Of a stretch of 64,000 nt of DNA, positions 1-64,000 are shown piece after piece. How positions within the stretch are numbered: the stretch's first letter is position 1; each line of letters opens with the position of its first letter. Origin of the DNA: Acidimicrobiia bacterium (GTDB lineage: Bacteria > Actinomycetota > Acidimicrobiia > Acidimicrobiales > AC-14); the NCBI GenBank assembly GCA_023265025.1, contig JAHFUP010000004.1, forward strand, positions 1-64,000. Direction: 5' to 3'. Below the pieces are notes generated by a model, which did not search any database, was not told the origin of the DNA, and saw only the letters and a list, made by a program, of their open reading frames with translations. The position numbers and the translations under genes were made by a program.

Positions 1-1
1 C

Positions 2-79
2 CCCACCGGCACACCCGTCGGCACCGCCGAAGAGGCCCTCGACTGCGCCGCTGGCCTCTACATCAACACCATCGAATAG
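2..79 (+). CDS. C-terminal end of an unidentified protein (partial)
   Basis: An open frame enters from the left edge and ends at a TAG at 77-79. It gives about 25 residues ending in GLYINTIE. The fragment contains one Cys and is not low-complexity, so it looks like a genuine protein C-terminus. It is too short to name. The YqgE gene on the other strand ends 36 bases away, so the two genes converge. Function unknown. Confidence 0.5.
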   Translation, partial: PTGTPVGTAEEALDCAAGLYINTIE

Positions 80-115
80 CCAGGAAATACACCGTCGAAC
101 TTCCGCGCGGCACCA

Positions 116-682
116 CTAGTTCATCGACGGGTCGGCCGGGTAGGCGGCGAACAGCGCGAGCGTGCCCCGCTGGCGCCGCAGCACTGCTGACCACAGCCCC
201 TCGGGTGCCGGCGACAGCGGGTCGGCCGCGTCGGCGTCGACCACGAACCAGCCACCGTCGGCGATCTCGCTCTCCAACTGGCCCGGGCCCCAGCCGGCGT
301 AGCCGGCGAAGACCCTGATCTCCGCCAGCCGGGGGATGGCGTCGTCGGGATCGCTGTCGAGGTCGAGCGTGCCGATCCCGCTGCCCAACCCGGTCAGGGG
401 CTGCCAGCCGTCGGCGCCGCCATGGCGTCCGACGCGAGCCAGGCACACCGCCGCGCTCGGCGCCACCGGCCCACCGATGAACACGACGGGCGGATGGGCG
501 GCGGCCCGGGCCCATTCGGGCAGCGGCTCGGCCACGTCCAGCTCGCTCGGCCGGTTCAGTACGACGCCCAGCGCCCCCTCCGGGCCATGCTCCAGCAGCA
601 GGACGACGGTGCGCTCGAAGTTCGGGTCGCCGAGGTTCGGCGTGGCGACCAGCAGCCGCCCCTTCATGGCCTCGTCGCTCAC
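116..682 (-). CDS. YqgE/AlgH family protein (DUF179)
   Basis: A 188-residue protein of the YqgE/AlgH family (DUF179). The family hallmark is at the N-terminus: GRLLVATPNLGDPNFERTV, then VVLLLEHGPEGALGVVLNRPS, followed by PVVFIGGPV and a C-terminal RVFAGYAGWGPGQLE segment that matches the usual second conserved block. The length is normal for the family. The molecular function of YqgE proteins is not settled. The start ATG (680-682) overlaps the stop of the 87-residue gene upstream as ATGA, so the two are probably translated together. Family assignment is firm; biochemical role unknown. Confidence 0.93.
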   Translation of the reverse strand: MSDEAMKGRLLVATPNLGDPNFERTVVLLLEHGPEGALGVVLNRPSELDVAEPLPEWARAAAHPPVVFIGGPVAPSAAVCLARVGRHGGADGWQPLTGLGSGIGTLDLDSDPDDAIPRLAEIRVFAGYAGWGPGQLESEIADGGWFVVDADAADPLSPAPEGLWSAVLRRQRGTLALFAAYPADPSMN

Positions 683-942
683 GACCCCGACTGCCCCAGG
701 CGGACCCGCCGGGCGCCGAGCGCGGCGCCCCGCGCCTGGGTGGCCAGCGGGCGGAGATCCTCGGGCAGGCGGGCGACCAGCTCGTCGAGCAGCGGGTCGA
801 CCGTCTCGTCCACCTGCGCCGCCAGCTTGGCCAGGTCGCGCTGGAGATCACGCCGGCGGAGCTGGGCCTGCTGGAACCCGAGCACGCCGAACCCCACCGC
901 GGTGTACAGCGAGTCCCGGAGCCGGCTGGCCGCGTCGTCCAT
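679..942 (-). CDS. Small helical hypothetical protein upstream of yqgE
   Basis: An 87-residue protein rich in Leu, Ala, Arg, Asp and Glu and predicted to be mostly helical. It has a moderately hydrophobic N-terminal stretch (VGFGVLGFQQAQ) followed by alternating charges (LRRRDLQRDLAKLAAQVDE) that would suit a short coiled coil. It resembles the small helix-bundle proteins found beside membrane genes in actinobacteria, but I do not recognise a named family. Its stop overlaps the yqgE start by four bases, which supports a real two-gene operon. Function unknown. Confidence 0.7.
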   Translation of the reverse strand: MDDAASRLRDSLYTAVGFGVLGFQQAQLRRRDLQRDLAKLAAQVDETVDPLLDELVARLPEDLRPLATQARGAALGARRVRLGQSGS

Positions 943-1010
943 CGCTCTAGGAAACCACGAACCGGGGTGCCAGGGGGACTCGGAGTGGTCCGGCTAGCCT
1001 CCTGCCAAGA

Positions 1011-4000
1011 ATGGATTCGCAGCCTTCCGCACCTCCGTTGGTCGCGGTCGTCGTCGCCGACCAGCCCGGTGAGTGGTTCGAGGAGGCCCTGCAGGCGATC
1101 GGGGCGCAGGACTATCCGAACCAGTCCGTGCTGGTCATCGACGGCGCCGGCCGGGACGACCTGGGGCCGCGCGTGGCCGCGGTCCTGCCCGACGCCTTCC
1201 TTCGCCGGCCCCAGCGCACGGCCGGCCCCGGTGGGTTCGCGGCGGCGGCCAACGACGTGCTCGACACGGTCCAGGGGGCGGCCTTCCTGGTCTTCTGCCA
1301 CGACGACGTGGCGCCGGAGCACGACGCCCTGCGCCTCCTGGTGGAGGAGTCCCTGCGGTCCAACGCCGGCATCGTGGCCCCGAAGCTGGTCGACTGGGAC
1401 CACGAGGACCGCCTGCTCAGCGTGGGCCTCTCGGTGGACAAGACCGGCGCCACCACCTCGCTGGTCGACCGGGGGGAGCTCGACCAGGAGCAGCACGACT
1501 CGGTGCGCGACGTGTTCGCCGCCTCCTCCGCCTGCCTGCTCGTCCGGGCCGACCTGTTCGCCGAGCTCGGCGGGTTCGACGCGGTCATGGCCGACTACGG
1601 CGCCGACGTCGACCTCTGCTGGCGGGCCCAGGTGGCGGGCGCACGGGTCGTCGTGGCGCCCGAGGCGCGCGTCCGCCACCGGGAGGCGGCGAAGGAGCAG
1701 CCGGGCGCCGACCCCGAGCGGGCCACGCTCGAGCCCCGCAACCACCTCCGGGCCATGCTCAAGAGCTACACCTGGCTTCACCTGCTCCGGGTCCTGCCCC
1801 AGGCCATGGTCGCCACCGTCGTGGAGGCGCTCGTCGCCCTCGCCACCCGCAGGGGCCACGAGGCCCGCGAGGTGGTCGGCGCCTGGGCGTGGAACGTCCG
1901 CCACCTCGGCGACCTGCGACCGCTCCGGGCCGGCGTGCGCCGCACGCGGGCCGTGCCCGACTCCGAGGTCCGGCGCCTCCAGGCGCGCGGCAGCTCCCGC
2001 CTCAGCGTGTACCTCCAGCGCCGGCTCCACGCCGAGGAACGGGCCCGCCAGCTCGTCCTGGCCGGGCAGGAGCTGGTGGAGTCCGTCGGGCGGGGCCCGG
2101 CGCGCGCCGCCACCGCCCTCCTGTGCCTGCTGACCCTCGGCCTGCTCATCGGAAGCCGCAACCTGGTGACCGACCGGCTGCCGGCCGTCGGCCAGTTCGC
2201 CCCGTACCCGCGGCCGTCGACGCTGCTCACCCACTTCTTCGACGGCTGGCGCACCACGGGCATGGGCTCGGCGGCGCCCTCGCCACCCGCGTTCGGGATC
2301 CTTGGTGTGCTGGGGGTCGCCTTCCTCGGCCACATGGGGGCGCTGGCCAAGGTGCTGGTCTTGGGCGCCTGGCCGGTGGCCGCCTTCGGCGCCTGGCGGC
2401 TGGCCAGGCCGCTCGACTCCGCCATGGCCCGCATCGCCGCCGTCATCGCCTGCCTGGCCGTCCCCCTCCCGTACAACGCCCTGGCCCGGGGGCGCTGGAC
2501 GGCCCTCCTCGCCTACGCGGCAATGCCGTGGTTCCTGCTCCTTCTGGCCCGCATGACCGGCATCGAGCCCTTCGGCAACGGCCAGGCCCGGCGCCGCCGG
2601 CGCCGAGGCCGCCGCCGCGGCCATGCCGCCAGCGCCGGACGCGACGCGGCCGGCGCCGGGCCGGCGTGGCGCCCGTACCTGCTGCTCGGCGTCCCGCTCG
2701 CCGCGGTCAGCGCCTTCGTCCCCGGCATGGGTGTGGCCGTGATCGTGGCCGGCCTGGGCCTCGTGCTCGGCTCGGTCCTGGTCGGCGGCATGGGCCCGGC
2801 CACCCGCGCCCTGCGGGGGGCCATCGGCGCCGTGGTCGTCGCCTTCGTCCTGCTCCTGCCCTGGTCCGTCGCCCTCGCCCTGCCCGATGGCTGGTCGACC
2901 GTCGCCGGCGTGGGACGCCTGCCCAGCCGGGGCTTCGGCTTCGGCGCCCTGCTGCGCTTCCAGGTCGGCCCGGTGGGCTCCGGCATCCTCGGCTGGGCCC
3001 TGCTGGTGGTGGCGGCCATGCCCCTGCTGGTCGGCCGGGGCTGGCGCTTCGCCTGGGCCGTGCGGTTCTGGGCCGTCGCCCTGCTCGCCATCGGCCTGGC
3101 CTGGGCCGGAGGACGGGGGTGGCTGCCGGTGCGCCTCCAGGACCCCGACCTGCTCCTCGCGCCGGCGGCGGCCGCACTGGCGGGGGCGGTGGCGATGGGC
3201 GCGGCCGCATCGCAGGTCGACCTCCGGGGCTACCGGTTCAGCTGGCGCCAGGCCGCGCCGCTCTTCGGTGGGCTCGCCCTCGTCGCGTCCGTCCTGCCGG
3301 TGCTGATCGCCTCGATCAGCGGCACCTGGCACCTGAGCTCCGACGACGTGGCCCGCTCGGTGGCGTGGATGCGGCCGCTGGCGGAGCAGGGAGCGTTCCG
3401 CGTCCTCTGGGTCGGCGACCCGGAAGCCCTCCCCCTCGACGGCTGGGCCCTTGAGGGCGAACAGGGCGTGGCCTACGCCACTTCCCGGAACGGGCCTCCC
3501 GACGTCAGCGACCTCTGGCCCGGGCCGTCGTCCGACGCGACGAGGGCCCTGGGGGACGCACTCCGGGTGGCCCGCCGGGGCGGCACGGCCCGGCTCGGCC
3601 GCCTGCTGGCGCCCATGGGCGTCCGCTTCATCGTGGTGCCCAAGCAGCTCTCCACCAGCGGCGACTCGCCCGAGGCGCTGGCCATCCCTCCCGGCCTGAC
3701 CCGGGCCCTCGGCTCCCAGCTCGACCTGCGCGTCCTGCCGTCCGACCCGGCGCTCGACGTCTACGAGAACGTGTCGTGGGGGTCGATGCGCAGCCTGCTC
3801 ACCGACGCGGCCCGGTCCGCGCTGGGCGCTGACCCCAGGGCCGGCGTCGACCTGACCGGCAGTGCGCCGGTGCTGGCGGGACGCGGCCCGGTCCGCTTCA
3901 AGGGCTCCCTGGCCAACCCTGGGACGGTGCTGCTGGCCGAGGCGCCGTCGGGACGGTGGGAGCTCAGCGTCTCCGGCGACACTGCGGTGCGCGCCGACGC

Positions 4001-4217
4001 CTTCGGCGTGGCCAACGCCTTCGCAGTGGCGCAGCCCGGCTCGGCCAAACTGCGCTACCGCACGCCCCTGTACCGCTGGCCGCTCGCCCTCGTCCCCTTC
4101 GTGTTGTGGGGGCTTGCCGCCTCCCTCCTCTGGCGGACCCGCGTCCGGCCCGCCCCGCCCGAGGACATGACGCAGCTGATCCCGATCCTGGCCGGCGCCG
4201 GCGCCGGCGCCCCGTGA
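1011..4217 (+). CDS. Family 2 glycosyltransferase fused to a polytopic membrane domain
   Basis: A 1068-residue protein. Residues 1-230 form a GT-A (GT2) domain with an acidic metal-binding HDD at 97-99, ACLLVRADLFAELGGFD, and the acceptor-side motif DYGADVDLCWRA. From about residue 365 to 760 there are many hydrophobic membrane segments, broken by an Arg-rich cytoplasmic loop (near 525-535). A soluble, probably extracytoplasmic stretch follows (about 780-1015), and a final membrane helix lies near residue 1035. In actinobacteria this GT2/membrane architecture commonly sits next to DUF5719, as it does here, and it is thought to act in envelope glycan synthesis. The acceptor and donor cannot be read from the sequence. 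The stop overlaps the next gene's start as GTGA. Confidence 0.88.
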   Translation: MDSQPSAPPLVAVVVADQPGEWFEEALQAIGAQDYPNQSVLVIDGAGRDDLGPRVAAVLPDAFLRRPQRTAGPGGFAAAANDVLDTVQGAAFLVFCHDDVAPEHDALRLLVEESLRSNAGIVAPKLVDWDHEDRLLSVGLSVDKTGATTSLVDRGELDQEQHDSVRDVFAASSACLLVRADLFAELGGFDAVMADYGADVDLCWRAQVAGARVVVAPEARVRHREAAKEQPGADPERATLEPRNHLRAMLKSYTWLHLLRVLPQAMVATVVEALVALATRRGHEAREVVGAWAWNVRHLGDLRPLRAGVRRTRAVPDSEVRRLQARGSSRLSVYLQRRLHAEERARQLVLAGQELVESVGRGPARAATALLCLLTLGLLIGSRNLVTDRLPAVGQFAPYPRPSTLLTHFFDGWRTTGMGSAAPSPPAFGILGVLGVAFLGHMGALAKVLVLGAWPVAAFGAWRLARPLDSAMARIAAVIACLAVPLPYNALARGRWTALLAYAAMPWFLLLLARMTGIEPFGNGQARRRRRRGRRRGHAASAGRDAAGAGPAWRPYLLLGVPLAAVSAFVPGMGVAVIVAGLGLVLGSVLVGGMGPATRALRGAIGAVVVAFVLLLPWSVALALPDGWSTVAGVGRLPSRGFGFGALLRFQVGPVGSGILGWALLVVAAMPLLVGRGWRFAWAVRFWAVALLAIGLAWAGGRGWLPVRLQDPDLLLAPAAAALAGAVAMGAAASQVDLRGYRFSWRQAAPLFGGLALVASVLPVLIASISGTWHLSSDDVARSVAWMRPLAEQGAFRVLWVGDPEALPLDGWALEGEQGVAYATSRNGPPDVSDLWPGPSSDATRALGDALRVARRGGTARLGRLLAPMGVRFIVVPKQLSTSGDSPEALAIPPGLTRALGSQLDLRVLPSDPALDVYENVSWGSMRSLLTDAARSALGADPRAGVDLTGSAPVLAGRGPVRFKGSLANPGTVLLAEAPSGRWELSVSGDTAVRADAFGVANAFAVAQPGSAKLRYRTPLYRWPLALVPFVLWGLAASLLWRTRVRPAPPEDMTQLIPILAGAGAGAP

Positions 4218-5674
4218 GCCCCCGTACCAGGCCCGAACGGCCCGCTCCCGGGCCCCGGACCCGCCGGCTCCCCGCCCTCGGTGTGCTCGCCGCCCTCCTG
4301 GCGGGAGGCGGGGTCGCCGACGCCCGGATCGAGCGGAGCACCGCACAGGGTGCCACCGCCGTCAGCGCCCAGGTGCCGGTGGCCGCGCCGGCGTCAGCGC
4401 GATCCTCGGCCTGGTACTGCCCGGGGCTGCCGGTGTCCGGCGGCCTCGGCGAGGGCTCTCTGGTCGTGGCCAACGCCGGCGACCGGCGGCTGGTGGGGAC
4501 GATCACCGTCTTCCCGGACAAGGGCGAGGCCCGCACCCGCCCGATCGCCGTCGGCCCGTCGGGGCGGACGGCCGTGCGCCTCGCCGACGTCGTCACTTCG
4601 ACGTGGGCCTCGTCGCTGATCGAGCTGGACGGCGGGGAAGCGGTCGCCGAGGTCCAGGTGACCGGGCCGCTGGGTGACTCCGTGTCGACCTGCGCCTCCT
4701 CGGCGTCGTCGTCGTGGTACTTCGCCGAAGGGGTCACCACCCGTGACGCGGCGGAGGTGCTCCTGGCCCTGAACCCCTTCCCGGACGACGCGGTGGTGGA
4801 CGTCATATTCAGCACCGAGGAGGGCGTCGTCACCCCGCAGGCCCTCACCGGCCTGCTCGTCCGGGGCCAGGCGCTCACCACCATCAACGTGGCCGACTTC
4901 GTCCAGCGCCGCGAGTCGGTGTCGGTCAGCCTGGTCGCCCGGACCGGTCGGCTCGTCGTCGGCCGCATCCAGGCCTTTGACGGCAGCGTCGGCCGCAAGG
5001 GCGTGTCCGTCGGCCTCGGGGCTGCCGCCCCCGGGCCGCTCTGGTACCTCCCGGAGGGCCTCGTCGCCGAGGGCCAGAGCGAGCGGTTCCTCGTGTACAA
5101 CCCGGCCCGTACCGAGGCCCAGGTGGAGCTGTCCCTCGCCCTCGAGAGCGGTGAGGCCGAGCCCCTGCGGCTCACCGTCCCCCGGGAGTCCCGGCTGACG
5201 GTGGTCGCCGCCGAGGAGAGCCGGATCCCCAAGGGCGTGCCCCACGCGGTCACCGTGCGGTCCGTGGCGGGTCCCGACGTGGTCGTCGAGCGGACCATCG
5301 ACGGGGTCGCCCCGAGCCCCCGGACCGGCCTGTCGATCACCCTCGGCTCCCGACTGCCGGCCAAGCGCTGGGCCACTGCCGCCGGCGCCGCCGACGAGAC
5401 CATCGACCAGTGGGTCGTCGTCCAGAACCCGGGGGGCCGGTCGGCCCGCGTGACCCTCAACCTTCTCGCCGACGGCGCACCCGTCCTCATCGGCAATTTC
5501 TCCTCCGTCGAGGTGCCCGCCGGCCAGCGCAAGGCCTTTCACGTGAACGACTCGCTGAGGCGGGCGGCGGCGCCGATCCTGGTGACGTCGACCGAGCCGG
5601 TCGTGGTCGAGCGCGACCTGTACCGGATCAAGGCCCCCGGCCTGGGCATGTCGGCCGCCATCCCCCTCCGCTAG
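4214..5674 (+). CDS. DUF5719 family secreted protein
   Basis: The best start is GTG 4214, which overlaps the preceding stop (GTGA) and opens a 486-residue protein with an Arg-rich n-region and a hydrophobic core (LPALGVLAALLAGG), consistent with a signal peptide. The mature part carries repeated motifs WYCPGLP, WYFAEG and LWYLPEG, each opening a beta-rich module with statements such as LVVANAGDRR, LLALNPFPDD and FLVYNPARTE. This repeat pattern matches the DUF5719 family. Pairing with the GT2/membrane gene is typical for actinobacteria. A surface or periplasmic role is likely, but the function is not known. The frame stays open upstream to 3956, which is a shadow of the glycosyltransferase gene. 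Confidence 0.85.
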   Translation: MSPRTRPERPAPGPRTRRLPALGVLAALLAGGGVADARIERSTAQGATAVSAQVPVAAPASARSSAWYCPGLPVSGGLGEGSLVVANAGDRRLVGTITVFPDKGEARTRPIAVGPSGRTAVRLADVVTSTWASSLIELDGGEAVAEVQVTGPLGDSVSTCASSASSSWYFAEGVTTRDAAEVLLALNPFPDDAVVDVIFSTEEGVVTPQALTGLLVRGQALTTINVADFVQRRESVSVSLVARTGRLVVGRIQAFDGSVGRKGVSVGLGAAAPGPLWYLPEGLVAEGQSERFLVYNPARTEAQVELSLALESGEAEPLRLTVPRESRLTVVAAEESRIPKGVPHAVTVRSVAGPDVVVERTIDGVAPSPRTGLSITLGSRLPAKRWATAAGAADETIDQWVVVQNPGGRSARVTLNLLADGAPVLIGNFSSVEVPAGQRKAFHVNDSLRRAAAPILVTSTEPVVVERDLYRIKAPGLGMSAAIPLR

Positions 5675-5855
5675 TTCGCTTCGCTCACTCCATTCGGTCG
5701 AAGTGATCGTGCTCCGGCGGGCGAGCGGAGCTCGCGCCGCCTCCGCCCTGTCCCTCCCTCGTGTCCGCGGCCGGAGGGGCCGCCTTCGGCGGCGACGGCG
5801 GCCACGGACGGGAAACCCTACGAACGCGGCGAACGTCTGTGGTCAGGGCGCTAGC
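5674..5855 (+). repeat. 182-bp intergenic repeat, copy 1 (inverted relative to copy 2)
   Basis: These 182 bases recur as the reverse complement at 12422-12603 with only two substitutions (near 5820 and 5837). The copy begins at the last base of the DUF5719 stop codon. It contains internal dyads, for example GCGAGC-GGA-GCTCGC and GCCGCC-TTC-GGCGGC. No open reading frame with coding character lies in it and no transposase is near. Confidence 0.95.
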
Positions 5856-5895
5856 CCCGCAGGACCGACCTGTCGCGGCTGCGGCAAATGCCGCC

Positions 5896-5997
5896 GGCCG
5901 CCCCCGCCGCCGAAGGCGGCCACGTCGGCTGGCGGCCGAGAAGGAACGGCGAAGGGCGGGCCGGCTCCGCCGGCCGCCCGAAGCACGATTGCCTCGG
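5896..5997 (-). repeat. Diverged third copy of the 182-bp repeat element
   Basis: Read on the plus strand this stretch aligns with 12474-12579 of copy 2: both open GGCCGCC..CGCCGCCGAAGGCGGCC, continue through a GA-rich middle, and end CCGRAGCACGATYRCYTCG. Identity is clearly lower than between copies 1 and 2. It lies opposite to copy 1 in the same gap and includes a strong hairpin (5954-5979, loop CTC/TCC). Confidence 0.6.
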
Positions 5998-6021
5998 CTG
6001 GCAAGCTCTGCGTGCCAGCCG
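5995..6021. repeat. Intergenic hairpin with a perfect 9-bp stem
   Basis: CGGCTGGCA (5995-6003) pairs perfectly with TGCCAGCCG (6013-6021) around a 9-nt loop. No T-tract follows. It may be part of the repeat-rich gap or a factor-independent pause site. Confidence 0.6.
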
Positions 6022-6031
6022 AACTGTCGGA

Positions 6032-6057
6032 AGGGCCGGCACCGAAGTGCCGGCCCT
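6032..6057. terminator. Strong hairpin, possible terminator without a T-tract
   Basis: AGGGCCGGCAC (6032-6042) and GTGCCGGCCCT (6047-6057) form a perfect 11-bp stem closed by a CGAA tetraloop. It is the last of three hairpins between the DUF5719 gene and the glycan operon. The following bases are CCCCAATCC, not a U-run, so terminator activity is an inference. Confidence 0.4.
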
Positions 6058-6118
6058 CCCCAATCCGCTGCCCGGAACGCCCGTGATCGTTGCAACTTTC
6101 CGGGTCGGGGGCAATAGG

Positions 6119-6129
6119 TGAACAGTTCA
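6119..6129. promoter_or_regulatory. Short palindrome upstream of the glycan operon
   Basis: TGAAC-A-GTTCA lies 30 bases before the first start codon of the operon (6159). It is the only near-perfect short dyad in an otherwise less GC-rich stretch (6085-6150) that probably carries the operon promoter. No clear -35/-10 pair was found, so an operator role is tentative. Confidence 0.25.
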
Positions 6130-6158
6130 TCTAGTTGCCGACGGGAGATACTGGAGCC

Positions 6159-6611
6159 GTGGACAGGCTCCTCCTCGCCGGCGTGGTCGTCGTCGTGGCG
6201 GTCGTGGTGGCGGTGGTCATGGAGCGCCGGCGTCCCGAGGCGCCCACGCAGGGGTCGTGGGCCGTCCCCGCCCAGCTCGACCGGGCCGACTTCACCCGGC
6301 CCGACGCCCCGTGGCTGGTTGCGGTGTTCACATCGGCCACCTGCAACTCGTGCGCCAAGGCGGTCGAGCAGGCCAGGGTCATGGCCGGGAGCGAGGTGGC
6401 GGTCGAGGAGGTGGAGGTCAAGGCCCGCCCCGACCTCCACCGCCGCTACCACATCGACGCGGTGCCGATCATCGTCGTGGCCGACGGCGAGGGCGTGGTC
6501 CGCACCTCCTTCACTGGGCCCCCCTCGGCGACCGACCTGTGGGCCGCGGTGGCGGGGGTCCGTGACGAGCCCGCCGCCGGCGGCGGACAGGAGCCTCTCG
6601 CAGGGCGCTGA
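6159..6611 (+). CDS. Membrane-anchored thioredoxin-like protein
   Basis: The start is taken as GTG 6159, which places GGGAG 11 bases upstream; an alternative TTG lies at 6135. The 150-residue product begins with one very hydrophobic helix (LLLAGVVVVVAVVVAVV) followed by RRR, giving an N-terminal membrane anchor or uncleaved signal. The rest is a thioredoxin fold with the redox motif CNSC (TSATCNSCAKAVE) and the cis-proline region DAVPIIVVADG. It should act as a thiol-disulfide oxidoreductase at the outer face of the membrane, or the inner face if orientation is reversed. It is the first gene of the glycan block, and its stop is 14 bases before the ABC permease. The partner substrate is unknown. 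Confidence 0.82.
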   Translation: MDRLLLAGVVVVVAVVVAVVMERRRPEAPTQGSWAVPAQLDRADFTRPDAPWLVAVFTSATCNSCAKAVEQARVMAGSEVAVEEVEVKARPDLHRRYHIDAVPIIVVADGEGVVRTSFTGPPSATDLWAAVAGVRDEPAAGGGQEPLAGR

Positions 6612-6625
6612 TAGCTTGGTTGTCC

Positions 6626-7510
6626 GTGGTCACCGAGTCGCCTCCGGCGATGGGCAAGCGGGAGGCCGCCCGTCAGCGGCCGCCGCGACCCCCCCTGCGA
6701 GCCGAGGCCCGGGAGCTGTGGCGGTCCCGGGAGCTGATCGGGAACCTCGTCCGGCGTGACCTGAAGGTCAAGCACCGGGGGACGTTCCTCGGCATGCTCT
6801 GGTCGCTCACGACGCCGCTGCTCACGGTGGGCCTCTACTACTTCGTGTTCAAGGTGATCCTGGGCGCCCAACCCGTCTCCGACTATCCCAGGCCCGACGG
6901 CCACGACATCCCCTTCGCCGTCTACTTCTTCTGCGGCCTGACCATCTGGAACTTCTTCGGCAACTCGGTGGCCCTGGCCGCGAGCAGCGTGGTCGGCTCC
7001 GGCTACCTGCTGAACAAGGTGTACTTCCCCCGCGCCATCCTCCCCCTGAGCGTCGTGCTGTCCAGCCTTGTCACCTTCGGCTTCGAGCTGTGCGTGCTCA
7101 TGGTCAGCGTGCTGCTCGTCGTCGGGCTCCCGAGCGCCCACATGCTGTGGTTGCCGGTGATCGTCGCCGTCGCCGCTCTCCTGTCCTACGGGCTGGCCCT
7201 GCTGTTGTCGACGCTCACCGTGTTCCTGCGGGACGTGGCCCACTTCATCGGCGTCTTCCTCCAGCTGTGGTTCTGGGCCACACCGATCATCTACTCGCTC
7301 CAGTTCGTGGCCAAGCGATCGGGCTTCTCCCGGGTGCTCAAGCTCAACCCGATGACCGGGGTGGTCGTCTCGTTCCGTGACGTCGTCGTCCTCAACCACG
7401 CCCCGCCGTTCCGGCTCCTGGCCTACGACGCGGTGGTCGCCGTGGCCATGTTCGCCGCCGGCGCCTACGTGTTCTCCCGGTCCCAGCGGCTGTTCTCGGA
7501 GATCGTGTAG
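6626..7510 (+). CDS. ABC-2 type polysaccharide export permease (Wzm-like)
   Basis: A 294-residue integral membrane protein of the ABC-2 polysaccharide exporter family. The N-terminal amphipathic region reads LIGNLVRRDLKVKHRGTFLG, followed by MLWSLTTPLLTVGLYYFVF, and about six membrane segments are visible. Conserved features include the loop LNKVYFPRAILPLS and the segment QLWFWATPIIYSL. GTG 6626 was chosen; TTG 6620 in the same frame is also possible. The ATPase gene starts directly after the stop (7511), so the pair forms one transporter that moves a lipid-linked glycan across the membrane. Gene names wzm/wzt are used here only by analogy. Confidence 0.93.
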   Translation: MVTESPPAMGKREAARQRPPRPPLRAEARELWRSRELIGNLVRRDLKVKHRGTFLGMLWSLTTPLLTVGLYYFVFKVILGAQPVSDYPRPDGHDIPFAVYFFCGLTIWNFFGNSVALAASSVVGSGYLLNKVYFPRAILPLSVVLSSLVTFGFELCVLMVSVLLVVGLPSAHMLWLPVIVAVAALLSYGLALLLSTLTVFLRDVAHFIGVFLQLWFWATPIIYSLQFVAKRSGFSRVLKLNPMTGVVVSFRDVVVLNHAPPFRLLAYDAVVAVAMFAAGAYVFSRSQRLFSEIV

Positions 7511-8725
7511 ATGTCGATCGCCATCGAGTGCCACGGCGTCTGGAAGAGCTACCGCATCTACCACCAGCGCTCGCACACGCTCAAGGAGAAGGTCCTCAGC
7601 CGCCGCAGCCGCTACGACGACTTCTGGGCGCTACGAGGGGTCGACCTCGAAGTGCAGGCGGGGACGACGTTCGGCATCATCGGCGCCAACGGGTCCGGCA
7701 AGTCGACCTTGATGAAGAGCCTGGCCCGCATCCTCGCGCCGAACCGGGGCTCGCTCACCGTGAACGGCACCGTCTCGCCCCTGTTGGAGCTGGGCACCGG
7801 CTTCCACCCCGAGCTGACCGGACGCGAGAACCTCTTCCTCGGCGGCTCCCTGTTGGGCCAGAACCGGGCCCACATCCAGGCCCGCTTCGACGACATCGTC
7901 GACTTCGCCGGCATCGGCGAGTTCATCGACGCCCCGGTCAAGAACTACTCCAGCGGCATGTACGCCCGGCTGGCCTTCGCCCTGGCCATCAACGTCGACC
8001 CCGAGATTCTCCTGGTCGACGAGGTGCTCTCGGTCGGCGACGAGAGCTTCCAGATGCGGTGCTACCAGCGCATCGCCGAACTGCGCATGGAGGGCCGCAC
8101 CATCGTGATGGTGTCGCACAACCTCGACACGATCCGCAGCATGTGCAGCCACGCCGTGTGGTTGGAGCACGGCACCGTCCAGCTGGCTGGCGAGTCCGAC
8201 GCGGTGGCTGCCGGCTACCTCGCCGAGGTGCACCGCGACGCCAGCCAGCACTCGGGCCTCGCCCCCTCGGGCAGCCGTCACGGCACCGGGCGGGTGGAGA
8301 TCACGGGAGTGACCTTCGTCGACCGCAACGGCGTCGCCCAGGGCGCCTTCCGCACCAACGAGCCCTTCACCGTGCGGGTGCAGTACCGGGCCAAGGAGCG
8401 TACCGACGACATCGCCTGCGGGATCGCCGTGCTCAGCGCGCAGAACCTGTCCTACCTGTTCGGCCACAGCAGCAATGCCGCCGGCCTCGACCTCGACCTC
8501 GACGGCGAGGGGGCGATCGAGTTCACCCTCCCGAGCCTCCCCCTGATGCAGGGCAGCTACGTCGTCACCGTCGCCCTCGAGGGCGTGAAACAGCCTGGCG
8601 TCTTCGACATGCACGACCGCCGGTACTCGTTCCTGGTCTTCGAGAACCCGACGCTGTCCCTCCAGGCCGGCATGGTGCGCGTCGAGGGGTCGTGGACCGT
8701 GTCGCCCTCGCCGGTGGCGGCCTGA
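7511..8725 (+). CDS. ABC transporter ATPase with C-terminal glycan-binding domain (Wzt-like)
   Basis: A 404-residue protein. Residues 1-240 form the nucleotide-binding domain: Walker A GANGSGKST (58-66), signature NYSSGMYARLAFA, Walker B EILLVDEVLSVGD, and switch histidine MVSHN. Residues about 245-400 form a beta-rich domain typical of Wzt proteins that recognise the capped end of their own polysaccharide, as in the E. coli O8/O9a systems. Such a long ATPase suggests that the glycan is finished and capped in the cytoplasm before export, which fits the methyltransferases in this locus. ATG 7511 follows the permease stop with no gap, and the stop overlaps the next start (ATGA). Confidence 0.95.
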   Translation: MSIAIECHGVWKSYRIYHQRSHTLKEKVLSRRSRYDDFWALRGVDLEVQAGTTFGIIGANGSGKSTLMKSLARILAPNRGSLTVNGTVSPLLELGTGFHPELTGRENLFLGGSLLGQNRAHIQARFDDIVDFAGIGEFIDAPVKNYSSGMYARLAFALAINVDPEILLVDEVLSVGDESFQMRCYQRIAELRMEGRTIVMVSHNLDTIRSMCSHAVWLEHGTVQLAGESDAVAAGYLAEVHRDASQHSGLAPSGSRHGTGRVEITGVTFVDRNGVAQGAFRTNEPFTVRVQYRAKERTDDIACGIAVLSAQNLSYLFGHSSNAAGLDLDLDGEGAIEFTLPSLPLMQGSYVVTVALEGVKQPGVFDMHDRRYSFLVFENPTLSLQAGMVRVEGSWTVSPSPVAA

Positions 8726-9111
8726 TGCTGCGGGGCAGCGACGTTCCCCGGATGATGACCCGCGTCCAGGCCACCCTCCAGCGGGCGGCCCGCGCCCACA
8801 CGCCCGGGGAGCCGGCGGTCTACGTGGTGTCGCCCGTCGGGGACGGCGACCTGGCCACCGCCCGCCTGCGCCACCTGGCCGACATCCAGATCGAGTTCCA
8901 CTCCGGTTCGGCCCGGCCGGTAATCGGCCCGTCGATCCGCATGGCCAAGCGGGCCGTCCGGCGGGGCCTGCGCTGGTACGTGGGCCCTATCGTGGCCCAG
9001 CAGACCCGCTTCAACCACGCCACCGTCGAGTTGCTGGAGAGGCTCCGCCTTCAGAACGAGGCGCTGTCCGCCGAGGTCGAGCGCCTGCAAGCCGACATCG
9101 ACCACCAGTGA
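8725..9111 (+). CDS. Small protein with C-terminal coiled coil in the glycan operon
   Basis: ATG 8725 overlaps the Wzt stop (ATGA) and opens a 128-residue protein. The last 35 residues (LLERLRLQNEALSAEVERLQA) form a clear short coiled coil. The preceding segment IVAQQTRFNHATVELLERL resembles a linker often found near methyltransferase or glycosyltransferase modules of actinobacterial polysaccharide clusters. No catalytic motif is visible. Its stop overlaps the next gene (GTGA), so it is translated as part of the same unit. A structural or complex-forming role is inferred. I do not recognise a named family. Confidence 0.75.
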   Translation: MLRGSDVPRMMTRVQATLQRAARAHTPGEPAVYVVSPVGDGDLATARLRHLADIQIEFHSGSARPVIGPSIRMAKRAVRRGLRWYVGPIVAQQTRFNHATVELLERLRLQNEALSAEVERLQADIDHQ

Positions 9112-10925
9112 GCGGCAAGGTCGCAGTCGTCGTCCTCACATGGAACGCCCTTGCCCACACCAAGGCGTGCCTGGGCGCGCTGGCCGGCACCGACCATCCC
9201 GCCTGGCGGGTGATCGTCGTGGACAACGGCAGCACCGACGGCACCGTCGATTGGCTCCGGGGCCTCGGCTGGGTGACGGTGATCGCCAACGACAAGAACC
9301 TCGGCTTCACCAAGGGCTGCAACCTCGGCATCGCCGCGACGGACCACGACGAGGACGTCGTGCTGCTCAACAACGACCTGGTCGTCGGCTCGCCGTCCTG
9401 GCTCGGTGACCTCCAGGCCGCGGCATACGAGCGACCGGGCATCGGGGTGGTGGGCACCCGGTTGGTCGACGGGCAGGGCCTGGTCAGCCATCTGGGCAGC
9501 TACATGCCGCCGCGGTCGCTCTGGGGCCAGCAGATGGGCGGCCTGGAGCTCGACGTCAACCAGGCCCGCCGCACCCGGTCCGTGGAGGCCGTGGTGTTCG
9601 CCCAGGCCTACCTGACCCGAGCCTGCCTCGACGTGGTGGGCGGGCTCGACGAGACCTATTTCTCCTACTTCGAGGACACCGACTACTGCCTCCGGGCCGC
9701 CCAGGCCGGCTTCGAGGTGCTCTACGCCGGCGGCGTCTGCTCCACCCACGTGGGCAACGTGAGCACGCGGGAGAACAACGTCGACTTCTGGTCGATGTAC
9801 AACCGCTCGGCCCGCACCTTCCGCAAGCGGTGGGCGGCGTGGCTGGAGGACGAGCGCTACGACAGCGACCTCGTGTGGCACTCGATCCTGCACCGGGCGC
9901 CCGGGTACGCGCTGCAGTCGAAGAAACTGATGACCGCCCTGCACTTCGCCGGCACCAAGGTGGCCTACCGCAACGCCTACGGCGAGGACGACGGCGAACC
10001 CGACTCCGCCCTGATCCACGACCTCCTGAAGCGCCCGGTCAGCACCGACGTGGCCCAGGTCGGGTTCTGCCAGGCCAACGTCTTCGGCGGCATCCAGGGG
10101 CGCAGGAAGGTGGGTTGGACCATGCTGGAGGTCAGCGGCCTGCCCCAGGAATGGGTCGACAGCTGCAACACCATGGACGAGATCTGGGTGCCGGCGTCGT
10201 TCAACGTGGAGACGTTCCAGTCCAGCGGGGTCACCGTCCCGGTCCGGGTCATGCCGCTCGGCGTCGATATCGATTACTTCAACCCCGGCATCACCGGGTT
10301 CCGCCCCACCAGTCGGTTCACCTTCCTGTCGGTCTTCGAGTGGGGGGAGCGCAAGGGGGCCGAGCTCCTCCTCCGGGCCTTCGCCGAGGAGTTCAAGGAG
10401 TCCGAGGACGTGCTCCTACTCCTCGCCGTCTACAACCGCGACCCCGACGTCAACGTGCACGAGCAGGTGGCGAAGCTCCGGCTGCCGGCGTCGCCGCCCA
10501 TCGTGGTGATGCTCAACCCCGAGTTCGCCGACCACCAGATGGGCGCCTTGTACCGCTCCGCCGACTGCTTCGTGCTGCCCACGCGCGGCGAGGGCTGGGG
10601 GATGCCCGTCCTGGAGGCTATGGCGTGTGGGCTCCCGGTGATCGCGACGAACTGGAGCGGCCCGGCCGACTTCTTGCACGCCGGCGTGGGCTATCCCCTG
10701 GAGGTGAGGTCGATGGTGAAGGCAGTGGCCAAGTGCTTCTGGTACGACGGGTTCGAGTGGGCCGAGCCCGACGCCGACCATCTCCGGTTCCTGCTCCGTG
10801 AGGTCGTCGACCAGCCCGACCAGGCGCGCGAGCGGGGCGCGGCGGCGGCGGCCGAGGTCGCCGGCAAATACACGATCGAGCACGCCACGGCCCGGGTGCG
10901 CGACCGGCTGCGAGAGCTGGCATGA
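9108..10925 (+). CDS. Bifunctional glycosyltransferase (GT2-GT4 fusion)
   Basis: GTG 9108 overlaps the previous stop. The 605-residue protein opens with a GT2 domain (1-250): VAVVVLTWNALAHTKAC, VVDNGSTDGTVDWL, a metal-site variant NND at 88-90 (VVLLNNDLVVG), and YFSYFEDTDYCLRAAQAG. From about residue 310 a GT-B, GT4-like domain follows, with FTFLSVFEWGERKGAE, then the donor-phosphate motif RGEGWGMPVLEAMACGLPV near 490-510 carrying both glutamates of E-x7-E. Two active-looking transferase domains in one chain would add two successive sugars, or the same linkage pair, to the export glycan. Donors and linkages cannot be inferred. Confidence 0.92.
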   Translation: MSGKVAVVVLTWNALAHTKACLGALAGTDHPAWRVIVVDNGSTDGTVDWLRGLGWVTVIANDKNLGFTKGCNLGIAATDHDEDVVLLNNDLVVGSPSWLGDLQAAAYERPGIGVVGTRLVDGQGLVSHLGSYMPPRSLWGQQMGGLELDVNQARRTRSVEAVVFAQAYLTRACLDVVGGLDETYFSYFEDTDYCLRAAQAGFEVLYAGGVCSTHVGNVSTRENNVDFWSMYNRSARTFRKRWAAWLEDERYDSDLVWHSILHRAPGYALQSKKLMTALHFAGTKVAYRNAYGEDDGEPDSALIHDLLKRPVSTDVAQVGFCQANVFGGIQGRRKVGWTMLEVSGLPQEWVDSCNTMDEIWVPASFNVETFQSSGVTVPVRVMPLGVDIDYFNPGITGFRPTSRFTFLSVFEWGERKGAELLLRAFAEEFKESEDVLLLLAVYNRDPDVNVHEQVAKLRLPASPPIVVMLNPEFADHQMGALYRSADCFVLPTRGEGWGMPVLEAMACGLPVIATNWSGPADFLHAGVGYPLEVRSMVKAVAKCFWYDGFEWAEPDADHLRFLLREVVDQPDQARERGAAAAAEVAGKYTIEHATARVRDRLRELA

Positions 10926-11260
10926 GGCGGCTCATGGCCCTCGGCCACCGGCTCCCGCCGCCCGTGTTCGCTCGTATCCAGACCGCACGGGGCACCCTGG
11001 CCCGGGCCGTCGCCGGCACCGAGCTCCACAAGCTGCGCCAGGAGATGGACCGCCTGCACGACGACATGGTCGAGCTCCTGGCCCACCACCGCGACGACCT
11101 GGTGGCCCGCAACGACGCCGTTCTGTCGAACTACGACCGGCGCGTGGCCAGCGTGGCCAACCGGCTCCTCGATCTCGAAGCGCGTGTCGACGCGGTGGGC
11201 CCGGCGGCCGCGGCCGACGCCAACCGCATCCTGGCCGGGCACGAGGAGCACCCGGGCTGA
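10922..11260 (+). CDS. Small coiled-coil protein in the glycan operon
   Basis: A 112-residue protein whose ATG overlaps the preceding stop (ATGA). Residues 35-92 are strongly helical with heptad-like hydrophobic spacing (LHKLRQEMDRLHDDMVELL, later VASVANRLLDLEARVDAV), so it should form an extended coiled coil. There is no signal peptide and no catalytic motif. It is one of several coiled-coil segments between the enzymes of this locus; a scaffold or length-setting role is a speculation discussed in the findings. Its TGA overlaps the probable CTG start of the next gene. Confidence 0.72.
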   Translation: MRRLMALGHRLPPPVFARIQTARGTLARAVAGTELHKLRQEMDRLHDDMVELLAHHRDDLVARNDAVLSNYDRRVASVANRLLDLEARVDAVGPAAAADANRILAGHEEHPG

Positions 11261-12426
11261 TCCCCACCCGCCTGGTCGCGTTCACCCCCGGCCCCCCCCG
11301 AGCGAGCGGCGGCGCCATCTACGCAGGGGCACTGCTGCCCGCCCTCGCCGAGCACGTCGAGACGGTGGCCGTGTCGCCGGTGGCCGTCGCCTGGGACGGC
11401 CCGACCATCGCCGTCGAGGCCTTCGAGCCCGCCGCCGGTGACGTGCTCCTGCACTTCCTCGGCAACAACCCCGAGCACCTCTTCGCCTATGTGACCGCCC
11501 TGCGCTGGGGCGGCGTGGTGGTGTGCCACGACATGGGGTTCCACCACATGCTCCGGGGCTTCGCCCCCGCGGAGGAGCGGGCCGACGCCGTCGTCCAGCT
11601 CGGCCACCCCGGGGCGGCCCAGCTGCTCGACCGCTGGGACCGCGGCGTCGTCGGCCTGGAGGAGTTCCTCCTCCCCGTCATCGCCCGTCCCCTCCGGCGC
11701 GCCGAGGCGGTCGTCGTGCACAGCCGGTACGCCGGGTTCATGGTCGGGGCCGAGGCGCCGGGCGTCGCTGTCCACGTGGTGCCCCAGCACGCCGGCGCCG
11801 TCCCGGCCATCGCCGGCGACGCCGCCACGTTGCGAGCCCGGCTGGGCCTGCCGGGCGACGCGTTCGTCGCCGGCCTGTTCGGCTACCTCGGCGGCCACAA
11901 GCGGGTGCTGGAGTCCCTGCAGGCCCTGGCCGTGGCCCGGCCGCGCATCGAGGCGTCCGGGCGCCGGCTGCACGTGCTGCTCGTCGGCGCCGCCGTCGGC
12001 CTCGATCCGGCCGGGCTCCTCGCGTCGCTCGGGCTGGCCGGCATAGCCACGGTCACCGGGCCCGTCGACGACGGCCGGTTCTTCGACCACATGGCCGCCG
12101 CCGACGTGGTGCTGAACCTGCGCTACCCCACGATGGGCGAGTCGTCGGCCACGATGATGCAGGCCATGAGCCTCGCCAAGCCGGTGATCACCACCGACCA
12201 CGCCCAGTTCGCCCAGGAGAAGGCGGCCATCCGGGTGCCGGTGGGCGACGGCGAGGTGGCGGCGATCGCCGAGGCCGTCGTCCGCCTGGCGACATGCCCG
12301 ACCTGCTACTCGCGGGTGGCGGACGCATCACGGGCCCGCGCCGGCGAGGGCCGCCTCGACCGCGTCGTCGCCCGCTGGCTCGAGATGGTCGACGCGGTCC
12401 TGCGGGCCCGCCCGGCCGCTCGCTAG
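11257..12426 (+). CDS. GT4-like glycosyltransferase with a probable CTG start
   Basis: A 389-residue GT-B protein. The conserved N-terminus LVAFTPGPPRASGGAIYAG begins just after 11257, but no ATG, GTG or TTG occurs in frame there. The CTG at 11257-11259 overlaps the previous TGA exactly as the other starts in this operon do, so CTG is the likeliest start. The C-terminal half has FVAGLFGYLGGHKRVLESL and the nucleotide-binding segment MGESSATMMQAMSLAKPV. That segment is a variant in which the second glutamate of the canonical E-x7-E motif is replaced by Gln. Such variants occur in a known GT4 subgroup; activity is likely but not certain. The gene ends inside repeat copy 2. Confidence 0.85.
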   Translation: MIPTRLVAFTPGPPRASGGAIYAGALLPALAEHVETVAVSPVAVAWDGPTIAVEAFEPAAGDVLLHFLGNNPEHLFAYVTALRWGGVVVCHDMGFHHMLRGFAPAEERADAVVQLGHPGAAQLLDRWDRGVVGLEEFLLPVIARPLRRAEAVVVHSRYAGFMVGAEAPGVAVHVVPQHAGAVPAIAGDAATLRARLGLPGDAFVAGLFGYLGGHKRVLESLQALAVARPRIEASGRRLHVLLVGAAVGLDPAGLLASLGLAGIATVTGPVDDGRFFDHMAAADVVLNLRYPTMGESSATMMQAMSLAKPVITTDHAQFAQEKAAIRVPVGDGEVAAIAEAVVRLATCPTCYSRVADASRARAGEGRLDRVVARWLEMVDAVLRARPAAR

Positions 12427-12603
12427 CGCCCTGACCACAAACGTTCGCCGCGTTCGTGGGGTTTCCCGTCCGTGGCCGCCGTCGCCGCCGAAGGCGGCCC
12501 CTCCGGCCGCGGACACGAGGGAGGGACAGGGCGGAGGCGGCGCGAGCTCCGCTCGCCCGCCGGAGCACGATCACTTCGACCGAATGGAGTGAGCGAAGCG
12601 AAC
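12422..12603 (-). repeat. 182-bp intergenic repeat, copy 2
   Basis: Reverse complement of 5674-5855 with two substitutions. It overlaps the final codons of the upstream glycosyltransferase gene (TAG at 12424-12426) and fills most of the 293-base gap before 12720. The remaining bases (12604-12719) show no clear feature: a TTGAGA at 12676 is followed at 16 bases by TAGAGG, which is a poor -10. Confidence 0.95.
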
Positions 12604-12719
12604 GAATGAGGTCGAGGCACTGATGGCCGTGCCGGCGGGACCCGATTCCCCCGAGGTCGCCCGGGCATGACAGTGTTGAGAGCCATGTCGCACGTCGTAG
12701 AGGCGCCTGTGGGGACGGC

Positions 12720-13352
12720 ATGAAGCGCCCGGCCGTTCCCGCCGCGCTCCGCCCGGTCGTGGAGTACTTCGACAAGCGGTTCCAGGAGCTCCACGACCAC
12801 ATCGACGAGCGCATCCAACGGGTCGAGGCCCGCGTGGCCACCGAGGTGGAGACGATCTCCGAGCTGACGCTCGGCATGCAGCGCTTCGTCGACACCTCGG
12901 TCCGCCAGGTCGGCGAGCTGGTCACGGTGCTCCGTGACCTCCCGGTGACGAGTGAGACGGCGGCGCTGCTGTCCTTCGCCCTCGCCGCCGGCCACGACCT
13001 TCCCGCCGGTGCCCGCGCCCTGGAGACCGGCTGGCCCGGCCCTACTCTCGGGGCGACGCTGACGCTCCTCGGCGTCGCCGTCACCAGGCTCGACGCCGGC
13101 GAGCTGGAGGTGTGGGCCGGCCCCGACGACCCGCTGGACGCCGTCTTCTGCGCCGGCACCGTCGACGACCTCGCGGCCGGCGACCGCCTCGACCTCTTCC
13201 GCAAGTGGCTGCGGCCCGGGGGCTTCGCCGTCCTCGCCGTGCTCGGCCAGGCGCCGGTGGACGTCGCCGGCCTGCCGCTCACCGACTGGGACGTCGCCCT
13301 GCGGCGGCCGTTCGAGCGGGGGCTGCTCCTGCGGGTGACGCCGCGGACATGA
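12720..13352 (+). CDS. Coiled-coil protein with a degenerate methyltransferase-like C-terminus
   Basis: A 210-residue protein starting at ATG 12720. Residues 12-65 are a coiled coil (VVEYFDKRFQELHDHIDERI, then VEARVATEVETISEL). The second half resembles the later strands of a class I methyltransferase, with LDAVFCAGTVDDLAAGDRLD and FRKWLRPGGFAVLAVLG, matching the usual 'L-x-PGG' turn. However, the SAM-binding GxGxG loop is missing. It may be a non-catalytic partner of a methyltransferase or a chain-length factor. Its stop overlaps the tandem GT4 gene (ATGA), tying it to glycan assembly. Confidence 0.7.
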   Translation: MKRPAVPAALRPVVEYFDKRFQELHDHIDERIQRVEARVATEVETISELTLGMQRFVDTSVRQVGELVTVLRDLPVTSETAALLSFALAAGHDLPAGARALETGWPGPTLGATLTLLGVAVTRLDAGELEVWAGPDDPLDAVFCAGTVDDLAAGDRLDLFRKWLRPGGFAVLAVLGQAPVDVAGLPLTDWDVALRRPFERGLLLRVTPRT

Positions 13353-15760
13353 CGGGGCGCCGGATCGACCACCGGCTGGTCCTCGACATCCAGACCATCC
13401 AGAATCCGTTCTTCGGCGAACGCGGGATCCCGCGCTACACCTCCGAGCTCAGCCGGGCGCTGCTGAAGGCCGGCGCCCCCGTCGCCGCCATGGTCATGAA
13501 CCCGAACTTGCCCTACCCCCGGCTGCTCCACCCCGATCTGGCTGCCTCGCCGACGCTGCGCTGGAACTCCGCCCGCGAGATGCGGCGCGTCGCCGCCGAG
13601 GGGCCGGTCGCCTATCACGTGATGTCGCCGTTCGAGGCGCCCCGCCCGGTGCAGGCCGTCCTGCCCCCCTTCGCCCTCGACGCCGGCGTGGCCCAGGTCT
13701 TCACCATCCACGACATGATCCCCGCCCTCTTCGAGGTCTTCGCCCGGGGCGGCGACCTCGACCGCATGTACCGGGGCCGCCTCGACCTCATCCGCCGTGC
13801 GGACCTCGTCATGACGCTCTCGGAGAGCACGCGCAACGACGCCCTCCGGCTGCTCGACCTCGACCCGGCCAAGGTGGCCATGGTCGGCGCCGGCGCGTCG
13901 GAGTTCTTCCGGCCTCCGCAGCCGGGCGAGTCGCCGGCCCAGGCGCTGGCCGCCCACCTCCCCGGCATCACCCGACCGTTCGTGCTGGCCGTCACGGGCG
14001 TGTTCGGGCTCGACCGCCGCAAGAACACCGAGATCCTCCTCGACGCCTACGCCGCGCTCCCGCCCGCCGTCCGCCGGGAGCACCAGCTGGTGGTGGTCTG
14101 CAAGCTGAGCGACGAGGACCGGGCGGCATGGATGACGGCGGCGACGGGGCTGGGGCTCGGCTCCGACGAGCTCGTCCTCACCGGCTTCGTGCCCGACGCC
14201 GTGCTGCGGGCGCTCTACCAGCGAGCCGGTCTGTTCGTGTACCCGTCGCTCTACGAGGGCTTCGGCCTGCCGGCGCTGGAAGCGGCCCGGTGCGGGTGCC
14301 GGACGATCACGTCGAACAGCTCGTCGATGCCGGAGATCCTCGACTTCGGTCCGGCGACCTTCGACCCGACCGACGCCAGCGCCCTCGGCGCACTGATCGA
14401 GCGGTCGCTCACCGACTCGGGCTTCGGCGACCAGTTGGCCGGCGCCGCCCGCTGGGCCAGCGCCACCCACACCTGGGAGCGGGTGGCCGAGCGGGCGATC
14501 GACGCCTACAGCCGGCTGGCCGTGCCCGCCCGGCGGCGGGCGCCGGCGCCCGCGCCGCCGCTGCGTGTCGCCCTCGTCGGGCCCCTACCGCCGGTCGTCT
14601 CCGGGGCGGCCGACCACAACCGCGCCGTCGCCGGCGCCCTGGCCGGCCTGTGCGACCTCGACGTGTTCGCCGAGCCCGGCTCCATGCAGCCGAGCGAGCC
14701 GGGACGGGGCTACCGCAACTTCCACGCCGGCACCTTCGGCTCGGTGCTGAGCCCCGCCGGCTACGACGCCGTCATCTACAGCATCGGCAACAGCCGCCAG
14801 CACCTCGTGTCCTACGAGCTGGCCATCCGCCACCCGGGCATCGTCTGGTTCCACGACGTCAGCCTGGCCCGGCTGCACCTGGCCTACGCCCTCGACCGCA
14901 TGGACCGCGCCGCGGCTCGGGACTACGTCCGTTCCACCACCGTCCACCTGTACAAGGAGCGCTCGGCCCTCCAGGTGGTCGAGGGCGACGACTGGGAGGA
15001 CTACGCGGCCTGGGAGGCCGCCGGCATCCGCCTCCTCGCCGAGCTGGCGGGGCGGGCCGCCGGCTACATCGTCGGCTCCGAGCTAGCCCGGTCAATCGTC
15101 GAGCTCGACCTGGGGCCGTTCAGCCCGGCGCCACCTTCCTGGATCGTGCCCGTGGCCGTGCCCGAGCGTCCACCCGCCAGCTTCGACGGCCCCGTCGAGG
15201 ACGACCCGCCGCTGATCGTCGCCTTGGGCAACGTGGCGCCCTGGACCCGCCCCGACGTCCTCCTCCAGGCGGTGGCGGTGCTCGACCGGGCCCGCCCGGT
15301 GCGGCTCGCCTTCGTGGGCGGGGCCGGCGAGGACCAGGCCCGGGCGCTGCGGCGCCAGGCGATCGACCTCGGCCTCGGGGGCTCCGTGGAGCTGACCGGG
15401 TGGCTGCCCCGCAAGGAGTACCTCGGGCGGGCGGAACGGGCGGCCTGCGCCGTCCAGCTCCGGGCCGACGGGCTGGTCTCCGGCTCGTTCGCCCTGGCCG
15501 ACGCCCTGGCCGCCCGGCTGCCCGTGGTCACCAGCGTCTGGGCCAGCCGGGGCATGCCGGCGGGCACGGTAGTCGAGGTCGACCCCGACATCGGCCCCGA
15601 CCGGTTAGCCGCCGCCATCGGCGCCGTGCTCGACGACGCCGGCCGGCGCCAGGCCCTGCGGGCGGCCGCCGACCGCTACGCCTCCTCGTGGACGGTGCAC
15701 GACGTCGCCACGTCCGTGCTGGACGCCGTGTCGGCGACGGTCAGGCTCAGGGGGCGGTGA
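13349..15760 (+). CDS. Tandem GT4 glycosyltransferase (two GT-B domains)
   Basis: ATG 13349 overlaps the previous stop. The 803-residue protein carries two GT-B domains. The first (1-395) has ERGIPRYTSELSRALLKAG, FTIHDMIPALF, FVLAVTGVFGLDRRKN and a complete donor site, YEGFGLPALEAARCG. The second (about 405-800) starts LRVALVGPLPPVVSGAADHN and has LIVALGNVAPWTRPDV, but its donor site reads RADGLVSGSFALADALAARL, lacking the usual glutamates. The first domain should be a canonical retaining GT4; the second may be altered or inactive. The gene end overlaps the convergent FkbM gene by 14 bases. Confidence 0.9.
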   Translation: MTGRRIDHRLVLDIQTIQNPFFGERGIPRYTSELSRALLKAGAPVAAMVMNPNLPYPRLLHPDLAASPTLRWNSAREMRRVAAEGPVAYHVMSPFEAPRPVQAVLPPFALDAGVAQVFTIHDMIPALFEVFARGGDLDRMYRGRLDLIRRADLVMTLSESTRNDALRLLDLDPAKVAMVGAGASEFFRPPQPGESPAQALAAHLPGITRPFVLAVTGVFGLDRRKNTEILLDAYAALPPAVRREHQLVVVCKLSDEDRAAWMTAATGLGLGSDELVLTGFVPDAVLRALYQRAGLFVYPSLYEGFGLPALEAARCGCRTITSNSSSMPEILDFGPATFDPTDASALGALIERSLTDSGFGDQLAGAARWASATHTWERVAERAIDAYSRLAVPARRRAPAPAPPLRVALVGPLPPVVSGAADHNRAVAGALAGLCDLDVFAEPGSMQPSEPGRGYRNFHAGTFGSVLSPAGYDAVIYSIGNSRQHLVSYELAIRHPGIVWFHDVSLARLHLAYALDRMDRAAARDYVRSTTVHLYKERSALQVVEGDDWEDYAAWEAAGIRLLAELAGRAAGYIVGSELARSIVELDLGPFSPAPPSWIVPVAVPERPPASFDGPVEDDPPLIVALGNVAPWTRPDVLLQAVAVLDRARPVRLAFVGGAGEDQARALRRQAIDLGLGGSVELTGWLPRKEYLGRAERAACAVQLRADGLVSGSFALADALAARLPVVTSVWASRGMPAGTVVEVDPDIGPDRLAAAIGAVLDDAGRRQALRAAADRYASSWTVHDVATSVLDAVSATVRLRGR

Positions 15761-17171
15761 GCCTCACCCACGACAGTGCGAAGCCCAGCTCGGTGTCGTC
15801 GGTGCTGTCGGGGTTGGCCTCGTTCCACGGGATGGTCTCGCTGGTGCGCATCAGCAGCCGGGTGAACGGCCGAGCCGAGGCGTAGTCGGCGGGCAGCGTG
15901 CCCGTGTACAGGATCGACGTGCCCTCGATGGATCGCTCGAGCGCCACCGGGACTCTGTTCACCTCGAGCGTCAGGCTCTCGATGATGGCCGGGCTCATGC
16001 CTCCGAAGGACAGCAACTCGACGCGCGTCCCCGGCCGCAGCAGCACCGCCAGGTCCACCGAGGCCTCCCGCGCCGGCCCCGTCCACCTCACGGGGCCGAG
16101 CCCGATGCGCTGGGCCGGCAGCCAGCCCGGCCCCTGGAAGCGGGGATCGTCGACCTCGATGGTCAGCGTCCCCTCGAGCGCCTGGCTGCCCTCGCCCAGC
16201 TCGACCTCCCGGCGGGCGGCCAACCGCTCGTCCGACGACGCCAACTCCAGCGCGGCGACGACGCCGGCCGGCGCGGTGACCCGGGCGTGTTCCACCGTCA
16301 CCCCGGCCAGGTCGCGGAACCCCATGGCGCTGGTGATGCACGCGTCGCGCACCAACGGCGCCCAGCCCGCCGTCCGGTCGGGGGCGGCCACCTCGGCCTT
16401 CACGAAGTAGGCGTTGGCCCAGAAGAGCTGGCCGGCGCCGGCGAGGAAGCGGGCCTGGTAGCCGTCGTAGTGCTGGATCTCCGGGGCCCGCAGCTCCGTC
16501 GCCGAGCCGACCTGGGCGTAGTGGGCCAGGTCGCGCAACCGCCACAGCACGAACCCGTGGGCCCGCAGGAACCGGTCGATGTCGCCGAAGAGCGCCACCC
16601 CCTCGTACAGCGGGTTGAACTCGACCTCGACCTCAATAGCCCGCACGGTCGCCAGCGTGGCCTCCGCGCCCTTCAGGACCTCGAGCTCCGAGCCCTGGGT
16701 GTCGATCTTGATCACGTCGACCCGGGTACGGCCCTCCGTGGCGCACCACTCGTCGAGGGTGGTCAGGGTGATGTCGAGGGTGTGCTCGACGTGACCGCCG
16801 GCGAGGGCCGGGAACCGCTCGACCACGTCGACGACGGTCGGGTAGAGCGAGTTCCCGCTCGGGTCCTTGGTGACATGCAGCGTGGCCGGCCCCGAGGTCG
16901 CCCCGAGGGCCAACGGCACCACTTGCACCTGCGGGACGGCGCGGTAGTGCTGGCGCAGGCGCTCGCACTCGGCCTCGTCCGGGTCGAACCCGACGACCTG
17001 GCAGTGGTCACCGAGCCGCTCCCACGCCGCGGCGAAGCCCCAGCGGCACCCCACGTCGACCACCACGAGGGGCTCGTCGAGCAGGTTGGCCAGGGCCGAC
17101 GTGGCGTCTGAGGTGGGCAGCGAGGTGTCCAGGCGGGCTATCGTAACCGTGCGGTCACGGCCGCTTCCCAT
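15747..17171 (-). CDS. FkbM-type methyltransferase with a C-terminal beta-rich domain
   Basis: A minus-strand protein of about 474 residues from ATG 17171; ATG 17183 in the same frame is also possible. The N-terminal 240 residues are an FkbM methyltransferase: SAM loop VVVDVGCRWGFAAAW, VVGFDPDEAECERL, and the family motif VDVIKIDTQGSELEVLKGAE. FkbM enzymes O-methylate sugars and related hydroxyls. Residues about 270-470 form an additional beta-rich, carbohydrate-binding-like domain (RFQGPGWLPAQRIGLGPVRW) that I cannot name. It is the only gene of the glycan locus on the minus strand. Its start codon shares the palindrome CATG with the start of the divergent glycosyltransferase. Confidence 0.85.
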   Translation of the reverse strand: MGSGRDRTVTIARLDTSLPTSDATSALANLLDEPLVVVDVGCRWGFAAAWERLGDHCQVVGFDPDEAECERLRQHYRAVPQVQVVPLALGATSGPATLHVTKDPSGNSLYPTVVDVVERFPALAGGHVEHTLDITLTTLDEWCATEGRTRVDVIKIDTQGSELEVLKGAEATLATVRAIEVEVEFNPLYEGVALFGDIDRFLRAHGFVLWRLRDLAHYAQVGSATELRAPEIQHYDGYQARFLAGAGQLFWANAYFVKAEVAAPDRTAGWAPLVRDACITSAMGFRDLAGVTVEHARVTAPAGVVAALELASSDERLAARREVELGEGSQALEGTLTIEVDDPRFQGPGWLPAQRIGLGPVRWTGPAREASVDLAVLLRPGTRVELLSFGGMSPAIIESLTLEVNRVPVALERSIEGTSILYTGTLPADYASARPFTRLLMRTSETIPWNEANPDSTDDTELGFALSWVRLTAP

Positions 17172-19668
17172 GCGTGTCGGCATCGATTACCGCATACTCG
17201 CCGTCGGCGAGGAGCTCATTCAGCGAGGAATGGGCCGCTACACCCAGCAGCAGTTGCGCGCCGTCCTTCAGGTCGACGGCGAGAACACCTACGTCCTGCT
17301 GTGCGAGCACGACGCCGACCTGTCCCTGATCGACCCCGCCATCCGCCGGGCGCCGAACGTCGTGGTGCGCAAGGGGCCACGGACGACGGGCGAGCCGCTG
17401 GCGCTGCGTTCGGCCGCCGAATACGAGGACTGGATCGGCGCGCTGGCGATCGACGTCTACCACGCGACCACGCCGTTCCTCTTCGTCGAGCCGGTGCTGT
17501 CGGGGTTCAGCGTCTGCCCCGTGGTCACCACCTTCTACGACCTCATCCCCCTGCTCTATCCCGAGCACTACCTCGGCGCCGGCGCCGGCTACGAGTGCTA
17601 CCTGTGGGCCCTCGGCCTCGTGCTCAACGCCACCCGGCTGCTCTCGATCTCCGAGGCCAGCGGGGCCGACGCCCGGACCTACCTCGCCACGCCGGCGGAC
17701 CGCATCGACGTGGCGTGGCCCATCGCCGACGACTGCTTCCGCGTCCTCCCGCCCGAGCAGGTCCGCCAGGCCCTGGCGCCGGTACGCGCCCGCATGCGGG
17801 TGCCCGAGCAGTTCGTCCTCACCGTCACCTACCCGCATTACTCGAAGAACCTCGAGACCCTGTTCCACGCCTACGCTGCCCTCCCCGCCGGGGTCCGGCT
17901 CCGCCTGCCCCTGGTCGTGTGCTGCCACCTGCCTCCCAAGGCGCGGGCCGAACTGCTGGGCCTGGCCCGGGCCCTGGGGTTCGCCGACGACCTGCTGCTG
18001 ACCGGCCGGGTGTCCGACGACGCCCTGGTCGGCCTCTACAACGCGGCGACGATGGTGGTCCACCCGTCGCGCTACGAGGGCTTCGGCCTGCCGGTCGTCG
18101 AGGCCATGCGGTGCGGCACGCCCGTCGTGACCACCACGTCGTCGTCGCTGCCCGAGGTGGGGGGCGACGCCGCCGTGCTCGTCGACCCCGACGATGTCGT
18201 CGGGATGACATCGGCCATCCGGGCCGTCTTCGACGACCCTGGCCTCCGCGACGACATGGCCGAGCGGGGGCTGCGCCACGCGGCACGGTTCGATGCCGCC
18301 CAGCTCGCCGCCGCCACCCTCGGCTGCTACCTGCGGGCGCTCGCCACGGACGGCGAGCGCGCGCCGGCGCCGGCCCGGCTGGCACTGTGGACGCCCCTTC
18401 CACCCCAGCAGAGCGGCATCGCCGAGTACAGCGCCGAGCTGCTGGACGGCCTCGGGCCCGCCGCCGCGGTGGAGGTGTTCGTCGACGACGGCGTGGTCCC
18501 GCCCGTCGACCTGGCCTGGGCCCACCGCATCTCATCCCACCGGGCCTGGGCCCGCCGGCGCCGGCAGGGCGCGTTCCACGTCCCGATCTACCAGTTCGGC
18601 GCGTCCTCCTACCACCTCTACATGTACGAGGCCCTCCAGCGCGACCCCGGGATCGTCGTGGTGCACGACATGCGGTGGAGCTACGTGTTGTGGTCGGAGG
18701 CGGTGCGCACCGGGAGGCTGTCCGAGTTCCGGGCCGAGCTGGCCGCCCAGGAGGGCGACGACGCGGTGACCGAGCTCGACCTGCTCACGGGCGGCGGCGG
18801 CGACCCCGCCGGCGACCACTTCTGGGACCGGCACCCGATGCTGGGCCGCGTCGCCGCGTCGAGCCTGGCCCTGGCCGTCCACTGCGAGGCGGCCCGCGCC
18901 GAGCTGGAGTTGAGGTACCCCGAGACCAGCGCCTATACCGTCCCCATGGGTGTCTCCGACCCGTTCGCGGGTGACGACGAGCTCGACCGCGCCTCGGCGC
19001 GCGCCCAGCTCGGGCTCGCCCCCGACACCTTCGTGGTCGGCGTGTTCGGCATCGTGCACCCGGCCAAGCGCATCGAGGCGTGCATCGACGCCTTCGCCCG
19101 GCTCCTCCCCGAACATCCCGACAGCCTGCTGCTCGTCGTGGGACGGGTGCTCGACCCCGCCTACGAACGGGCGCTGGCCGAGCGGGCGCGTGCCGCCGGC
19201 GCCCTCCACGCCGTCCGCTTCACCGGCCACCTTCCAACCCGCCAGCTCGACGTCCACATGGTGGCCGCCGACGTGGTTGTGAACCTCCGCGACGCCGAGC
19301 TGCGCCAGGTCTCGGCCATCCTCCAGCGGACGGCGGCAGCCGGCCGGGCCGCGGTGATCACCGACAATCCGTGGTGGGCCGGGTACCCCGACGTCGCCTG
19401 CGTGCGGGTCGGCGACGGCCCCGACGAGGCCGCGGCCGTGCTCGGCGGCCTCCGCCACCTCGCGGCCGACGCAGACGCCCGCGCCGCGATGGCGGCGGCA
19501 GCCCGCGCCCATTTCGAAAGGAAAGGCACCGTCGCCCACATGACCGACCGCTACCTCGATGTGATCGAGGCCGTCACCGGACGCCGGCCGGACCGGACCG
19601 GCGGCGGGCCCGACGACCTCGGGCCGGCCGTGCGCCGCCGGCTCCTCACCCAGGCCGGCCTGCGGTGA
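17170..19668 (+). CDS. Tandem GT4 glycosyltransferase (two GT-B domains)
   Basis: ATG 17170 gives an 832-residue protein opening MRVGIDYRILAVGEELIQRG, the correct start of a GT4 fold. Domain 1 (1-420) contains TTFYDLIPLLYPEHYLG, VTYPHYSKNLETLFHAYAAL and a full donor motif YEGFGLPVVEAMRCGTPVV. Domain 2 (about 425-805) begins ARLALWTPLPPQQSGIAEYS and includes FGIVHPAKRIEACIDAFARL, but its donor site (RDAELRQVSAILQRTAAAGR) lacks the glutamate pair. This is the same active-plus-degenerate arrangement as the 13349 gene. The stop overlaps the next start (GTGA). Confidence 0.9.
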   Translation: MRVGIDYRILAVGEELIQRGMGRYTQQQLRAVLQVDGENTYVLLCEHDADLSLIDPAIRRAPNVVVRKGPRTTGEPLALRSAAEYEDWIGALAIDVYHATTPFLFVEPVLSGFSVCPVVTTFYDLIPLLYPEHYLGAGAGYECYLWALGLVLNATRLLSISEASGADARTYLATPADRIDVAWPIADDCFRVLPPEQVRQALAPVRARMRVPEQFVLTVTYPHYSKNLETLFHAYAALPAGVRLRLPLVVCCHLPPKARAELLGLARALGFADDLLLTGRVSDDALVGLYNAATMVVHPSRYEGFGLPVVEAMRCGTPVVTTTSSSLPEVGGDAAVLVDPDDVVGMTSAIRAVFDDPGLRDDMAERGLRHAARFDAAQLAAATLGCYLRALATDGERAPAPARLALWTPLPPQQSGIAEYSAELLDGLGPAAAVEVFVDDGVVPPVDLAWAHRISSHRAWARRRRQGAFHVPIYQFGASSYHLYMYEALQRDPGIVVVHDMRWSYVLWSEAVRTGRLSEFRAELAAQEGDDAVTELDLLTGGGGDPAGDHFWDRHPMLGRVAASSLALAVHCEAARAELELRYPETSAYTVPMGVSDPFAGDDELDRASARAQLGLAPDTFVVGVFGIVHPAKRIEACIDAFARLLPEHPDSLLLVVGRVLDPAYERALAERARAAGALHAVRFTGHLPTRQLDVHMVAADVVVNLRDAELRQVSAILQRTAAAGRAAVITDNPWWAGYPDVACVRVGDGPDEAAAVLGGLRHLAADADARAAMAAAARAHFERKGTVAHMTDRYLDVIEAVTGRRPDRTGGGPDDLGPAVRRRLLTQAGLR

Positions 19669-21890
19669 GGCTCAACAAGATCTGTGGCATCGAGGACTTC
19701 GCCGACCCCGAGCTCGCCGCCGCCATCCGGGAGGTCAGCGGCTACAAGCTGGCCTGCCTGCCGGACCTGCCGGCGTCGGCCGAGCACCGCAAGGACTGGG
19801 AGGTGGCCATGGCCGTGCTGGCCCTGCGCCGCAGCGGCGCCCTGCGGCGCGACGCCACCGTCCTGGGCGTGGCCGCCGGCACCGAGGACACCCTCTTCTA
19901 CCTGACCAACCACGTCCGCCAGGTCTTCGCCACCGACCGCTACGTCGGCCCGGGCGATTGGGGGCCGGTGGCGCCGGCGTCGATGATCGTGGAGCCGTCG
20001 GCCGCCGCCCCGTGCGACTTCGACGTCAACCGGCTGGTCGTCCAGCACATGGACGCCCGCAGCCTCCGCTACCCCGACGACACCTTCGACGGCGTGTTCT
20101 CCTCGGGCTCCATCGAGCACGTCGGCGAGCTGATCGACGTGGCCAACGCCGCCTTCGAGATGGGCCGCGTCCTGAAGCCGGGCGGGGTGCTGACCCTCGC
20201 CACGGAGCTGCAGATCAGCGGCCCGCCGGGCGGCATCGGCTGGCCCCACGCCACCCTGATCTTCTCCCCTGCCGACCTCCAGCGCTACATCGTCGAAGCC
20301 ACCGGCCTGGAGCCGCTCGACGAGCTCAGCACCGAGGTCTCCCCGGCCACCATGGCCACCAAGCAGAGCCTGGCCGGCGCCATCGTCGATCACCAGGCCC
20401 GCGTCGCCCGGCTCAGCCGGCCCGGCGAGGTCGACTACACGTGCTGGCAGTTCCCCCACGTGGTGCTCGAGCACGAGGGATACGTGTTCGCGTCCGTGCA
20501 CCTGGCGCTGCGCAAGACCGACCGCTACCCGCTGGTCGACAACTCCTGGGCCCGGCCGCCGGCGACCACGCTCGCCGCCATCCGGGCCTACAACCTCAGC
20601 CTCGTCAACCCCCCCGACCCCGCGGCCGGCATGGCCGCCGGCCCCGCGGCGTCGGGCCTCGACCCCGGCGTGGCCGAGCTGGTCGGCGACACCGAGGTGC
20701 GCCGGCGGATCGCCGACGTCGACGGGCACCGCGCCGAGGTCGCGGCCCGGCTCGGCGACCTGGCCGCCCGCCGGGCTCGCGTCGACGCGCTGACCACACC
20801 GACGCGCATGGAGGCCCTCGCCGCGGCGGGGGCCGACCTCTCGGGAGCACCGGTTCTGAGCTCGGTCGCGCACGACAGCCGGTTCACGACGGCGCAGGTC
20901 GCGGTGGCCGATGGCCCGCAGTTCACCGTGGTGCTCGACCCCGACATGACCGACCCGGTGACCGCCGCACTGGCCGGCGGGCGCGTGCTCGACGAGGCAC
21001 TCGTCGGCCTCATGCTGGCCGTCGTCAACCCCGGCGACCTGGTGCTCGACCTCGGAGCCCACGTCGGCTCGTTCTCGCTGGCCGCGGCGGCGGCCGGCTG
21101 CCGGGTGGTGGCGGTCGAGGCGTCGCCGGCGAACGTCGCGCTCCTGCGGGCCAGCGCGACCCGGAACGGGTTCGCCGACCTCCACGTGGTGCACGCCGCG
21201 GTGAGCGACGCCCCCGGCACGCTGGAGTTCTGCGTGCGCGGGCCGTGGGGCCATGTGGCCACCGAGGCCGTCGACCTGCCCACCGTCGCGGTGCCGGCGG
21301 TGACCGTCGACGAGCTGCTGGCCGAGCTGGGCCTGGGCCTGCCGGCCTTCGTCAAGATGGACGTCGAGGGCTCGGAGATCCCCGCCATCCGCGGCATGGC
21401 CGGGCTGCTCGGCGCGCCCGACGCTCCGGCAGTGCTGTACGAGTCGAACGGTCACACCCTCGCCCTGTTCGGGTTCGACCCGCCGGCGCTGAGCGCGGCG
21501 CTCGACGCCCTGGGCTACACCAGCCTGGCCGTGGAGCCCGACCGGCTGGTCCGCATCGTGGCCGGGCAGTTGCAGCCGCAGACCATCGTCGACTGCCTGG
21601 CCGTGAAGCGGGATCCCGCCGTCCCCGGTCGTCCCGCGGTGCCGGCGCTGTCCTTCGACGAGCGGGTCGGACGGGTGGTCGCCGACGGGCGCCACCCCAA
21701 CCCCGACCACCGGGCGTACGTGGCCCGGGCCCTGGCGAGCGCGGACGCCGAGGTACTGTCGCAGACCGCAGTCGCCGAAACCCTGGACCTGCTGCTCGTC
21801 GACCCGGAGGAGCCGGTGCGCCTGGCGGCCTCCTGGTGGTCGCACCCCGCAACGAACCGTCCCGCCCCCCTGCTCGCGAACGGCGGCTGA
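19665..21890 (+). CDS. Two-domain methyltransferase (class I SAM plus FkbM)
   Basis: GTG 19665 overlaps the previous stop and opens a 741-residue protein. The first half is a class I methyltransferase of the Methyltransf_11 type: ATVLGVAAGTEDTLFYLT, FDGVFSSGSIEHVGELID, MGRVLKPGGVLTLATE. Residues about 400-645 form an FkbM domain: GDLVLDLGAHVGSFSLAAA, VVAVEASPANVALLRAS, and FVKMDVEGSEIPAIRGM. A short C-terminal helical tail follows (SFDERVGRVVADGRHPNPDH). Both domains look intact, so the protein could methylate two positions or cap the glycan. It sits between the tandem GT4 and a second FkbM gene. Confidence 0.88.
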   Translation: MRLNKICGIEDFADPELAAAIREVSGYKLACLPDLPASAEHRKDWEVAMAVLALRRSGALRRDATVLGVAAGTEDTLFYLTNHVRQVFATDRYVGPGDWGPVAPASMIVEPSAAAPCDFDVNRLVVQHMDARSLRYPDDTFDGVFSSGSIEHVGELIDVANAAFEMGRVLKPGGVLTLATELQISGPPGGIGWPHATLIFSPADLQRYIVEATGLEPLDELSTEVSPATMATKQSLAGAIVDHQARVARLSRPGEVDYTCWQFPHVVLEHEGYVFASVHLALRKTDRYPLVDNSWARPPATTLAAIRAYNLSLVNPPDPAAGMAAGPAASGLDPGVAELVGDTEVRRRIADVDGHRAEVAARLGDLAARRARVDALTTPTRMEALAAAGADLSGAPVLSSVAHDSRFTTAQVAVADGPQFTVVLDPDMTDPVTAALAGGRVLDEALVGLMLAVVNPGDLVLDLGAHVGSFSLAAAAAGCRVVAVEASPANVALLRASATRNGFADLHVVHAAVSDAPGTLEFCVRGPWGHVATEAVDLPTVAVPAVTVDELLAELGLGLPAFVKMDVEGSEIPAIRGMAGLLGAPDAPAVLYESNGHTLALFGFDPPALSAALDALGYTSLAVEPDRLVRIVAGQLQPQTIVDCLAVKRDPAVPGRPAVPALSFDERVGRVVADGRHPNPDHRAYVARALASADAEVLSQTAVAETLDLLLVDPEEPVRLAASWWSHPATNRPAPLLANGG

Positions 21891-21892
21891 CC

Positions 21893-22957
21893 ATGCCGAT
21901 GACCTCCTACGCTCAGAACCACGAGGACGTGCTCCTCGCCCGCCTCTTCCCGCGCGGGCTGACCGGCTTCTACGTGGACGTCGGCGCCAACGACCCGATC
22001 AAGAACTCGATCACCAAGCACTTCTACGACCAGGGCTGGCGGGGCGTGAACATCGAGCCGGCCTCCGACCCGTTCAAGCGGCTGGCCGAGGCCAGGCCGC
22101 GCGACGTGAACCTCAACGTCGGCCTGTCGGACCACGAGGGCACGCTCACGCTGTACGAGTTCCCGCCGGACATCTCGGCGGTGTCGACCTTCTCGGAGGA
22201 ACAGGCCGAGTGGCACCGGGACGCGGGCCTGGCGTCGGTCGGCCAGCCGGTGACGGTCACGACCCTGACACGGGTGCTCGAGGAGCACGTCGGCGAGGCG
22301 ACGGTGGACTTCCTGTCGGTCGACGTCGAGGGCCACGAGCGCCAGGTGCTGGTCGGGGGTGACTGGAAGCGGTTCCGGCCCCGGGTCGTGGTCGTCGAGT
22401 CGACCCAACCGGCCACCACCATCCCCACCCACGACCAGTGGGAGGACGTGCTCCTCGACGCCGACTACGTCTTCGCCGCCTTCGACGGCCTCAACCGGTA
22501 CTACCTGCGCCAGGAGGACGCCCACCTGGCGCCGGCGCTGGCCACACCGGTCAACGTCACCGACGACTACGTGCCGTACGAGTACATCAAGCCCCTCCAG
22601 GACCTGAACTGGGCCCTCGACGCCACCCAGCGCAGCCTCGCCGCCGCCCGGGCCGTCAACAGCGCGTTGCGGGCCGACCTCGGCTCGCTCCCCGCCGAGC
22701 TGGCCCTGCTGCGAGCCGAGTACGAGCGCCTCGACCGTTCGTTGGGCAACATCCGAACCGGCTACGAGGAGCTCCTGGCCCAGCAGGCCGACGCCCGTGC
22801 GCCGTACGAGGAACTGCTTCGTGACGTCGGCCCGGTCGGCCTCGGCGTGGCCCGCCGGCTCGGGCGGGTATCGAAGGAGCACCCCCGACCGGCGACCGTG
22901 GCACACAAGGCCGTCCGTGCCGCCCTCGGGTTGAAGCGGCGGGTCGCCGGCAGGTGA
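21893..22957 (+). CDS. FkbM-type methyltransferase with C-terminal coiled coil
   Basis: ATG 21893 lies two bases after the previous stop. The 354-residue protein begins with an FkbM domain (1-230): SYAQNHEDVLLARLFPRGL, FYVDVGANDPIKNSITKHFY, VDFLSVDVEGHERQVLVGGD. Residues about 240-310 form a helical coiled-coil tail (LNWALDATQRSLAAARAVN, then LLRAEYERLDRSLGNIRT). The methyltransferase-plus-coiled-coil plan recalls the chain-terminating ruler WbdD of E. coli O9a, although WbdD is not homologous as far as I can see. The stop overlaps the next gene's GTG (GTGA). Confidence 0.88.
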   Translation: MPMTSYAQNHEDVLLARLFPRGLTGFYVDVGANDPIKNSITKHFYDQGWRGVNIEPASDPFKRLAEARPRDVNLNVGLSDHEGTLTLYEFPPDISAVSTFSEEQAEWHRDAGLASVGQPVTVTTLTRVLEEHVGEATVDFLSVDVEGHERQVLVGGDWKRFRPRVVVVESTQPATTIPTHDQWEDVLLDADYVFAAFDGLNRYYLRQEDAHLAPALATPVNVTDDYVPYEYIKPLQDLNWALDATQRSLAAARAVNSALRADLGSLPAELALLRAEYERLDRSLGNIRTGYEELLAQQADARAPYEELLRDVGPVGLGVARRLGRVSKEHPRPATVAHKAVRAALGLKRRVAGR

Positions 22958-23703
22958 CCCCCGGCCTGCCCACCGACCCCGACGACCCCCGGCTCCAGGG
23001 CTGGTACCACACCATCGACCTCGGAAACGGGCTGGTCCCGCGAGCGGTGTACGACCTGCGCCCGGTCATCGACCTGTACGGGATCCCCGAATCGCTGGAG
23101 GGCATGACCGTCCTCGACGTCGGCACCGGCGACGGGTTCTTCGCGTTCGAGATGGAGCGCCGTGGCGCCGACCGCGTCGTCGCCGTCGACCTGGCCCGCC
23201 TCGGCGACTGCGATTGGCTGCCACAACGGCGCTCGGAGATCGGCGTGGCCGCCGACAACCAGGACTGGCCGAAGCACTTTCGGCTGGCTCACGCCATGCG
23301 CGGATCCTCGGTCGACTACCGCCACGCCAACATCTACGACCTGTCGCCCTACAACGTCGGCACCTTCGACCTCGTGTTCTGTGGCTCGCTGCTGCTTCAC
23401 CTCCAGAACCCGCTCAAGGCCCTTCTCGCCATCCGCTCGGTCACCCGGTCCATGGCGGTCGTCGAGACGTCGCTCGACGCCAAGCTGGAGGCCCAGCCCG
23501 ACCTCGTGTCACGGGCCGTCCTCGGCTTCGGTCCCCCGGACATCGAGGCCCGCCACGGCGAGAACAACGTCTTCTGGCAGTTCACCAGTGGCGCCCTGCA
23601 GAAGATGCTGCAGTTCGCCGACTTCAACCAGGTGAAGATCGCCGGCGTCTTCAAGCTGCCGCCGACGGAGGCGTTGGCCGCGTCGGCGGTCGCCTACACA
23701 TAG
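22954..23703 (+). CDS. SAM-dependent methyltransferase (CmoB-like fold)
   Basis: A 249-residue class I methyltransferase whose GTG overlaps the preceding stop. The early segment LQGWYHTIDLGNGLVPRAVY and the SAM-binding loop MTVLDVGTGDGFFAFEMERR, followed by VVAVDL and YDLSPYNVGTFDLVFCGSLLLHL, resemble the CmoB/DUF1698 (tRNA mo5U methyltransferase) superfamily. In actinobacterial clusters such proteins are usually small-molecule or sugar methyltransferases, so a glycan role is inferred from context. It closes the glycan locus. Confidence 0.85.
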   Translation: MTPGLPTDPDDPRLQGWYHTIDLGNGLVPRAVYDLRPVIDLYGIPESLEGMTVLDVGTGDGFFAFEMERRGADRVVAVDLARLGDCDWLPQRRSEIGVAADNQDWPKHFRLAHAMRGSSVDYRHANIYDLSPYNVGTFDLVFCGSLLLHLQNPLKALLAIRSVTRSMAVVETSLDAKLEAQPDLVSRAVLGFGPPDIEARHGENNVFWQFTSGALQKMLQFADFNQVKIAGVFKLPPTEALAASAVAYT

Positions 23704-23704
23704 G

Positions 23705-23717
23705 CCCCCTCCGGGGG
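23705..23717. terminator. Short GC hairpin after the glycan locus
   Basis: CCCCC-TCC-GGGGG directly follows the stop at 23703, with TTA after the stem. It is short, and no U-run follows, so termination is only suggested. Confidence 0.25.
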
Positions 23718-23729
23718 TTACCGTCGGGC

Positions 23730-24020
23730 ATGGCCGACCACCAGGCGCTCACCGACGACGAGCTCACCGAGCTGGCGCTGTCCGCGGATCCCGACGCCCC
23801 GCTGGCCGACGACGCCGTGCCGCTCGCCGAGCTGCTCGCCGCCGGCGCATCGTCGCCCGGCGACGAGCTGCTGCCCGACTGGTACATGCCGGTGCCCATG
23901 GGCGGCGGCCGGCTGCTCTCCGGCTGGCGCCGGCGGGTCGTGCTGGTGATCGTCGCCTCCTTTGTCCTGATCAACGCCTACGGGCTGTGCAGCACCTACG
24001 GCTGGGTCGGATTCGGCTAG
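23730..24020 (+). CDS. Small single-pass membrane protein
   Basis: A 96-residue protein from ATG 23730. The first 55 residues are acidic and soluble (LTDDELTELALSADPDAPLA), then WRRRVVLVIVASFVLINAYGLC provides one membrane helix preceded by Arg residues, so the N-terminus is predicted to face the cytoplasm. I do not recognise a family. pyrE starts nine bases after the stop. Function unknown. Confidence 0.75.
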   Translation: MADHQALTDDELTELALSADPDAPLADDAVPLAELLAAGASSPGDELLPDWYMPVPMGGGRLLSGWRRRVVLVIVASFVLINAYGLCSTYGWVGFG

Positions 24021-24029
24021 GAAGTCCCG

Positions 24030-24548
24030 ATGGACGACGACTTGGCCGACCTCGCCCGCCGGGTCGGGCAGGCCTGCCGGCTGACCGGCACCTTCACCCT
24101 GCGGTCGGGCCAGGTGTCGACCACCTACTTCGACAAGTACCTGTTCGAGGCCGACCCGTCGCTGCTGGGGGCGGTGGCGAAGGCGGCTGTTCGTCTCATC
24201 CCACCGGAGACCGAGGTGCTGGCCGGGTTGGAGCTGGGCGGCGTGCCGGTGGCCACCGCGCTCTCGCTGGAGACGGGCCTGCCGGTGGCGTTCGTCCGCA
24301 AGGAGGCCAAGACGTACGGGACGGCGAAGCTGGCCGAGGGCGCCGGCATCGAGGGCCGGCGGGTCCTGATCGTCGAGGACATCGTCACCACCGGCGGTCA
24401 GGTCGTGCTCTCGGCCACGGATCTGGTGGAGCGCGGCGCCGACCTGGTCGCCGCCCTCTGCGTGATCGACCGCAGCGCCGGCAACCACGAGCTGGCCGGC
24501 GCCGGCCTTACGCTCATTTCACTGTTCACGGCGGAGGATCTGGGCTGA
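24030..24548 (+). CDS. pyrE: Orotate phosphoribosyltransferase
   Basis: A 172-residue protein that converts orotate and PRPP to orotidine 5'-monophosphate in pyrimidine synthesis. It has the family N-terminus (ACRLTGTFTLRSGQVSTTYFDKYLFEADPSLL), split here as the RSG and FDKY blocks, the catalytic FVRKEAKTYGTAKLAEG loop and the PRPP-binding motif VLIVEDIVTTGGQV. Its length is typical for the short actinobacterial form. A strong palindrome lies directly downstream. Confidence 0.95.
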   Translation: MDDDLADLARRVGQACRLTGTFTLRSGQVSTTYFDKYLFEADPSLLGAVAKAAVRLIPPETEVLAGLELGGVPVATALSLETGLPVAFVRKEAKTYGTAKLAEGAGIEGRRVLIVEDIVTTGGQVVLSATDLVERGADLVAALCVIDRSAGNHELAGAGLTLISLFTAEDLG

Positions 24549-24555
24549 CCGCTAT

Positions 24556-24605
24556 CGATCTGGCTGCAGTTGGCCGCGTATGCGCGGCCAACTGCAGCCA
24601 GATCG
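24556..24605. repeat. 50-bp intergenic palindrome with a perfect 23-bp stem
   Basis: Bases 24556-24578 (CGATCTGGCTGC.., ending GGCCGCG) are the exact reverse complement of 24583-24605, separated by TATG. It fills the pyrE-hrpB gap. No U-run follows. A bidirectional terminator, an RNA stem or a dispersed palindrome are all possible. Confidence 0.9.
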
Positions 24606-24618
24606 GTCGGGCGGCATC

Positions 24619-27087
24619 GTGACCGGCCTGCCGGTAGAGGAGTGCGTGCCGGCGCTGCGCGAGGCGCTGGCCGGCGCCGGCGCCGCGGTGCTGGTGGCGC
24701 CGCCGGGCGCGGGCAAGACCACCGTGGTGCCCCTGCGGCTGCTTAACGAGCCGTGGCTGGCCGGCGGGCGGATCGTGGTCCTGGAGCCCCGCCGGCTGGC
24801 GACCCGGGCCGCAGCCCGGCGGATGTCGGCGCTGCTCGGGGAGGAGGTCGGGGCGACCGTCGGCTACACGACCCGCGACGAGCGCAAGGTCAGCCGGGCC
24901 ACCCGGATCGAGGTGGTGACCGAGGGCGTCCTCACCCGACGCCTGCAGACCGACCCGTCCCTGCCGGGCGTCGGCCTCGTGGTGTTCGACGAGCTCCATG
25001 AGCGCAACCTCCACGCCGACCTGGCCCTGGCCCTCGTCCTCGATGCCCGGCCGGCGCTGCGGCCCGACCTGCGCCTGCTGGCCATGTCGGCCACCCTCGA
25101 AGCGGCCCGGGTGGCCGCGCTGCTGGGCGACGCGCCGGTGATCGAGAGCGAGGGCCGGGCCCACGAGGTGACCGTGCGCTGGGTGCCCCGCCGCCCGAAG
25201 GAGTGGCTCGACGTGGCCACCACCGCGGCCGTCCGCCGGGCCGTCGCCGAAGAGGCCGGCGACGTGCTGGTCTTCCTCGCGGGCGCGGCCGACATCCGGC
25301 GGGTCGAGGCCAACCTGCGCGGTGGCGCCCTGCCGCCCGACGTAGACGTGCGGCCGCTCTTCGGCGCCCTCTCCGCCGGCGAGCAGGACGCGGCGCTGGC
25401 CCCGTCGCCGCCGGGCCGCCGGCGGGTCGTGCTGGCCACCGACATCGCCGAGACCAGCCTCACGGTGGAGGGCGTCCGCGTGGTGGTCGACTCAGGCGAG
25501 TCTCGCACCCCCCGCTTCGACGCCCGAAGCGGCCTCACCAAGCTGCACACCGGCCCGATCTCCCGGGCCTCGGCCGAGCAACGGGCCGGGCGCGCCGGGC
25601 GCACCGGCCCCGGCGTCGCCTACCGCCTGTGGTCGAAGCTGGAGCACGCCGCCCGCCGGCCCTACCCGGACCCCGAGATCGCCAGTGTCGACCTGGCGGG
25701 ATTCGCCCTCGAGCTGGCCGTGTGGGGCGCCGCACCGGCGACCCTGCGCTTCCTCGATCCGCCGCCGGCCCGGGCCCTCGAGGAGGCGCAGGCGCTGCTC
25801 GCCATGCTGGGCGCCGTCGACGCCGCCGGCCGGCCCACGCCCCTCGGGCGCAGCATGGCGGGCCTGCCGCTCCATCCCCGCCTGGCCCGGATGGTCGTCG
25901 GCGCCGTCGACGGTGGCTTGGGGTGGACGGCCTGCGTGCTCGCCGCCATGCTCGAGGACCGCGACGTCCTGCGGGGCCGGCCCGACGACCTCCCGACCGA
26001 CGTGGCCGAGCGGGTGGCGCTCATCGCGGATGAGTCGCGGCGCCACCACCTCGCCGACGCCGGCGCCGTGCACGGCGCCCGCCGCCGGGCCGGCGAACTG
26101 GCCCGGCGGGCCGGCGTGACGCAGGGGCGTGTCGACACCGGCCGGTGCGGCGCCGTCCTCGGCCTCGCCTACCCCGACCGCCTGGCCCAGGCGCGGGGCG
26201 GCGCCCGCTTCCGGCTCCGAAACGGCGCCGGCGCCTGGGTCCCCGGCACCGACCCGCTCGCCGGCGAGCCGTTCCTCACCATCGCCGAGATCGACGCCGG
26301 CAAGGGCGACGGCCGCGTCCGCCTGGCCGCCGGCCTCGACCCAGCCGACATCGACGCGCGGGCCGGCGACGCCGAGGAATCGGTCTCCGTCACCTGGGAC
26401 GCCGCCCGCGACGACCTCCGGGCCAAGGTCGAGCGCCGGCTGGGCTCGATTGTCCTGTCGGCCACGGACGCGCCCGCCCCGCCGGGCGAGGTGACCACCC
26501 GCGCCCTCGTCGGCCGTGTCCGGGCCACCAGGTTGGCTGCGCTGCGGTGGACCGACAAGGCCCGGGCCCTCCAGCAGCGCGCCGCGTTCGCCCGCCGCAC
26601 CTTCGGCGACCCCTGGCCCGATGTGTCCGACGCCGCCCTGCTCGGCTCCCTGGACGAGTGGCTCGCCCCCCTGCTCCACCGTGCGACCGGTCGGGCCGAC
26701 ATCGAGGCGGTCGACATGACCGCCGCCCTCCGCTCCCGCCTCGGCCACGAGCTGGCCCGCCGGCTGGACCAGATCGCCCCGCCGGCCCTGCCCGTCGCCG
26801 GCGGGCGCAACGCCGCCCTCGACTACGGCGGCGCGCAGCCGGTGATGGCCGTCCGCGTCCAAGACCTCTTCGGCACCGCGACCCACCCTACCGTGGCCGA
26901 CGGGCGGGTGCCCGTCGTCCTCCACCTCCTGTCGCCGGCCGGTCGTCCGGTGCAGGTCACCGCTGACCTCCCCGGGTTCTGGGCCGGCACGTGGGCCGAC
27001 GTCCGCAAGGACATGGCCGGCCGCTACCCCAAGCACCCCTGGCCGGTCGACCCCCTCGCCGCCGCGCCGCCCGCCCGCCGGCGCTGA
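24619..27087 (+). CDS. hrpB: ATP-dependent helicase HrpB
   Basis: An 822-residue DEAH-type RNA/DNA helicase. GTG 24619 is preferred because an upstream in-frame start at 24580 would lie inside the palindrome loop. Motifs: Walker A PPGAGKTT (28-35), motif II as DELHER (LVVFDELHERNLHADLALAL), motif III MSATLEAARVAALLG, motif V ATDIAETSLTVEGV and motif VI QRAGRAGRTGPG. The long C-terminal part has the HrpB-specific region ending in YPKHPWPVDPLAA. HrpB proteins are widespread, but their substrate is not well defined. Confidence 0.95.
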   Translation: MTGLPVEECVPALREALAGAGAAVLVAPPGAGKTTVVPLRLLNEPWLAGGRIVVLEPRRLATRAAARRMSALLGEEVGATVGYTTRDERKVSRATRIEVVTEGVLTRRLQTDPSLPGVGLVVFDELHERNLHADLALALVLDARPALRPDLRLLAMSATLEAARVAALLGDAPVIESEGRAHEVTVRWVPRRPKEWLDVATTAAVRRAVAEEAGDVLVFLAGAADIRRVEANLRGGALPPDVDVRPLFGALSAGEQDAALAPSPPGRRRVVLATDIAETSLTVEGVRVVVDSGESRTPRFDARSGLTKLHTGPISRASAEQRAGRAGRTGPGVAYRLWSKLEHAARRPYPDPEIASVDLAGFALELAVWGAAPATLRFLDPPPARALEEAQALLAMLGAVDAAGRPTPLGRSMAGLPLHPRLARMVVGAVDGGLGWTACVLAAMLEDRDVLRGRPDDLPTDVAERVALIADESRRHHLADAGAVHGARRRAGELARRAGVTQGRVDTGRCGAVLGLAYPDRLAQARGGARFRLRNGAGAWVPGTDPLAGEPFLTIAEIDAGKGDGRVRLAAGLDPADIDARAGDAEESVSVTWDAARDDLRAKVERRLGSIVLSATDAPAPPGEVTTRALVGRVRATRLAALRWTDKARALQQRAAFARRTFGDPWPDVSDAALLGSLDEWLAPLLHRATGRADIEAVDMTAALRSRLGHELARRLDQIAPPALPVAGGRNAALDYGGAQPVMAVRVQDLFGTATHPTVADGRVPVVLHLLSPAGRPVQVTADLPGFWAGTWADVRKDMAGRYPKHPWPVDPLAAAPPARRR

Positions 27088-27107
27088 GGGGTGTGACACG
27101 CTCGGGC

Positions 27108-27995
27108 ATGCACGCCCAGCCCGGCATCTTCGCCCTCGGCACCGTCGAGCACTGCTACGTCGAGCTCGACCTGGTGCGGGCCGCCGCCGGTCGCGAGCTG
27201 GCCGTCGCCCTGGCGACCTTGAGCGGGCCGGAGACCACCGTCGCCGGCGTCAGCGTCGTCGTCGCCCTGCGCCCCGAGCTGTGGGCGTCAATCGCGCCGG
27301 ACCACGCGCCCGCCGGCGTCACGTCGTATCACGACATCGAGGGCGCCGGCCTCCGGATGCCGGCGACGCAACACGACGCCTTCCTCTGGATCGCCGGCGG
27401 CTCCCGGGACGCGGTGTTCGACAGCGCGCTGCGGGTCATCCGACAGCTCGAGGGCATCGCCGAGGTCGCCACTGAGGTGAACGGCTGGCTGTACCAGCAC
27501 GACCGGGACCTGACCGGCTTCATCGACGGCACCGAGAACCCGTCGATGATCGAGGCTCCGGGCGTCGCCGCCGTCCCCGACGGGCCGGGCGCCGGCGCCA
27601 GCATCGTCCTGGTGCAGCAGTGGCGGCACCTTCCGACGTTCACCCGGCTCACCGACACCGAGCAGGAGCGGGTGATCGGCCGCACCAAGCCCGACAGCAT
27701 CGAGCTGGAGGGCGACGCCATGCCGGCAGACTCCCACGTCTCCCGCACGGTCGTCGAGGAGGACGGCAAGGAGCTGAAGATCTACCGGCGCAACACCGCC
27801 TACGGCGGCCCCACGCAACACGGCACCATGTTCGTCGCCTTCTGTGGCGAGCAACGGCCGTTCGACCTGATGCTGCGCAAGATGGCCGGCGCCGGCGACG
27901 GGATCCGTGACGCCCTCACCCGCCACACCGAGGCCCTCACCGGCGCCTACTACGTCGCCCCGTCTTTGCCGGCGCTCGCCGAGCTCTTGCGGTAG
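27108..27995 (+). CDS. Dyp-type peroxidase
   Basis: A 295-residue dye-decolorising heme peroxidase. It carries the family signature GFIDGTENP with the catalytic aspartate at residue 140, and the proximal heme-ligand histidine in DSHVSR (His210). The C-terminal block RRNTAYGGPTQHGTMFVAFC is also family-specific. There is no Tat signal, so it is a cytoplasmic, class B-like enzyme that may be packaged in an encapsulin in some species, but no encapsulin gene is present here. Confidence 0.93.
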   Translation: MHAQPGIFALGTVEHCYVELDLVRAAAGRELAVALATLSGPETTVAGVSVVVALRPELWASIAPDHAPAGVTSYHDIEGAGLRMPATQHDAFLWIAGGSRDAVFDSALRVIRQLEGIAEVATEVNGWLYQHDRDLTGFIDGTENPSMIEAPGVAAVPDGPGAGASIVLVQQWRHLPTFTRLTDTEQERVIGRTKPDSIELEGDAMPADSHVSRTVVEEDGKELKIYRRNTAYGGPTQHGTMFVAFCGEQRPFDLMLRKMAGAGDGIRDALTRHTEALTGAYYVAPSLPALAELLR

Positions 27996-28024
27996 AGGTC
28001 GCGGCGGTATCGTCTCCGGACACC

Positions 28025-28912
28025 ATGGACACCAACGCGAGGCGACCTGCACGGCGCCGGGCCGGCGTCACCGCCATCGCCGCCATGCTGCTGCTCACTG
28101 CGTGCGGGGGCGGTTCGGGCCGCGGCGATGTCGATCCCCTCGCCGTCGACACCACCGCCCCCAAGCTCGACACGGCCTGCCCGGCCGAGGGCCACGTCGA
28201 CACCCTCGGCGTACGGGGCCTCACGCCGACCGAGATCGCCAACCTGCCGCTGACCTACACGTTCCTGAACGTGGGCGCCGACAAGTGCACGCCGGCCCGC
28301 TTCAACCCGTGCGAGCCCGTCCACTACATCCAGAACGGCGCCGCGGCGCCGGCCTTCGTCGTGGAGAACACGCGGGAGGCGTTCAAGCGGCTGGGCCAGG
28401 TCACGGGCATCGAGTTCATCGACGACGGCCTGACCGACGAGAACACCCGGCGGGGGCCGTACGTGCCCGAGCGCTACCCCGGCCGGTGGGCGCCGATCCT
28501 CATCGTGTGGGAGCAGTTCCCGGCCGCGCAGACCTCGGGCGCGTCACAGATCCTCGGCAACACCGTCCCGACGCGTGTCCAGGAGATCACCGTGACGGCC
28601 CGCCTGCGCTTCAACGTCGACTCCTACAACAACGAGGACACCAAGGCGCCCATCGAGGACGGGTTCGGCCCGCCCGCGGGCAGCGGCACCGGCCCGATCG
28701 GCCGCAACAACATCACGTGGGGCCGGATCATCCTCCACGAGCTGGCCCACGTGGTGGGGCTGGGCCACACGCGGGAGGAGGGCTCGCTCATGTACCCCGA
28801 CGCGGCCCAGCAGACCATCCGCCCCACCGGGTTCTCGAAGTCCGACCTCACCGGCCTGCGCTACCTGGGCAAGGACGCCGGCTGCGTCCCCAACCCGCCG
28901 AAGCCCAGCTGA
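28025..28912 (+). CDS. Matrixin-like zinc metalloprotease lipoprotein
   Basis: A 295-residue protein with a lipoprotein signal peptide: a basic N-terminus, AIAAMLLLTAC with the lipidated Cys at 27, then a glycine-rich tether. Near the C-terminus lies the extended zinc site HELAHVVGLGH (238-248), the HExxHxxGxxH motif of metzincins, followed by the Met-turn SLMYPD. This is typical of matrixin-like peptidases. It should be anchored at the outer face of the membrane. Substrate unknown. It precedes the CO dehydrogenase genes but has no obvious tie to them. Confidence 0.88.
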   Translation: MDTNARRPARRRAGVTAIAAMLLLTACGGGSGRGDVDPLAVDTTAPKLDTACPAEGHVDTLGVRGLTPTEIANLPLTYTFLNVGADKCTPARFNPCEPVHYIQNGAAAPAFVVENTREAFKRLGQVTGIEFIDDGLTDENTRRGPYVPERYPGRWAPILIVWEQFPAAQTSGASQILGNTVPTRVQEITVTARLRFNVDSYNNEDTKAPIEDGFGPPAGSGTGPIGRNNITWGRIILHELAHVVGLGHTREEGSLMYPDAAQQTIRPTGFSKSDLTGLRYLGKDAGCVPNPPKPS

Positions 28913-28932
28913 GTCAGGCCTACCATGGCCCG

Positions 28933-29808
28933 GTGAGCCGCCCCAGCTCCCCCGTCGAGCTGGCTGCGGCGCTGAGCGGGCAGGCCTACTTGGCCGACCG
29001 CGGCCTCAGCACCGCCATGTTCCTGGCCCTCTCGCTGCAGCGCCCGCTGCTGCTGGAGGGCGAGGCCGGCGTGGGCAAGACGGAGGCGGCCAAGGCGTTG
29101 GCGGCCGCCTTCGGCGTCGATCTGATCCGGCTGCAGTGCTACGAGGGCATCGACGCCGGCCAGGCGCTGTACGAGTGGGACTACGCCCGCCAGCTCCTCC
29201 ACATCCGGGCGCTGTCCGAGCGGGCCGCGGCCGACGACCGCGCCGTCGAGGAGCTGTTCGGCCCGCAGTTCCTCGTCGAGCGCCCCCTGCTCAAGGCGCT
29301 GCGGGCCGGCGACCACGCCGTCCTGCTGATCGACGAGATCGACCGGGCCGACGACGAGTTCGAGGCCTTCCTGCTGGAGGTGCTCTCCGACTTCCAGGTC
29401 ACCGTCCCCGAGATCGGCACCATCAAGGCCGACGTCCCGCCGGCGGTGGTCGTCACGTCGAACCGCACCCGGGAGCTGCACGACGCCCTCAAGCGCCGCT
29501 GTCTCTACCACTGGATCGACTACCCCACGCCGGAGCGGGAGATCGAGATCGTGCGCCTGCGGGCGCCGGAGGTGGACGGGCAGCTGGCGGCCAAGGTCGC
29601 CGCCGCGGTGGGTCGGCTGCGCGGCCTCGACATGGCCAAGCCCCCGGGCGTGGCCGAGACGATCGACTGGGCCCACGCCCTCAACGCGCTGGGGGCCACG
29701 GCGCTGGACGAGACCACCGCAACCGACACCCTCGGCGCCGTCGTCAAGGACCACGACGACATGGCCCTCGTCATGGAGCACCTGGCCGAGGTGGTCGGCA
29801 ACGCCTGA
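28933..29808 (+). CDS. coxD: MoxR-family AAA ATPase, CoxD-like
   Basis: GTG 28933 opens a 291-residue AAA ATPase: Walker A GEAGVGKT (43-50), Walker B LLIDEID (131-137), sensor segment AVVVTSNRTRELHDALKRR. It belongs to the MoxR group, whose CoxD members work with a VWA protein to mature the Mo-Cu active site of CO dehydrogenase. Here the VWA gene follows within four bases and coxMSL follow after that, which supports the CoxD assignment. The gene symbol rests on this context. Confidence 0.85.
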   Translation: MSRPSSPVELAAALSGQAYLADRGLSTAMFLALSLQRPLLLEGEAGVGKTEAAKALAAAFGVDLIRLQCYEGIDAGQALYEWDYARQLLHIRALSERAAADDRAVEELFGPQFLVERPLLKALRAGDHAVLLIDEIDRADDEFEAFLLEVLSDFQVTVPEIGTIKADVPPAVVVTSNRTRELHDALKRRCLYHWIDYPTPEREIEIVRLRAPEVDGQLAAKVAAAVGRLRGLDMAKPPGVAETIDWAHALNALGATALDETTATDTLGAVVKDHDDMALVMEHLAEVVGNA

Positions 29809-29812
29809 TGTC

Positions 29813-30934
29813 GTGCCGGCCGCGGCGGATCTGCTCCCGGCGCTCGTCGGGCTGGGCCACGAGTTGCGGGTCGACGGGCTGGCGGTCGGCACCGGCCAGC
29901 TGATCGCCTTCTCCCGGGCCGTCGGCCTGCTCGACCCGTCCGACAGCGACGACGTGTACTGGGCGGCCCGGGCCTCACTCGTCTCCCGCCACGAGGACCT
30001 GGATGCCTTCGAGCGGGCATTTCGCCGGTGGGCCGGCCGGGCCGGCGGGATCGCCATGAAGGTCACCGGCGAGCTGCCGAGGCTGCCGATGACCGCGCCG
30101 CGGGAGCCCGCCGGCGCCGTCCGCCGGCGGCTAGAGCCGGCGGTCGACGCCGACCGGGGCCAGGTCGCCTCCAGCGCCGACGTGCTCCGGCACAAGCGCT
30201 TCGTCGACTGCACCCCCGGTGAGCTGGCCGCCCTGGCCGAGCTCATGGCCCGGCTCCGGCTACGGGTCCCCGACCGCCGGGTGCGCCGCACCGCGCCGTC
30301 GTCCAAGGGCCGCTACCCCGACCTGCGGCGCACCGTCCGCCGGGCGATGCGGAGCCAGGGCGAGGTGCTCGACCAGTCGTGGCGGGCCCGCCTGAGGAGA
30401 CCCCGCCGCGTCGTCCTCCTCCTCGACGTCTCCGGCTCGATGGCCGGCTACTCCCGTGCCCTCCTGCAGTTCGCCCACACGGCCGCCCGCCACGGACGCG
30501 TCCCGACCGAGGTGTTCTGCTTCGGGACGCGCCTGACCCGGGTGACCGTCGCCCTCCGCCACCGGCGGCCGGACGAGGCCCTGGCCCGAGCGGCCGAGAC
30601 GGTCGTCGACTGGGAGGGAGGCACCCGGATCGGTGATTCGATCAGGACGTTCGTCCGGGAATGGGGCCGGCGGGGCATGGCCCGGGGCGCGGTCGTCGTC
30701 GTCTGCTCCGACGGCCTGGAGCGCGGCGAACCCGCGGCACTGGCCGCCGAGATGGCCAAGCTCGCCCGCCTGGCCCACCGCATTGTGTGGGTCAACCCGC
30801 TCAAGGGCGACCCCCGCTACCTCCCCCTCGCCGGGGGGATGAGTGCGGCGCTGCCGTTCGTCGACATCTTCCTGGCGGGCCATGATCTGGCCAGCCTGGA
30901 GGCGCTGGCCGCGCTGCTTCCCGAGCTCATATGA
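29813..30934 (+). CDS. coxE: VWA-domain protein, CoxE-like
   Basis: GTG 29813 gives 373 residues. The C-terminal half is a von Willebrand A domain with an intact MIDAS motif DVSGS (205-209: RRVVLLLDVSGSM), then WEGGTRIGDS and VVVVCSDGLERGE. The first half is helical with basic and acidic patches typical of CoxE. MoxR-VWA pairs act as chaperone complexes for cofactor insertion. In CO dehydrogenase loci, CoxE with CoxD is required for maturation of the bimetallic cluster. Confidence 0.87.
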   Translation: MPAAADLLPALVGLGHELRVDGLAVGTGQLIAFSRAVGLLDPSDSDDVYWAARASLVSRHEDLDAFERAFRRWAGRAGGIAMKVTGELPRLPMTAPREPAGAVRRRLEPAVDADRGQVASSADVLRHKRFVDCTPGELAALAELMARLRLRVPDRRVRRTAPSSKGRYPDLRRTVRRAMRSQGEVLDQSWRARLRRPRRVVLLLDVSGSMAGYSRALLQFAHTAARHGRVPTEVFCFGTRLTRVTVALRHRRPDEALARAAETVVDWEGGTRIGDSIRTFVREWGRRGMARGAVVVVCSDGLERGEPAALAAEMAKLARLAHRIVWVNPLKGDPRYLPLAGGMSAALPFVDIFLAGHDLASLEALAALLPELI

Positions 30935-30947
30935 CGCGAACGGTCGA

Positions 30948-30976
30948 TTGACCCTTTGTCGAATCAAGCTTATGTT
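30948..30976 (+). promoter_or_regulatory. Sigma70-type promoter of coxMSL
   Basis: TTGACC (30948-30953) and TATGTT (30971-30976) are separated by 17 bases, the optimum spacing. Transcription should begin near 30983, giving a leader of about 20 bases before coxM. The 70-base gap between coxE and coxM is one of the less GC-rich stretches of the region. Confidence 0.65.
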
Positions 30977-30992
30977 GACCCAAGGTTGGTTC

Positions 30993-31000
30993 AAGGAGGT
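30993..31000 (+). promoter_or_regulatory. Strong ribosome binding site of coxM
   Basis: AAGGAGGT ends four bases before ATG 31005. It is unusually strong for this window, where most starts lack a clear site, and it fixes the coxM start. Confidence 0.85.
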
Positions 31001-31004
31001 GGCG

Positions 31005-31871
31005 ATGTTTCCGTCACAGTTCACCTACCACGCTCCTGCGACCCTGGGCGAAGCCCTGGCCCTGCTGGCCGAGCACGGTGACGACGCCAAGGTCCTCGCC
31101 GGCGGGCAAAGCCTCATCCCGCTGATGAAGCTGCGCTTCGCGGCGCCGCCGATCATCGTCGACATCAACCGCATCCCGGGCCTCGACACGATCGCCGAGG
31201 AGGGCGGCTCGCTGCGGGTGGGCGCCCTGGTCCGCAACCGGGCCATCGAGCGCTCGGACGTGATCACCTCCCGCTACCCGACCATGGCCGCGGCGGCGCC
31301 GATGATCTCCGACCCCGTCGTCCGCAACCAGGGCACGTTCGTCGGCTCGCTCTGCCATGCCGACCCCCAGGGCGACTGGGGTTCGGTCATGCTCGCCCTC
31401 GACGGGTCGGTCGTCGCCCGCAGCGTGGCCGGTGAGCGGGTCATCCCGATCGGCGAGTTCCTGGACGGGCCCTTCACGTCGACCCTGCGGGCCGACGAGC
31501 TGGCGGTCGAGGCCCGGGTGCCCGACCCGGGCTCGGAGTTCGCCGGCACGTACCTGAAGTTGGAGCGAAAGGTCGGCGACTTCGCCACCGTGGGCGTCGC
31601 CGTCTTCCTGGCCACCAGCGGGGGCACGGTGACCAAGGCGGGCATCGGGCTCACCGGCGTCGGCGCCACCAACATCAAGGCGACCGCCGCCGAGCAGGCG
31701 CTCGTGGGCGGCACCGTCTCGGACGCGTTGATCGAGGAGGCGGCCCGCCTGGCGGCCGAGGCCGCCGATCCCCGCACGGACATCCGCGGCAGCGCGGACT
31801 ACAAGCGAGACGTCGTGCGCGTCTACGTCGCCCGCGGCCTCCGCGCCGCCGCCGCCACTCCGGTGGCCTGA
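31005..31871 (+). CDS. coxM: Aerobic CO dehydrogenase, FAD subunit (medium)
   Basis: A 288-residue flavoprotein of the molybdenum hydroxylase family. FAD-binding motifs are AGGQS (32-36) with SLIPLMKLR behind it, and NQGTFVGSLCHADPQGD around 108-123, which corresponds to the TIGG-type motif. The strong Shine-Dalgarno site before ATG 31005 sets the start. CoxM passes electrons from the CoxS iron-sulfur clusters through FAD to the respiratory quinone pool. It is followed ten bases later by coxS. Confidence 0.94.
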   Translation: MFPSQFTYHAPATLGEALALLAEHGDDAKVLAGGQSLIPLMKLRFAAPPIIVDINRIPGLDTIAEEGGSLRVGALVRNRAIERSDVITSRYPTMAAAAPMISDPVVRNQGTFVGSLCHADPQGDWGSVMLALDGSVVARSVAGERVIPIGEFLDGPFTSTLRADELAVEARVPDPGSEFAGTYLKLERKVGDFATVGVAVFLATSGGTVTKAGIGLTGVGATNIKATAAEQALVGGTVSDALIEEAARLAAEAADPRTDIRGSADYKRDVVRVYVARGLRAAAATPVA

Positions 31872-31881
31872 AGGGAGCCGC

Positions 31882-32351
31882 ATGAACATCACCGTCACCG
31901 TGAACGGCTCGGCCCGCACGTCCGAGGTCGAGCCCCGCATGCTCCTCGTCCACTACATCCGAGAGGTCCTCGGGTTGCGGGGCGCCCACGTCGGCTGCGA
32001 CACGACCAGCTGCGGTGTGTGCACCGTGCTCCTCGACGGGCTGCCCGTGAAGTCGTGCACGATGTTCGCGGTGCAGGCCGACGGCCGGAGCATCATGACC
32101 GTCGAGGGCATGGCGACGAACGGCCAGCTCCACCCGGTGCAGGCCGCCTTCCACTCCGAGCACGGATTGCAGTGCGGGTTCTGCACGCCGGGGATGATGC
32201 TGGTCGCCAAGGCCTTCCTGGAGGAGAACCCGGCGCCCTCCGAGGAGGAGATCCGCTGGGCAATCTCCGGGAACCTGTGTCGGTGCACGGGCTACCAGAA
32301 CATCGTGAAGGCCGTACAGGCCGCGGCCCGGAACATGAGTGAGGTGTCGAA

Positions 32352-32355
<4 letters not shown>
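31882..32355 (+). CDS. coxS: Aerobic CO dehydrogenase, 2x[2Fe-2S] subunit (small)
   Basis: A 157-residue ferredoxin-like subunit. Cluster I ligands: Cys39, Cys44, Cys47 and Cys59 (GCDTTSCGVCTVL). Cluster II ligands: Cys98, Cys101, Cys133 and Cys135 (QCGFCTPGMM and NLCRCTGYQNI). These are the two standard [2Fe-2S] sites that link the molybdenum centre in CoxL to the FAD in CoxM. Its stop overlaps the coxL start by four bases (GTGA). Confidence 0.96.
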
Positions 32356-34721
<2,366 letters not shown>

Positions 34722-34748
34722 GGCGCCGGCCGGTCGTACCGTGGTCTC

Positions 34749-35654
34749 ATGGGACTAGACCTCGCGGCCGAGGAGGCGTTGCTCGTCGGTCGCCGTGAGC
34801 CCTACGCCCGGGTCACCGTGGTGTGGTCGCGGAGCCCCGTGTCGGCCCGCGCCGGCGACGCCGCACTGGTGACCGTCGACGGCCGGCTGCGGGGATGGGT
34901 CGGCGGGTCGTGCGCCGAGCCGGTGGTCGTCGCCCAGGCCATGAAGGCGCTGGCCGAGGGCACGCCGCGGCTGGTTCACCTGGCGCCGGCCGGGGAGCCT
35001 CCACCCGAGCGCGAGGGCCTGGTGATCGCGCCGGTCACCTGCGCCAGCGAGGGCTCGCTGGAGGTGTTCGTCGACCCGCGGCTGCCGGCGCCGCACCTGG
35101 TCGCCGTGGGGCGCTCACCCCTGGTGGAGGCGTTGTCGACCATGGCCGGCGCGGTCGGGTTCGACGTGACCGTGTACGAGCGGGAGGGCGGCGAGGTGGA
35201 TCTCGCCAAGGCCGGCGCCGGCCCCGACTCGTTCGTCGTGGTGGCGACCATGGGCCGCTATGACGAGGACGCCATCAAAGCCGCCCTTGCCACCGACGCC
35301 CGGTACATCGCCCTGGTCGCCTCCGAGCGGCGGGCCACCGCGGTCCTGGCCACGGTGGCGAAGGAGCACCGCACCCGGGTGCACGCGCCCGCCGGCCTGG
35401 ACCTCGGCGACCTCCCGCACGTCGAGATCGGCGTCGCCATCCTGGCCCAGATCGTGGCCGAGAAGGCGCGGGCCAGGCAGGTGTTCCTCACGGCGGCGCC
35501 GGCGCCGGCCACCGCCGTCGATCCCGTCTGCGGCATGACCGTCGACCCCGCCACCGCCGCCGACCGCTTCGAGCACGAAGGCGCCACCTACTGGTTCTGC
35601 GCCAGCGGCTGCCGCCGGCGCTTCGAGTCCGACCCTTCGGCGTACATCTCATGA
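34749..35654 (+). CDS. XdhC/CoxF-type maturation protein fused to a YHS domain
   Basis: A 301-residue protein. The first 250 residues contain the XdhC_CoxI domain (VVWSRSPVSARAGDAALVTV, GWVGGSCAEPVV) and a C-terminal Rossmann-type XdhC domain (FVVVATMGRYDEDAIKAAL). XdhC-family proteins bind and protect molybdenum cofactor before insertion. The last 45 residues (257-301) are a YHS domain, VDPVCGMTVDP ending in WFCASGCRRRF, a metal-binding module with three Cys residues. A YHS fusion is unusual and might handle copper for the Mo-Cu site. ATG 34749 has no good ribosome site, and the stop overlaps the next gene (ATGA). Confidence 0.88.
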   Translation: MGLDLAAEEALLVGRREPYARVTVVWSRSPVSARAGDAALVTVDGRLRGWVGGSCAEPVVVAQAMKALAEGTPRLVHLAPAGEPPPEREGLVIAPVTCASEGSLEVFVDPRLPAPHLVAVGRSPLVEALSTMAGAVGFDVTVYEREGGEVDLAKAGAGPDSFVVVATMGRYDEDAIKAALATDARYIALVASERRATAVLATVAKEHRTRVHAPAGLDLGDLPHVEIGVAILAQIVAEKARARQVFLTAAPAPATAVDPVCGMTVDPATAADRFEHEGATYWFCASGCRRRFESDPSAYIS

Positions 35655-36748
35655 GCGAGCTCGACGAGGTCCTCGCCGCCCTGGAAGCGTCGACCGGTGA
35701 CGACGTCGCCCTCGCCACGATCGTCGCCGTCCGGGGGTCGACCTACCGGAGGGAGGGCGCGCGGCTCGTCATCCCTGCCGACGGCCCCACCGTCGGCAAC
35801 ATCTCGGGCGGGTGCCTGGAGGGCGACGTCATCGACACCGCCCGCGAGGTGCTCGCCGGCGGCAAGCCGCAACTGCTCCACTTCGACCTCACCGCCGACG
35901 ACGAGGCGGTGTGGGGCTGGGGGCTCGGCTGCAACGGCGCCATCGACGTGCTCGTCGAGCCGGCGTCCGCCGCCCGCCCCTTCGTGGCCGCGCTCCGCAC
36001 CGCGGCTCGCAAGCACCGACCCGTGGCTCTGGTGACGATCGTCGACGGGCCGACGACCGGCGCCCGTCTCATCGTCCACCCCGATGGGAAGGTCGAAGGT
36101 GACCTGGGCACCTCGGCCCGCGCCGCCGGCCTCGATGCCCTGGCCGGCGGGCGGAGCAGGACCATCGTGCTGCAGCCCGACGGCGTCCGGGTGTTCGTCG
36201 AGGTCCTCCAGCCGTCGCTGCACGCCGTCGTGTGCGGCGCCGGCCACGACGCCATCCCGGTCGTGGAGTTCGGCGCCCGTCTCGGCTGGCGGGTCGACGT
36301 GATCGACGACCGGCGAGGCATGCTCAACGGCAAGCGGTTCCCCCATGCCACCCGCCTGGTCCACTCCCAGCCCGCGGTGGCGGCCGACTCCGTCGGTGCC
36401 GACGCCAGCACGTCGGTCGTCGTCATGAGCCACAACTTCGTGCGCGACGCCGCCTACCTGCGATCATTCCTCGCCCGCCCAATGGCGTACGTCGGCGTGC
36501 TCGGCCCGGCGGCACGGCTGGAGCGGCTGCTCGACACGCTCGCCGGCGAGGGCTTCACGCCGCCGGCCAGAGCGCGGGCGAACGTCCACGGTCCCGCCGG
36601 GCTCGACGTCGGCGCCGAGGGGCCGGAGGAGATCGCCTGGGCGATCGTCGCCGAGATCCTGGCCGTGCGGCGCGGGGCCGGCGCCGGGTTCCTCCGGGAC
36701 CGGAGTGGGCCGATCCACCCCCGGACGGCCATGGAGACTGTGGGGTAA
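35651..36748 (+). CDS. XdhC/CoxF family maturation protein
   Basis: A 365-residue XdhC-family protein whose ATG overlaps the previous stop. N-terminal XdhC_CoxI block: ALATIVAVRGSTYRREGARL, VGNISGGCLEGDVIDTARE, GWGLGCNGAIDVLVEP. C-terminal Rossmann block: AVVCGAGHDAIPVVEFGARLG, VVVMSHNFVRDAAYLRSFLA, YVGVLGPAARLERLL. It should bind molybdenum cofactor and help insert it into CoxL. Two XdhC paralogues in one CO dehydrogenase locus may divide cofactor sulfuration and copper loading, but that is inference. Confidence 0.92.
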   Translation: MSELDEVLAALEASTGDDVALATIVAVRGSTYRREGARLVIPADGPTVGNISGGCLEGDVIDTAREVLAGGKPQLLHFDLTADDEAVWGWGLGCNGAIDVLVEPASAARPFVAALRTAARKHRPVALVTIVDGPTTGARLIVHPDGKVEGDLGTSARAAGLDALAGGRSRTIVLQPDGVRVFVEVLQPSLHAVVCGAGHDAIPVVEFGARLGWRVDVIDDRRGMLNGKRFPHATRLVHSQPAVAADSVGADASTSVVVMSHNFVRDAAYLRSFLARPMAYVGVLGPAARLERLLDTLAGEGFTPPARARANVHGPAGLDVGAEGPEEIAWAIVAEILAVRRGAGAGFLRDRSGPIHPRTAMETVG

Positions 36749-36757
36749 GGAACGCAC

Positions 36758-37558
36758 ATGCGCATCGACAACAGCTTCACCGTGGCCCTGCCCGCCGACG
36801 ACGCGTGGAAGGTGCTGCTCGACGTCGAGCGGATCGCGCCGTGCATGCCCGGCGCCGAGCTGCAGGAGATCACCGCCGACGAATACCGCGGCGTCGTCAA
36901 GGTCAAGCTTGGCGCCATCACCGCGCAATACAAGGGCGTCGTCCGTTTCGCCGAGGTCGACGAGGCCGGCCGGCGCCTCGTCCTACGGGCCGAAGGGCGG
37001 GAGACGCGAGGGCAGGGCAACGCCTCGGCGGCGGTGACGGCCACGCTCCGCCCCGCCGGCGAGGGACGGACCGAGGTGACCATCGAGACCGATCTCACCA
37101 TCAGCGGCAAGATCGCCCAGTTCGGCCGGGGCGTCATGGCCGACGTGTCGTCGAAGCTGCTGTCCGACTTCGCCCGCTGCCTGGAGAACGACCTGCTGAC
37201 CGCGAACATCCCGCCGGCGGCCAGCCCCGGGACGAAGGCGACCACGGCCGAGATCATCGCCGACGAGGTGGCCGACCTCGCCGTCGACGACCCCGAGCGG
37301 GCCGCCCGGTTCGTCGAGGCCGTGTCGCCACCGAAGCCCCAGCCCCGGTTGGTGCAGTCGAAGCCCGCCGAGCCAGTCGACCTGCTGGCCGTCGCCGGCG
37401 GCTCCGTCGCCGAGCGGGCGGTGCCCGCGGCAATCGTCGGCGTCTTCCTGCTCCAGGTGCTGCCCAAGGGCCGGCTCAAGCGGTTGGGGCTCGCCGTGCT
37501 GGGCTCGGCCCTGGTGGCCGGCATGGTGGCCGGCAAGCAGCACCAGCAAAAGCGCTGA
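36758..37558 (+). CDS. coxG: CoxG-like SRPBCC protein with a membrane tail
   Basis: A 266-residue protein. Residues 1-150 form an SRPBCC (Bet v1-like) domain of the CO dehydrogenase subunit G type: NSFTVALPADDAWKVLLDVE, CMPGAELQEI, GKIAQFGRGVMADVSSKLL. A Pro/Ala-rich linker leads to a hydrophobic C-terminal helix (AIVGVFLLQVLP and AVLGSALVAGMVAG) that would insert in the membrane. CoxG proteins are reported to tether CO dehydrogenase to the membrane, and more recently to deliver quinone to it. ATG 36758 has a nearby GGGGTAAGG ribosome site. Confidence 0.9.
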   Translation: MRIDNSFTVALPADDAWKVLLDVERIAPCMPGAELQEITADEYRGVVKVKLGAITAQYKGVVRFAEVDEAGRRLVLRAEGRETRGQGNASAAVTATLRPAGEGRTEVTIETDLTISGKIAQFGRGVMADVSSKLLSDFARCLENDLLTANIPPAASPGTKATTAEIIADEVADLAVDDPERAARFVEAVSPPKPQPRLVQSKPAEPVDLLAVAGGSVAERAVPAAIVGVFLLQVLPKGRLKRLGLAVLGSALVAGMVAGKQHQQKR

Positions 37559-37565
37559 GGGGGCC

Positions 37566-38174
37566 GTGCCGAGGGTCTGCGGGATCATCCTCGGCGCCGG
37601 CTCGTCCCGGCGCCTCGGCCGGCCCAAGCAGACCCTGCCCTTCGGCGGCACGACCCTCCTCGGACGGGTGGTCGCCGACGTGGAGGCGTCGTCCCTCGAT
37701 CAGGTGATCGTCGTGGTCGGCGGCTCCGAGGAGGAGGCCCGCGCCGGCCTCACCCTGACCCGGGCGGAGGTCGTGTCGAACGCGGCCTACGCCACCGGGT
37801 GTGCGTCCTCGTTGCTCGCGGGGATGGACGCCGCCGGCGACTGCGACGCGCTGATGCTGCTACTCGGCGACATGCCCGGCGTCGACGCCACGGTCATCGA
37901 CGCCGTCCGCGCCGACTGGGAGACGCACCGCCCCTGGGCCGCGGTCACCGACTACCAGGGCGCGCCCGGCCATCCGTTCGTGTTCTCTTCTGCGGCGTTC
38001 CCGACGCTCCGGGACCTCCACGGGGACAAGGCGGTATGGAAAATCCTCGACTCCGAGCCCGAGCGGGTCCGGCGGGTGCCGATCGCCCGCCCCGTGCCGG
38101 CCGACGTCGACACCTGGGACGACTACGTCGACGCGTGCCGCACGTTCGGGGTCACGCCGGCGCCGGCGTCGTAG
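37566..38174 (+). CDS. MocA-like molybdenum cofactor cytidylyltransferase
   Basis: GTG 37566 gives 202 residues of the nucleotidyltransferase family (NTP_transf_3). The nucleotide-binding motif GIILGAGSSRRLGRPKQTLP and the metal-site DALMLLLGDMPGVD are intact. Members of this group (MocA, MobA-like) convert molybdopterin to the dinucleotide form; CO dehydrogenase uses molybdopterin cytosine dinucleotide, so a CTP-dependent enzyme fits this locus exactly. It closes the cox operon. Confidence 0.88.
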   Translation: MPRVCGIILGAGSSRRLGRPKQTLPFGGTTLLGRVVADVEASSLDQVIVVVGGSEEEARAGLTLTRAEVVSNAAYATGCASSLLAGMDAAGDCDALMLLLGDMPGVDATVIDAVRADWETHRPWAAVTDYQGAPGHPFVFSSAAFPTLRDLHGDKAVWKILDSEPERVRRVPIARPVPADVDTWDDYVDACRTFGVTPAPAS

Positions 38175-38236
38175 GGGTCCCAGGCGTCACGCCGGCCAGG
38201 CCACCGCCAACTCTCAGCGATCTCCCGCGAGAGAAC

Positions 38237-38255
38237 AGCTACCGCAGCGGTAGCT
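38237..38255. promoter_or_regulatory. 19-bp palindrome upstream of the SpoIIE-type regulator
   Basis: AGCTACCGC-A-GCGGTAGCT is a perfect dyad lying 88 bases before GTG 38343. It could be an operator or a short hairpin after the cox operon. No ribosome site or promoter is evident beside it. Confidence 0.4.
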
Positions 38256-38314
38256 CAGCTCACAAAGAACGCCCGGTCTGCCGCCGGCAGGAGCACCGCC
38301 GCCGGTATGGCACC

Positions 38315-38329
38315 ATCGTCATAGACGAT
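38315..38329. promoter_or_regulatory. Short dyad next to the SpoIIE-type gene start
   Basis: ATCGTC-ATA-GACGAT, with CATAGACGAT a plausible -10 region, sits 14-28 bases before GTG 38343. Suggestive of an operator overlapping a promoter. Confidence 0.3.
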
Positions 38330-38342
38330 TCAGAGGCTGGAG

Positions 38343-40535
38343 GTGAGGTTGGCAGTCGCCGAGTTCGAGGCCATCCCCGACGGCGGCCGCCTCGTCCCCC
38401 AGGTACGCGCCTTCGTCGCCGACGAGCTCCGGCGGCTACGCCGGGAGACGCTGGTCGACGACGCAGTGCTGGTATCCAGCGAGCTGGCGGCGAACGCCAT
38501 GCTCCACGCCGGCGGGATCGCCGCGGTCGGCGTGTCCGAGGTCGAGGGCGCCGTGCGCATCACGGTGCACGACCGGACCCGCGTCCCGCCGGTGATGGCC
38601 CGCCACTCCACCGAGGCCATGACCGGGCGCGGCCTGCGCCTCGTGGCGTCCGTCTCCACCGCATGGGGCGCCGAGCCGACCGAGGACGGGAAGGTCGTGT
38701 GGGCGACGCTGTCCGAGGACCACAAACCGTCGCTCCCCGACGACGTCCTGGACTTCTGGGACGATGCGGACTGGCCCACGCTCGACAAGCCGGTGGTGCG
38801 GCACAAGGTCTCCCTCGGCGACGTGCCCACCGCCTTGCTGCTGTCGGCGAAGGCCCACGTCGACAACCTGGTGCGGGAGTTCACCCTCGCCGCCCGTGGC
38901 GCCGAGGCCGGCGTGAGTGCCGACGTGCCGCCGCACCTCGCCGCCCTCATCGAGACGGTCGTCACCCGCTTCTCCGAGGCCCGCCAGTCGATCAAGCGCC
39001 AGGCCGTCGCCGCCGCCAACCAGGGGCTCACCCACGTGCGGCTGGAGCTCAACCTGCCCGCGACCGCGGCCGGCGCCGGCGAGGACTACCTGCAGGCGCT
39101 CGACCAGGCCGACTCCTACTGCCACGCGGCCCGGCTCCTCACTATCGAGTCCTCACCGCAGCACCGCCTCTTCCGCCAGTGGTACGTCGGCGAGCTGGTC
39201 GCGCAGCTACGGGCGGCCGACCGCGGCGACGTGCCGCCGCCGACGCAGTCGTTCGAGAACCGCCTCCTCCGGGAGTTCGACACTGCGGCCCGGGCCGGGG
39301 CCGCCGCCGCCCGGGTGGCCCGGCTGTACGAGCTTTCCGCCGCCCTCTCCCGGGCCGCCACCCACGAGGCGGTGGCGTCCGCGGTACTGCGACAGGGCGT
39401 CGCCGCCCTCGGCGCGTCGGGTGGTGGCGTGCTGCTCTCGACCGACGCCGACCGCCTCGACGTCCCCGGCACGGTCGGCTACGACGAGCACCTCGTCGAC
39501 CGCCTGCGCGACGAGTCGCCCAATGCCGAGCTGCCGGCGGCCGTCGCGCTGCGGACCGGCGAGCCGGTGTGGATCGAGTCGCGCGAGGAGCGGGACCGCA
39601 GGTTTCCCGAGCTGCTCAACCTCGAACGCCGGACGGTGTCGATGTGCGCGGTGCCCCTCATCGTCGGCGACCATCGCCTCGGCGCCCTCCGGTTCAGCTT
39701 TCCGCAGCCGCGGTTGTTCGACGACGACGAGCGCCGGTTCGTCATCGCGCTCGCGGCCCAGACGGCCCAGGCGCTCGGTCGCGCACAGCTGTACGAGCAG
39801 CGGCTCGAGTTCAGCCGGCGCCTGCAGCTCAGCCTGCTGCCCCGCCGGCTCACCCCGCCGCCCCACCTCGACGTTGCGGGCGTCTACCACTCGCTCCGGG
39901 ACGGCACGGAGCTGGGCGGCGACATCTACGACCTGTGGCCCATGCCCGACGGCCACTGGGGAATCACGATCGCCGACGCCGCGGGCACGGGCCCAGAAGC
40001 GGCAGCCCTGACGGCAATGGTGCGGTTCAGCCTGCGGGCGCTGGCCACGACGGACGCATCACCGGTGTCCGTCATCGCCAAGCTCAACGCCGCGCTGCGC
40101 GGCGCCGAGGTCGGCGGGTTCGACGGTGAGCGCTTCTGCACCGCACTGTTCGGCGTCGTCACGCCGGGGCCGACGTCCACCGTCACCCTCGCCGGCGGCG
40201 GGCACCCGTCTCCGATGGTGCGCCGGGCCGGCGGGGCGGTCGAGGAGGTGCCCGTCGGCGGTTCCCTCCTCGGCGTGCTGGACGGCGTCGAGTTCGGGTC
40301 GGCGTCGGTGCGCCTCCGACCGGGCGACGCGCTCGTGCTCTTCACCGACGGCGTGCTCGAAGCGCGCCAGAGCGGCGTGATGTTCGGTGTCGACGGCACC
40401 AAGGACGCCATCCGGTCGGCACCGGCCGGCGCCTCGGCCCTGGCCAAGGCGGTCGAGCAGGCGGTACTCGAGCACACCGGCGGCGTGGTCAGCGACGACC
40501 TCGCAGTGCTGGTCATCGCGGCGACCAGCACCTGA
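38343..40535 (+). CDS. RsbW-like kinase / GAF / SpoIIE phosphatase regulator
   Basis: A 730-residue signalling protein with a GGAGGTGAGG ribosome site. Residues 1-125 form a HATPase_c domain of the RsbW/anti-sigma kinase type (DDAVLVSSELAANAMLHAGG, GRGLRLVASVSTAWG). A long helical region leads to a GAF domain (about 325-480: LYELSAALSRAATHEAVASA), and residues 510-728 form a SpoIIE/PP2C phosphatase (GTELGGDIYDLWPMPDGHW, ADAAGTGPEAAALTAMVR, LFTDGVLEAR). It may both phosphorylate and dephosphorylate an anti-anti-sigma partner. The gene next to the cox operon is not proof of control over it. Confidence 0.9.
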   Translation: MRLAVAEFEAIPDGGRLVPQVRAFVADELRRLRRETLVDDAVLVSSELAANAMLHAGGIAAVGVSEVEGAVRITVHDRTRVPPVMARHSTEAMTGRGLRLVASVSTAWGAEPTEDGKVVWATLSEDHKPSLPDDVLDFWDDADWPTLDKPVVRHKVSLGDVPTALLLSAKAHVDNLVREFTLAARGAEAGVSADVPPHLAALIETVVTRFSEARQSIKRQAVAAANQGLTHVRLELNLPATAAGAGEDYLQALDQADSYCHAARLLTIESSPQHRLFRQWYVGELVAQLRAADRGDVPPPTQSFENRLLREFDTAARAGAAAARVARLYELSAALSRAATHEAVASAVLRQGVAALGASGGGVLLSTDADRLDVPGTVGYDEHLVDRLRDESPNAELPAAVALRTGEPVWIESREERDRRFPELLNLERRTVSMCAVPLIVGDHRLGALRFSFPQPRLFDDDERRFVIALAAQTAQALGRAQLYEQRLEFSRRLQLSLLPRRLTPPPHLDVAGVYHSLRDGTELGGDIYDLWPMPDGHWGITIADAAGTGPEAAALTAMVRFSLRALATTDASPVSVIAKLNAALRGAEVGGFDGERFCTALFGVVTPGPTSTVTLAGGGHPSPMVRRAGGAVEEVPVGGSLLGVLDGVEFGSASVRLRPGDALVLFTDGVLEARQSGVMFGVDGTKDAIRSAPAGASALAKAVEQAVLEHTGGVVSDDLAVLVIAATST

Positions 40536-40609
40536 TCTTCACGGCAGAGCACCCGCTGTCCATCGGGGCTAGGTTCGGCTCAGACGGCGACGACACGGGA
40601 GGTTGTGCG

Positions 40610-40897
40610 ATGGCGATCATGATGATCATGAAGTGGGAGGGCGTGTCGCTCGACCAGTACGAGGAGGCGAAGCGCCTCGTCAGGTGGGAGGAGGACCGGC
40701 CCATCGGCGGGAAGCTGCACCTCACCGCGCACGACGGCACCGGTTTGCGCATCACCGACGTCTGGGATTCGGCCGAGGCGTTCCAGGCCTTCGTCGACGA
40801 TCGGCTCACGCCGGCGATCATGCAGATCGGCATCCAGCAGGCACCCGATGTCGAGGTCTACCCGCTGCACGACCTGTACCTGGTTCCCCAGGACTGA
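40610..40897 (+). CDS. Small hypothetical protein, ferredoxin-like (ABM) fold
   Basis: A 95-residue protein with a good GGGAGGT ribosome site eight bases before ATG 40610. It has the beta-alpha-beta arrangement of dimeric ABM-like domains: MAIMMIMKWEGVSLDQYEEA, HDGTGLRITDVWDSAEAFQAF. Conserved W and EAFQAF in such proteins mark a small-molecule or heme-degrading-like fold, but no catalytic residue can be assigned. Function unknown. Confidence 0.75.
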   Translation: MAIMMIMKWEGVSLDQYEEAKRLVRWEEDRPIGGKLHLTAHDGTGLRITDVWDSAEAFQAFVDDRLTPAIMQIGIQQAPDVEVYPLHDLYLVPQD

Positions 40898-40990
40898 TCC
40901 GCCTCTCCGCCGGCGGGCGGCTCGCGAAATTCGACGCGGCCCGCCGGTCGAGCTGCCCATGATGGGGAGCGAGACCGGCGGAGGGAAGCC

Positions 40991-41233
40991 GTGGACGCAC
41001 ATCGCAGCTACATCTTGGAGGCCTCGCACACCAGGCTGGCAGACCTGCGGCGGGAGGCGGCCGAGCACGCCATGTCGAAGGCGGCCCGGTCGGGTCGGCC
41101 CCAGTGGTGGACGCGGGCGAGGCACCGGCTAAAAAGGCGGCCGCCGGTGGCAGTGCCGGTGCCGGTGCGGTGCCCGGTGTGCCAGGCGCCGCTGGCGCTG
41201 ACGGTCGACGAACTGGTCGGCAGCCGCGCCTGA
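40991..41233 (+). CDS. Small basic protein with a single CPVC motif
   Basis: An 80-residue protein beginning at GTG 40991. The first half is helical (ASHTRLADLRREAAEHAM), the middle is Arg-rich, and the end has RCPVCQAPLALTVDEL. Only one Cys pair is present, so a classical zinc ribbon is incomplete unless it dimerises. Compact codon bias argues for a real gene. Function unknown. Confidence 0.55.
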   Translation: MDAHRSYILEASHTRLADLRREAAEHAMSKAARSGRPQWWTRARHRLKRRPPVAVPVPVRCPVCQAPLALTVDELVGSRA

Positions 41234-41247
41234 GGGCGGGCGCGGCC

Positions 41248-41679
41248 TCAGGCGTGGGCCAGTCGCTCGAGGCCCTCCTCCCGGAAGCTCCGGGCCGCCG
41301 ACAGCCGGCGGGCCGGGTTGCCGCCGGACAGCTCCATGAAGCGGGCGATGGCGTCCTCCGTCAGGGCCTGCTCCAGCCGGATGTGGCCGAGCTGGAGCTC
41401 CGGGGACTCGTCAAACGCCGAGTCGAGGTTGGCCTCGGACTTGGCCAACCACCGGGCCGCCTGGTCGAGGAAATCCTGGCGGGCCTCCGGCCGGTCGAGG
41501 GCCAGCTGCATCCGCTCCTCGGCGACGAGCCGGGAGCAGATGCCGCGCATCTGCCGGCAGTAGTGGTTCCGGGAGGAGCCGACCGACACCGCCACGCCGT
41601 AGGTGATGTGGGCGTGCTTGAAGTCGCCGTGCGCGTACAGCTGGTTCGCTTCGGCGATGAGCTCGTCGTAGGTGCTCAC
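41248..41679 (-). CDS. Small helical (TPR-like) hypothetical protein
   Basis: GTG 41679 gives 143 residues starting STYDELIAEANQLYAHGDFK; ATG 41721 is an upstream alternative but its extra segment is unlike the rest. The protein is predicted mostly helical with a repeat-like pattern (DFKHAHITYGVAVSVG, LDQAARWLAKSEANLDSA). It lies 49 bases after the PEP carboxylase stop on the same strand, so it is probably in the same operon. Function unknown. Confidence 0.7.
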   Translation of the reverse strand: MSTYDELIAEANQLYAHGDFKHAHITYGVAVSVGSSRNHYCRQMRGICSRLVAEERMQLALDRPEARQDFLDQAARWLAKSEANLDSAFDESPELQLGHIRLEQALTEDAIARFMELSGGNPARRLSAARSFREEGLERLAHA

Positions 41680-41728
41680 GGTGTCACGTGCTCCGTCCCG
41701 ATGTGCGCCAGTCGCGTGCACAGACTAC

Positions 41729-44467
41729 TCAGCCGGTGTTGCGCAACCCGTTGGCGATGCCGTTCACGGTGAGCAACAACGCCCGCCGAAGCTCGGGGTC
41801 CGGCCGCTCGCTGCCCCGGAGCCGGGCGAGGAGCGACACCTGGAGGTAGCTGATCGGGTCGAGGTAGGCGTCGCGTATCTCCAGGGTCCGCCGCAGCAAC
41901 GGGTGGTGATCGAGGAGCCGATCACGGCCGGTCAGGAAGAGCACCTGGTCGACGGTACGCCGGTGCTCCTCGGCGATCCGCTCGAAGATCTCGTGCAGCG
42001 ACGGGTCGGCCAGGCGCTCGACGTAGCGCCGGGCGATGTCCAGGTCGGTCTTGAAGAGCACCATCTCGACGTTCGAGATGAACGCCCGGAAGAAGTGCCA
42101 TTCCTCGTACATCCCCCGGAGACGGTCCGACAATCCCTCGGAACGGGCCCGCTCCACGCCGGCGCCGACCCCGAACCAGCCGGGGACGATCTGACGCGAC
42201 TGGGTCCAGCCGAAGACCCACGGGATGGCCCGCAGCGACTCCAGCCCCTGGGCGCGGCCGCCGCCCCGGCGGATGGGCCGCGAGCCGATGTTCAGCTCGG
42301 TCAGCTCCTCGACCGGCGTGGACGAGCGGAAGTAGTCCATGAGCCGGGGGTCGTCGATCAGGGCGCGGTAGGAGGCGTGGGCCGCGGCAGACACGACGTC
42401 CATGACCTCGTCCCACCCCTCGATCACCGACAGGGGGACCCGGGACTCCCGGTGCAGCAGCGAGGCCTTGAGCACGGCGGCGCTGGCGAACTCCAGGTTC
42501 CGGCGGGCGAGGGTCGGCAGGCCGTACTTGTCGGAGATGACCTCGCCCTGCTCGGTGATCTTGATCGCCCCGTCCAGGGTGCCGTAGGGCTGGGCCAGGA
42601 TGGCGTCGCCCGTCGGGCCGCCACCGCGGCCGACGGTGCCCCCACGCCCGTGGAAGAGCCGCAGGAGCACGTGGTGGCGGTGGGCGACGTCCCGCAGCGC
42701 CCGCTGGGCCCGGTGGATCTCCCAGAGCGACGTGGTGATGCCCGCGTCCTTGTTGGAGTCCGAGTAGCCGAGCATGACCTCCTGAATGCCGCCGCGGCGC
42801 TCGACCACCTGCCGGTAGCCGGGGTCGGACAGGAGCTCGTCGAGCAGGGGGCCGGCGTTGCGGAGCTCCGTGACCGTCTCCAGCAGAGGTACGAACCCGA
42901 TGCGGGCCACGCCGGCGGTGAGGTCGACGAGCCCGACCTCTCGGGCCAGCACCGCGGCGGCCAGCACGTCGTCGACCCCACGGGTCATGGAGATGACGTA
43001 GCTCTCGATGGCCTCCTCGCCGTAGGTGTCGAGGGCCTCGCGGACCGTCTCGAAGAGGCAGAGGACGTCCTCGGCGTCGCCGGTCAGGCGGGTCGCCGGC
43101 GACTTCAGGGGGCGGGCGGACCGCAGCTCGGCCGAAAGGAGCTTCGTGCGCTCGGCCCGCGACAGCTCGGTGTAGGGGGTTTCGAGGCGGTCGAACAGGG
43201 CGGCCAGGGCGATGTGGTGGCGGTCGGCGTGCTCACGGATGTCCATGGTGGCGAGGGCCATGCCGAAGGCGGCCGCGACACGGATGACGCGGTCGAGGCT
43301 GCCGCGGGCCACCAGGTCGCCACGGTTCTCCAGCATCGACGCCCGCATCAGCTCCAGCTCGTCGAGCAGCTCGCTCGGGGATGCGTACTCCAGGCCCCGC
43401 CGGGGTGGGGCACCGTCGGCCAGCCGCTGTTGGGTGTTCCGCAGGCGCTGGAGCACGTACGAGCACTTCAGCCGGTAGGGCTCCTCGGCGTTGAGGCTGC
43501 CGAAGCGGGCGAAGACGTCGGGGAGCACGGCCCGGTCGGCGACCAGGCTGGCCTTGAGCGGCGAGGAGATGTGGGCGACGCGGGTCGACGTGCTCAGCGT
43601 GCTCACCAGGTCCTCGACGGTGGCACTGAGCCGGCGGAGGGCCAGCCGGCGCTGCAGGTCGAGGACCTGCAGGGTCACCTGGGGGGTGACGTTGGGGTTC
43701 CCGTCGCGGTCGCCACCGACCCACGTCCCGAAGCGGATCGGCCGGGCCCGGGGTGCCAGCTCGATGCCGAGGCGGGCGAGGTGGGCGGCGAGGTCGTCGA
43801 GCAGGTCGGGGAGGACGGCGCCGAAGAGGTCGTCCAGGTAGAAGACGACCGAGCTGGCCTCCTCCGCCGGCGTGGGCTTCTTGCGGCGGAGCTCGTCGGT
43901 CTGCCAGATCAGGTCGACGATCTCGGCGATCTCCCGCTCGTCACGCCGGCGGTCGTCCTCGGTGGCGCGGGGGTTCGAGCGCCGCTCGAGCACCTCGGCG
44001 ATCCGCCGGCGCTTAGCCAGGATCGACTGGCGCACGGCCTCGGTGGGGTGGGCGGTGAGGACCAGCCGCAGCTCCAGCCGGTCGAGCAGCCCCTCCACCT
44101 CCTGGAGGGGGAGGCCGGCAGCGGCGATTTCGTCGACGGCCTGGGCGAGAGGCCCCTCCTCGGTCGCCAGCTGGGTCCGCTCGTCGGCCCGGTGGACCTG
44201 CTCGGCGATGTTGGCCAGGTGGAAGTAGGCGGAGAACGCCCGCACGAGGAGCGTGGCCGTCGCCAGGTCGAGGCCGGAGAGCAGCTCGTCGAGCTGCTCC
44301 GCGGTCGCCTCCGAGGACGAGTCACGCGTCGCCTTGCTCAACGTGCGCACCCGCTCCACAAGGTCGAGCAGCTCGGGGCCCTGGTGGCGCGAGAGGGTCT
44401 CGCCCAGCAGGCCGACGAGGAGCTTGATGTCGCGGTTGAGGAGCTCGCCGTCGAGCGGGTCGATCAC
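41729..44467 (-). CDS. ppc: Phosphoenolpyruvate carboxylase
   Basis: A 912-residue enzyme of standard length that carboxylates phosphoenolpyruvate to oxaloacetate, replenishing the TCA cycle. Catalytic histidine 140 lies in VLTAHPTEAVRQS; the second signature FHGRGGTVGRGGGPTGDAIL and the glycine-rich loop are intact, and the C-terminus ends NTG as in all active enzymes. It starts at ATG 44467, fifteen bases after the AIM24 family gene on the same strand. Confidence 0.97.
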   Translation of the reverse strand: MIDPLDGELLNRDIKLLVGLLGETLSRHQGPELLDLVERVRTLSKATRDSSSEATAEQLDELLSGLDLATATLLVRAFSAYFHLANIAEQVHRADERTQLATEEGPLAQAVDEIAAAGLPLQEVEGLLDRLELRLVLTAHPTEAVRQSILAKRRRIAEVLERRSNPRATEDDRRRDEREIAEIVDLIWQTDELRRKKPTPAEEASSVVFYLDDLFGAVLPDLLDDLAAHLARLGIELAPRARPIRFGTWVGGDRDGNPNVTPQVTLQVLDLQRRLALRRLSATVEDLVSTLSTSTRVAHISSPLKASLVADRAVLPDVFARFGSLNAEEPYRLKCSYVLQRLRNTQQRLADGAPPRRGLEYASPSELLDELELMRASMLENRGDLVARGSLDRVIRVAAAFGMALATMDIREHADRHHIALAALFDRLETPYTELSRAERTKLLSAELRSARPLKSPATRLTGDAEDVLCLFETVREALDTYGEEAIESYVISMTRGVDDVLAAAVLAREVGLVDLTAGVARIGFVPLLETVTELRNAGPLLDELLSDPGYRQVVERRGGIQEVMLGYSDSNKDAGITTSLWEIHRAQRALRDVAHRHHVLLRLFHGRGGTVGRGGGPTGDAILAQPYGTLDGAIKITEQGEVISDKYGLPTLARRNLEFASAAVLKASLLHRESRVPLSVIEGWDEVMDVVSAAAHASYRALIDDPRLMDYFRSSTPVEELTELNIGSRPIRRGGGRAQGLESLRAIPWVFGWTQSRQIVPGWFGVGAGVERARSEGLSDRLRGMYEEWHFFRAFISNVEMVLFKTDLDIARRYVERLADPSLHEIFERIAEEHRRTVDQVLFLTGRDRLLDHHPLLRRTLEIRDAYLDPISYLQVSLLARLRGSERPDPELRRALLLTVNGIANGLRNTG

Positions 44468-44482
44468 AGGCCGGGAGATGAC

Positions 44483-45208
44483 CTAGCGGCCGAGGAGGCC
44501 ACCGAGCACGCCGGCGGCACCCGCACCGCCCGTCTCGCCCGGCATGATCGAGCGGATCCACGCCTGCAGGGCAGAGGGGTTGCGGGTCTGGGTCATCACC
44601 CAGCCGGGGCCGGTGAAGTCGAACACGAAGCCCTCGCCCGACTTCAGGGTCTGGATCACGCCGCCGGCCACCTTACGGATCTGGCTGGTGGTGGAGGGCT
44701 CGAAGGCGACGACGTGGCCGGTGTCGATGGTGACCGACTCGCCGGCGGCCAGCTCAACGGTGTCGATGGCGCCGTAGCAGGCCAGGAGGACGGTGCCCGC
44801 TCCCGACGCCCGGACGAGGAACCCGCCCTCGCCGCCGAACAGGTTCTTGAAGCCGCCCCACTTGGTGTCGAGCTCCACCCCGGCCGCCGACGCCAGCCAG
44901 CAGCCCTTGGTGATCGACAGCGGCGCCTCGGGCGAGACAGAGGCGGTGATGATGTCGCCTGCGAGGTGGTGGGCGACGTCGACCCAGCCGCCCGTCGCCG
45001 GCGCAGTGAACGTGGTGACGAACAGGCTCTCGCCGCCCAGGACGGACCGCTTCAGCCCCTTCATCACCCCGCCCTGCGTGCTGGAGGTGATGGCCACGCC
45101 CGACGACGTGGCCATCATCGCCCCCGATTCGGCCCGGAACTGCTCGTTCGGGTCGAGGGTGATGCGGCCGGCGGCGAACGAGGGGCTGTGACGGATGTTG
45201 ACGTCCAT
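44483..45208 (-). CDS. AIM24/TIGR00266 family protein
   Basis: A 241-residue protein with the tandem beta-strand pattern of the TIGR00266 (AIM24) family: MMATSSGVAITSSTQGGVMK, SVLGGESLFVTTFTAP, KGCWLASAAGVELDTKWGG, and VIQTLKSGEGFVFDFTGPGWV. A short Gly/Ala tail ends GGLLGR. Bacterial members are uncharacterised; a tubby-like fold has been proposed. First gene of the minus-strand operon with ppc. Confidence 0.9.
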   Translation of the reverse strand: MDVNIRHSPSFAAGRITLDPNEQFRAESGAMMATSSGVAITSSTQGGVMKGLKRSVLGGESLFVTTFTAPATGGWVDVAHHLAGDIITASVSPEAPLSITKGCWLASAAGVELDTKWGGFKNLFGGEGGFLVRASGAGTVLLACYGAIDTVELAAGESVTIDTGHVVAFEPSTTSQIRKVAGGVIQTLKSGEGFVFDFTGPGWVMTQTRNPSALQAWIRSIMPGETGGAGAAGVLGGLLGR

Positions 45209-45301
45209 ACGCGGACGCTATCGCCCCGGTCACCGATAGGCGCCGGCGCCCCCGATCGGATTCCTTCCAGCCGTCGGGAGTCACGCGCGAGACTGGTCCT
45301 C

Positions 45302-45868
45302 ATGGGCAAGTACTTCGGGAAGCAGCCGATCTACTCGGAGGCGGAGGCGCAGGCGCAGGCGAAGCAGGCGATCGACGCGGCGGTGAGCAGGGGTCGGCCC
45401 TCGGAAGAGGAGTTCAGGGCCCTCGGGTCCCGGATGGGCGACATCAACCAGGCGCTGGCGGCGCGGCCGCCCATGGAGATCCCGTCGCCGCCCCCGCCTC
45501 GGCGGGCGACGGCACCCGGCGCGCCGCCCCGGGCCGTCAACCAGATCCTGCGGCCCCGGCCGCCGGCACCCGAACCGGAACCGCCGGCGCCGGCGCCGGC
45601 GCCGGCCAGGCGGGTGCCTCGCCCGGCGGCCGCCGCGGCACCGGCCCCCGCCAAGCGGGTGGCGCGGGCCGCGGCCCCCGCCCCGGCTCCCGTCAAGCGG
45701 GCCACCCGGCCTCCGGCCTCCGGTCCCGCGGCGGCTCCCGTCAAGCGAACGACCCGGGCGGTCATCACCGGTCCCGACGCGGCGCCGGCCAAGCGCACGA
45801 CGCGCGCCGCCGCCGCGCCGGCGCCGGCGCCGGCCAAGCGGCCGGCCGTGAAGAAGCGCCCCACCTGA
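45302..45868 (+). CDS. Ala/Pro/Lys/Arg-rich protein with a histone-H1-like tail
   Basis: ATG 45302 gives 188 residues. The first 65 are soluble and mixed (GKYFGKQPIYSEAEAQAQA, VSRGRPSEEEFRALGSRM). From about residue 95 on, six units of the form A/P-rich plus KR-x-x-R repeat (AKRVAR, VKRATR, VKRTTR, AKRTTR, ending PAVKKRPT). This is the composition of histone-H1-like tails that bind DNA in actinobacteria such as HupB or Lsr2 partners. No HU-like domain is present. A DNA-compaction role is inferred only from composition. Confidence 0.7.
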   Translation: MGKYFGKQPIYSEAEAQAQAKQAIDAAVSRGRPSEEEFRALGSRMGDINQALAARPPMEIPSPPPPRRATAPGAPPRAVNQILRPRPPAPEPEPPAPAPAPARRVPRPAAAAAPAPAKRVARAAAPAPAPVKRATRPPASGPAAAPVKRTTRAVITGPDAAPAKRTTRAAAAPAPAPAKRPAVKKRPT

Positions 45869-45883
45869 CCCGGGCGGCTCGCG

Positions 45884-46453
45884 CTACAGCGACCGGGTGA
45901 CCCGCGCCGGGCTGCCCATCGCCACGACGTCGGCGGGCAGGTCCCGGGTGACGACCGCGCCTGCGCCGACGACGGTGTTCTCACCGATCGAGACGCCGGG
46001 CAGCACGATGACGCCCCCGCCGAGCCACACGTTGTCGGCGATGGTGATCGGCCGGGCCGCCTCCCACTTCGCCCGGCGCAGGCCGGCGTCACTCGGGTGC
46101 GTCGGCGTCAGCAGTTGGACGTTGGGACCGATCTGCACGTCGTCGCCGATCGTGATGGGCGCCACGTCGAGCGCCACCAGGCCGAAGTTGGCGAAGACCC
46201 CCGCGCCGACGCGTATCTGGTAGCCGTAGTCGCAGTAGAAGGGCGACCGGATCTCGCTGTCCCGACCGAACGCACCCAGGAGCTCCCCGAGAATACGGCG
46301 CCGCTCGTCCGCCGCTTCGGCCGGCGTGCGGTTGAACCGGTCCTGCAGCTGCCTCGCCCGCCGCGAATCGGCGGCCAGCTCGGGGTCGTCGGCGATGTAC
46401 AGGTCGCCGTCCAGCATCCGCTGGCGCTGCGTCCTGCCGTCGTCGCCGGCCAT
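45884..46453 (-). CDS. Maltose/galactoside O-acetyltransferase family
   Basis: A 189-residue left-handed beta-helix acetyltransferase of the Maa/LacA/NodL group. The N-terminal Mac domain reads TQRQRMLDGDLYIADDPELA, followed by FYCDYGYQIRVGAGVFANFG, the hexapeptide coils ITIGDDVQIGPNVQLLTPTH (catalytic His in TPTHP), DNVWLGGGVIVLPGVSIGEN and the C-terminal AMGSPARV. It transfers acetyl from acetyl-CoA to a sugar or related hydroxyl. It is divergent from the ABC-F gene, 32 bases away. Confidence 0.93.
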   Translation of the reverse strand: MAGDDGRTQRQRMLDGDLYIADDPELAADSRRARQLQDRFNRTPAEAADERRRILGELLGAFGRDSEIRSPFYCDYGYQIRVGAGVFANFGLVALDVAPITIGDDVQIGPNVQLLTPTHPSDAGLRRAKWEAARPITIADNVWLGGGVIVLPGVSIGENTVVGAGAVVTRDLPADVVAMGSPARVTRSL

Positions 46454-46485
46454 CGGGCCCCCACCATGCCCTAGTTTCGAGCGTC

Positions 46486-48105
<1,620 letters not shown>

Positions 48106-48108
48106 CCA

Positions 48109-49197
48109 CTACGGCGGCGGGAGGTACCTGCGGGCGCCCCAGAACTCCCGGGCGTAGGCCGGCGCGTCCATCGGGACGGTCTCCACTGTCCTCCCCGTGG
48201 CCGGCGATTGGATCATCATCCCGTTGCCCACGTACATCGACACGTGATGGATGCCGCGCTGCTCGCCGTTCGAGGAGTACAAGAGCAGGTCGCCGGGCTG
48301 GATGCTCGACCGGTCGACCGGAACGCCCACGCCGGCCTGGTCGTCGGCGTCGCGGGGCAGCACGATGCCGCGCACGCCGTACAGCGCGGCGGTGAAGCCC
48401 GAGCAGTCGTAGCCGGCCGACGAGGTGCCCGCCCACAGATACGGCGTGCCGGAGAAGAGCCGGGCGCCGGCGACGAGGTCGGCGCCCGTGGTCGAGCGGG
48501 GGCCCGGGCCGACGACCTCGACGTCGGCGGTGGCCAGGAGCCCACGCCCGCCGGCGGGGAGGGCGACGCTCACGTAGCGGGCGCCGGCGTCGAGCACCGG
48601 CAGCCTGGTGTTGTAGCTGAGGTCGACCGTCCAACGAGCGGGATCCGCGGGGTCCCGCAACGGCGCGCTCGGGCTGACGACGACGGCAGAGGTGGGGGTC
48701 TGGATCGACTCGCCGGCCCGGAGCTGGACGGTCGGGATCCAGCCGGGATATCCGTTCGGGTCCAGCGACGTCGGCTGGCCGGTGACCACCACCCGAGCCC
48801 AGTCGCCGGCGACCTCCCGGATCACCACCCGCTCGCCGTACAGCGCCTGGGTGACGAGGTGGTCGACGAGCCACAGCTTGTCGTTGAGCGACATGGCCCC
48901 CAGCCAGCGCGGGACGTCCACCGGGTTGGTCGTGGAGGGGGCGTCGACCGGCCGGGTGGGGCCGGGGGTGCTCCAGACCGTCGCCACGGCGACGGTGACG
49001 AGGGCGGGGCCACCGGGCGCCAGCGCCGGCGGCGGCGGCTCGGCGACCGGCCCAGGGGCCGGCGTCTCCGCCGGCGGGGCGTCGACCTTCGGTACGGCCG
49101 GCGGCGGCGGCCCGTCCCCGCGTGAGACGACGACCGCGGACACCAAGACCACCGCAGCAACGGTGACCCACAGGACATGGGCCGACCGCAGCCGCAT
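48109..49197 (-). CDS. NlpC/P60 family cell-wall endopeptidase
   Basis: ATG 49197 is chosen because it opens the membrane helix LWVTVAAVVLVSAVVVSRG. The 362-residue protein then has a Pro/Ala-rich tether, an SH3-like middle region (WARVVVTGQPTSLDPNGYPG) and a C-terminal NlpC/P60 domain: catalytic Cys265 in GYDCSGF and His in GIHHVSMYVGNGMM. It should cleave peptide cross-links of peptidoglycan outside the membrane. A longer frame to 49266 would run through the intergenic palindrome. Confidence 0.9.
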   Translation of the reverse strand: MRLRSAHVLWVTVAAVVLVSAVVVSRGDGPPPPAVPKVDAPPAETPAPGPVAEPPPPALAPGGPALVTVAVATVWSTPGPTRPVDAPSTTNPVDVPRWLGAMSLNDKLWLVDHLVTQALYGERVVIREVAGDWARVVVTGQPTSLDPNGYPGWIPTVQLRAGESIQTPTSAVVVSPSAPLRDPADPARWTVDLSYNTRLPVLDAGARYVSVALPAGGRGLLATADVEVVGPGPRSTTGADLVAGARLFSGTPYLWAGTSSAGYDCSGFTAALYGVRGIVLPRDADDQAGVGVPVDRSSIQPGDLLLYSSNGEQRGIHHVSMYVGNGMMIQSPATGRTVETVPMDAPAYAREFWGARRYLPPP

Positions 49198-49221
49198 GTC
49201 TTGACTGTACCCAGGACCTTC

Positions 49222-49282
49222 GTGTGCATTACGCGTCGTGATTTCGGCGATTGCAGCCCGAATCACGACGCGGAATGCACAC
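49222..49282. repeat. 61-bp imperfect intergenic palindrome (family member A)
   Basis: GTGTGCATT (49222-49230) pairs with AATGCACAC (49274-49282); after an A/G mismatch, CGCGTCGTGATT (49232-49243) pairs with AATCACGACGCG (49261-49272). It lies between two divergent cell-wall hydrolase genes. Its arms resemble those of the palindrome at 59823-59884. Confidence 0.9.
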
Positions 49283-49310
49283 CGCCGCGTGGCCGCTACC
49301 GTTCTATGGC

Positions 49311-50294
49311 GTGCGATTCCGCCCCGTCACCCTGGCTCTGGCCGCCCTCCTGGTCGCTTCCGCCTGCGGCTCCGGCGCCGGCGACGGCGCCGCCGTGGGC
49401 CGCGCTCCCGACACCGCGCCGACCACCACCCAGGCCCCGACGACGATCGTCACCACGACCACCGAGCCCGATCCGGCCACGGCCACCGCGGTGGTCACGC
49501 CGGCGGGCATCGTCGCGCCCGTGATCTCCCGGGCCGGCGACGGGTGGGTCGTGCGCACCCCGTGCAACGCCACCGCCACCCTCACCCGGGCCAAGGCCAA
49601 GTCCGCCGGCTCCCCCGTGATCGTCCTCGACCCGGGCCATGGCGGCGCCGAGCCGGGGGCCGTGTCGCCCGGGGGCCTGATCGAGAAGGACATCAACCTG
49701 GCCGTCGCCCGGGAGACCAAGACGGCCCTCGAGGCCGCCGGCGTCACCACCCTGATCACGCGGTCCGGCGACTACGACGTCGCCCTGCCCACCCGGTCCG
49801 AGATCGCCCGGGCGGTGAACCCGAAGGCGTTCGTGTCGATCCACCACAACGCCGAGCCCGACGGGCCGAGGGACGGCCCGGGCACCGAGACCTACTACCA
49901 GATCGGTTCGACCGACTCGAAGCGGCTGGCCGGTCTGGTGTACGAGGAGGTCGTCAAGGCCATGTCCCAGTACAAGGTGGCGTGGGTGGCCGACCGCGAC
50001 GCCGGCGCCAAGTACCGCCCGGGCACGAACGGCGACTACTACGCCATGCTCCGCCAGCCGGGGAAGGTGGTCAGCGTCCTGGCCGAGCTGGCCTTCATCA
50101 CCAACCAGCCGGAGTCGCTGCTGCTGGCCCGTCCGGAGGTCCAGAAGGTTGAGGGCGAGGCCGTGGCCCGGGGCATCGTCCGCTACCTCACCACCACCGA
50201 CCCGGGGTCGGGTTTTGTCGAGCCGTACCCCCGGATCGACCCACCGTCGACCGGCAGTGCCACCCCGCGGCCCTGCCACGACCCCCAGCTGTGA
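49311..50294 (+). CDS. N-acetylmuramoyl-L-alanine amidase (Amidase_3)
   Basis: GTG 49311 is preferred over ATG 49275, which lies inside the palindrome. It gives a 327-residue protein with a lipoprotein-like signal (ALAALLVASAC, Cys19), a Thr/Pro-rich tether and an Amidase_3 domain: zinc ligand His110 in LDPGHGG, Glu125 in GGLIEKD, and AFVSIHHNAEPDG (His178/179), plus VLAELAFITNQPES with the catalytic glutamate. It cleaves the bond between N-acetylmuramic acid and L-alanine in peptidoglycan. Confidence 0.93.
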   Translation: MRFRPVTLALAALLVASACGSGAGDGAAVGRAPDTAPTTTQAPTTIVTTTTEPDPATATAVVTPAGIVAPVISRAGDGWVVRTPCNATATLTRAKAKSAGSPVIVLDPGHGGAEPGAVSPGGLIEKDINLAVARETKTALEAAGVTTLITRSGDYDVALPTRSEIARAVNPKAFVSIHHNAEPDGPRDGPGTETYYQIGSTDSKRLAGLVYEEVVKAMSQYKVAWVADRDAGAKYRPGTNGDYYAMLRQPGKVVSVLAELAFITNQPESLLLARPEVQKVEGEAVARGIVRYLTTTDPGSGFVEPYPRIDPPSTGSATPRPCHDPQL

Positions 50295-50307
50295 CAGGGT
50301 GGACCGC

Positions 50308-50688
50308 ATGACCGACGCCCAGAAGCCCCAGGTACAGGTTCCCGCCGGCGAGGCCCCTCCCACGGAGCTGGTGCTCGAGGACCTCACGGAGGGCACCGGC
50401 GAAGAGGCCGTCGCCGGCACGACGGTCGACGTGCACTACGTGGGCGTGGCTTGGAGCACGAACAAGCAGTTCGACGCCTCCTGGGACCGCCCGGGCAGCT
50501 TCTCGTTCCCCCTGGGCGCCGGCCGGGTCATCTCCGGCTGGGACCAGGGCGTGGCCGGCATGAAGGTCGGCGGACGGCGGCGGATCACCATCCCGCCCCA
50601 CCTCGGCTATGGCGACGCCGGCGCCCGCGGCGCCATCAAGGGCGGCGAGACGTTGATCTTCGTCGTCGACCTGCTCAACGTGCGGTGA
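50308..50688 (+). CDS. FKBP-type peptidyl-prolyl isomerase
   Basis: A 126-residue cytoplasmic FKBP domain with the conserved blocks VDVHYVGVAWSTNKQFDASW, FSFPLGAGRVISGWDQGVAG and RRITIPPHLGYGDAGA, including the active-site aromatic and Asp residues. It catalyses cis-trans isomerisation of prolyl bonds. The stop overlaps the next start (GTGA). ATG 50308 follows a GACAGGGTGG sequence and is the natural start. Confidence 0.94.
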   Translation: MTDAQKPQVQVPAGEAPPTELVLEDLTEGTGEEAVAGTTVDVHYVGVAWSTNKQFDASWDRPGSFSFPLGAGRVISGWDQGVAGMKVGGRRRITIPPHLGYGDAGARGAIKGGETLIFVVDLLNVR

Positions 50689-51590
50689 CTCCGAGGCTCC
50701 TCACGGACAGCGGTTTGGAGACGTGGCTCGTCTTCCACCGTGGCGTCGACCTTCCGCACTTCGCCGCCTTTCCCCTGCTCGACGGCGACGCCGGCCGCGC
50801 GCTTCTCGCCGAGTACTTCCGCGACCACCTCACCGTTGCCGAGCGGGCCAATACCGGAATCGTGCTGGAGACGCCCACCTGGCGGGCCAACCCGGACTGG
50901 GCTGTCCAAATGGGGTACGACGCCGCCTCGCTCGACCGGGTGAATCGTGAGGCCGTGGCGTTCACCCGCGGCATTGCGACCGAGTTTCCGGGTCTCGATG
51001 TCGTTGTGAGCGGCAACCTCGGACCTCGTGGCGACGGCTACCGGCCGGGCGAGCAACTCTCCCCGGAGGCGGCCGAGGCATATCACCGCCCCCAGATCGA
51101 GTCCTTCGCCGCGGCCGGCGCCGACCGGGTCACGATGCTGACCGCGACCCACACCGGCGAACCGATCGGCGTCGCCCGCGCCGCGGCGAGCGCCGGCCTC
51201 CCCGTCGTGCTGTCGTTCACCGTCGAGACCGACGGACGGCTCCCGACCGGGCAGGCCCTCGCCGACGCGATCGCCGAGGTCGACGCGGCCACCGGCGGGG
51301 CGGTCCTCCACTTCGGCGTCAACTGCGCCCACCCCGACCACCTGAGGGGCAGTCTCGACGCCGACCCGGCGGTGATCGGCCGCATCGGCCTCCTCCGCGC
51401 CAACGCGTCGCGGGCCAGCCATGCCGAGCTCGACGAGGCCGACACCCTCGACGACGGCGACCCCGCCGAGCTCGCCAGCCAGTACGCCGAGCTGATCGAC
51501 CGACACCCCGGCATTCACGTGCTCGGCGGGTGCTGCGGCACCGACGTCCGCCACGTCGAAGCCATCGCGCTGGCGTGCTGCGCCAGTTGA
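50685..51590 (+). CDS. Homocysteine S-methyltransferase family protein
   Basis: GTG 50685 overlaps the previous stop and opens 301 residues of the pfam02574 family. The zinc-binding cysteines are Cys214 (HFGVNCAHP), and Cys283 and Cys284 (LGGCCGTD). The N-terminus [11 protein letters not shown] and ILET-like [13 protein letters not shown] are also diagnostic. Enzymes of this family transfer a methyl group to homocysteine from S-methylmethionine or similar donors. The donor here is not identifiable. Confidence 0.9.
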
Positions 51591-51964
51591 GCGTCTACGA
51601 CGCGGTTGGTGGCCACCCGTTCTTCGTCGACCTGGTCGACGGCTTCTACGCGGGGGTGAGCACCGACCCGCTCCTGCGACCCCTGTACCCGGACGACCTC
51701 GCCGACTCCCGACGCCACCTGGCCGGGTTCCTCACCCAGTACTGGGGCGGGCCTACCACCTACAGCGACGAGCGCGGGCACCCGCGCCTGCGCATGCGTC
51801 ACGCGCCCTTCGCGATCGGCGACGCGGAGCGCGACGCCTGGCTGCGGCACATGCTCGGGTCCCTGGACGCGGTGGCCGCCACCCGCGCCGCGCCCGTGGA
51901 GGCGGTGGCCCGGATCCGGACCTACCTCGTCGACGTGGCCGAGTTCCTGGTCAACACCCGCTGA
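51575..51964 (+). CDS. Group II truncated hemoglobin
   Basis: About 129 residues from GTG 51575; TTG 51587 is an alternative that overlaps the previous stop as TTGA. Motifs of trHbO proteins are clear: [39 protein letters not shown] and the proximal histidine region [19 protein letters not shown]. It binds heme and may handle O2, NO or peroxide. Group II members with this WGGP turn are common in actinobacteria. Confidence 0.92.
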
Positions 51965-51977
51965 CGCTGGCCACAGG

Positions 51978-52006
51978 CTCAAGTCCGACCCGGGCAATGC
52001 CGACAA
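51978..52006 (+). promoter_or_regulatory. Sigma28/WhiG-like promoter of the beta-propeller gene
   Basis: CTCAAG (51978-51983), 15 bases, then GCCGACAA (51999-52006). This matches the TAAA-N15-GCCGATAA type used by FliA/WhiG-family sigma factors, with the actinobacterial CTCAAGTCCG form of the -35. The start ATG is 49 bases downstream, leaving a leader of about 43 bases. Confidence 0.6.
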
Positions 52007-52054
52007 CGTCACCGGAGCCGATTTGACCAAACGCGGGCCGGATGGAGCAGGGCA

Positions 52055-55000
52055 ATGGACACTACCTGGCGAAAGATTCGGGTCGTGGTGGCGATCGCCG
52101 TCTTCGCTCCGATCCTCGGGATGGGGCCGGCGCATCTAGCGCCGGCGAGCGCGGCCCCGGCAACCCCGCACGTGACGCCTGTGCGGGCTCTCACCGAAGT
52201 CGTCAGTAACGACACCCACGCCTTCGCCACCGCCCGGTACGACAACGTCGTGCAGGTCCTCTCCCTGGCCACCGGGGCGTTGGAGGCGTCCGTTCCAGTC
52301 GGCACCAGGCCGGTGGGTCTGGACCTGAGCAGGGACGGCACCCTGCTCTATGTCGCCAACTCGGAGAGCAACGACGTATCGGTGGTCGATGTGGCCCTCC
52401 GACGAGAGGTGCGGCGACTCCCGGTTCCGGCCATGCCGCGCACCGGCGCCCCCATGTCCATCGCGGTCGCGAGCAACGGCACGGCCCTGTTGAGCAGAGT
52501 CCGCGACTATCGCAGCGTCGCCCAGCCTCGCCTGCTGTCGATCGACCTGGCCACCGGCGCCATGCAGGAGCGGACGGACTGGTTCAACCCGGATTCCGCC
52601 TCAACGATCCGGCTGCGGGCGAGCGGGGACCGCTCCTACATCGGCATCATCGAACAGTTCGGGCCGATAGGGACAGTGAGCCTCTATTCGGCGGCATCCG
52701 ACACCTTCACCCGCCGTAAGTTCGTAGGCAATACCGGGCTCGTGGCTATGGACGGCACCGGTTCCAAAGTGCTGGTCGGGCCGGATACGTTCGTCCTCGA
52801 CCGCGAGCTGGTGTTACGGGCCACGATTCCGGGGATGGGCGCGGCGCCCGGCACCAGGGTGTCGGACGTGGCGGTAGGAGCCTCCGGAGCGACGGCCTAC
52901 CGCCTTCGGGGCGGAGCGATCGAAGTCGTCGACCTGTCCCGGGCGCTCGTGACGGCGACCATTGTCCTTCCTGAACCGGCGGACGATGTGAACGGACGCT
53001 TGGCCCTCACTCCGGACGGCAAGACCCTGGTCGCCCTGACCGCGACCGGCGTCAGCGTCGCACCGGTGTCCGCCGGCACCGCCAAGCCGTGCCCGCCGCC
53101 GGCGGCGCCAGTGGGAGTAGTCGCGGTCTGCGGCGCCCTGGCCGACATCGTCGCTGACAACCGCGGCCGCGCCTACGTCAGCAACTCCGACCGCAACCAG
53201 ATCGAGGTCGTCTCCCTCACGGGCCGGCGGGTCGAGGCATCCATTCCGGTCGGGTCCCAGCCGACGAGCCTGGACCTGAGCCCCGACGGCAACACGCTCT
53301 ACGTCGTCAACTCCGGGGCCGAGGAGGTGTCCGTCGTCGACGTCGTGCATCGGCGGGAGGTCCAGCGCATCACCGTGCCCGTCAGGGAGTGGGGCGACGG
53401 CCCCGAGCGGTTGTTGTCCCTGGCGGTGGCGAGCAACGGCAAGGCCCTGCTCACCACGCGGTCGTTCACCAGTGAGTTCGGACTGCGCGTGCTCCAGATC
53501 GACCTGGCCACATTCGCCGTGACCGGCCGCACCGATGCGCCCACCGTCACCGAGTACGCCCGCTCGAGCGCCGACCACAGTCGGATCGGCTTTGTCCCCG
53601 GGACGTCCATTGGCTCGGTCTTCGCCTATAGCGCCGCCAGCGACACGTTCACCCGAGGCAAGGACGTGAGCGGGTCCCTCTCCCAGGTCGCGCTGGACGG
53701 CGACGGCTCGGAGATGCTCGTCGGTCCGGGCACACCCGGCTGGGAACCAGGCATCTACCGACTCGACCGCGACCTCGTCCGGCGAGGAACGATCGACGCC
53801 TACCCGCGACTGGGCATGACGGTCAACGCCGGCGGCACCCGCCTATTCAGCGTCGATGCCCTGACCGCGTTCGTCTCCGACGTCGACCGGGCCGTCGACG
53901 TTCGTTCGGTTCAGCTGCCCGAGCGCCTGTCCGAGAAGCCCGCGGCGGTGGCGCTCACCCCCGACGAGTCCGTGCTCGTCGTCCTGAGCCCTTCGGGCGT
54001 CAGCTTCGTCTCGACCGCCGGTGGGACCCCGCTAGGGGTGTGCGAGCCCCGACCGCCGGTATCCGGTCTGACCTCGGTCTGCGGGCAGCTCACCGACGCG
54101 GTCTCCGCCGGCGGGAAGGTCTACGCCACGAACGCCGATCACAACCGGATCGAGGTGATCTCGTTGGCCGACGGCAGGCTCGAGGCACCGATCCTCGTCG
54201 GCTCCCGCCCGCAGGCCCTTGACCTCACCGCCGACGGGAGCCTGCTCTACGTCGCCTTGGGGGGGGCGGAGGAGGTATCGGTTGTCGACGTGGCCGAGCG
54301 GCGGGAGCTGCGCCGTATCACCGTCCCGTCAGTGCTCTCCAACGACCGGCCCACGTCGATCGCGGTGGCGAGCAGCGGCATCGCCCTGCTGGTGACGAGC
54401 TCCTCGGGCTCCGGCTTTGGCGGCCACATCCATCAGATCGACCTCGCAACCGAGACCCCCTCTCTACGCCGGGACTTCGACGCGTTCTTTGGCACCATCG
54501 ACAACCGCACAGTGATTGAGGCCAGCGGCGACCGCTCACGGGTGCTGGCCGTCGCCAGCCACTCCGGAGGGTCAGTCCACATGTACCAGTCCGACTCCGA
54601 CAGCTTCGGCCCGGAGGTCTCCCTTGACGACTACCTGTCCTTCGCCGCTCTTGACGGCTCGGGCGACCGGGCACTCTTCGAAAACGGCATGGTGGTGGAC
54701 GGGCAGCTGCGGCTGGTCGGGGACGTGCCCGGAGAGGGCAAGGGCGTCGCCCTGAACAGGTCCGGTACCACCGGGTACCGCGTACAGGACCGAGCGGTCG
54801 AGGTCATCGACATGGCGACCCAGACGGTCGACAGGACGTTGCCGCTGCCCGATCCCGTGCAGACGGCGCGCGGGGCCATCGCCCTGAGCGCCGACGAGCA
54901 GAGCCTCGCCGTCCTCACCTTCGGTGGCGTCTCGCTCGTTCCCATCGGGCCGGCGTCCCCGCGTACGCCGTACGCGGTCTGGACCCAGCCCGGCGCCACC

Positions 55001-55579
55001 CCCCTTGACGGGACCGGCACATGGATCTCCATCGTCGGCGAGCCCCAGACGCTTGCCGGGCTCATGGGACCCTCGTACCTCTTCGGCCACTACTTCAGCT
55101 TCGCCAGGAGCGGCGCGACGGGCGCGGTCGCGCTGATGAAGCAACCGGCCGGGAAGTTCGCCGTCTTCACCATCTCCGAGCCCGGCCGCCCTTCGCGCAT
55201 CGCCGCCGTGCCCTTCGAGTGGCGGGAGGGCGGCTCCTACTTCCTCTTCGTGTACCAGGTGAGCCCCGGGCGCTGGGGAGCGTGGGTGTACGACGGTGCG
55301 GTCGGTACGCCCGTGCCGATCGGAACGTTCGACGTCCCGCCGGCGTGGGGCGGGCTGTCGCCGACCACCGTGACCGTGTCGTCCTGGGCCGGAGCCACCG
55401 GGCCCTTGTGCGGGAAATACCCGCTCGCCGATCTCATGTACTACCCGGCTATCGGCTTCGTCGGCGGGACGACGACGATGGCCAAGTTGACAGCCGCCGA
55501 CCAGACGCCGGGCGTCTGCGCGGCCCGCACCTCGGAGCAGGGCGTCTGGGTCCGTACCCGGACGGGCGCCGGCGCGTAG
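52055..55579 (+). CDS. Large secreted YVTN-type beta-propeller protein
   Basis: A 1174-residue exported protein with a signal peptide (basic start, VVVAIAVFAPILGMG, then a probable ASA-A cleavage near 33). It consists of three long modules of about 300 residues, each containing a YVTN-type blade: VGTRPVGLDLSRDGTLLYV, VGSQPTSLDLSPDGNTLYV and VGSRPQALDLTADGSLLYV, followed by SVVDV and RREL/RREV. A different C-terminal domain (about 975-1174) ends TRTGAGA. Beta-propellers are usually binding or surface modules. The promoter suggests control with motility or development genes. Confidence 0.9.
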   Translation: MDTTWRKIRVVVAIAVFAPILGMGPAHLAPASAAPATPHVTPVRALTEVVSNDTHAFATARYDNVVQVLSLATGALEASVPVGTRPVGLDLSRDGTLLYVANSESNDVSVVDVALRREVRRLPVPAMPRTGAPMSIAVASNGTALLSRVRDYRSVAQPRLLSIDLATGAMQERTDWFNPDSASTIRLRASGDRSYIGIIEQFGPIGTVSLYSAASDTFTRRKFVGNTGLVAMDGTGSKVLVGPDTFVLDRELVLRATIPGMGAAPGTRVSDVAVGASGATAYRLRGGAIEVVDLSRALVTATIVLPEPADDVNGRLALTPDGKTLVALTATGVSVAPVSAGTAKPCPPPAAPVGVVAVCGALADIVADNRGRAYVSNSDRNQIEVVSLTGRRVEASIPVGSQPTSLDLSPDGNTLYVVNSGAEEVSVVDVVHRREVQRITVPVREWGDGPERLLSLAVASNGKALLTTRSFTSEFGLRVLQIDLATFAVTGRTDAPTVTEYARSSADHSRIGFVPGTSIGSVFAYSAASDTFTRGKDVSGSLSQVALDGDGSEMLVGPGTPGWEPGIYRLDRDLVRRGTIDAYPRLGMTVNAGGTRLFSVDALTAFVSDVDRAVDVRSVQLPERLSEKPAAVALTPDESVLVVLSPSGVSFVSTAGGTPLGVCEPRPPVSGLTSVCGQLTDAVSAGGKVYATNADHNRIEVISLADGRLEAPILVGSRPQALDLTADGSLLYVALGGAEEVSVVDVAERRELRRITVPSVLSNDRPTSIAVASSGIALLVTSSSGSGFGGHIHQIDLATETPSLRRDFDAFFGTIDNRTVIEASGDRSRVLAVASHSGGSVHMYQSDSDSFGPEVSLDDYLSFAALDGSGDRALFENGMVVDGQLRLVGDVPGEGKGVALNRSGTTGYRVQDRAVEVIDMATQTVDRTLPLPDPVQTARGAIALSADEQSLAVLTFGGVSLVPIGPASPRTPYAVWTQPGATPLDGTGTWISIVGEPQTLAGLMGPSYLFGHYFSFARSGATGAVALMKQPAGKFAVFTISEPGRPSRIAAVPFEWREGGSYFLFVYQVSPGRWGAWVYDGAVGTPVPIGTFDVPPAWGGLSPTTVTVSSWAGATGPLCGKYPLADLMYYPAIGFVGGTTTMAKLTAADQTPGVCAARTSEQGVWVRTRTGAGA

Positions 55580-55600
55580 GTCGGGCGACCGGAGACGGGG

Positions 55601-56734
55601 TCAGGCGCAGCGGAGGAACGTCACCGCCGCCGGCGCCGGCTCCACATTGGCGCCGGGATGGTCGGCGGCCCACTTGCGCAGGCCGGTGACAAGCTCGGCG
55701 GCTTCGACGTCGGAGTCCATGACGACGGTCGCCCGCACGCACATCCGCTTGCCGGTCCGCCAGGCGACGTAGCTGTCGCCGGCCCAGCCCTCGGCGGCCC
55801 GCCCGGCCTGGTCGTCAGGCCAGGACTCGCCCAGCATGAGCCGCAGGACGTACTCCCCCACCACCCCCTCGTCGACCACCCGGCCGCCGGCCCGAACCTC
55901 GGGGACACGGGCCCGGCCGCGGCCGGCGAGGTAGCGGGCGGGGTGCAGCACCTCCGCCGACGTGGTCGGCGGGGAGCGGAACGCGGCATCGAGCCGAGCC
56001 AGACCGCCGGCGGCGAGGAGGGCGGCGACGAGGTCGGGGCCGTCGACGTACGGAAAGTCGCCGAGGTCGAGGTAGATGCCCGGTACGTCGCCGACGTCGG
56101 CGCCGGCGAAGGTGGCGTCCTCCTCAGCCTCGGCTTCCCGACGCTCGGCGGCGGACAGCGACTCCACGTACCGCCGCTCGACGGTGACGGCGTCGCCCTC
56201 CACCAGGGCGTCGAAGGCCAGGGCGGCGTCGTCGTCAGCCAGGTCAGGGTCGAGGTCGAAGTGTTGGTCGTCGAGCGCATGGGTCAGCTCATGGACGACG
56301 ACCTGGCGGACGAACGGCGTCAGCCGGCCGCCCCGCACCACCAGCTCCTTGGTGTCGGTGTCGTAGAAGCCGGCGACGGAGTCGCCGTCGAGGGCGCCGG
56401 CCGCGTCCAGATCATCGGTGGGGTCGACCAGCCCGAGCGCCCGGAGCACCCCGGCCTCGACGTCGGCGTCCAACGCCTTCAGCGGCTCACCGCCGGACAG
56501 CGCACGGCGGAAGGCGGCGTCGCCCAGGACGGACACCTTGACCGGCTCCCGGAACCGCAACCCGCGGGTGGACTCGACGAACGCCTCCAGCTCGGCGACC
56601 ACCGCGGCCATGGAGGGGTCCAGCGCCCGGGGGGCATCCCGGCGCCGGCCGAGCGCGGTCGAGACGCCGGCCGCCATGAGGCCGGCGATGAGCACCACGA
56701 GCACCACCGGCACGATGCGGGAACGCGAGGTCAC
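55601..56734 (-). CDS. Membrane-anchored zinc metallopeptidase
   Basis: GTG 56734 gives 377 residues with one N-terminal membrane helix (VLVVLIAGLMAAGV), placing the rest outside. The zinc site HELTH (148-152) follows a helix VRQVVVHELTHALDDQHFDL, and DALVEGDAVTVE is a candidate for the third ligand. The sequence does not closely fit a named peptidase clan in my reading; it resembles the uncharacterised actinobacterial family of membrane HExxH proteins. The N-terminal extension to 56977 is a shadow frame. Confidence 0.85.
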   Translation of the reverse strand: MTSRSRIVPVVLVVLIAGLMAAGVSTALGRRRDAPRALDPSMAAVVAELEAFVESTRGLRFREPVKVSVLGDAAFRRALSGGEPLKALDADVEAGVLRALGLVDPTDDLDAAGALDGDSVAGFYDTDTKELVVRGGRLTPFVRQVVVHELTHALDDQHFDLDPDLADDDAALAFDALVEGDAVTVERRYVESLSAAERREAEAEEDATFAGADVGDVPGIYLDLGDFPYVDGPDLVAALLAAGGLARLDAAFRSPPTTSAEVLHPARYLAGRGRARVPEVRAGGRVVDEGVVGEYVLRLMLGESWPDDQAGRAAEGWAGDSYVAWRTGKRMCVRATVVMDSDVEAAELVTGLRKWAADHPGANVEPAPAAVTFLRCA

Positions 56735-56770
56735 GGGCGCGGCAATGTACCCCGATCGGCATCGGTCACA

Positions 56771-57139
56771 ATGGGTGCCGTGGCCGCCGTGTTGACCGAG
56801 GTGATCGTCGACGCCGCCGATCCGCCGCGTCTGGCCCGCTTCTGGGCCGAGGTCCTCGGCTGGGACGTCGTCGAGGAGGACGAGGAGGGCGTCGAGATCG
56901 CCGCCCCCGGCGGCGCCAAGCCGGCGTTGCTCTTCGTGCCGGTCGACGACCCGAAGGCGGGGAAGAACCGCCTGCACCTCGACGTCAACCCCACGGGCTG
57001 CGACCAGGCCGAGGAGCTGGCCCGGCTCCTCGCTATCGGCGCGGTCGAGGTCGACATCGGCCAGGGCGAGCAGACCTGGGTCGTGCTCGCCGACCCCGAA
57101 GGCAACGAGTTCTGCCTACTGCGGACAAGGGTGAGCTGA
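56771..57139 (+). CDS. VOC (glyoxalase-like) family protein
   Basis: A 122-residue single-domain VOC protein from ATG 56771: TEVIVDAADPPRLARFWAEV, LGWDVVEEDEEG, RLHLDVNPTGCDQAEELARL, WVVLADPEGNEFCLL. These match the Glyoxalase_6 group (PF18029), which lacks a known substrate. It is divergent from the metallopeptidase gene with a 36-base gap. Confidence 0.87.
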   Translation: MGAVAAVLTEVIVDAADPPRLARFWAEVLGWDVVEEDEEGVEIAAPGGAKPALLFVPVDDPKAGKNRLHLDVNPTGCDQAEELARLLAIGAVEVDIGQGEQTWVVLADPEGNEFCLLRTRVS

Positions 57140-57151
57140 CCGCCCCACCTG

Positions 57152-57874
57152 ATGCCGGTCTCACAGTTTGGAGCACCCAGGGGCCTGCGCGGCCGGGTCG
57201 CGGCGCACGTCGTGGCCCGCCTGACGGGCGACGCCAACCGGTGGATGGTCGAGTGTCTCGACGTCGGCCCGCACGACCGCGTCCTCGACGTCGGTTGCGG
57301 GCCCGGCCTGGCCGTCGCCCGGGCCGCCGAGGTCAGCGCCGGCGGCGTGGTGGGCGTCGACGCCTCGGAGACAATGGTCAGGATGGCCCGGCGCCGCAAC
57401 CAGGCCGCGGGCCGCCAGGGACGGGTAGAGATCCGGCGGGCCGACGCCGCCCGGCTGCCCTACCCCGACGCCCATTTCACCCGGGCCTGCTCACTGAACT
57501 CGCTGCAGTTCTGGCCGGCGCCGGCGGACGGCCTGCGCGAGCTCTTCCGGGTGCTGGACGCCGGCGGGCGGGTGGCCGTCGTCCTGATGGCCCGCCGTGA
57601 CGACCCCGCGGGGCCGGGCATCCCGCCGTGGCTCCAGGCGACGTCCGGCACCATGCGCGCCGCCGGCTTCGCCGACCTGGAGATCTCCACCCGGACATTC
57701 GGCGGCGTTGTCCACTGGGCCGTGATTGCGACCCGGCCGGATGGGACAAGAGAAAGTGGCGCCCCTCTCGACCCCACGGCGGACGGGGTGAGGAAGGGCG
57801 CCATCGACCAGTATACGTACGATGTACGGTTTGTCGAGTCGAGAAACTGGGATTCTGAGAAAAAGTGGGATTGA
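57152..57874 (+). CDS. Class I SAM-dependent methyltransferase
   Basis: A 240-residue methyltransferase: HDRVLDVGCGPGLAVARAAE, VVGVDASETMVRMARRRN, RRADAARLPYPDAHFTRACS, LRELFRVLDAGGRVAVVLM. The domain ends near residue 200 (HWAVIATRP); the last 35 residues (from about GVRKGAIDQYTY) are unlike a protein tail and lie over the AT-richer region that holds the TetR operator. The stop overlaps the TetR gene. Substrate unknown. Confidence 0.85.
   Translation: MPVSQFGAPRGLRGRVAAHVVARLTGDANRWMVECLDVGPHDRVLDVGCGPGLAVARAAEVSAGGVVGVDASETMVRMARRRNQAAGRQGRVEIRRADAARLPYPDAHFTRACSLNSLQFWPAPADGLRELFRVLDAGGRVAVVLMARRDDPAGPGIPPWLQATSGTMRAAGFADLEISTRTFGGVVHWAVIATRPDGTRESGAPLDPTADGVRKGAIDQYTYDVRFVESRNWDSEKKWD
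57816..57828. promoter_or_regulatory. Probable TetR operator
   Basis: CGTAC-GAT-GTACG is a perfect 5-3-5 dyad inside a locally AT-richer stretch (GTATACGTACGATGTACGG) 37 bases before the TetR gene. TetR proteins with this C-terminal domain often bind such sites to repress themselves. Confidence 0.55.
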
Positions 57875-58587
57875 ACGCCGAGGGCATCTTCCGCGCTGCG
57901 CTGCGCCTCGTGGACGCAGATGGTCTCGACGCGCTGACGATGCGCCGGCTGGCGTCGGTGCTGGGTGTCGCCCCCATGTCGCTCTACGGCCACGTCCCGA
58001 CCAAGGAGCACCTCCTCCTGGGGGTGGTGAACCTGGTCGTCAGCGAGTTCCGGCTCCCCGACCCGACCACGGCCCCGTGGGACGCCTTCAGGGGCGTCAT
58101 CCGTGAGTTCCGGCGGGTCGCGCTCCTGCACCCGAACCTGGTGCCCATCACGGTCCGCCAGCCTCCGACCGGCGCAGAGGGACTGCTCACCCTGGAGGCC
58201 TCCCTGGACGCGCTGCGCCGGGCCGGCCTGAGCCCGTCCGCCACGGCGAGGGCCTACCGCCTTTCGGCGTCCTGGGCCATCGGCTTCGTATCGCTCGAGT
58301 GTGGGGGCTTCTTCAAGCCCGTCGACGTCACCGCCGGCGAGGACGTGGCTCCCATCGACATGGACTTGCTCCCCCGCGTGGCGGAGGTCGGGCCCCACCT
58401 GGCGGCCTGGGACGGCGACGAGGAGTTCGAGCGGGGCCTGGAGGTGCTCGTCGGGGTCATCGCCTCCTGGGCCGGGTCACCCGAGACGAGCGAGCCGGTG
58501 GAGGACGACGGCGGCGGCGGTGGCGACGTTGAGCGAGTCGACCCCGGCGTCGATGGCGATGCGAACCCGCCGGTCGGCGGCGCGTAG
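57865..58587 (+). CDS. TetR family regulator (TetR_C_1 type)
   Basis: GTG 57865 (or TTG 57871, which overlaps the previous stop as TTGA) opens up to 240 residues. The N-terminal HTH is clear: FRAALRLVDADGLDALTMRR, LASVLGVAPMSLYGHVPTKE. Residues 70-195 are the ligand-binding helices of the TetR_C_1 group. The last 35 residues are Gly/Asp-rich (DDGGGGGDVERVDPGVDGD) and overlap the convergent RNA methyltransferase, so they are probably a non-conserved run-on. It likely controls the methyltransferase just upstream. Confidence 0.9.
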   Translation: MGLNAEGIFRAALRLVDADGLDALTMRRLASVLGVAPMSLYGHVPTKEHLLLGVVNLVVSEFRLPDPTTAPWDAFRGVIREFRRVALLHPNLVPITVRQPPTGAEGLLTLEASLDALRRAGLSPSATARAYRLSASWAIGFVSLECGGFFKPVDVTAGEDVAPIDMDLLPRVAEVGPHLAAWDGDEEFERGLEVLVGVIASWAGSPETSEPVEDDGGGGGDVERVDPGVDGDANPPVGGA

Positions 58588-59274
58588 GGCCTCGTCGGTC
58601 AGCCCCGGCCCTTCGGCGCCCACCAGGAGCACCTGCCGGGGCCCGGGTACGACGGACCGCACGTCCTCGGCGCCGGCCGCCGGCGTCAGGGCCAGCACCT
58701 CGAAGCCCAGCTCCTGCAGCCGCCGGACCGCCGCCGGCGCGTCGGGCACCCGGGTATGGGGCAGGCGGAGGACCTGCCCCATCGACACCCGGACCGACCG
58801 CCGGTAGAGGGGGTCGGCCGACGTGGCGTCGAGTACGACCGCGTCGACCCCGAACGCGGCGCCGTTGCGGAACAGGGCGCCGAGGTTCTCGTTGTCGGTC
58901 ACGCCCTCGGCCATCAGGACGAGATCGGCGCCGGCGACCACCGTCGCCAGGTCCGGGTGTGGGCGCCGCTCGGCCGAGGCCAGAGCGCCCCGGTGGAAGT
59001 GGAACCCGGTGACTGACGTCATGACCGCCTGGCTCACCCGGTAAACCGGAGCATCGACGCCGGCCAGCAGGTCGTCCAGGGCCGCGAGCCCCTGGTCCGT
59101 GACCAGGATGGTCCGGACTCTGTAGGGCGACTGCAGGAGCTGGCGGATGACGAGCGCGCCCTCGGCGACGAAGAACCCCTCGCCGGCGCCGTCCTCGCGC
59201 TCCCGCCGGCGCCGGAGCTCGGGGTCGTTGAGCCGGAAGAAGTCGGCCACCCGGGGGTCGGCCGGATCCTCCAC
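58477..59274 (-). CDS. TrmH family RNA 2'-O-methyltransferase
   Basis: GTG 59274 starts a 265-residue SPOUT enzyme. The knotted-fold motifs are DLVLMAEGVTDNENLGALFR, the middle block FGVDAVVLDATSADPLYRRS, VLLVGAEGPGLTDEAL and the C-terminal SLNVATAAAVVLHRLA. The N-terminal substrate domain reads GEGFFVAEGALVIRQLLQSP. It methylates ribose 2'-hydroxyls of rRNA or tRNA. It overlaps the convergent TetR gene by 111 bases and is divergent from the MarR gene. Confidence 0.93.
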   Translation of the reverse strand: MEDPADPRVADFFRLNDPELRRRREREDGAGEGFFVAEGALVIRQLLQSPYRVRTILVTDQGLAALDDLLAGVDAPVYRVSQAVMTSVTGFHFHRGALASAERRPHPDLATVVAGADLVLMAEGVTDNENLGALFRNGAAFGVDAVVLDATSADPLYRRSVRVSMGQVLRLPHTRVPDAPAAVRRLQELGFEVLALTPAAGAEDVRSVVPGPRQVLLVGAEGPGLTDEALRAADRRVRIAIDAGVDSLNVATAAAVVLHRLARLG

Positions 59275-59282
59275 GATGGCCG

Positions 59283-59296
59283 GTTGAGGTCTCAAC
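59283..59296. promoter_or_regulatory. MarR-type operator between divergent genes
   Basis: GTTGAG-GT-CTCAAC is a perfect 6-2-6 dyad in the 42-base gap between the RNA methyltransferase and MarR genes; TAGACT (59305-59310) may be the -10 of the MarR gene. MarR proteins commonly bind TTGA-centred palindromes of this form. Confidence 0.6.
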
Positions 59297-59316
59297 GGTC
59301 TCGGTAGACTAGGTCC

Positions 59317-59778
59317 GTGGCCGAGACGAGGTGGCTGAGCGAGGAGGAGCAGCGGACCTGGCGTGCGTTCCTGACCGCCATGCGCCTCCTCATGGACGAG
59401 CTCGACCGCGAGCTCCAGCGCGACGCCGACATGCCACACACCTACTACGAGATCCTCGTCGCCCTCTCCGAGGCCCCCTGCCGCACCCTCCGGATGAACC
59501 ACCTGGCCGACATCTGCCAGTCCTCCCGCAGCCGCCTGTCCCACGCCGTCAGCCGGCTCGAGGAGGCCGGGTGGGTGCGCCGCGAGGCCTGCCCCACCGA
59601 CAAGCGGGGGGCGCTGGCCGTCATGACCGACAAGGGCTTCGCCGCCATCGAGTCCGCCGCCCCGGGCCACGTGGAGGGCGTCCGCCGGCACGTGTTCGAC
59701 GTCCTGACCCCCGAGCAGGTGCGCCAGCTCGGCGAGATCAGCGCCGCCATCCGAGATGGCTTGGTCCAGGGCGACTGA
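59317..59778 (+). CDS. MarR family transcriptional regulator
   Basis: GTG 59317 gives a 153-residue winged-helix protein: LSEEEQRTWRAFLTAMRLLM, the recognition region MNHLADICQSSRSRLSHAVS, LEEAGWVRREACPTDKRGAL and MTDKGFAAIESAAPGH. This is a standard MarR layout with the wing DKRGAL. The palindrome at 59283 is probably its own operator and may also control the divergent RNA methyltransferase gene. The effector is unknown. Confidence 0.93.
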   Translation: MAETRWLSEEEQRTWRAFLTAMRLLMDELDRELQRDADMPHTYYEILVALSEAPCRTLRMNHLADICQSSRSRLSHAVSRLEEAGWVRREACPTDKRGALAVMTDKGFAAIESAAPGHVEGVRRHVFDVLTPEQVRQLGEISAAIRDGLVQGD

Positions 59779-59822
59779 GCCGTCTCCCCTGAAGCGACAC
59801 CTGTGCTGCTACCGACGCCCGC

Positions 59823-59884
59823 CGGTGCGTTTCTGGTCGTGATCCGGGCCGAATTGTCCGAATTTCACGACCAGAAATGCACCG
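59823..59884. repeat. 62-bp imperfect intergenic palindrome (family member B)
   Basis: CGGTGCGTTTCTGGTCGTGA (59823-59842) pairs with 59865-59884, reverse complement with one substitution (CATT versus CGTT). The loop is 22 bases. The arm shares the TGCRTT..GTCGTGAT core with the palindrome at 49222-49282. Confidence 0.9.
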
Positions 59885-59921
59885 AGGCATGCCGCCAGCG
59901 TCGGTACTCGCCAGAGCCGAC

Positions 59922-60356
59922 ATGACGCGGGTCCTGCTGGCCGGCGCCGGCCTGATCGTCGCGTCGTGGGTGCTGCTCGTCGTGCTGGCCCGCCGGCTGC
60001 CGCCGGGGATCCTGAAGGACCTCGCCGCCTTCCTGCCGGCGTGCGTCACCGTCGCCCGCCGGCTCCGGTCCGACCCGCGGGTGCCGATGCGAGCCAAGGT
60101 GGCGGTCGGCTTCGCCGCCCTCTGGGTGCTGTCGCCGATCGACCTCATCCCCGAGTTCCTCCCGGTGATCGGGCCGCTTGACGACGTGGTTGTCGTCGCT
60201 CTCGCCCTTCGCTACGCCGCCCGCCGGGTGCCGGAGGAGCTGCTGTTCGAGGCGTGGCCGGCCGAGCCCCGGCTCCTCCGCCGCGTCCTGGGAAAGGGCG
60301 ACGAGCCGCTCAGGCCGCGAAGCGGACCGGAAGCGACGTCAGGCCCCGGAGCGTGA
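59922..60356 (+). CDS. DUF1232 (YkvA family) membrane protein
   Basis: ATG 59922 opens 144 residues; an ATG at 59877 in the same frame would start inside the palindrome arm. A membrane helix (AGAGLIVASWVLLVVLA) is followed by the DUF1232 core RRLRSDPRVPMRAKVAVGFA, LWVLSPIDLIPEFLPVIGPL, DDVVVVALALRYAARRVPEE. The family signature is SPIDLIPEFLPVIG. Function unknown. Its end overlaps the convergent P450 gene by 47 bases. Confidence 0.88.
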   Translation: MTRVLLAGAGLIVASWVLLVVLARRLPPGILKDLAAFLPACVTVARRLRSDPRVPMRAKVAVGFAALWVLSPIDLIPEFLPVIGPLDDVVVVALALRYAARRVPEELLFEAWPAEPRLLRRVLGKGDEPLRPRSGPEATSGPGA

Positions 60357-61542
60357 GGCTGTCCCGGTAGGTGGCCGGGCCGCCGGCCAGCTCCATGGTG
60401 GCGAAGCGGTCGAGCAGGCGGTCAAGCACGATTTGGCCCTCCAGCCGGGCCAGGGCGGCGCCCAGGCAGAAGTGGATGCCCCCGCCGAAGCTCATAGGCG
60501 GGCCCTCGTCCCGCCCGACGTCGAGCCGTCCGGGGTCGTGGAAGCGGGCGGGGTCGTGGTTGGCCGCGCCCAAAAGGGCGAGGACGACGCTGCCGGCGGG
60601 TATGGACGTCTCCCCGATCGAAATGTCCTCGTAGGCGGTGCGGACAGCCAGCTGGACCGGGCTGTCGTAGCGCAGCAGCTCCTCGACCGCCGGCCGGACC
60701 AGGCTGCGGTCGGCGCGGAGGCGGGCCAGCTGGTCGGGGTTGCGTAGCAGGGCCAGCACCCCGTTGCCGATCAGGTGGGTCGTCGTCTCGAAGCCGGCGG
60801 CGAACAGCAGGATGACCGTCGAGATGAGCTCGCCCTCGGTGAGCTGGTCGCCCTTGTCCTCGGCCTCGATCAGCCTGGTCAGCATGTCGTCCTGGGGGCG
60901 GGCCCGGCGTTCGGCCGCCAACTCGGAGAAGTAGGCGCCCAGCTGGGCGTCGGCGACATCGGCCGCGGCCAGGGCATCCGGGGTGATGGCCAGTTCCAGC
61001 ACCGCGGTCACGGCCCGCACCAGCGGCCGCAGGGCGCGGCGGTCCTCCGCCGGCACGCCCAGCATGTCGCCGATGACCGTGATCGGCAGCGGGAAGGCCA
61101 GCGCGTCGACGACGTCGACCTCACCGGCGCCGAATCCGTCGAGCAGATCGTCGACGATGGCCACGATGCGCGGCCGCAGACTCTCCACGGTGCGGGGCGT
61201 GAAGGCCCGGCTGACCAGGCCGCGCAGGCGGGTGTGGTCGGGCGGGTCGGTGACAAGCATGTTGGAGCGGTCGTTGCGGAACCGGTCCTGCACCGTCCGC
61301 TGGGCGTCGCTGAGCCCCATGGAGTTCATGGCCCCGGAGAAGTCCTTACCGACGCCGGGGTGGCGCAGGAGCTGCTGGCAGTCGTCGTAGCGGCTCAGGG
61401 CCCAGAAGCCGAAGGCACTGCGGTGGACCGGCGCCACCGCCCGCAGGGCGGCGTAGCGGGGGTACGGGTCGGCCCGGCCCTCGGGCGTGGCGACCAGCTC
61501 CGCCAGCAGGGCATCGGGCTCGACGGTGGAGGCAACGGGCAT
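60310..61542 (-). CDS. Cytochrome P450
   Basis: A 410-residue bacterial P450 with no membrane anchor. Motifs: I-helix oxygen-activation AGFETTTHLIGNGVLALL, K-helix EELLRYDS (ExxR), and the heme-binding loop FGGGIHFCLGAALARLEG with heme-ligand Cys359. Substrate specificity cannot be read. It lies 19 bases downstream of a flavodoxin gene on the same strand, a plausible redox partner. Confidence 0.95.
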   Translation of the reverse strand: MPVASTVEPDALLAELVATPEGRADPYPRYAALRAVAPVHRSAFGFWALSRYDDCQQLLRHPGVGKDFSGAMNSMGLSDAQRTVQDRFRNDRSNMLVTDPPDHTRLRGLVSRAFTPRTVESLRPRIVAIVDDLLDGFGAGEVDVVDALAFPLPITVIGDMLGVPAEDRRALRPLVRAVTAVLELAITPDALAAADVADAQLGAYFSELAAERRARPQDDMLTRLIEAEDKGDQLTEGELISTVILLFAAGFETTTHLIGNGVLALLRNPDQLARLRADRSLVRPAVEELLRYDSPVQLAVRTAYEDISIGETSIPAGSVVLALLGAANHDPARFHDPGRLDVGRDEGPPMSFGGGIHFCLGAALARLEGQIVLDRLLDRFATMELAGGPATYRDSLTLRGLTSLPVRFAA

Positions 61543-61561
61543 GGATCCAGTGCTACCAGCC

Positions 61562-62086
61562 TCAGCTTGCTTCGGTGGATCGCCCCAGGCGCTGGCCCCA
61601 TTCCCGTGCCCGGTCCTCCTCGCCTGGTTGCAGGTGGTTCGCCTTGTCGACCAGGAAGCTCTCGGGGTCGACGACGGGCCGCAGGCCGTGCCGGCGCAGC
61701 TGGCGGTCGATCCCCTTCGACGCCCGGCCGGTCAGGATGGCCGGCGCCTTGGCCCGGGTGTCGAACGCCGCCGCCCTCGCTTCGAGGTGCCCGAGAGCGG
61801 CGAACCAGTCGTCCAGGCCGGCGGCGCGGGCGTCGGGATCGAGCACGGTGGCGGGCTGCTTGGCCGCCTGGTCGACCGCCGCCTTCCGGGTGCTGGGCCG
61901 GCTCATCCCGTGGATATGGGTCGGGCCGCCGACGACCACCAGGTCGGCGTCGTCGACCAGCCGGCTGTTCGCCCGGGACACGGGCACGACCCGCACCTCC
62001 GCCGTCTCGGCCAGACCCTTCCCGACGGCCTCCGCCAGCCGGCGGGTGTTGCCGAACATCGACTCGAAGACCACCACCGCTTTCAT
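61562..62086 (-). CDS. Flavodoxin family protein
   Basis: ATG 62086 is chosen because a GGAGGAGC ribosome site precedes it (an ATG at 62110 lacks one). The 174-residue protein has the FMN phosphate loop FESMFGNTRRLAEAVGKGL and the isoalloxazine-side VVVGGPTHIHGMSRPSTRK of flavodoxin-like proteins. It probably carries electrons on FMN. The P450 gene follows 19 bases downstream, so the two are likely cotranscribed, with the flavodoxin made first. Confidence 0.88.
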   Translation of the reverse strand: MKAVVVFESMFGNTRRLAEAVGKGLAETAEVRVVPVSRANSRLVDDADLVVVGGPTHIHGMSRPSTRKAAVDQAAKQPATVLDPDARAAGLDDWFAALGHLEARAAAFDTRAKAPAILTGRASKGIDRQLRRHGLRPVVDPESFLVDKANHLQPGEEDRAREWGQRLGRSTEAS

Positions 62087-62181
62087 CGCTGCTCCTCCTT
62101 CTCCCTTCAACTCTGCGGCCCGCCTGCCGGCGCCTGTAGGGCCGATCGGCCCGAAATCGCGTCAACTCATCGTTGCCCCGT

Positions 62182-62200
62182 CGTCAATGTAGGGTTGACG
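62182..62200. promoter_or_regulatory. 19-bp palindrome just upstream of the Clp-N/HTH gene
   Basis: CGTCAATGTAGGGTTGACG (arms CGTCAA and TTGACG, N7 spacer) ends one base before ATG 62202. The layout, two half-sites seven bases apart next to the start, fits autorepression by a small HTH protein. Confidence 0.5.
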
Positions 62201-62201
62201 T

Positions 62202-62939
62202 ATGTCCTCTCCGCTTCCCACCGTGCAACAACTCGTCTCCTCGGTCGCCGCCGCCGAGGACGCCGATCTCGACCGGGTCCGGGCCGCGGTCGAGATGGCC
62301 GACGACCTCGGCGCCCTGGGGGACGAGGTGGTGAATCACTTCGTCGAGGCGGCCCGGGGTGCGGGCTGCTCGTGGTCCCAGATCGGCGCCCAGCTCGGCG
62401 TGTCGAAGCAGGCGGCCCAGCAGGCGTTCGTGGCCCCACCGCGGCGCCGGGGCCGGTTCGGCCGGCGCCCCGACGGCATGTTCGCCGGGCGCATGGGGCC
62501 GACCGCCCGGGCTGCCATCAAGGGCGCCTTCGAGGAAGCGAAAGGGCTCGGCCACGACCACGTCGGCACCGAGCATCTGCTCCTCACCGCGGGCGAGGGC
62601 CCCGGCCTCGCCGCCGTCGCCCTCCGCCGCCTGGGCGTCGACCAGGCGGCGCTCCGGGGGCACGTCGTCGACGTCGTCGGCCCCCGCGCCGCCGGCGCAT
62701 CCGGGCACCCGCACTTCACACCACGGGCGAAGAAGGTCCTGGAGCTGGCCGTGCGGGAGTCGATCCGGCTGCACGCCGAGCGGGTGGGCTCCGAGCACCT
62801 GCTGCTGGCGCTGGTGCGCGAGGGCGAGGGCGTGGCGGCACAAATCCTCGTCCAGCGGTTGGGGCTCAACCTGGCTCAGGTCCGCCAGACCGTGCTCGAC
62901 GTGGTGAACGAGGCCGCCGGCGCGGCGCCCGCCGGCTGA
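62202..62939 (+). CDS. HTH protein with two Clp-N repeats
   Basis: A 245-residue protein. Residues 40-75 form a helix-turn-helix (GCSWSQIGAQLGVSKQAAQQAF). Residues about 100-165 and 170-235 are two Clp N-terminal repeats (FEEAKGLGHDHVGTEHLLL and AVRESIRLHAERVGSEHLLL), the domain that binds substrates or adaptors in ClpA and ClpC. No ATPase domain is present. It may be a transcription regulator that senses the Clp system or a proteolysis adaptor. The palindrome at 62182-62200 is its probable operator. Confidence 0.85.
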   Translation: MSSPLPTVQQLVSSVAAAEDADLDRVRAAVEMADDLGALGDEVVNHFVEAARGAGCSWSQIGAQLGVSKQAAQQAFVAPPRRRGRFGRRPDGMFAGRMGPTARAAIKGAFEEAKGLGHDHVGTEHLLLTAGEGPGLAAVALRRLGVDQAALRGHVVDVVGPRAAGASGHPHFTPRAKKVLELAVRESIRLHAERVGSEHLLLALVREGEGVAAQILVQRLGLNLAQVRQTVLDVVNEAAGAAPAG

Positions 62940-62979
62940 TACCGCTCCTCCGGGGGGCGCCCTGGAAGACTGACCGCCG

Positions 62980-64000
62980 ATGGTCCTCGCCCTGCCCGCT
63001 CGCCCGAGGAGCGACGGTGGGCGACTGCCCCAGATCGAGCTCCCGGTCGCCGTCCGCCGGCGCCTGCCCGTCCTGCACTGGGCCGAGCGCAACCGGCGGA
63101 TACTGACGTTCGGTGCCTTCGTCTTCGCCGTACTGGCCTTCTCGGGCGCCTGGGCCGGCGGCGCCCTCGTCCTGAACGGCCGCGGCACGTCGCTCTACGT
63201 GCGGCTGGCGCTCGACCACCTCGGGGCCAAACGGACGGTCCCGTACTGGATGCCGGACCTCTGGGGCGGGTCACCCGTCTGGGCCCGCACGCCGTCGCTG
63301 CCGGTGTTCCTGCTCGTGCCGATGGCCACTGCGCTCGGTCCGGATGTGGCCGTGAAGGTCGGGGTGCTTGCCCTCCAGGTCCTCGGGGCGTGCGGTACCT
63401 ACACGCTGTCCCGCTCGTTGTGGAGGAGCTACCCGGCCGCCGTCCTGGCCGGCATCCTGTTCGCGCTGCAGCCCCTCGTCGTCTCCCACGGCGTCCTGGC
63501 CGGATCCCTGCCCACCCTCGCGGTGATGAGCGCCGCCCCCTGGCTGGTGGTGGCGCTGCGAAGGGGCCTGCGGGGCGACGGCGCCGGGTGGCTGGCGCTG
63601 GCCGGGCTCCTCGCCGGCTTCGCCGTCCTGATGCACCCGGGGTACGCCCTCGGGCTGGCGCTCCTCGCCGGCTGCCTGGTCGTCGCCGAGGTGGGTCGGG
63701 CCCGCACGGAGGGCGACGGCGCGGCCATCCGCCGGCTGCCGGTCCGGGTGGGGGCGGTCGTCGCCGTGGCCCTCGGCTCCAGCGCGTACTGGCTGCTGCC
63801 GTTCGCCAGCCTCCGATCGTCGTTCGTGCGCCCGACGCCGGGGCTCGTCCGGGGGGATCTGGGGATGTTCCTCGGGCGGGCCCGCACGCTCCACGGCGCG
63901 GTGAGCGTCGACCGGGACGGCCTGCTCGGGCACCTCTTCCACATGGGTTGGACGTGCCTGGCCCTGAGCCTGCTCAGCGTCGTCGTCATCGCCCGCCGGG
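62980..64000 (+). CDS. Polytopic membrane protein, possibly GT-C like (partial, runs off the edge)
   Basis: ATG 62980 opens a frame that stays open to the window end (340 codons seen). After a short cytoplasmic start (HWAERNRRILTFG), many hydrophobic segments follow: FGAFVFAVLAFSGAWAGG, LPVFLLVPMATALG, VAVKVGVLALQVLGACG, LAGILFALQPLVV and others. The loop YWMPDLWGGSPVWARTPSL resembles the first extracytoplasmic loop of GT-C-type and PTPS-related membrane proteins. The C-terminus lies outside the window. Function unknown; glycan synthesis is possible. Confidence 0.8.
   Translation, partial: MVLALPARPRSDGGRLPQIELPVAVRRRLPVLHWAERNRRILTFGAFVFAVLAFSGAWAGGALVLNGRGTSLYVRLALDHLGAKRTVPYWMPDLWGGSPVWARTPSLPVFLLVPMATALGPDVAVKVGVLALQVLGACGTYTLSRSLWRSYPAAVLAGILFALQPLVVSHGVLAGSLPTLAVMSAAPWLVVALRRGLRGDGAGWLALAGLLAGFAVLMHPGYALGLALLAGCLVVAEVGRARTEGDGAAIRRLPVRVGAVVAVALGSSAYWLLPFASLRSSFVRPTPGLVRGDLGMFLGRARTLHGAVSVDRDGLLGHLFHMGWTCLALSLLSVVVIARR

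Follow-up and report, generated by a model that had tools for sequence, protein, structure and literature searches.

The DNA analysed here, a stretch of 64,000 nucleotides from an Acidimicrobiia bacterium (hereafter the window), encodes a protein in which an XdhC maturation factor is fused at its C-terminus to a YHS domain. It belongs to a form I CO dehydrogenase locus, of which it is the CoxF. Judging from sequence, the best reading, which we hold with moderate confidence, is that the YHS domain serves as a tethered copper-docking arm from which copper would be handed to CoxL, the Mo-Cu subunit. CoxF is a known kind of protein, and a copper-type domain on it is undescribed in the literature searched: within the open-access literature, a coverage that leaves out most subscription journals and preprints, no paper was found that pairs XdhC, CoxF or carbon monoxide dehydrogenase with YHS. 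The evidence computed here concerns the architecture of the protein, its orthology with CoxF, its confinement, within the sets searched, to form I loci, the conservation of its putative ligands and the purifying selection acting on it.

The reading frame opens with an ATG at 34749 and closes with a TGA at 35652-35654 (Table 1). A sequence-only reading of the window had placed an XdhC-YHS fusion at 34749-35654; the coordinates hold exactly, three Pfam domains bear out the architecture and the gene can now be named as coxF. Each of the three domains, XdhC_CoxI, XdhC_C and YHS, exceeds its curated Pfam cut-off, the YHS domain (PF04945) with an E-value of 2.8e-10 and 40.5 bits against a cut-off of 30.3, and this is the single YHS domain found in the source genome at E <= 0.01. 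Chance, a sequencing error or a MAG artefact is ruled out as the origin of the fusion, since 67 further ORFs show this architecture. Over all 68 fusions, Pfam at E <= 0.01 detects XdhC_C in 68, XdhC_CoxI in 67 and YHS in 59, and a profile made from ten of the fusions detects YHS in all 68.

The cluster around the gene is complete for an aerobic CO dehydrogenase, and all its genes from the CoxD-like to the MocA-like one run in the same orientation. With 1184 bits the CoxL of the window clears the TIGR02416 cut-off (991), and its active site reads GGVAYRCSFR. The start of coxF lies 27 bp downstream of the form I coxL. Its stop codon shares an ATGA with the start codon of the following gene, which encodes another XdhC, this one CoxI-type.

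Table 1. The cox cluster of the window and the parts of the coxF-type gene, with positions counted from the first letter of the window.
Feature	Position	Strand	Basis and remarks
coxD-like MoxR-type AAA+ ATPase	28912..29808	+	family search; start approximate
coxE-like VWA protein	29813..30934	+	family search
coxM, FAD subunit	30996..31871	+	ORF and Pfam; start codon set by hand
coxS, [2Fe-2S] subunit	31882..32355	+	family search
coxL form I, Mo-Cu subunit	32352..34721	+	GGVAYRCSFR; TIGR02416
coxF-type gene, XdhC maturation factor with C-terminal YHS	34749..35654	+	301 aa; ORF and Pfam, CoxF by tree
XdhC_CoxI domain, residues 15-77, with conserved Cys55 inside	34791..34979	+	Pfam 3e-15; conservation
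CoxF signature C-x-S-x-G (Cys98-Ser100-Gly102)	35040..35054	+	motif alignment; PMC4240915
XdhC_C Rossmann domain, residues 117-235	35097..35453	+	Pfam 2.4e-18; fold match 2we7/2we8, 3on5
linker, residues 244-253, low confidence (pLDDT < 50)	35478..35507	+	structure model
YHS domain, residues 257-300; putative ligands Asp258, Cys261, Cys284, Cys288	35517..35648	+	Pfam, alignment
second XdhC, CoxI type, without YHS	35651..36748	+	family search, tree
coxG	36758..37558	+	family search
MocA-like molybdenum cofactor nucleotidyltransferase	37566..38174	+	family search

The identity of the fused protein was settled from its XdhC part. In a quick tree of 70 XdhC cores, made without bootstrap from sequences whose YHS parts had been cut off and including 31 of the 68 fusions, 18 CoxI/XdhC rows lie on one side of a branch with an SH-aLRT value of 99. 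On the opposite side are the YHS fusions, with the window protein among them, together with CoxF proteins that lack YHS, including that of O. carboxidovorans, and the candidate identity as a CoxI-type XdhC was rejected on this separation. A C-x-S-x-G motif, defined in this analysis as a signature of CoxF, is present in 66 of 68 fusions, in 20 of 23 YHS-less CoxF-like rows and in none of 40 CoxI-type rows. Its two misses among the fusions are the truncated L077 and L055, which has Gly for Ser. The three YHS-less rows without it (L103, L104, L106) are CoxF-like XdhC proteins with MPCGG in its place, and none has a CoxL alongside. In the window protein the motif coincides with the sequence M107CPSHGTM, suggested as a copper site in O. 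carboxidovorans CoxF by Pelzmann et al. (PMC4240915), the Met positions not being conserved.

The occurrence of the fusion was compared with that of form I CoxL in 396 genomes of Actinomycetota, the phylum of the window as judged from named relatives (L001-L005); in this and the second genome set, the CoxL and fusion-profile searches scored a few candidates per genome. Among the matches listed, CoxL above the TIGR02416 cut-off occurs in 56 of the 396 genomes at 58 loci, and the 57 loci other than the window all read AYRCSFR or AYACSFR. Again among the matches listed and with the window included, CoxF carries YHS at 48 of the 58 loci and lacks it at three (L013, L014, L027); the fetched stretch shows no CoxF at two (L064, L066), and five are cut by contig ends (L030, L034, L044, L048, L068). 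YHS is present, then, in 48 of the 51 actinomycetotal form I loci, among the matches listed, whose adjacent CoxF is complete. L064 and L066 are second form I CoxL copies (in genomes G092 and G189) with a branch of their own in the CoxL tree. The active-site motif itself varies. AYACSFR is found in a large actinobacterial group (L013-L026, L028-L030, L032, L033, L111), SYRCSFR in some alphaproteobacterial-type loci (L094, L097-L101) and AYRCSFM in Caballeronia (L112).

Approached from the side of the fusion, the picture is the same. The ten-fusion profile matches 180 of the 396 genomes at E <= 1e-20, and among the matches listed those that reach into YHS separate from the other XdhC proteins, whose matches end earlier or cross a stop codon. 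Ten fusion places lacked a full-length CoxL among the matches first listed. Six of them adjoin the C-terminus of a CoxL (L070-L074, L078), three end at a contig edge (L075, L076, L079), and at the tenth, L077, a C-terminal remnant of CoxF is left without any CoxL nearby. Downstream of this remnant (2642-3046, + strand) are two long ORFs that by eye resemble RND-type efflux pumps. The 68 XdhC-YHS ORFs collected comprise 57 from loci whose form I CoxL could be read, seven beside a truncated CoxL end at a contig edge, where the form of CoxL is not readable, three at contig ends and the one truncated remnant. Hence 64 of 68 adjoin CoxL or a CoxL end. The sequence-only reading had asked whether the fusion is confined to form I CoxL loci, and these counts agree with such confinement; a wide occurrence of the fusion away from Mo-Cu enzymes, which it named as the contrary case, was not found in 396 plus 299 genomes and the plasmids, where the remnant is the sole exception.

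The YHS domain itself is more widely distributed, being found at E <= 1e-4 in 128 of the 396 genomes. No XdhC part was found in any of 68 non-CoxF YHS ORFs of at least 220 amino acids (one place per ORF, among the matches listed, with E up to about 4.5e-8). The motif DKTGT, which we take as a mark of P-type ATPases, occurs in 22 of these 68, and by eye YHS is also seen on ORFs resembling ABC-type ATPases, permeases, glycosyltransferases and class III cyclases (L113-L180). At the loci examined, no YHS was found in the CoxI-type XdhC next to either form I or form II CoxL, nor was one found in form II clusters with CoxD, CoxE and XdhC (L082, L084, L085, L088, L089). A general tendency of YHS to fuse to XdhC proteins was also considered and rejected by the fusion-profile and YHS searches of the genome sets.

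In the window the YHS domain offers one Asp and three Cys, the same set as in the copper-responsive YHS domain described in PMC4626032. Across 68 YHS domains, Asp258 is kept in 65, Cys261 and Cys284 in 67 each and Cys288 in 68; the Deinococcus domain is degenerate, with both Cys261 and Cys284 gone. Over 20 disjoint pairs pN/pS is 0.37 for YHS and 0.30 for the XdhC core, so that both parts are under purifying selection. The linker between them spans 14-82 residues in the various fusions and consists of 23% Ala, 13% Pro and 10% Gly. In the structure model of the window CoxF it is the sole stretch of at least three residues below pLDDT 50, and it is probably flexible. The CoxF at locus L054 (7671-9155, - strand) has two YHS domains in tandem, both copies with DPICGM and the FC...C pair.

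The isolated YHS domain was modelled with a pLDDT of 92. Its best fold rows, all of weak statistics, are the YHS region of monooxygenases (Z 6.4, rmsd 2.6, 49 aligned residues) and L24-type ribosomal proteins (Z about 5); Foldseek with the same model gave nothing below E 0.06, and a whole-protein fold search again returned the monooxygenase YHS region as a weak row. A TRASH/L24e-like fold for the domain is accordingly tentative. We know of no copper role for the similar fold in L24e ribosomal proteins or in monooxygenase hydroxylases.

Beyond Actinomycetota, the fusion is found in Chloroflexota, Deinococcota, Betaproteobacteria and the haloarchaeon Natronorubrum bangense. Six plasmid records carry it in full, those of Thermomicrobium roseum, Natronorubrum bangense, Deinococcus sp. 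AJ005, Paraburkholderia aromaticivorans and two Caballeronia, one of these fusions (H4) being judged from its tblastn row. All six fall within 19 plasmid records that hold a close CoxL (53% identity or more), called form I by identity (53% or more over CoxL) in 12 records and by the read motif in seven. The other 13 have no full fusion, as read from the CoxF end in O. carboxidovorans OM5 and Nonomuraea and judged by tblastn row in the rest; they comprise Nonomuraea and twelve that, from their genus names, are presumably alphaproteobacterial.

The second genome set consisted of 299 genomes from the phylum of Tabrizicola (G402), which we take to be Pseudomonadota, and 13 of them have a form I CoxL. 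In this sample no YHS was found on CoxF beside form I CoxL (L090-L101, with L108 for the locus cut in L102), and the fusion profile gave no YHS fusion among the matches at E <= 1e-25 in the 299 genomes. Pfam YHS was likewise found in none of the 23 CoxF-like rows outside the fusions, two of them truncated at contig ends, and the CoxF proteins of L013, L014, L027 and L111 also lack it. In L027 (ORF 8602-11943) the place of YHS is taken by a short tail of Cys, His and Gly, GGGCCGHGSG, which from its sequence could itself bind metal. In 11 of the 13 YHS-less Pseudomonadota loci (L090-L102), an ORF for a CoxC-like MHYT membrane protein lies upstream of coxMSL. A replacement of YHS by MHYT proteins in alphaproteobacteria was considered; MHYT was sought in few YHS loci. 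MHYT proteins look like regulators.

The history of the fusion was followed on a CoxL tree of 84 rows rooted with form II. On this quick tree, which has no bootstrap and has long root branches, and in which rows whose CoxF could not be read were treated as unresolved, the presence (58 rows) and absence (17 rows) of YHS require five changes. The YHS-less rows make up one alphaproteobacterial clade of 13 and the single rows L013, L014, L027 and L111. The deepest form I branches, the archaeon included, have YHS. The domain thus appears to have been lost in the alphaproteobacterial clade and in four other lineages. The tree fits an old fusion followed by several losses, with the proviso that CoxL may move horizontally.

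The published function of CoxF comes from O. carboxidovorans. According to PMC4240915, CO dehydrogenase from a coxF::km mutant contains, per mol, 1.85 Mo, 1.40 sulfane sulfur and 0.043 Cu, against 1.73, 1.53 and 1.47 in the enzyme of wild type grown under the same conditions, and the enzyme of a coxE::km mutant contains 0.00 Cu. The coxE mutant also lacks CoxF and the coxF mutant also lacks CoxE, so the copper defect is not assignable to CoxF alone (PMC4240915); in PMC3471820, too, copper insertion is described as requiring both CoxE and CoxF.

A mechanism can be proposed for the copper-docking arm. The XdhC core of CoxF would dock on folded, sulfurated apo-CoxL, and YHS, on its flexible Ala/Pro-rich tether, would bind one copper ion through Asp258, Cys261, Cys284 and Cys288. 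The ion would then be passed, directly or via Cys98-x-Ser-x-Gly in the core, to the sulfur of Mo-SH and the cysteine of CSFR in CoxL, and CoxD and CoxE would assist in the hand-over. Copper as the metal, the direction of transfer and the relay are the parts of this scheme that we infer. Copper insertion in general cannot depend on YHS, since the alphaproteobacterial clade manages without it, and the main case against the scheme is that O. carboxidovorans, the source of the mutant data, inserts copper with a CoxF that lacks YHS. Possibly the arm raises the capture of copper when copper is low, or another protein does its task in O. carboxidovorans. The link to copper loading that the sequence-only reading drew from the fusion stands in part: the fusion is tied to form I loci, but an alphaproteobacterial clade has CoxF without it, and the metal bound by YHS could be copper or another. 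It is conceivable, though we lean slightly against it, that CoxF began as a two-part copper chaperone dedicated to the Mo-Cu enzyme, in which copper was taken up by the YHS arm and went through CxSxG to the Mo-SH of folded CoxL. If so, the O. carboxidovorans picture, of a CoxF that has a proposed copper site and lacks a copper domain, would represent a derived state, since the lineage in which the mechanism was worked on would be one from which the arm had disappeared.

Other roles for the domain have to be weighed. YHS could hold a structural zinc, or no metal, and dock CoxF to CoxL, CoxE or CoxD while copper comes from elsewhere. The closest solved folds, the C-terminal part of toluene, phenol and methane monooxygenase hydroxylases and ribosomal L24e, agree with such a role, as do a match of the Pfam MYM-type zinc-finger model to 8 of the 68 fusions and the functioning of alphaproteobacterial CoxF without YHS; according to PMC4626032, the Cys set of L24e, four in number, binds Cd in the crystal. 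However, a strict limit to the CoxF of a Mo-Cu enzyme is unexpected of a generic docking zinc finger, and 65 of the 68 domains have Asp as their first ligand, as does the copper-responsive YHS (PMC4626032), rather than Cys as in the four-Cys site of L24e. We consider a docking role of this kind unlikely, though it is the alternative to be taken most seriously.

The domain could instead sense copper and switch CoxF on or off with the copper supply, its own ion not being handed on. A precedent is the adenylyl cyclase of M. phlei, in which a C-terminal YHS on a short linker turns the enzyme on with 1-10 uM Cu and, among the transition metals assayed with Mg, responds to copper only (PMC4626032). 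A linker that ranges from 14 to 82 residues is easier to reconcile with a tethered carrier than with a conformational switch, and the same goes for the tandem YHS of L054; neither point is decisive, and we regard sensing as distinctly improbable. Sulfur rather than copper might also be the cargo, the YHS cysteines carrying persulfide for the Mo-SH step. XdhC proteins have been tied to Moco sulfuration (PMC4240915), and three Cys are conserved in YHS. This idea is disfavoured by the mutant data, in which the coxF mutant enzyme is near-normal in sulfane sulfur yet without copper; in the same source the sulfuration role in O. carboxidovorans is given to CoxD. In the sets searched, moreover, the other XdhC proteins, which serve enzymes needing sulfur and not copper, have no YHS. 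A sulfur-carrying YHS thus seems very improbable, and the copper-docking arm remains the reading that we prefer.

On the route of copper to the [CuSMoO2] site of CO dehydrogenase, PMC4240915 states that work at the protein level is still needed. A copper-insertion factor is now linked to a small, separable domain of about 50 residues, of metal-binding type and with conserved ligands. The domain, which occurs at form I loci of bacteria and of one archaeon, offers a concrete target for the question of how copper enters the enzyme. The best-studied species has no YHS arm. The finding also suggests that an actinobacterial system is worth including in studies of the copper step.

Several known systems resemble parts of this protein. 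The CoxF of O. carboxidovorans OM5 (WP_013913733, plasmid pHCG3, L009) is about 36% identical to residues 15-236 of the window CoxF, shares the XdhC_CoxI and XdhC_C core and CxSxG, and is likewise encoded in a cluster with form I CoxL, CoxD, CoxE and CoxG; unlike the window protein, it stops soon after the core and has neither YHS nor the D-C-C-C site. The crystal structures 2we7/2we8 (the M. smegmatis homologue of Rv0376c) and 3on5 (BH1974) have the XdhC core fold of the window CoxF, and in the fold search they gave no match to its YHS region. The YHS domains of copper-transporting P-type ATPases match residues 232-299 of the window CoxF with 44% identity, but those proteins are membrane transporters without an XdhC part. 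The M. phlei YHS adenylyl cyclase differs in being a cyclase fusion and a sensor outside enzyme maturation; like the window CoxF, it bears at its C-terminus, on a linker, a YHS domain with one Asp and three Cys.
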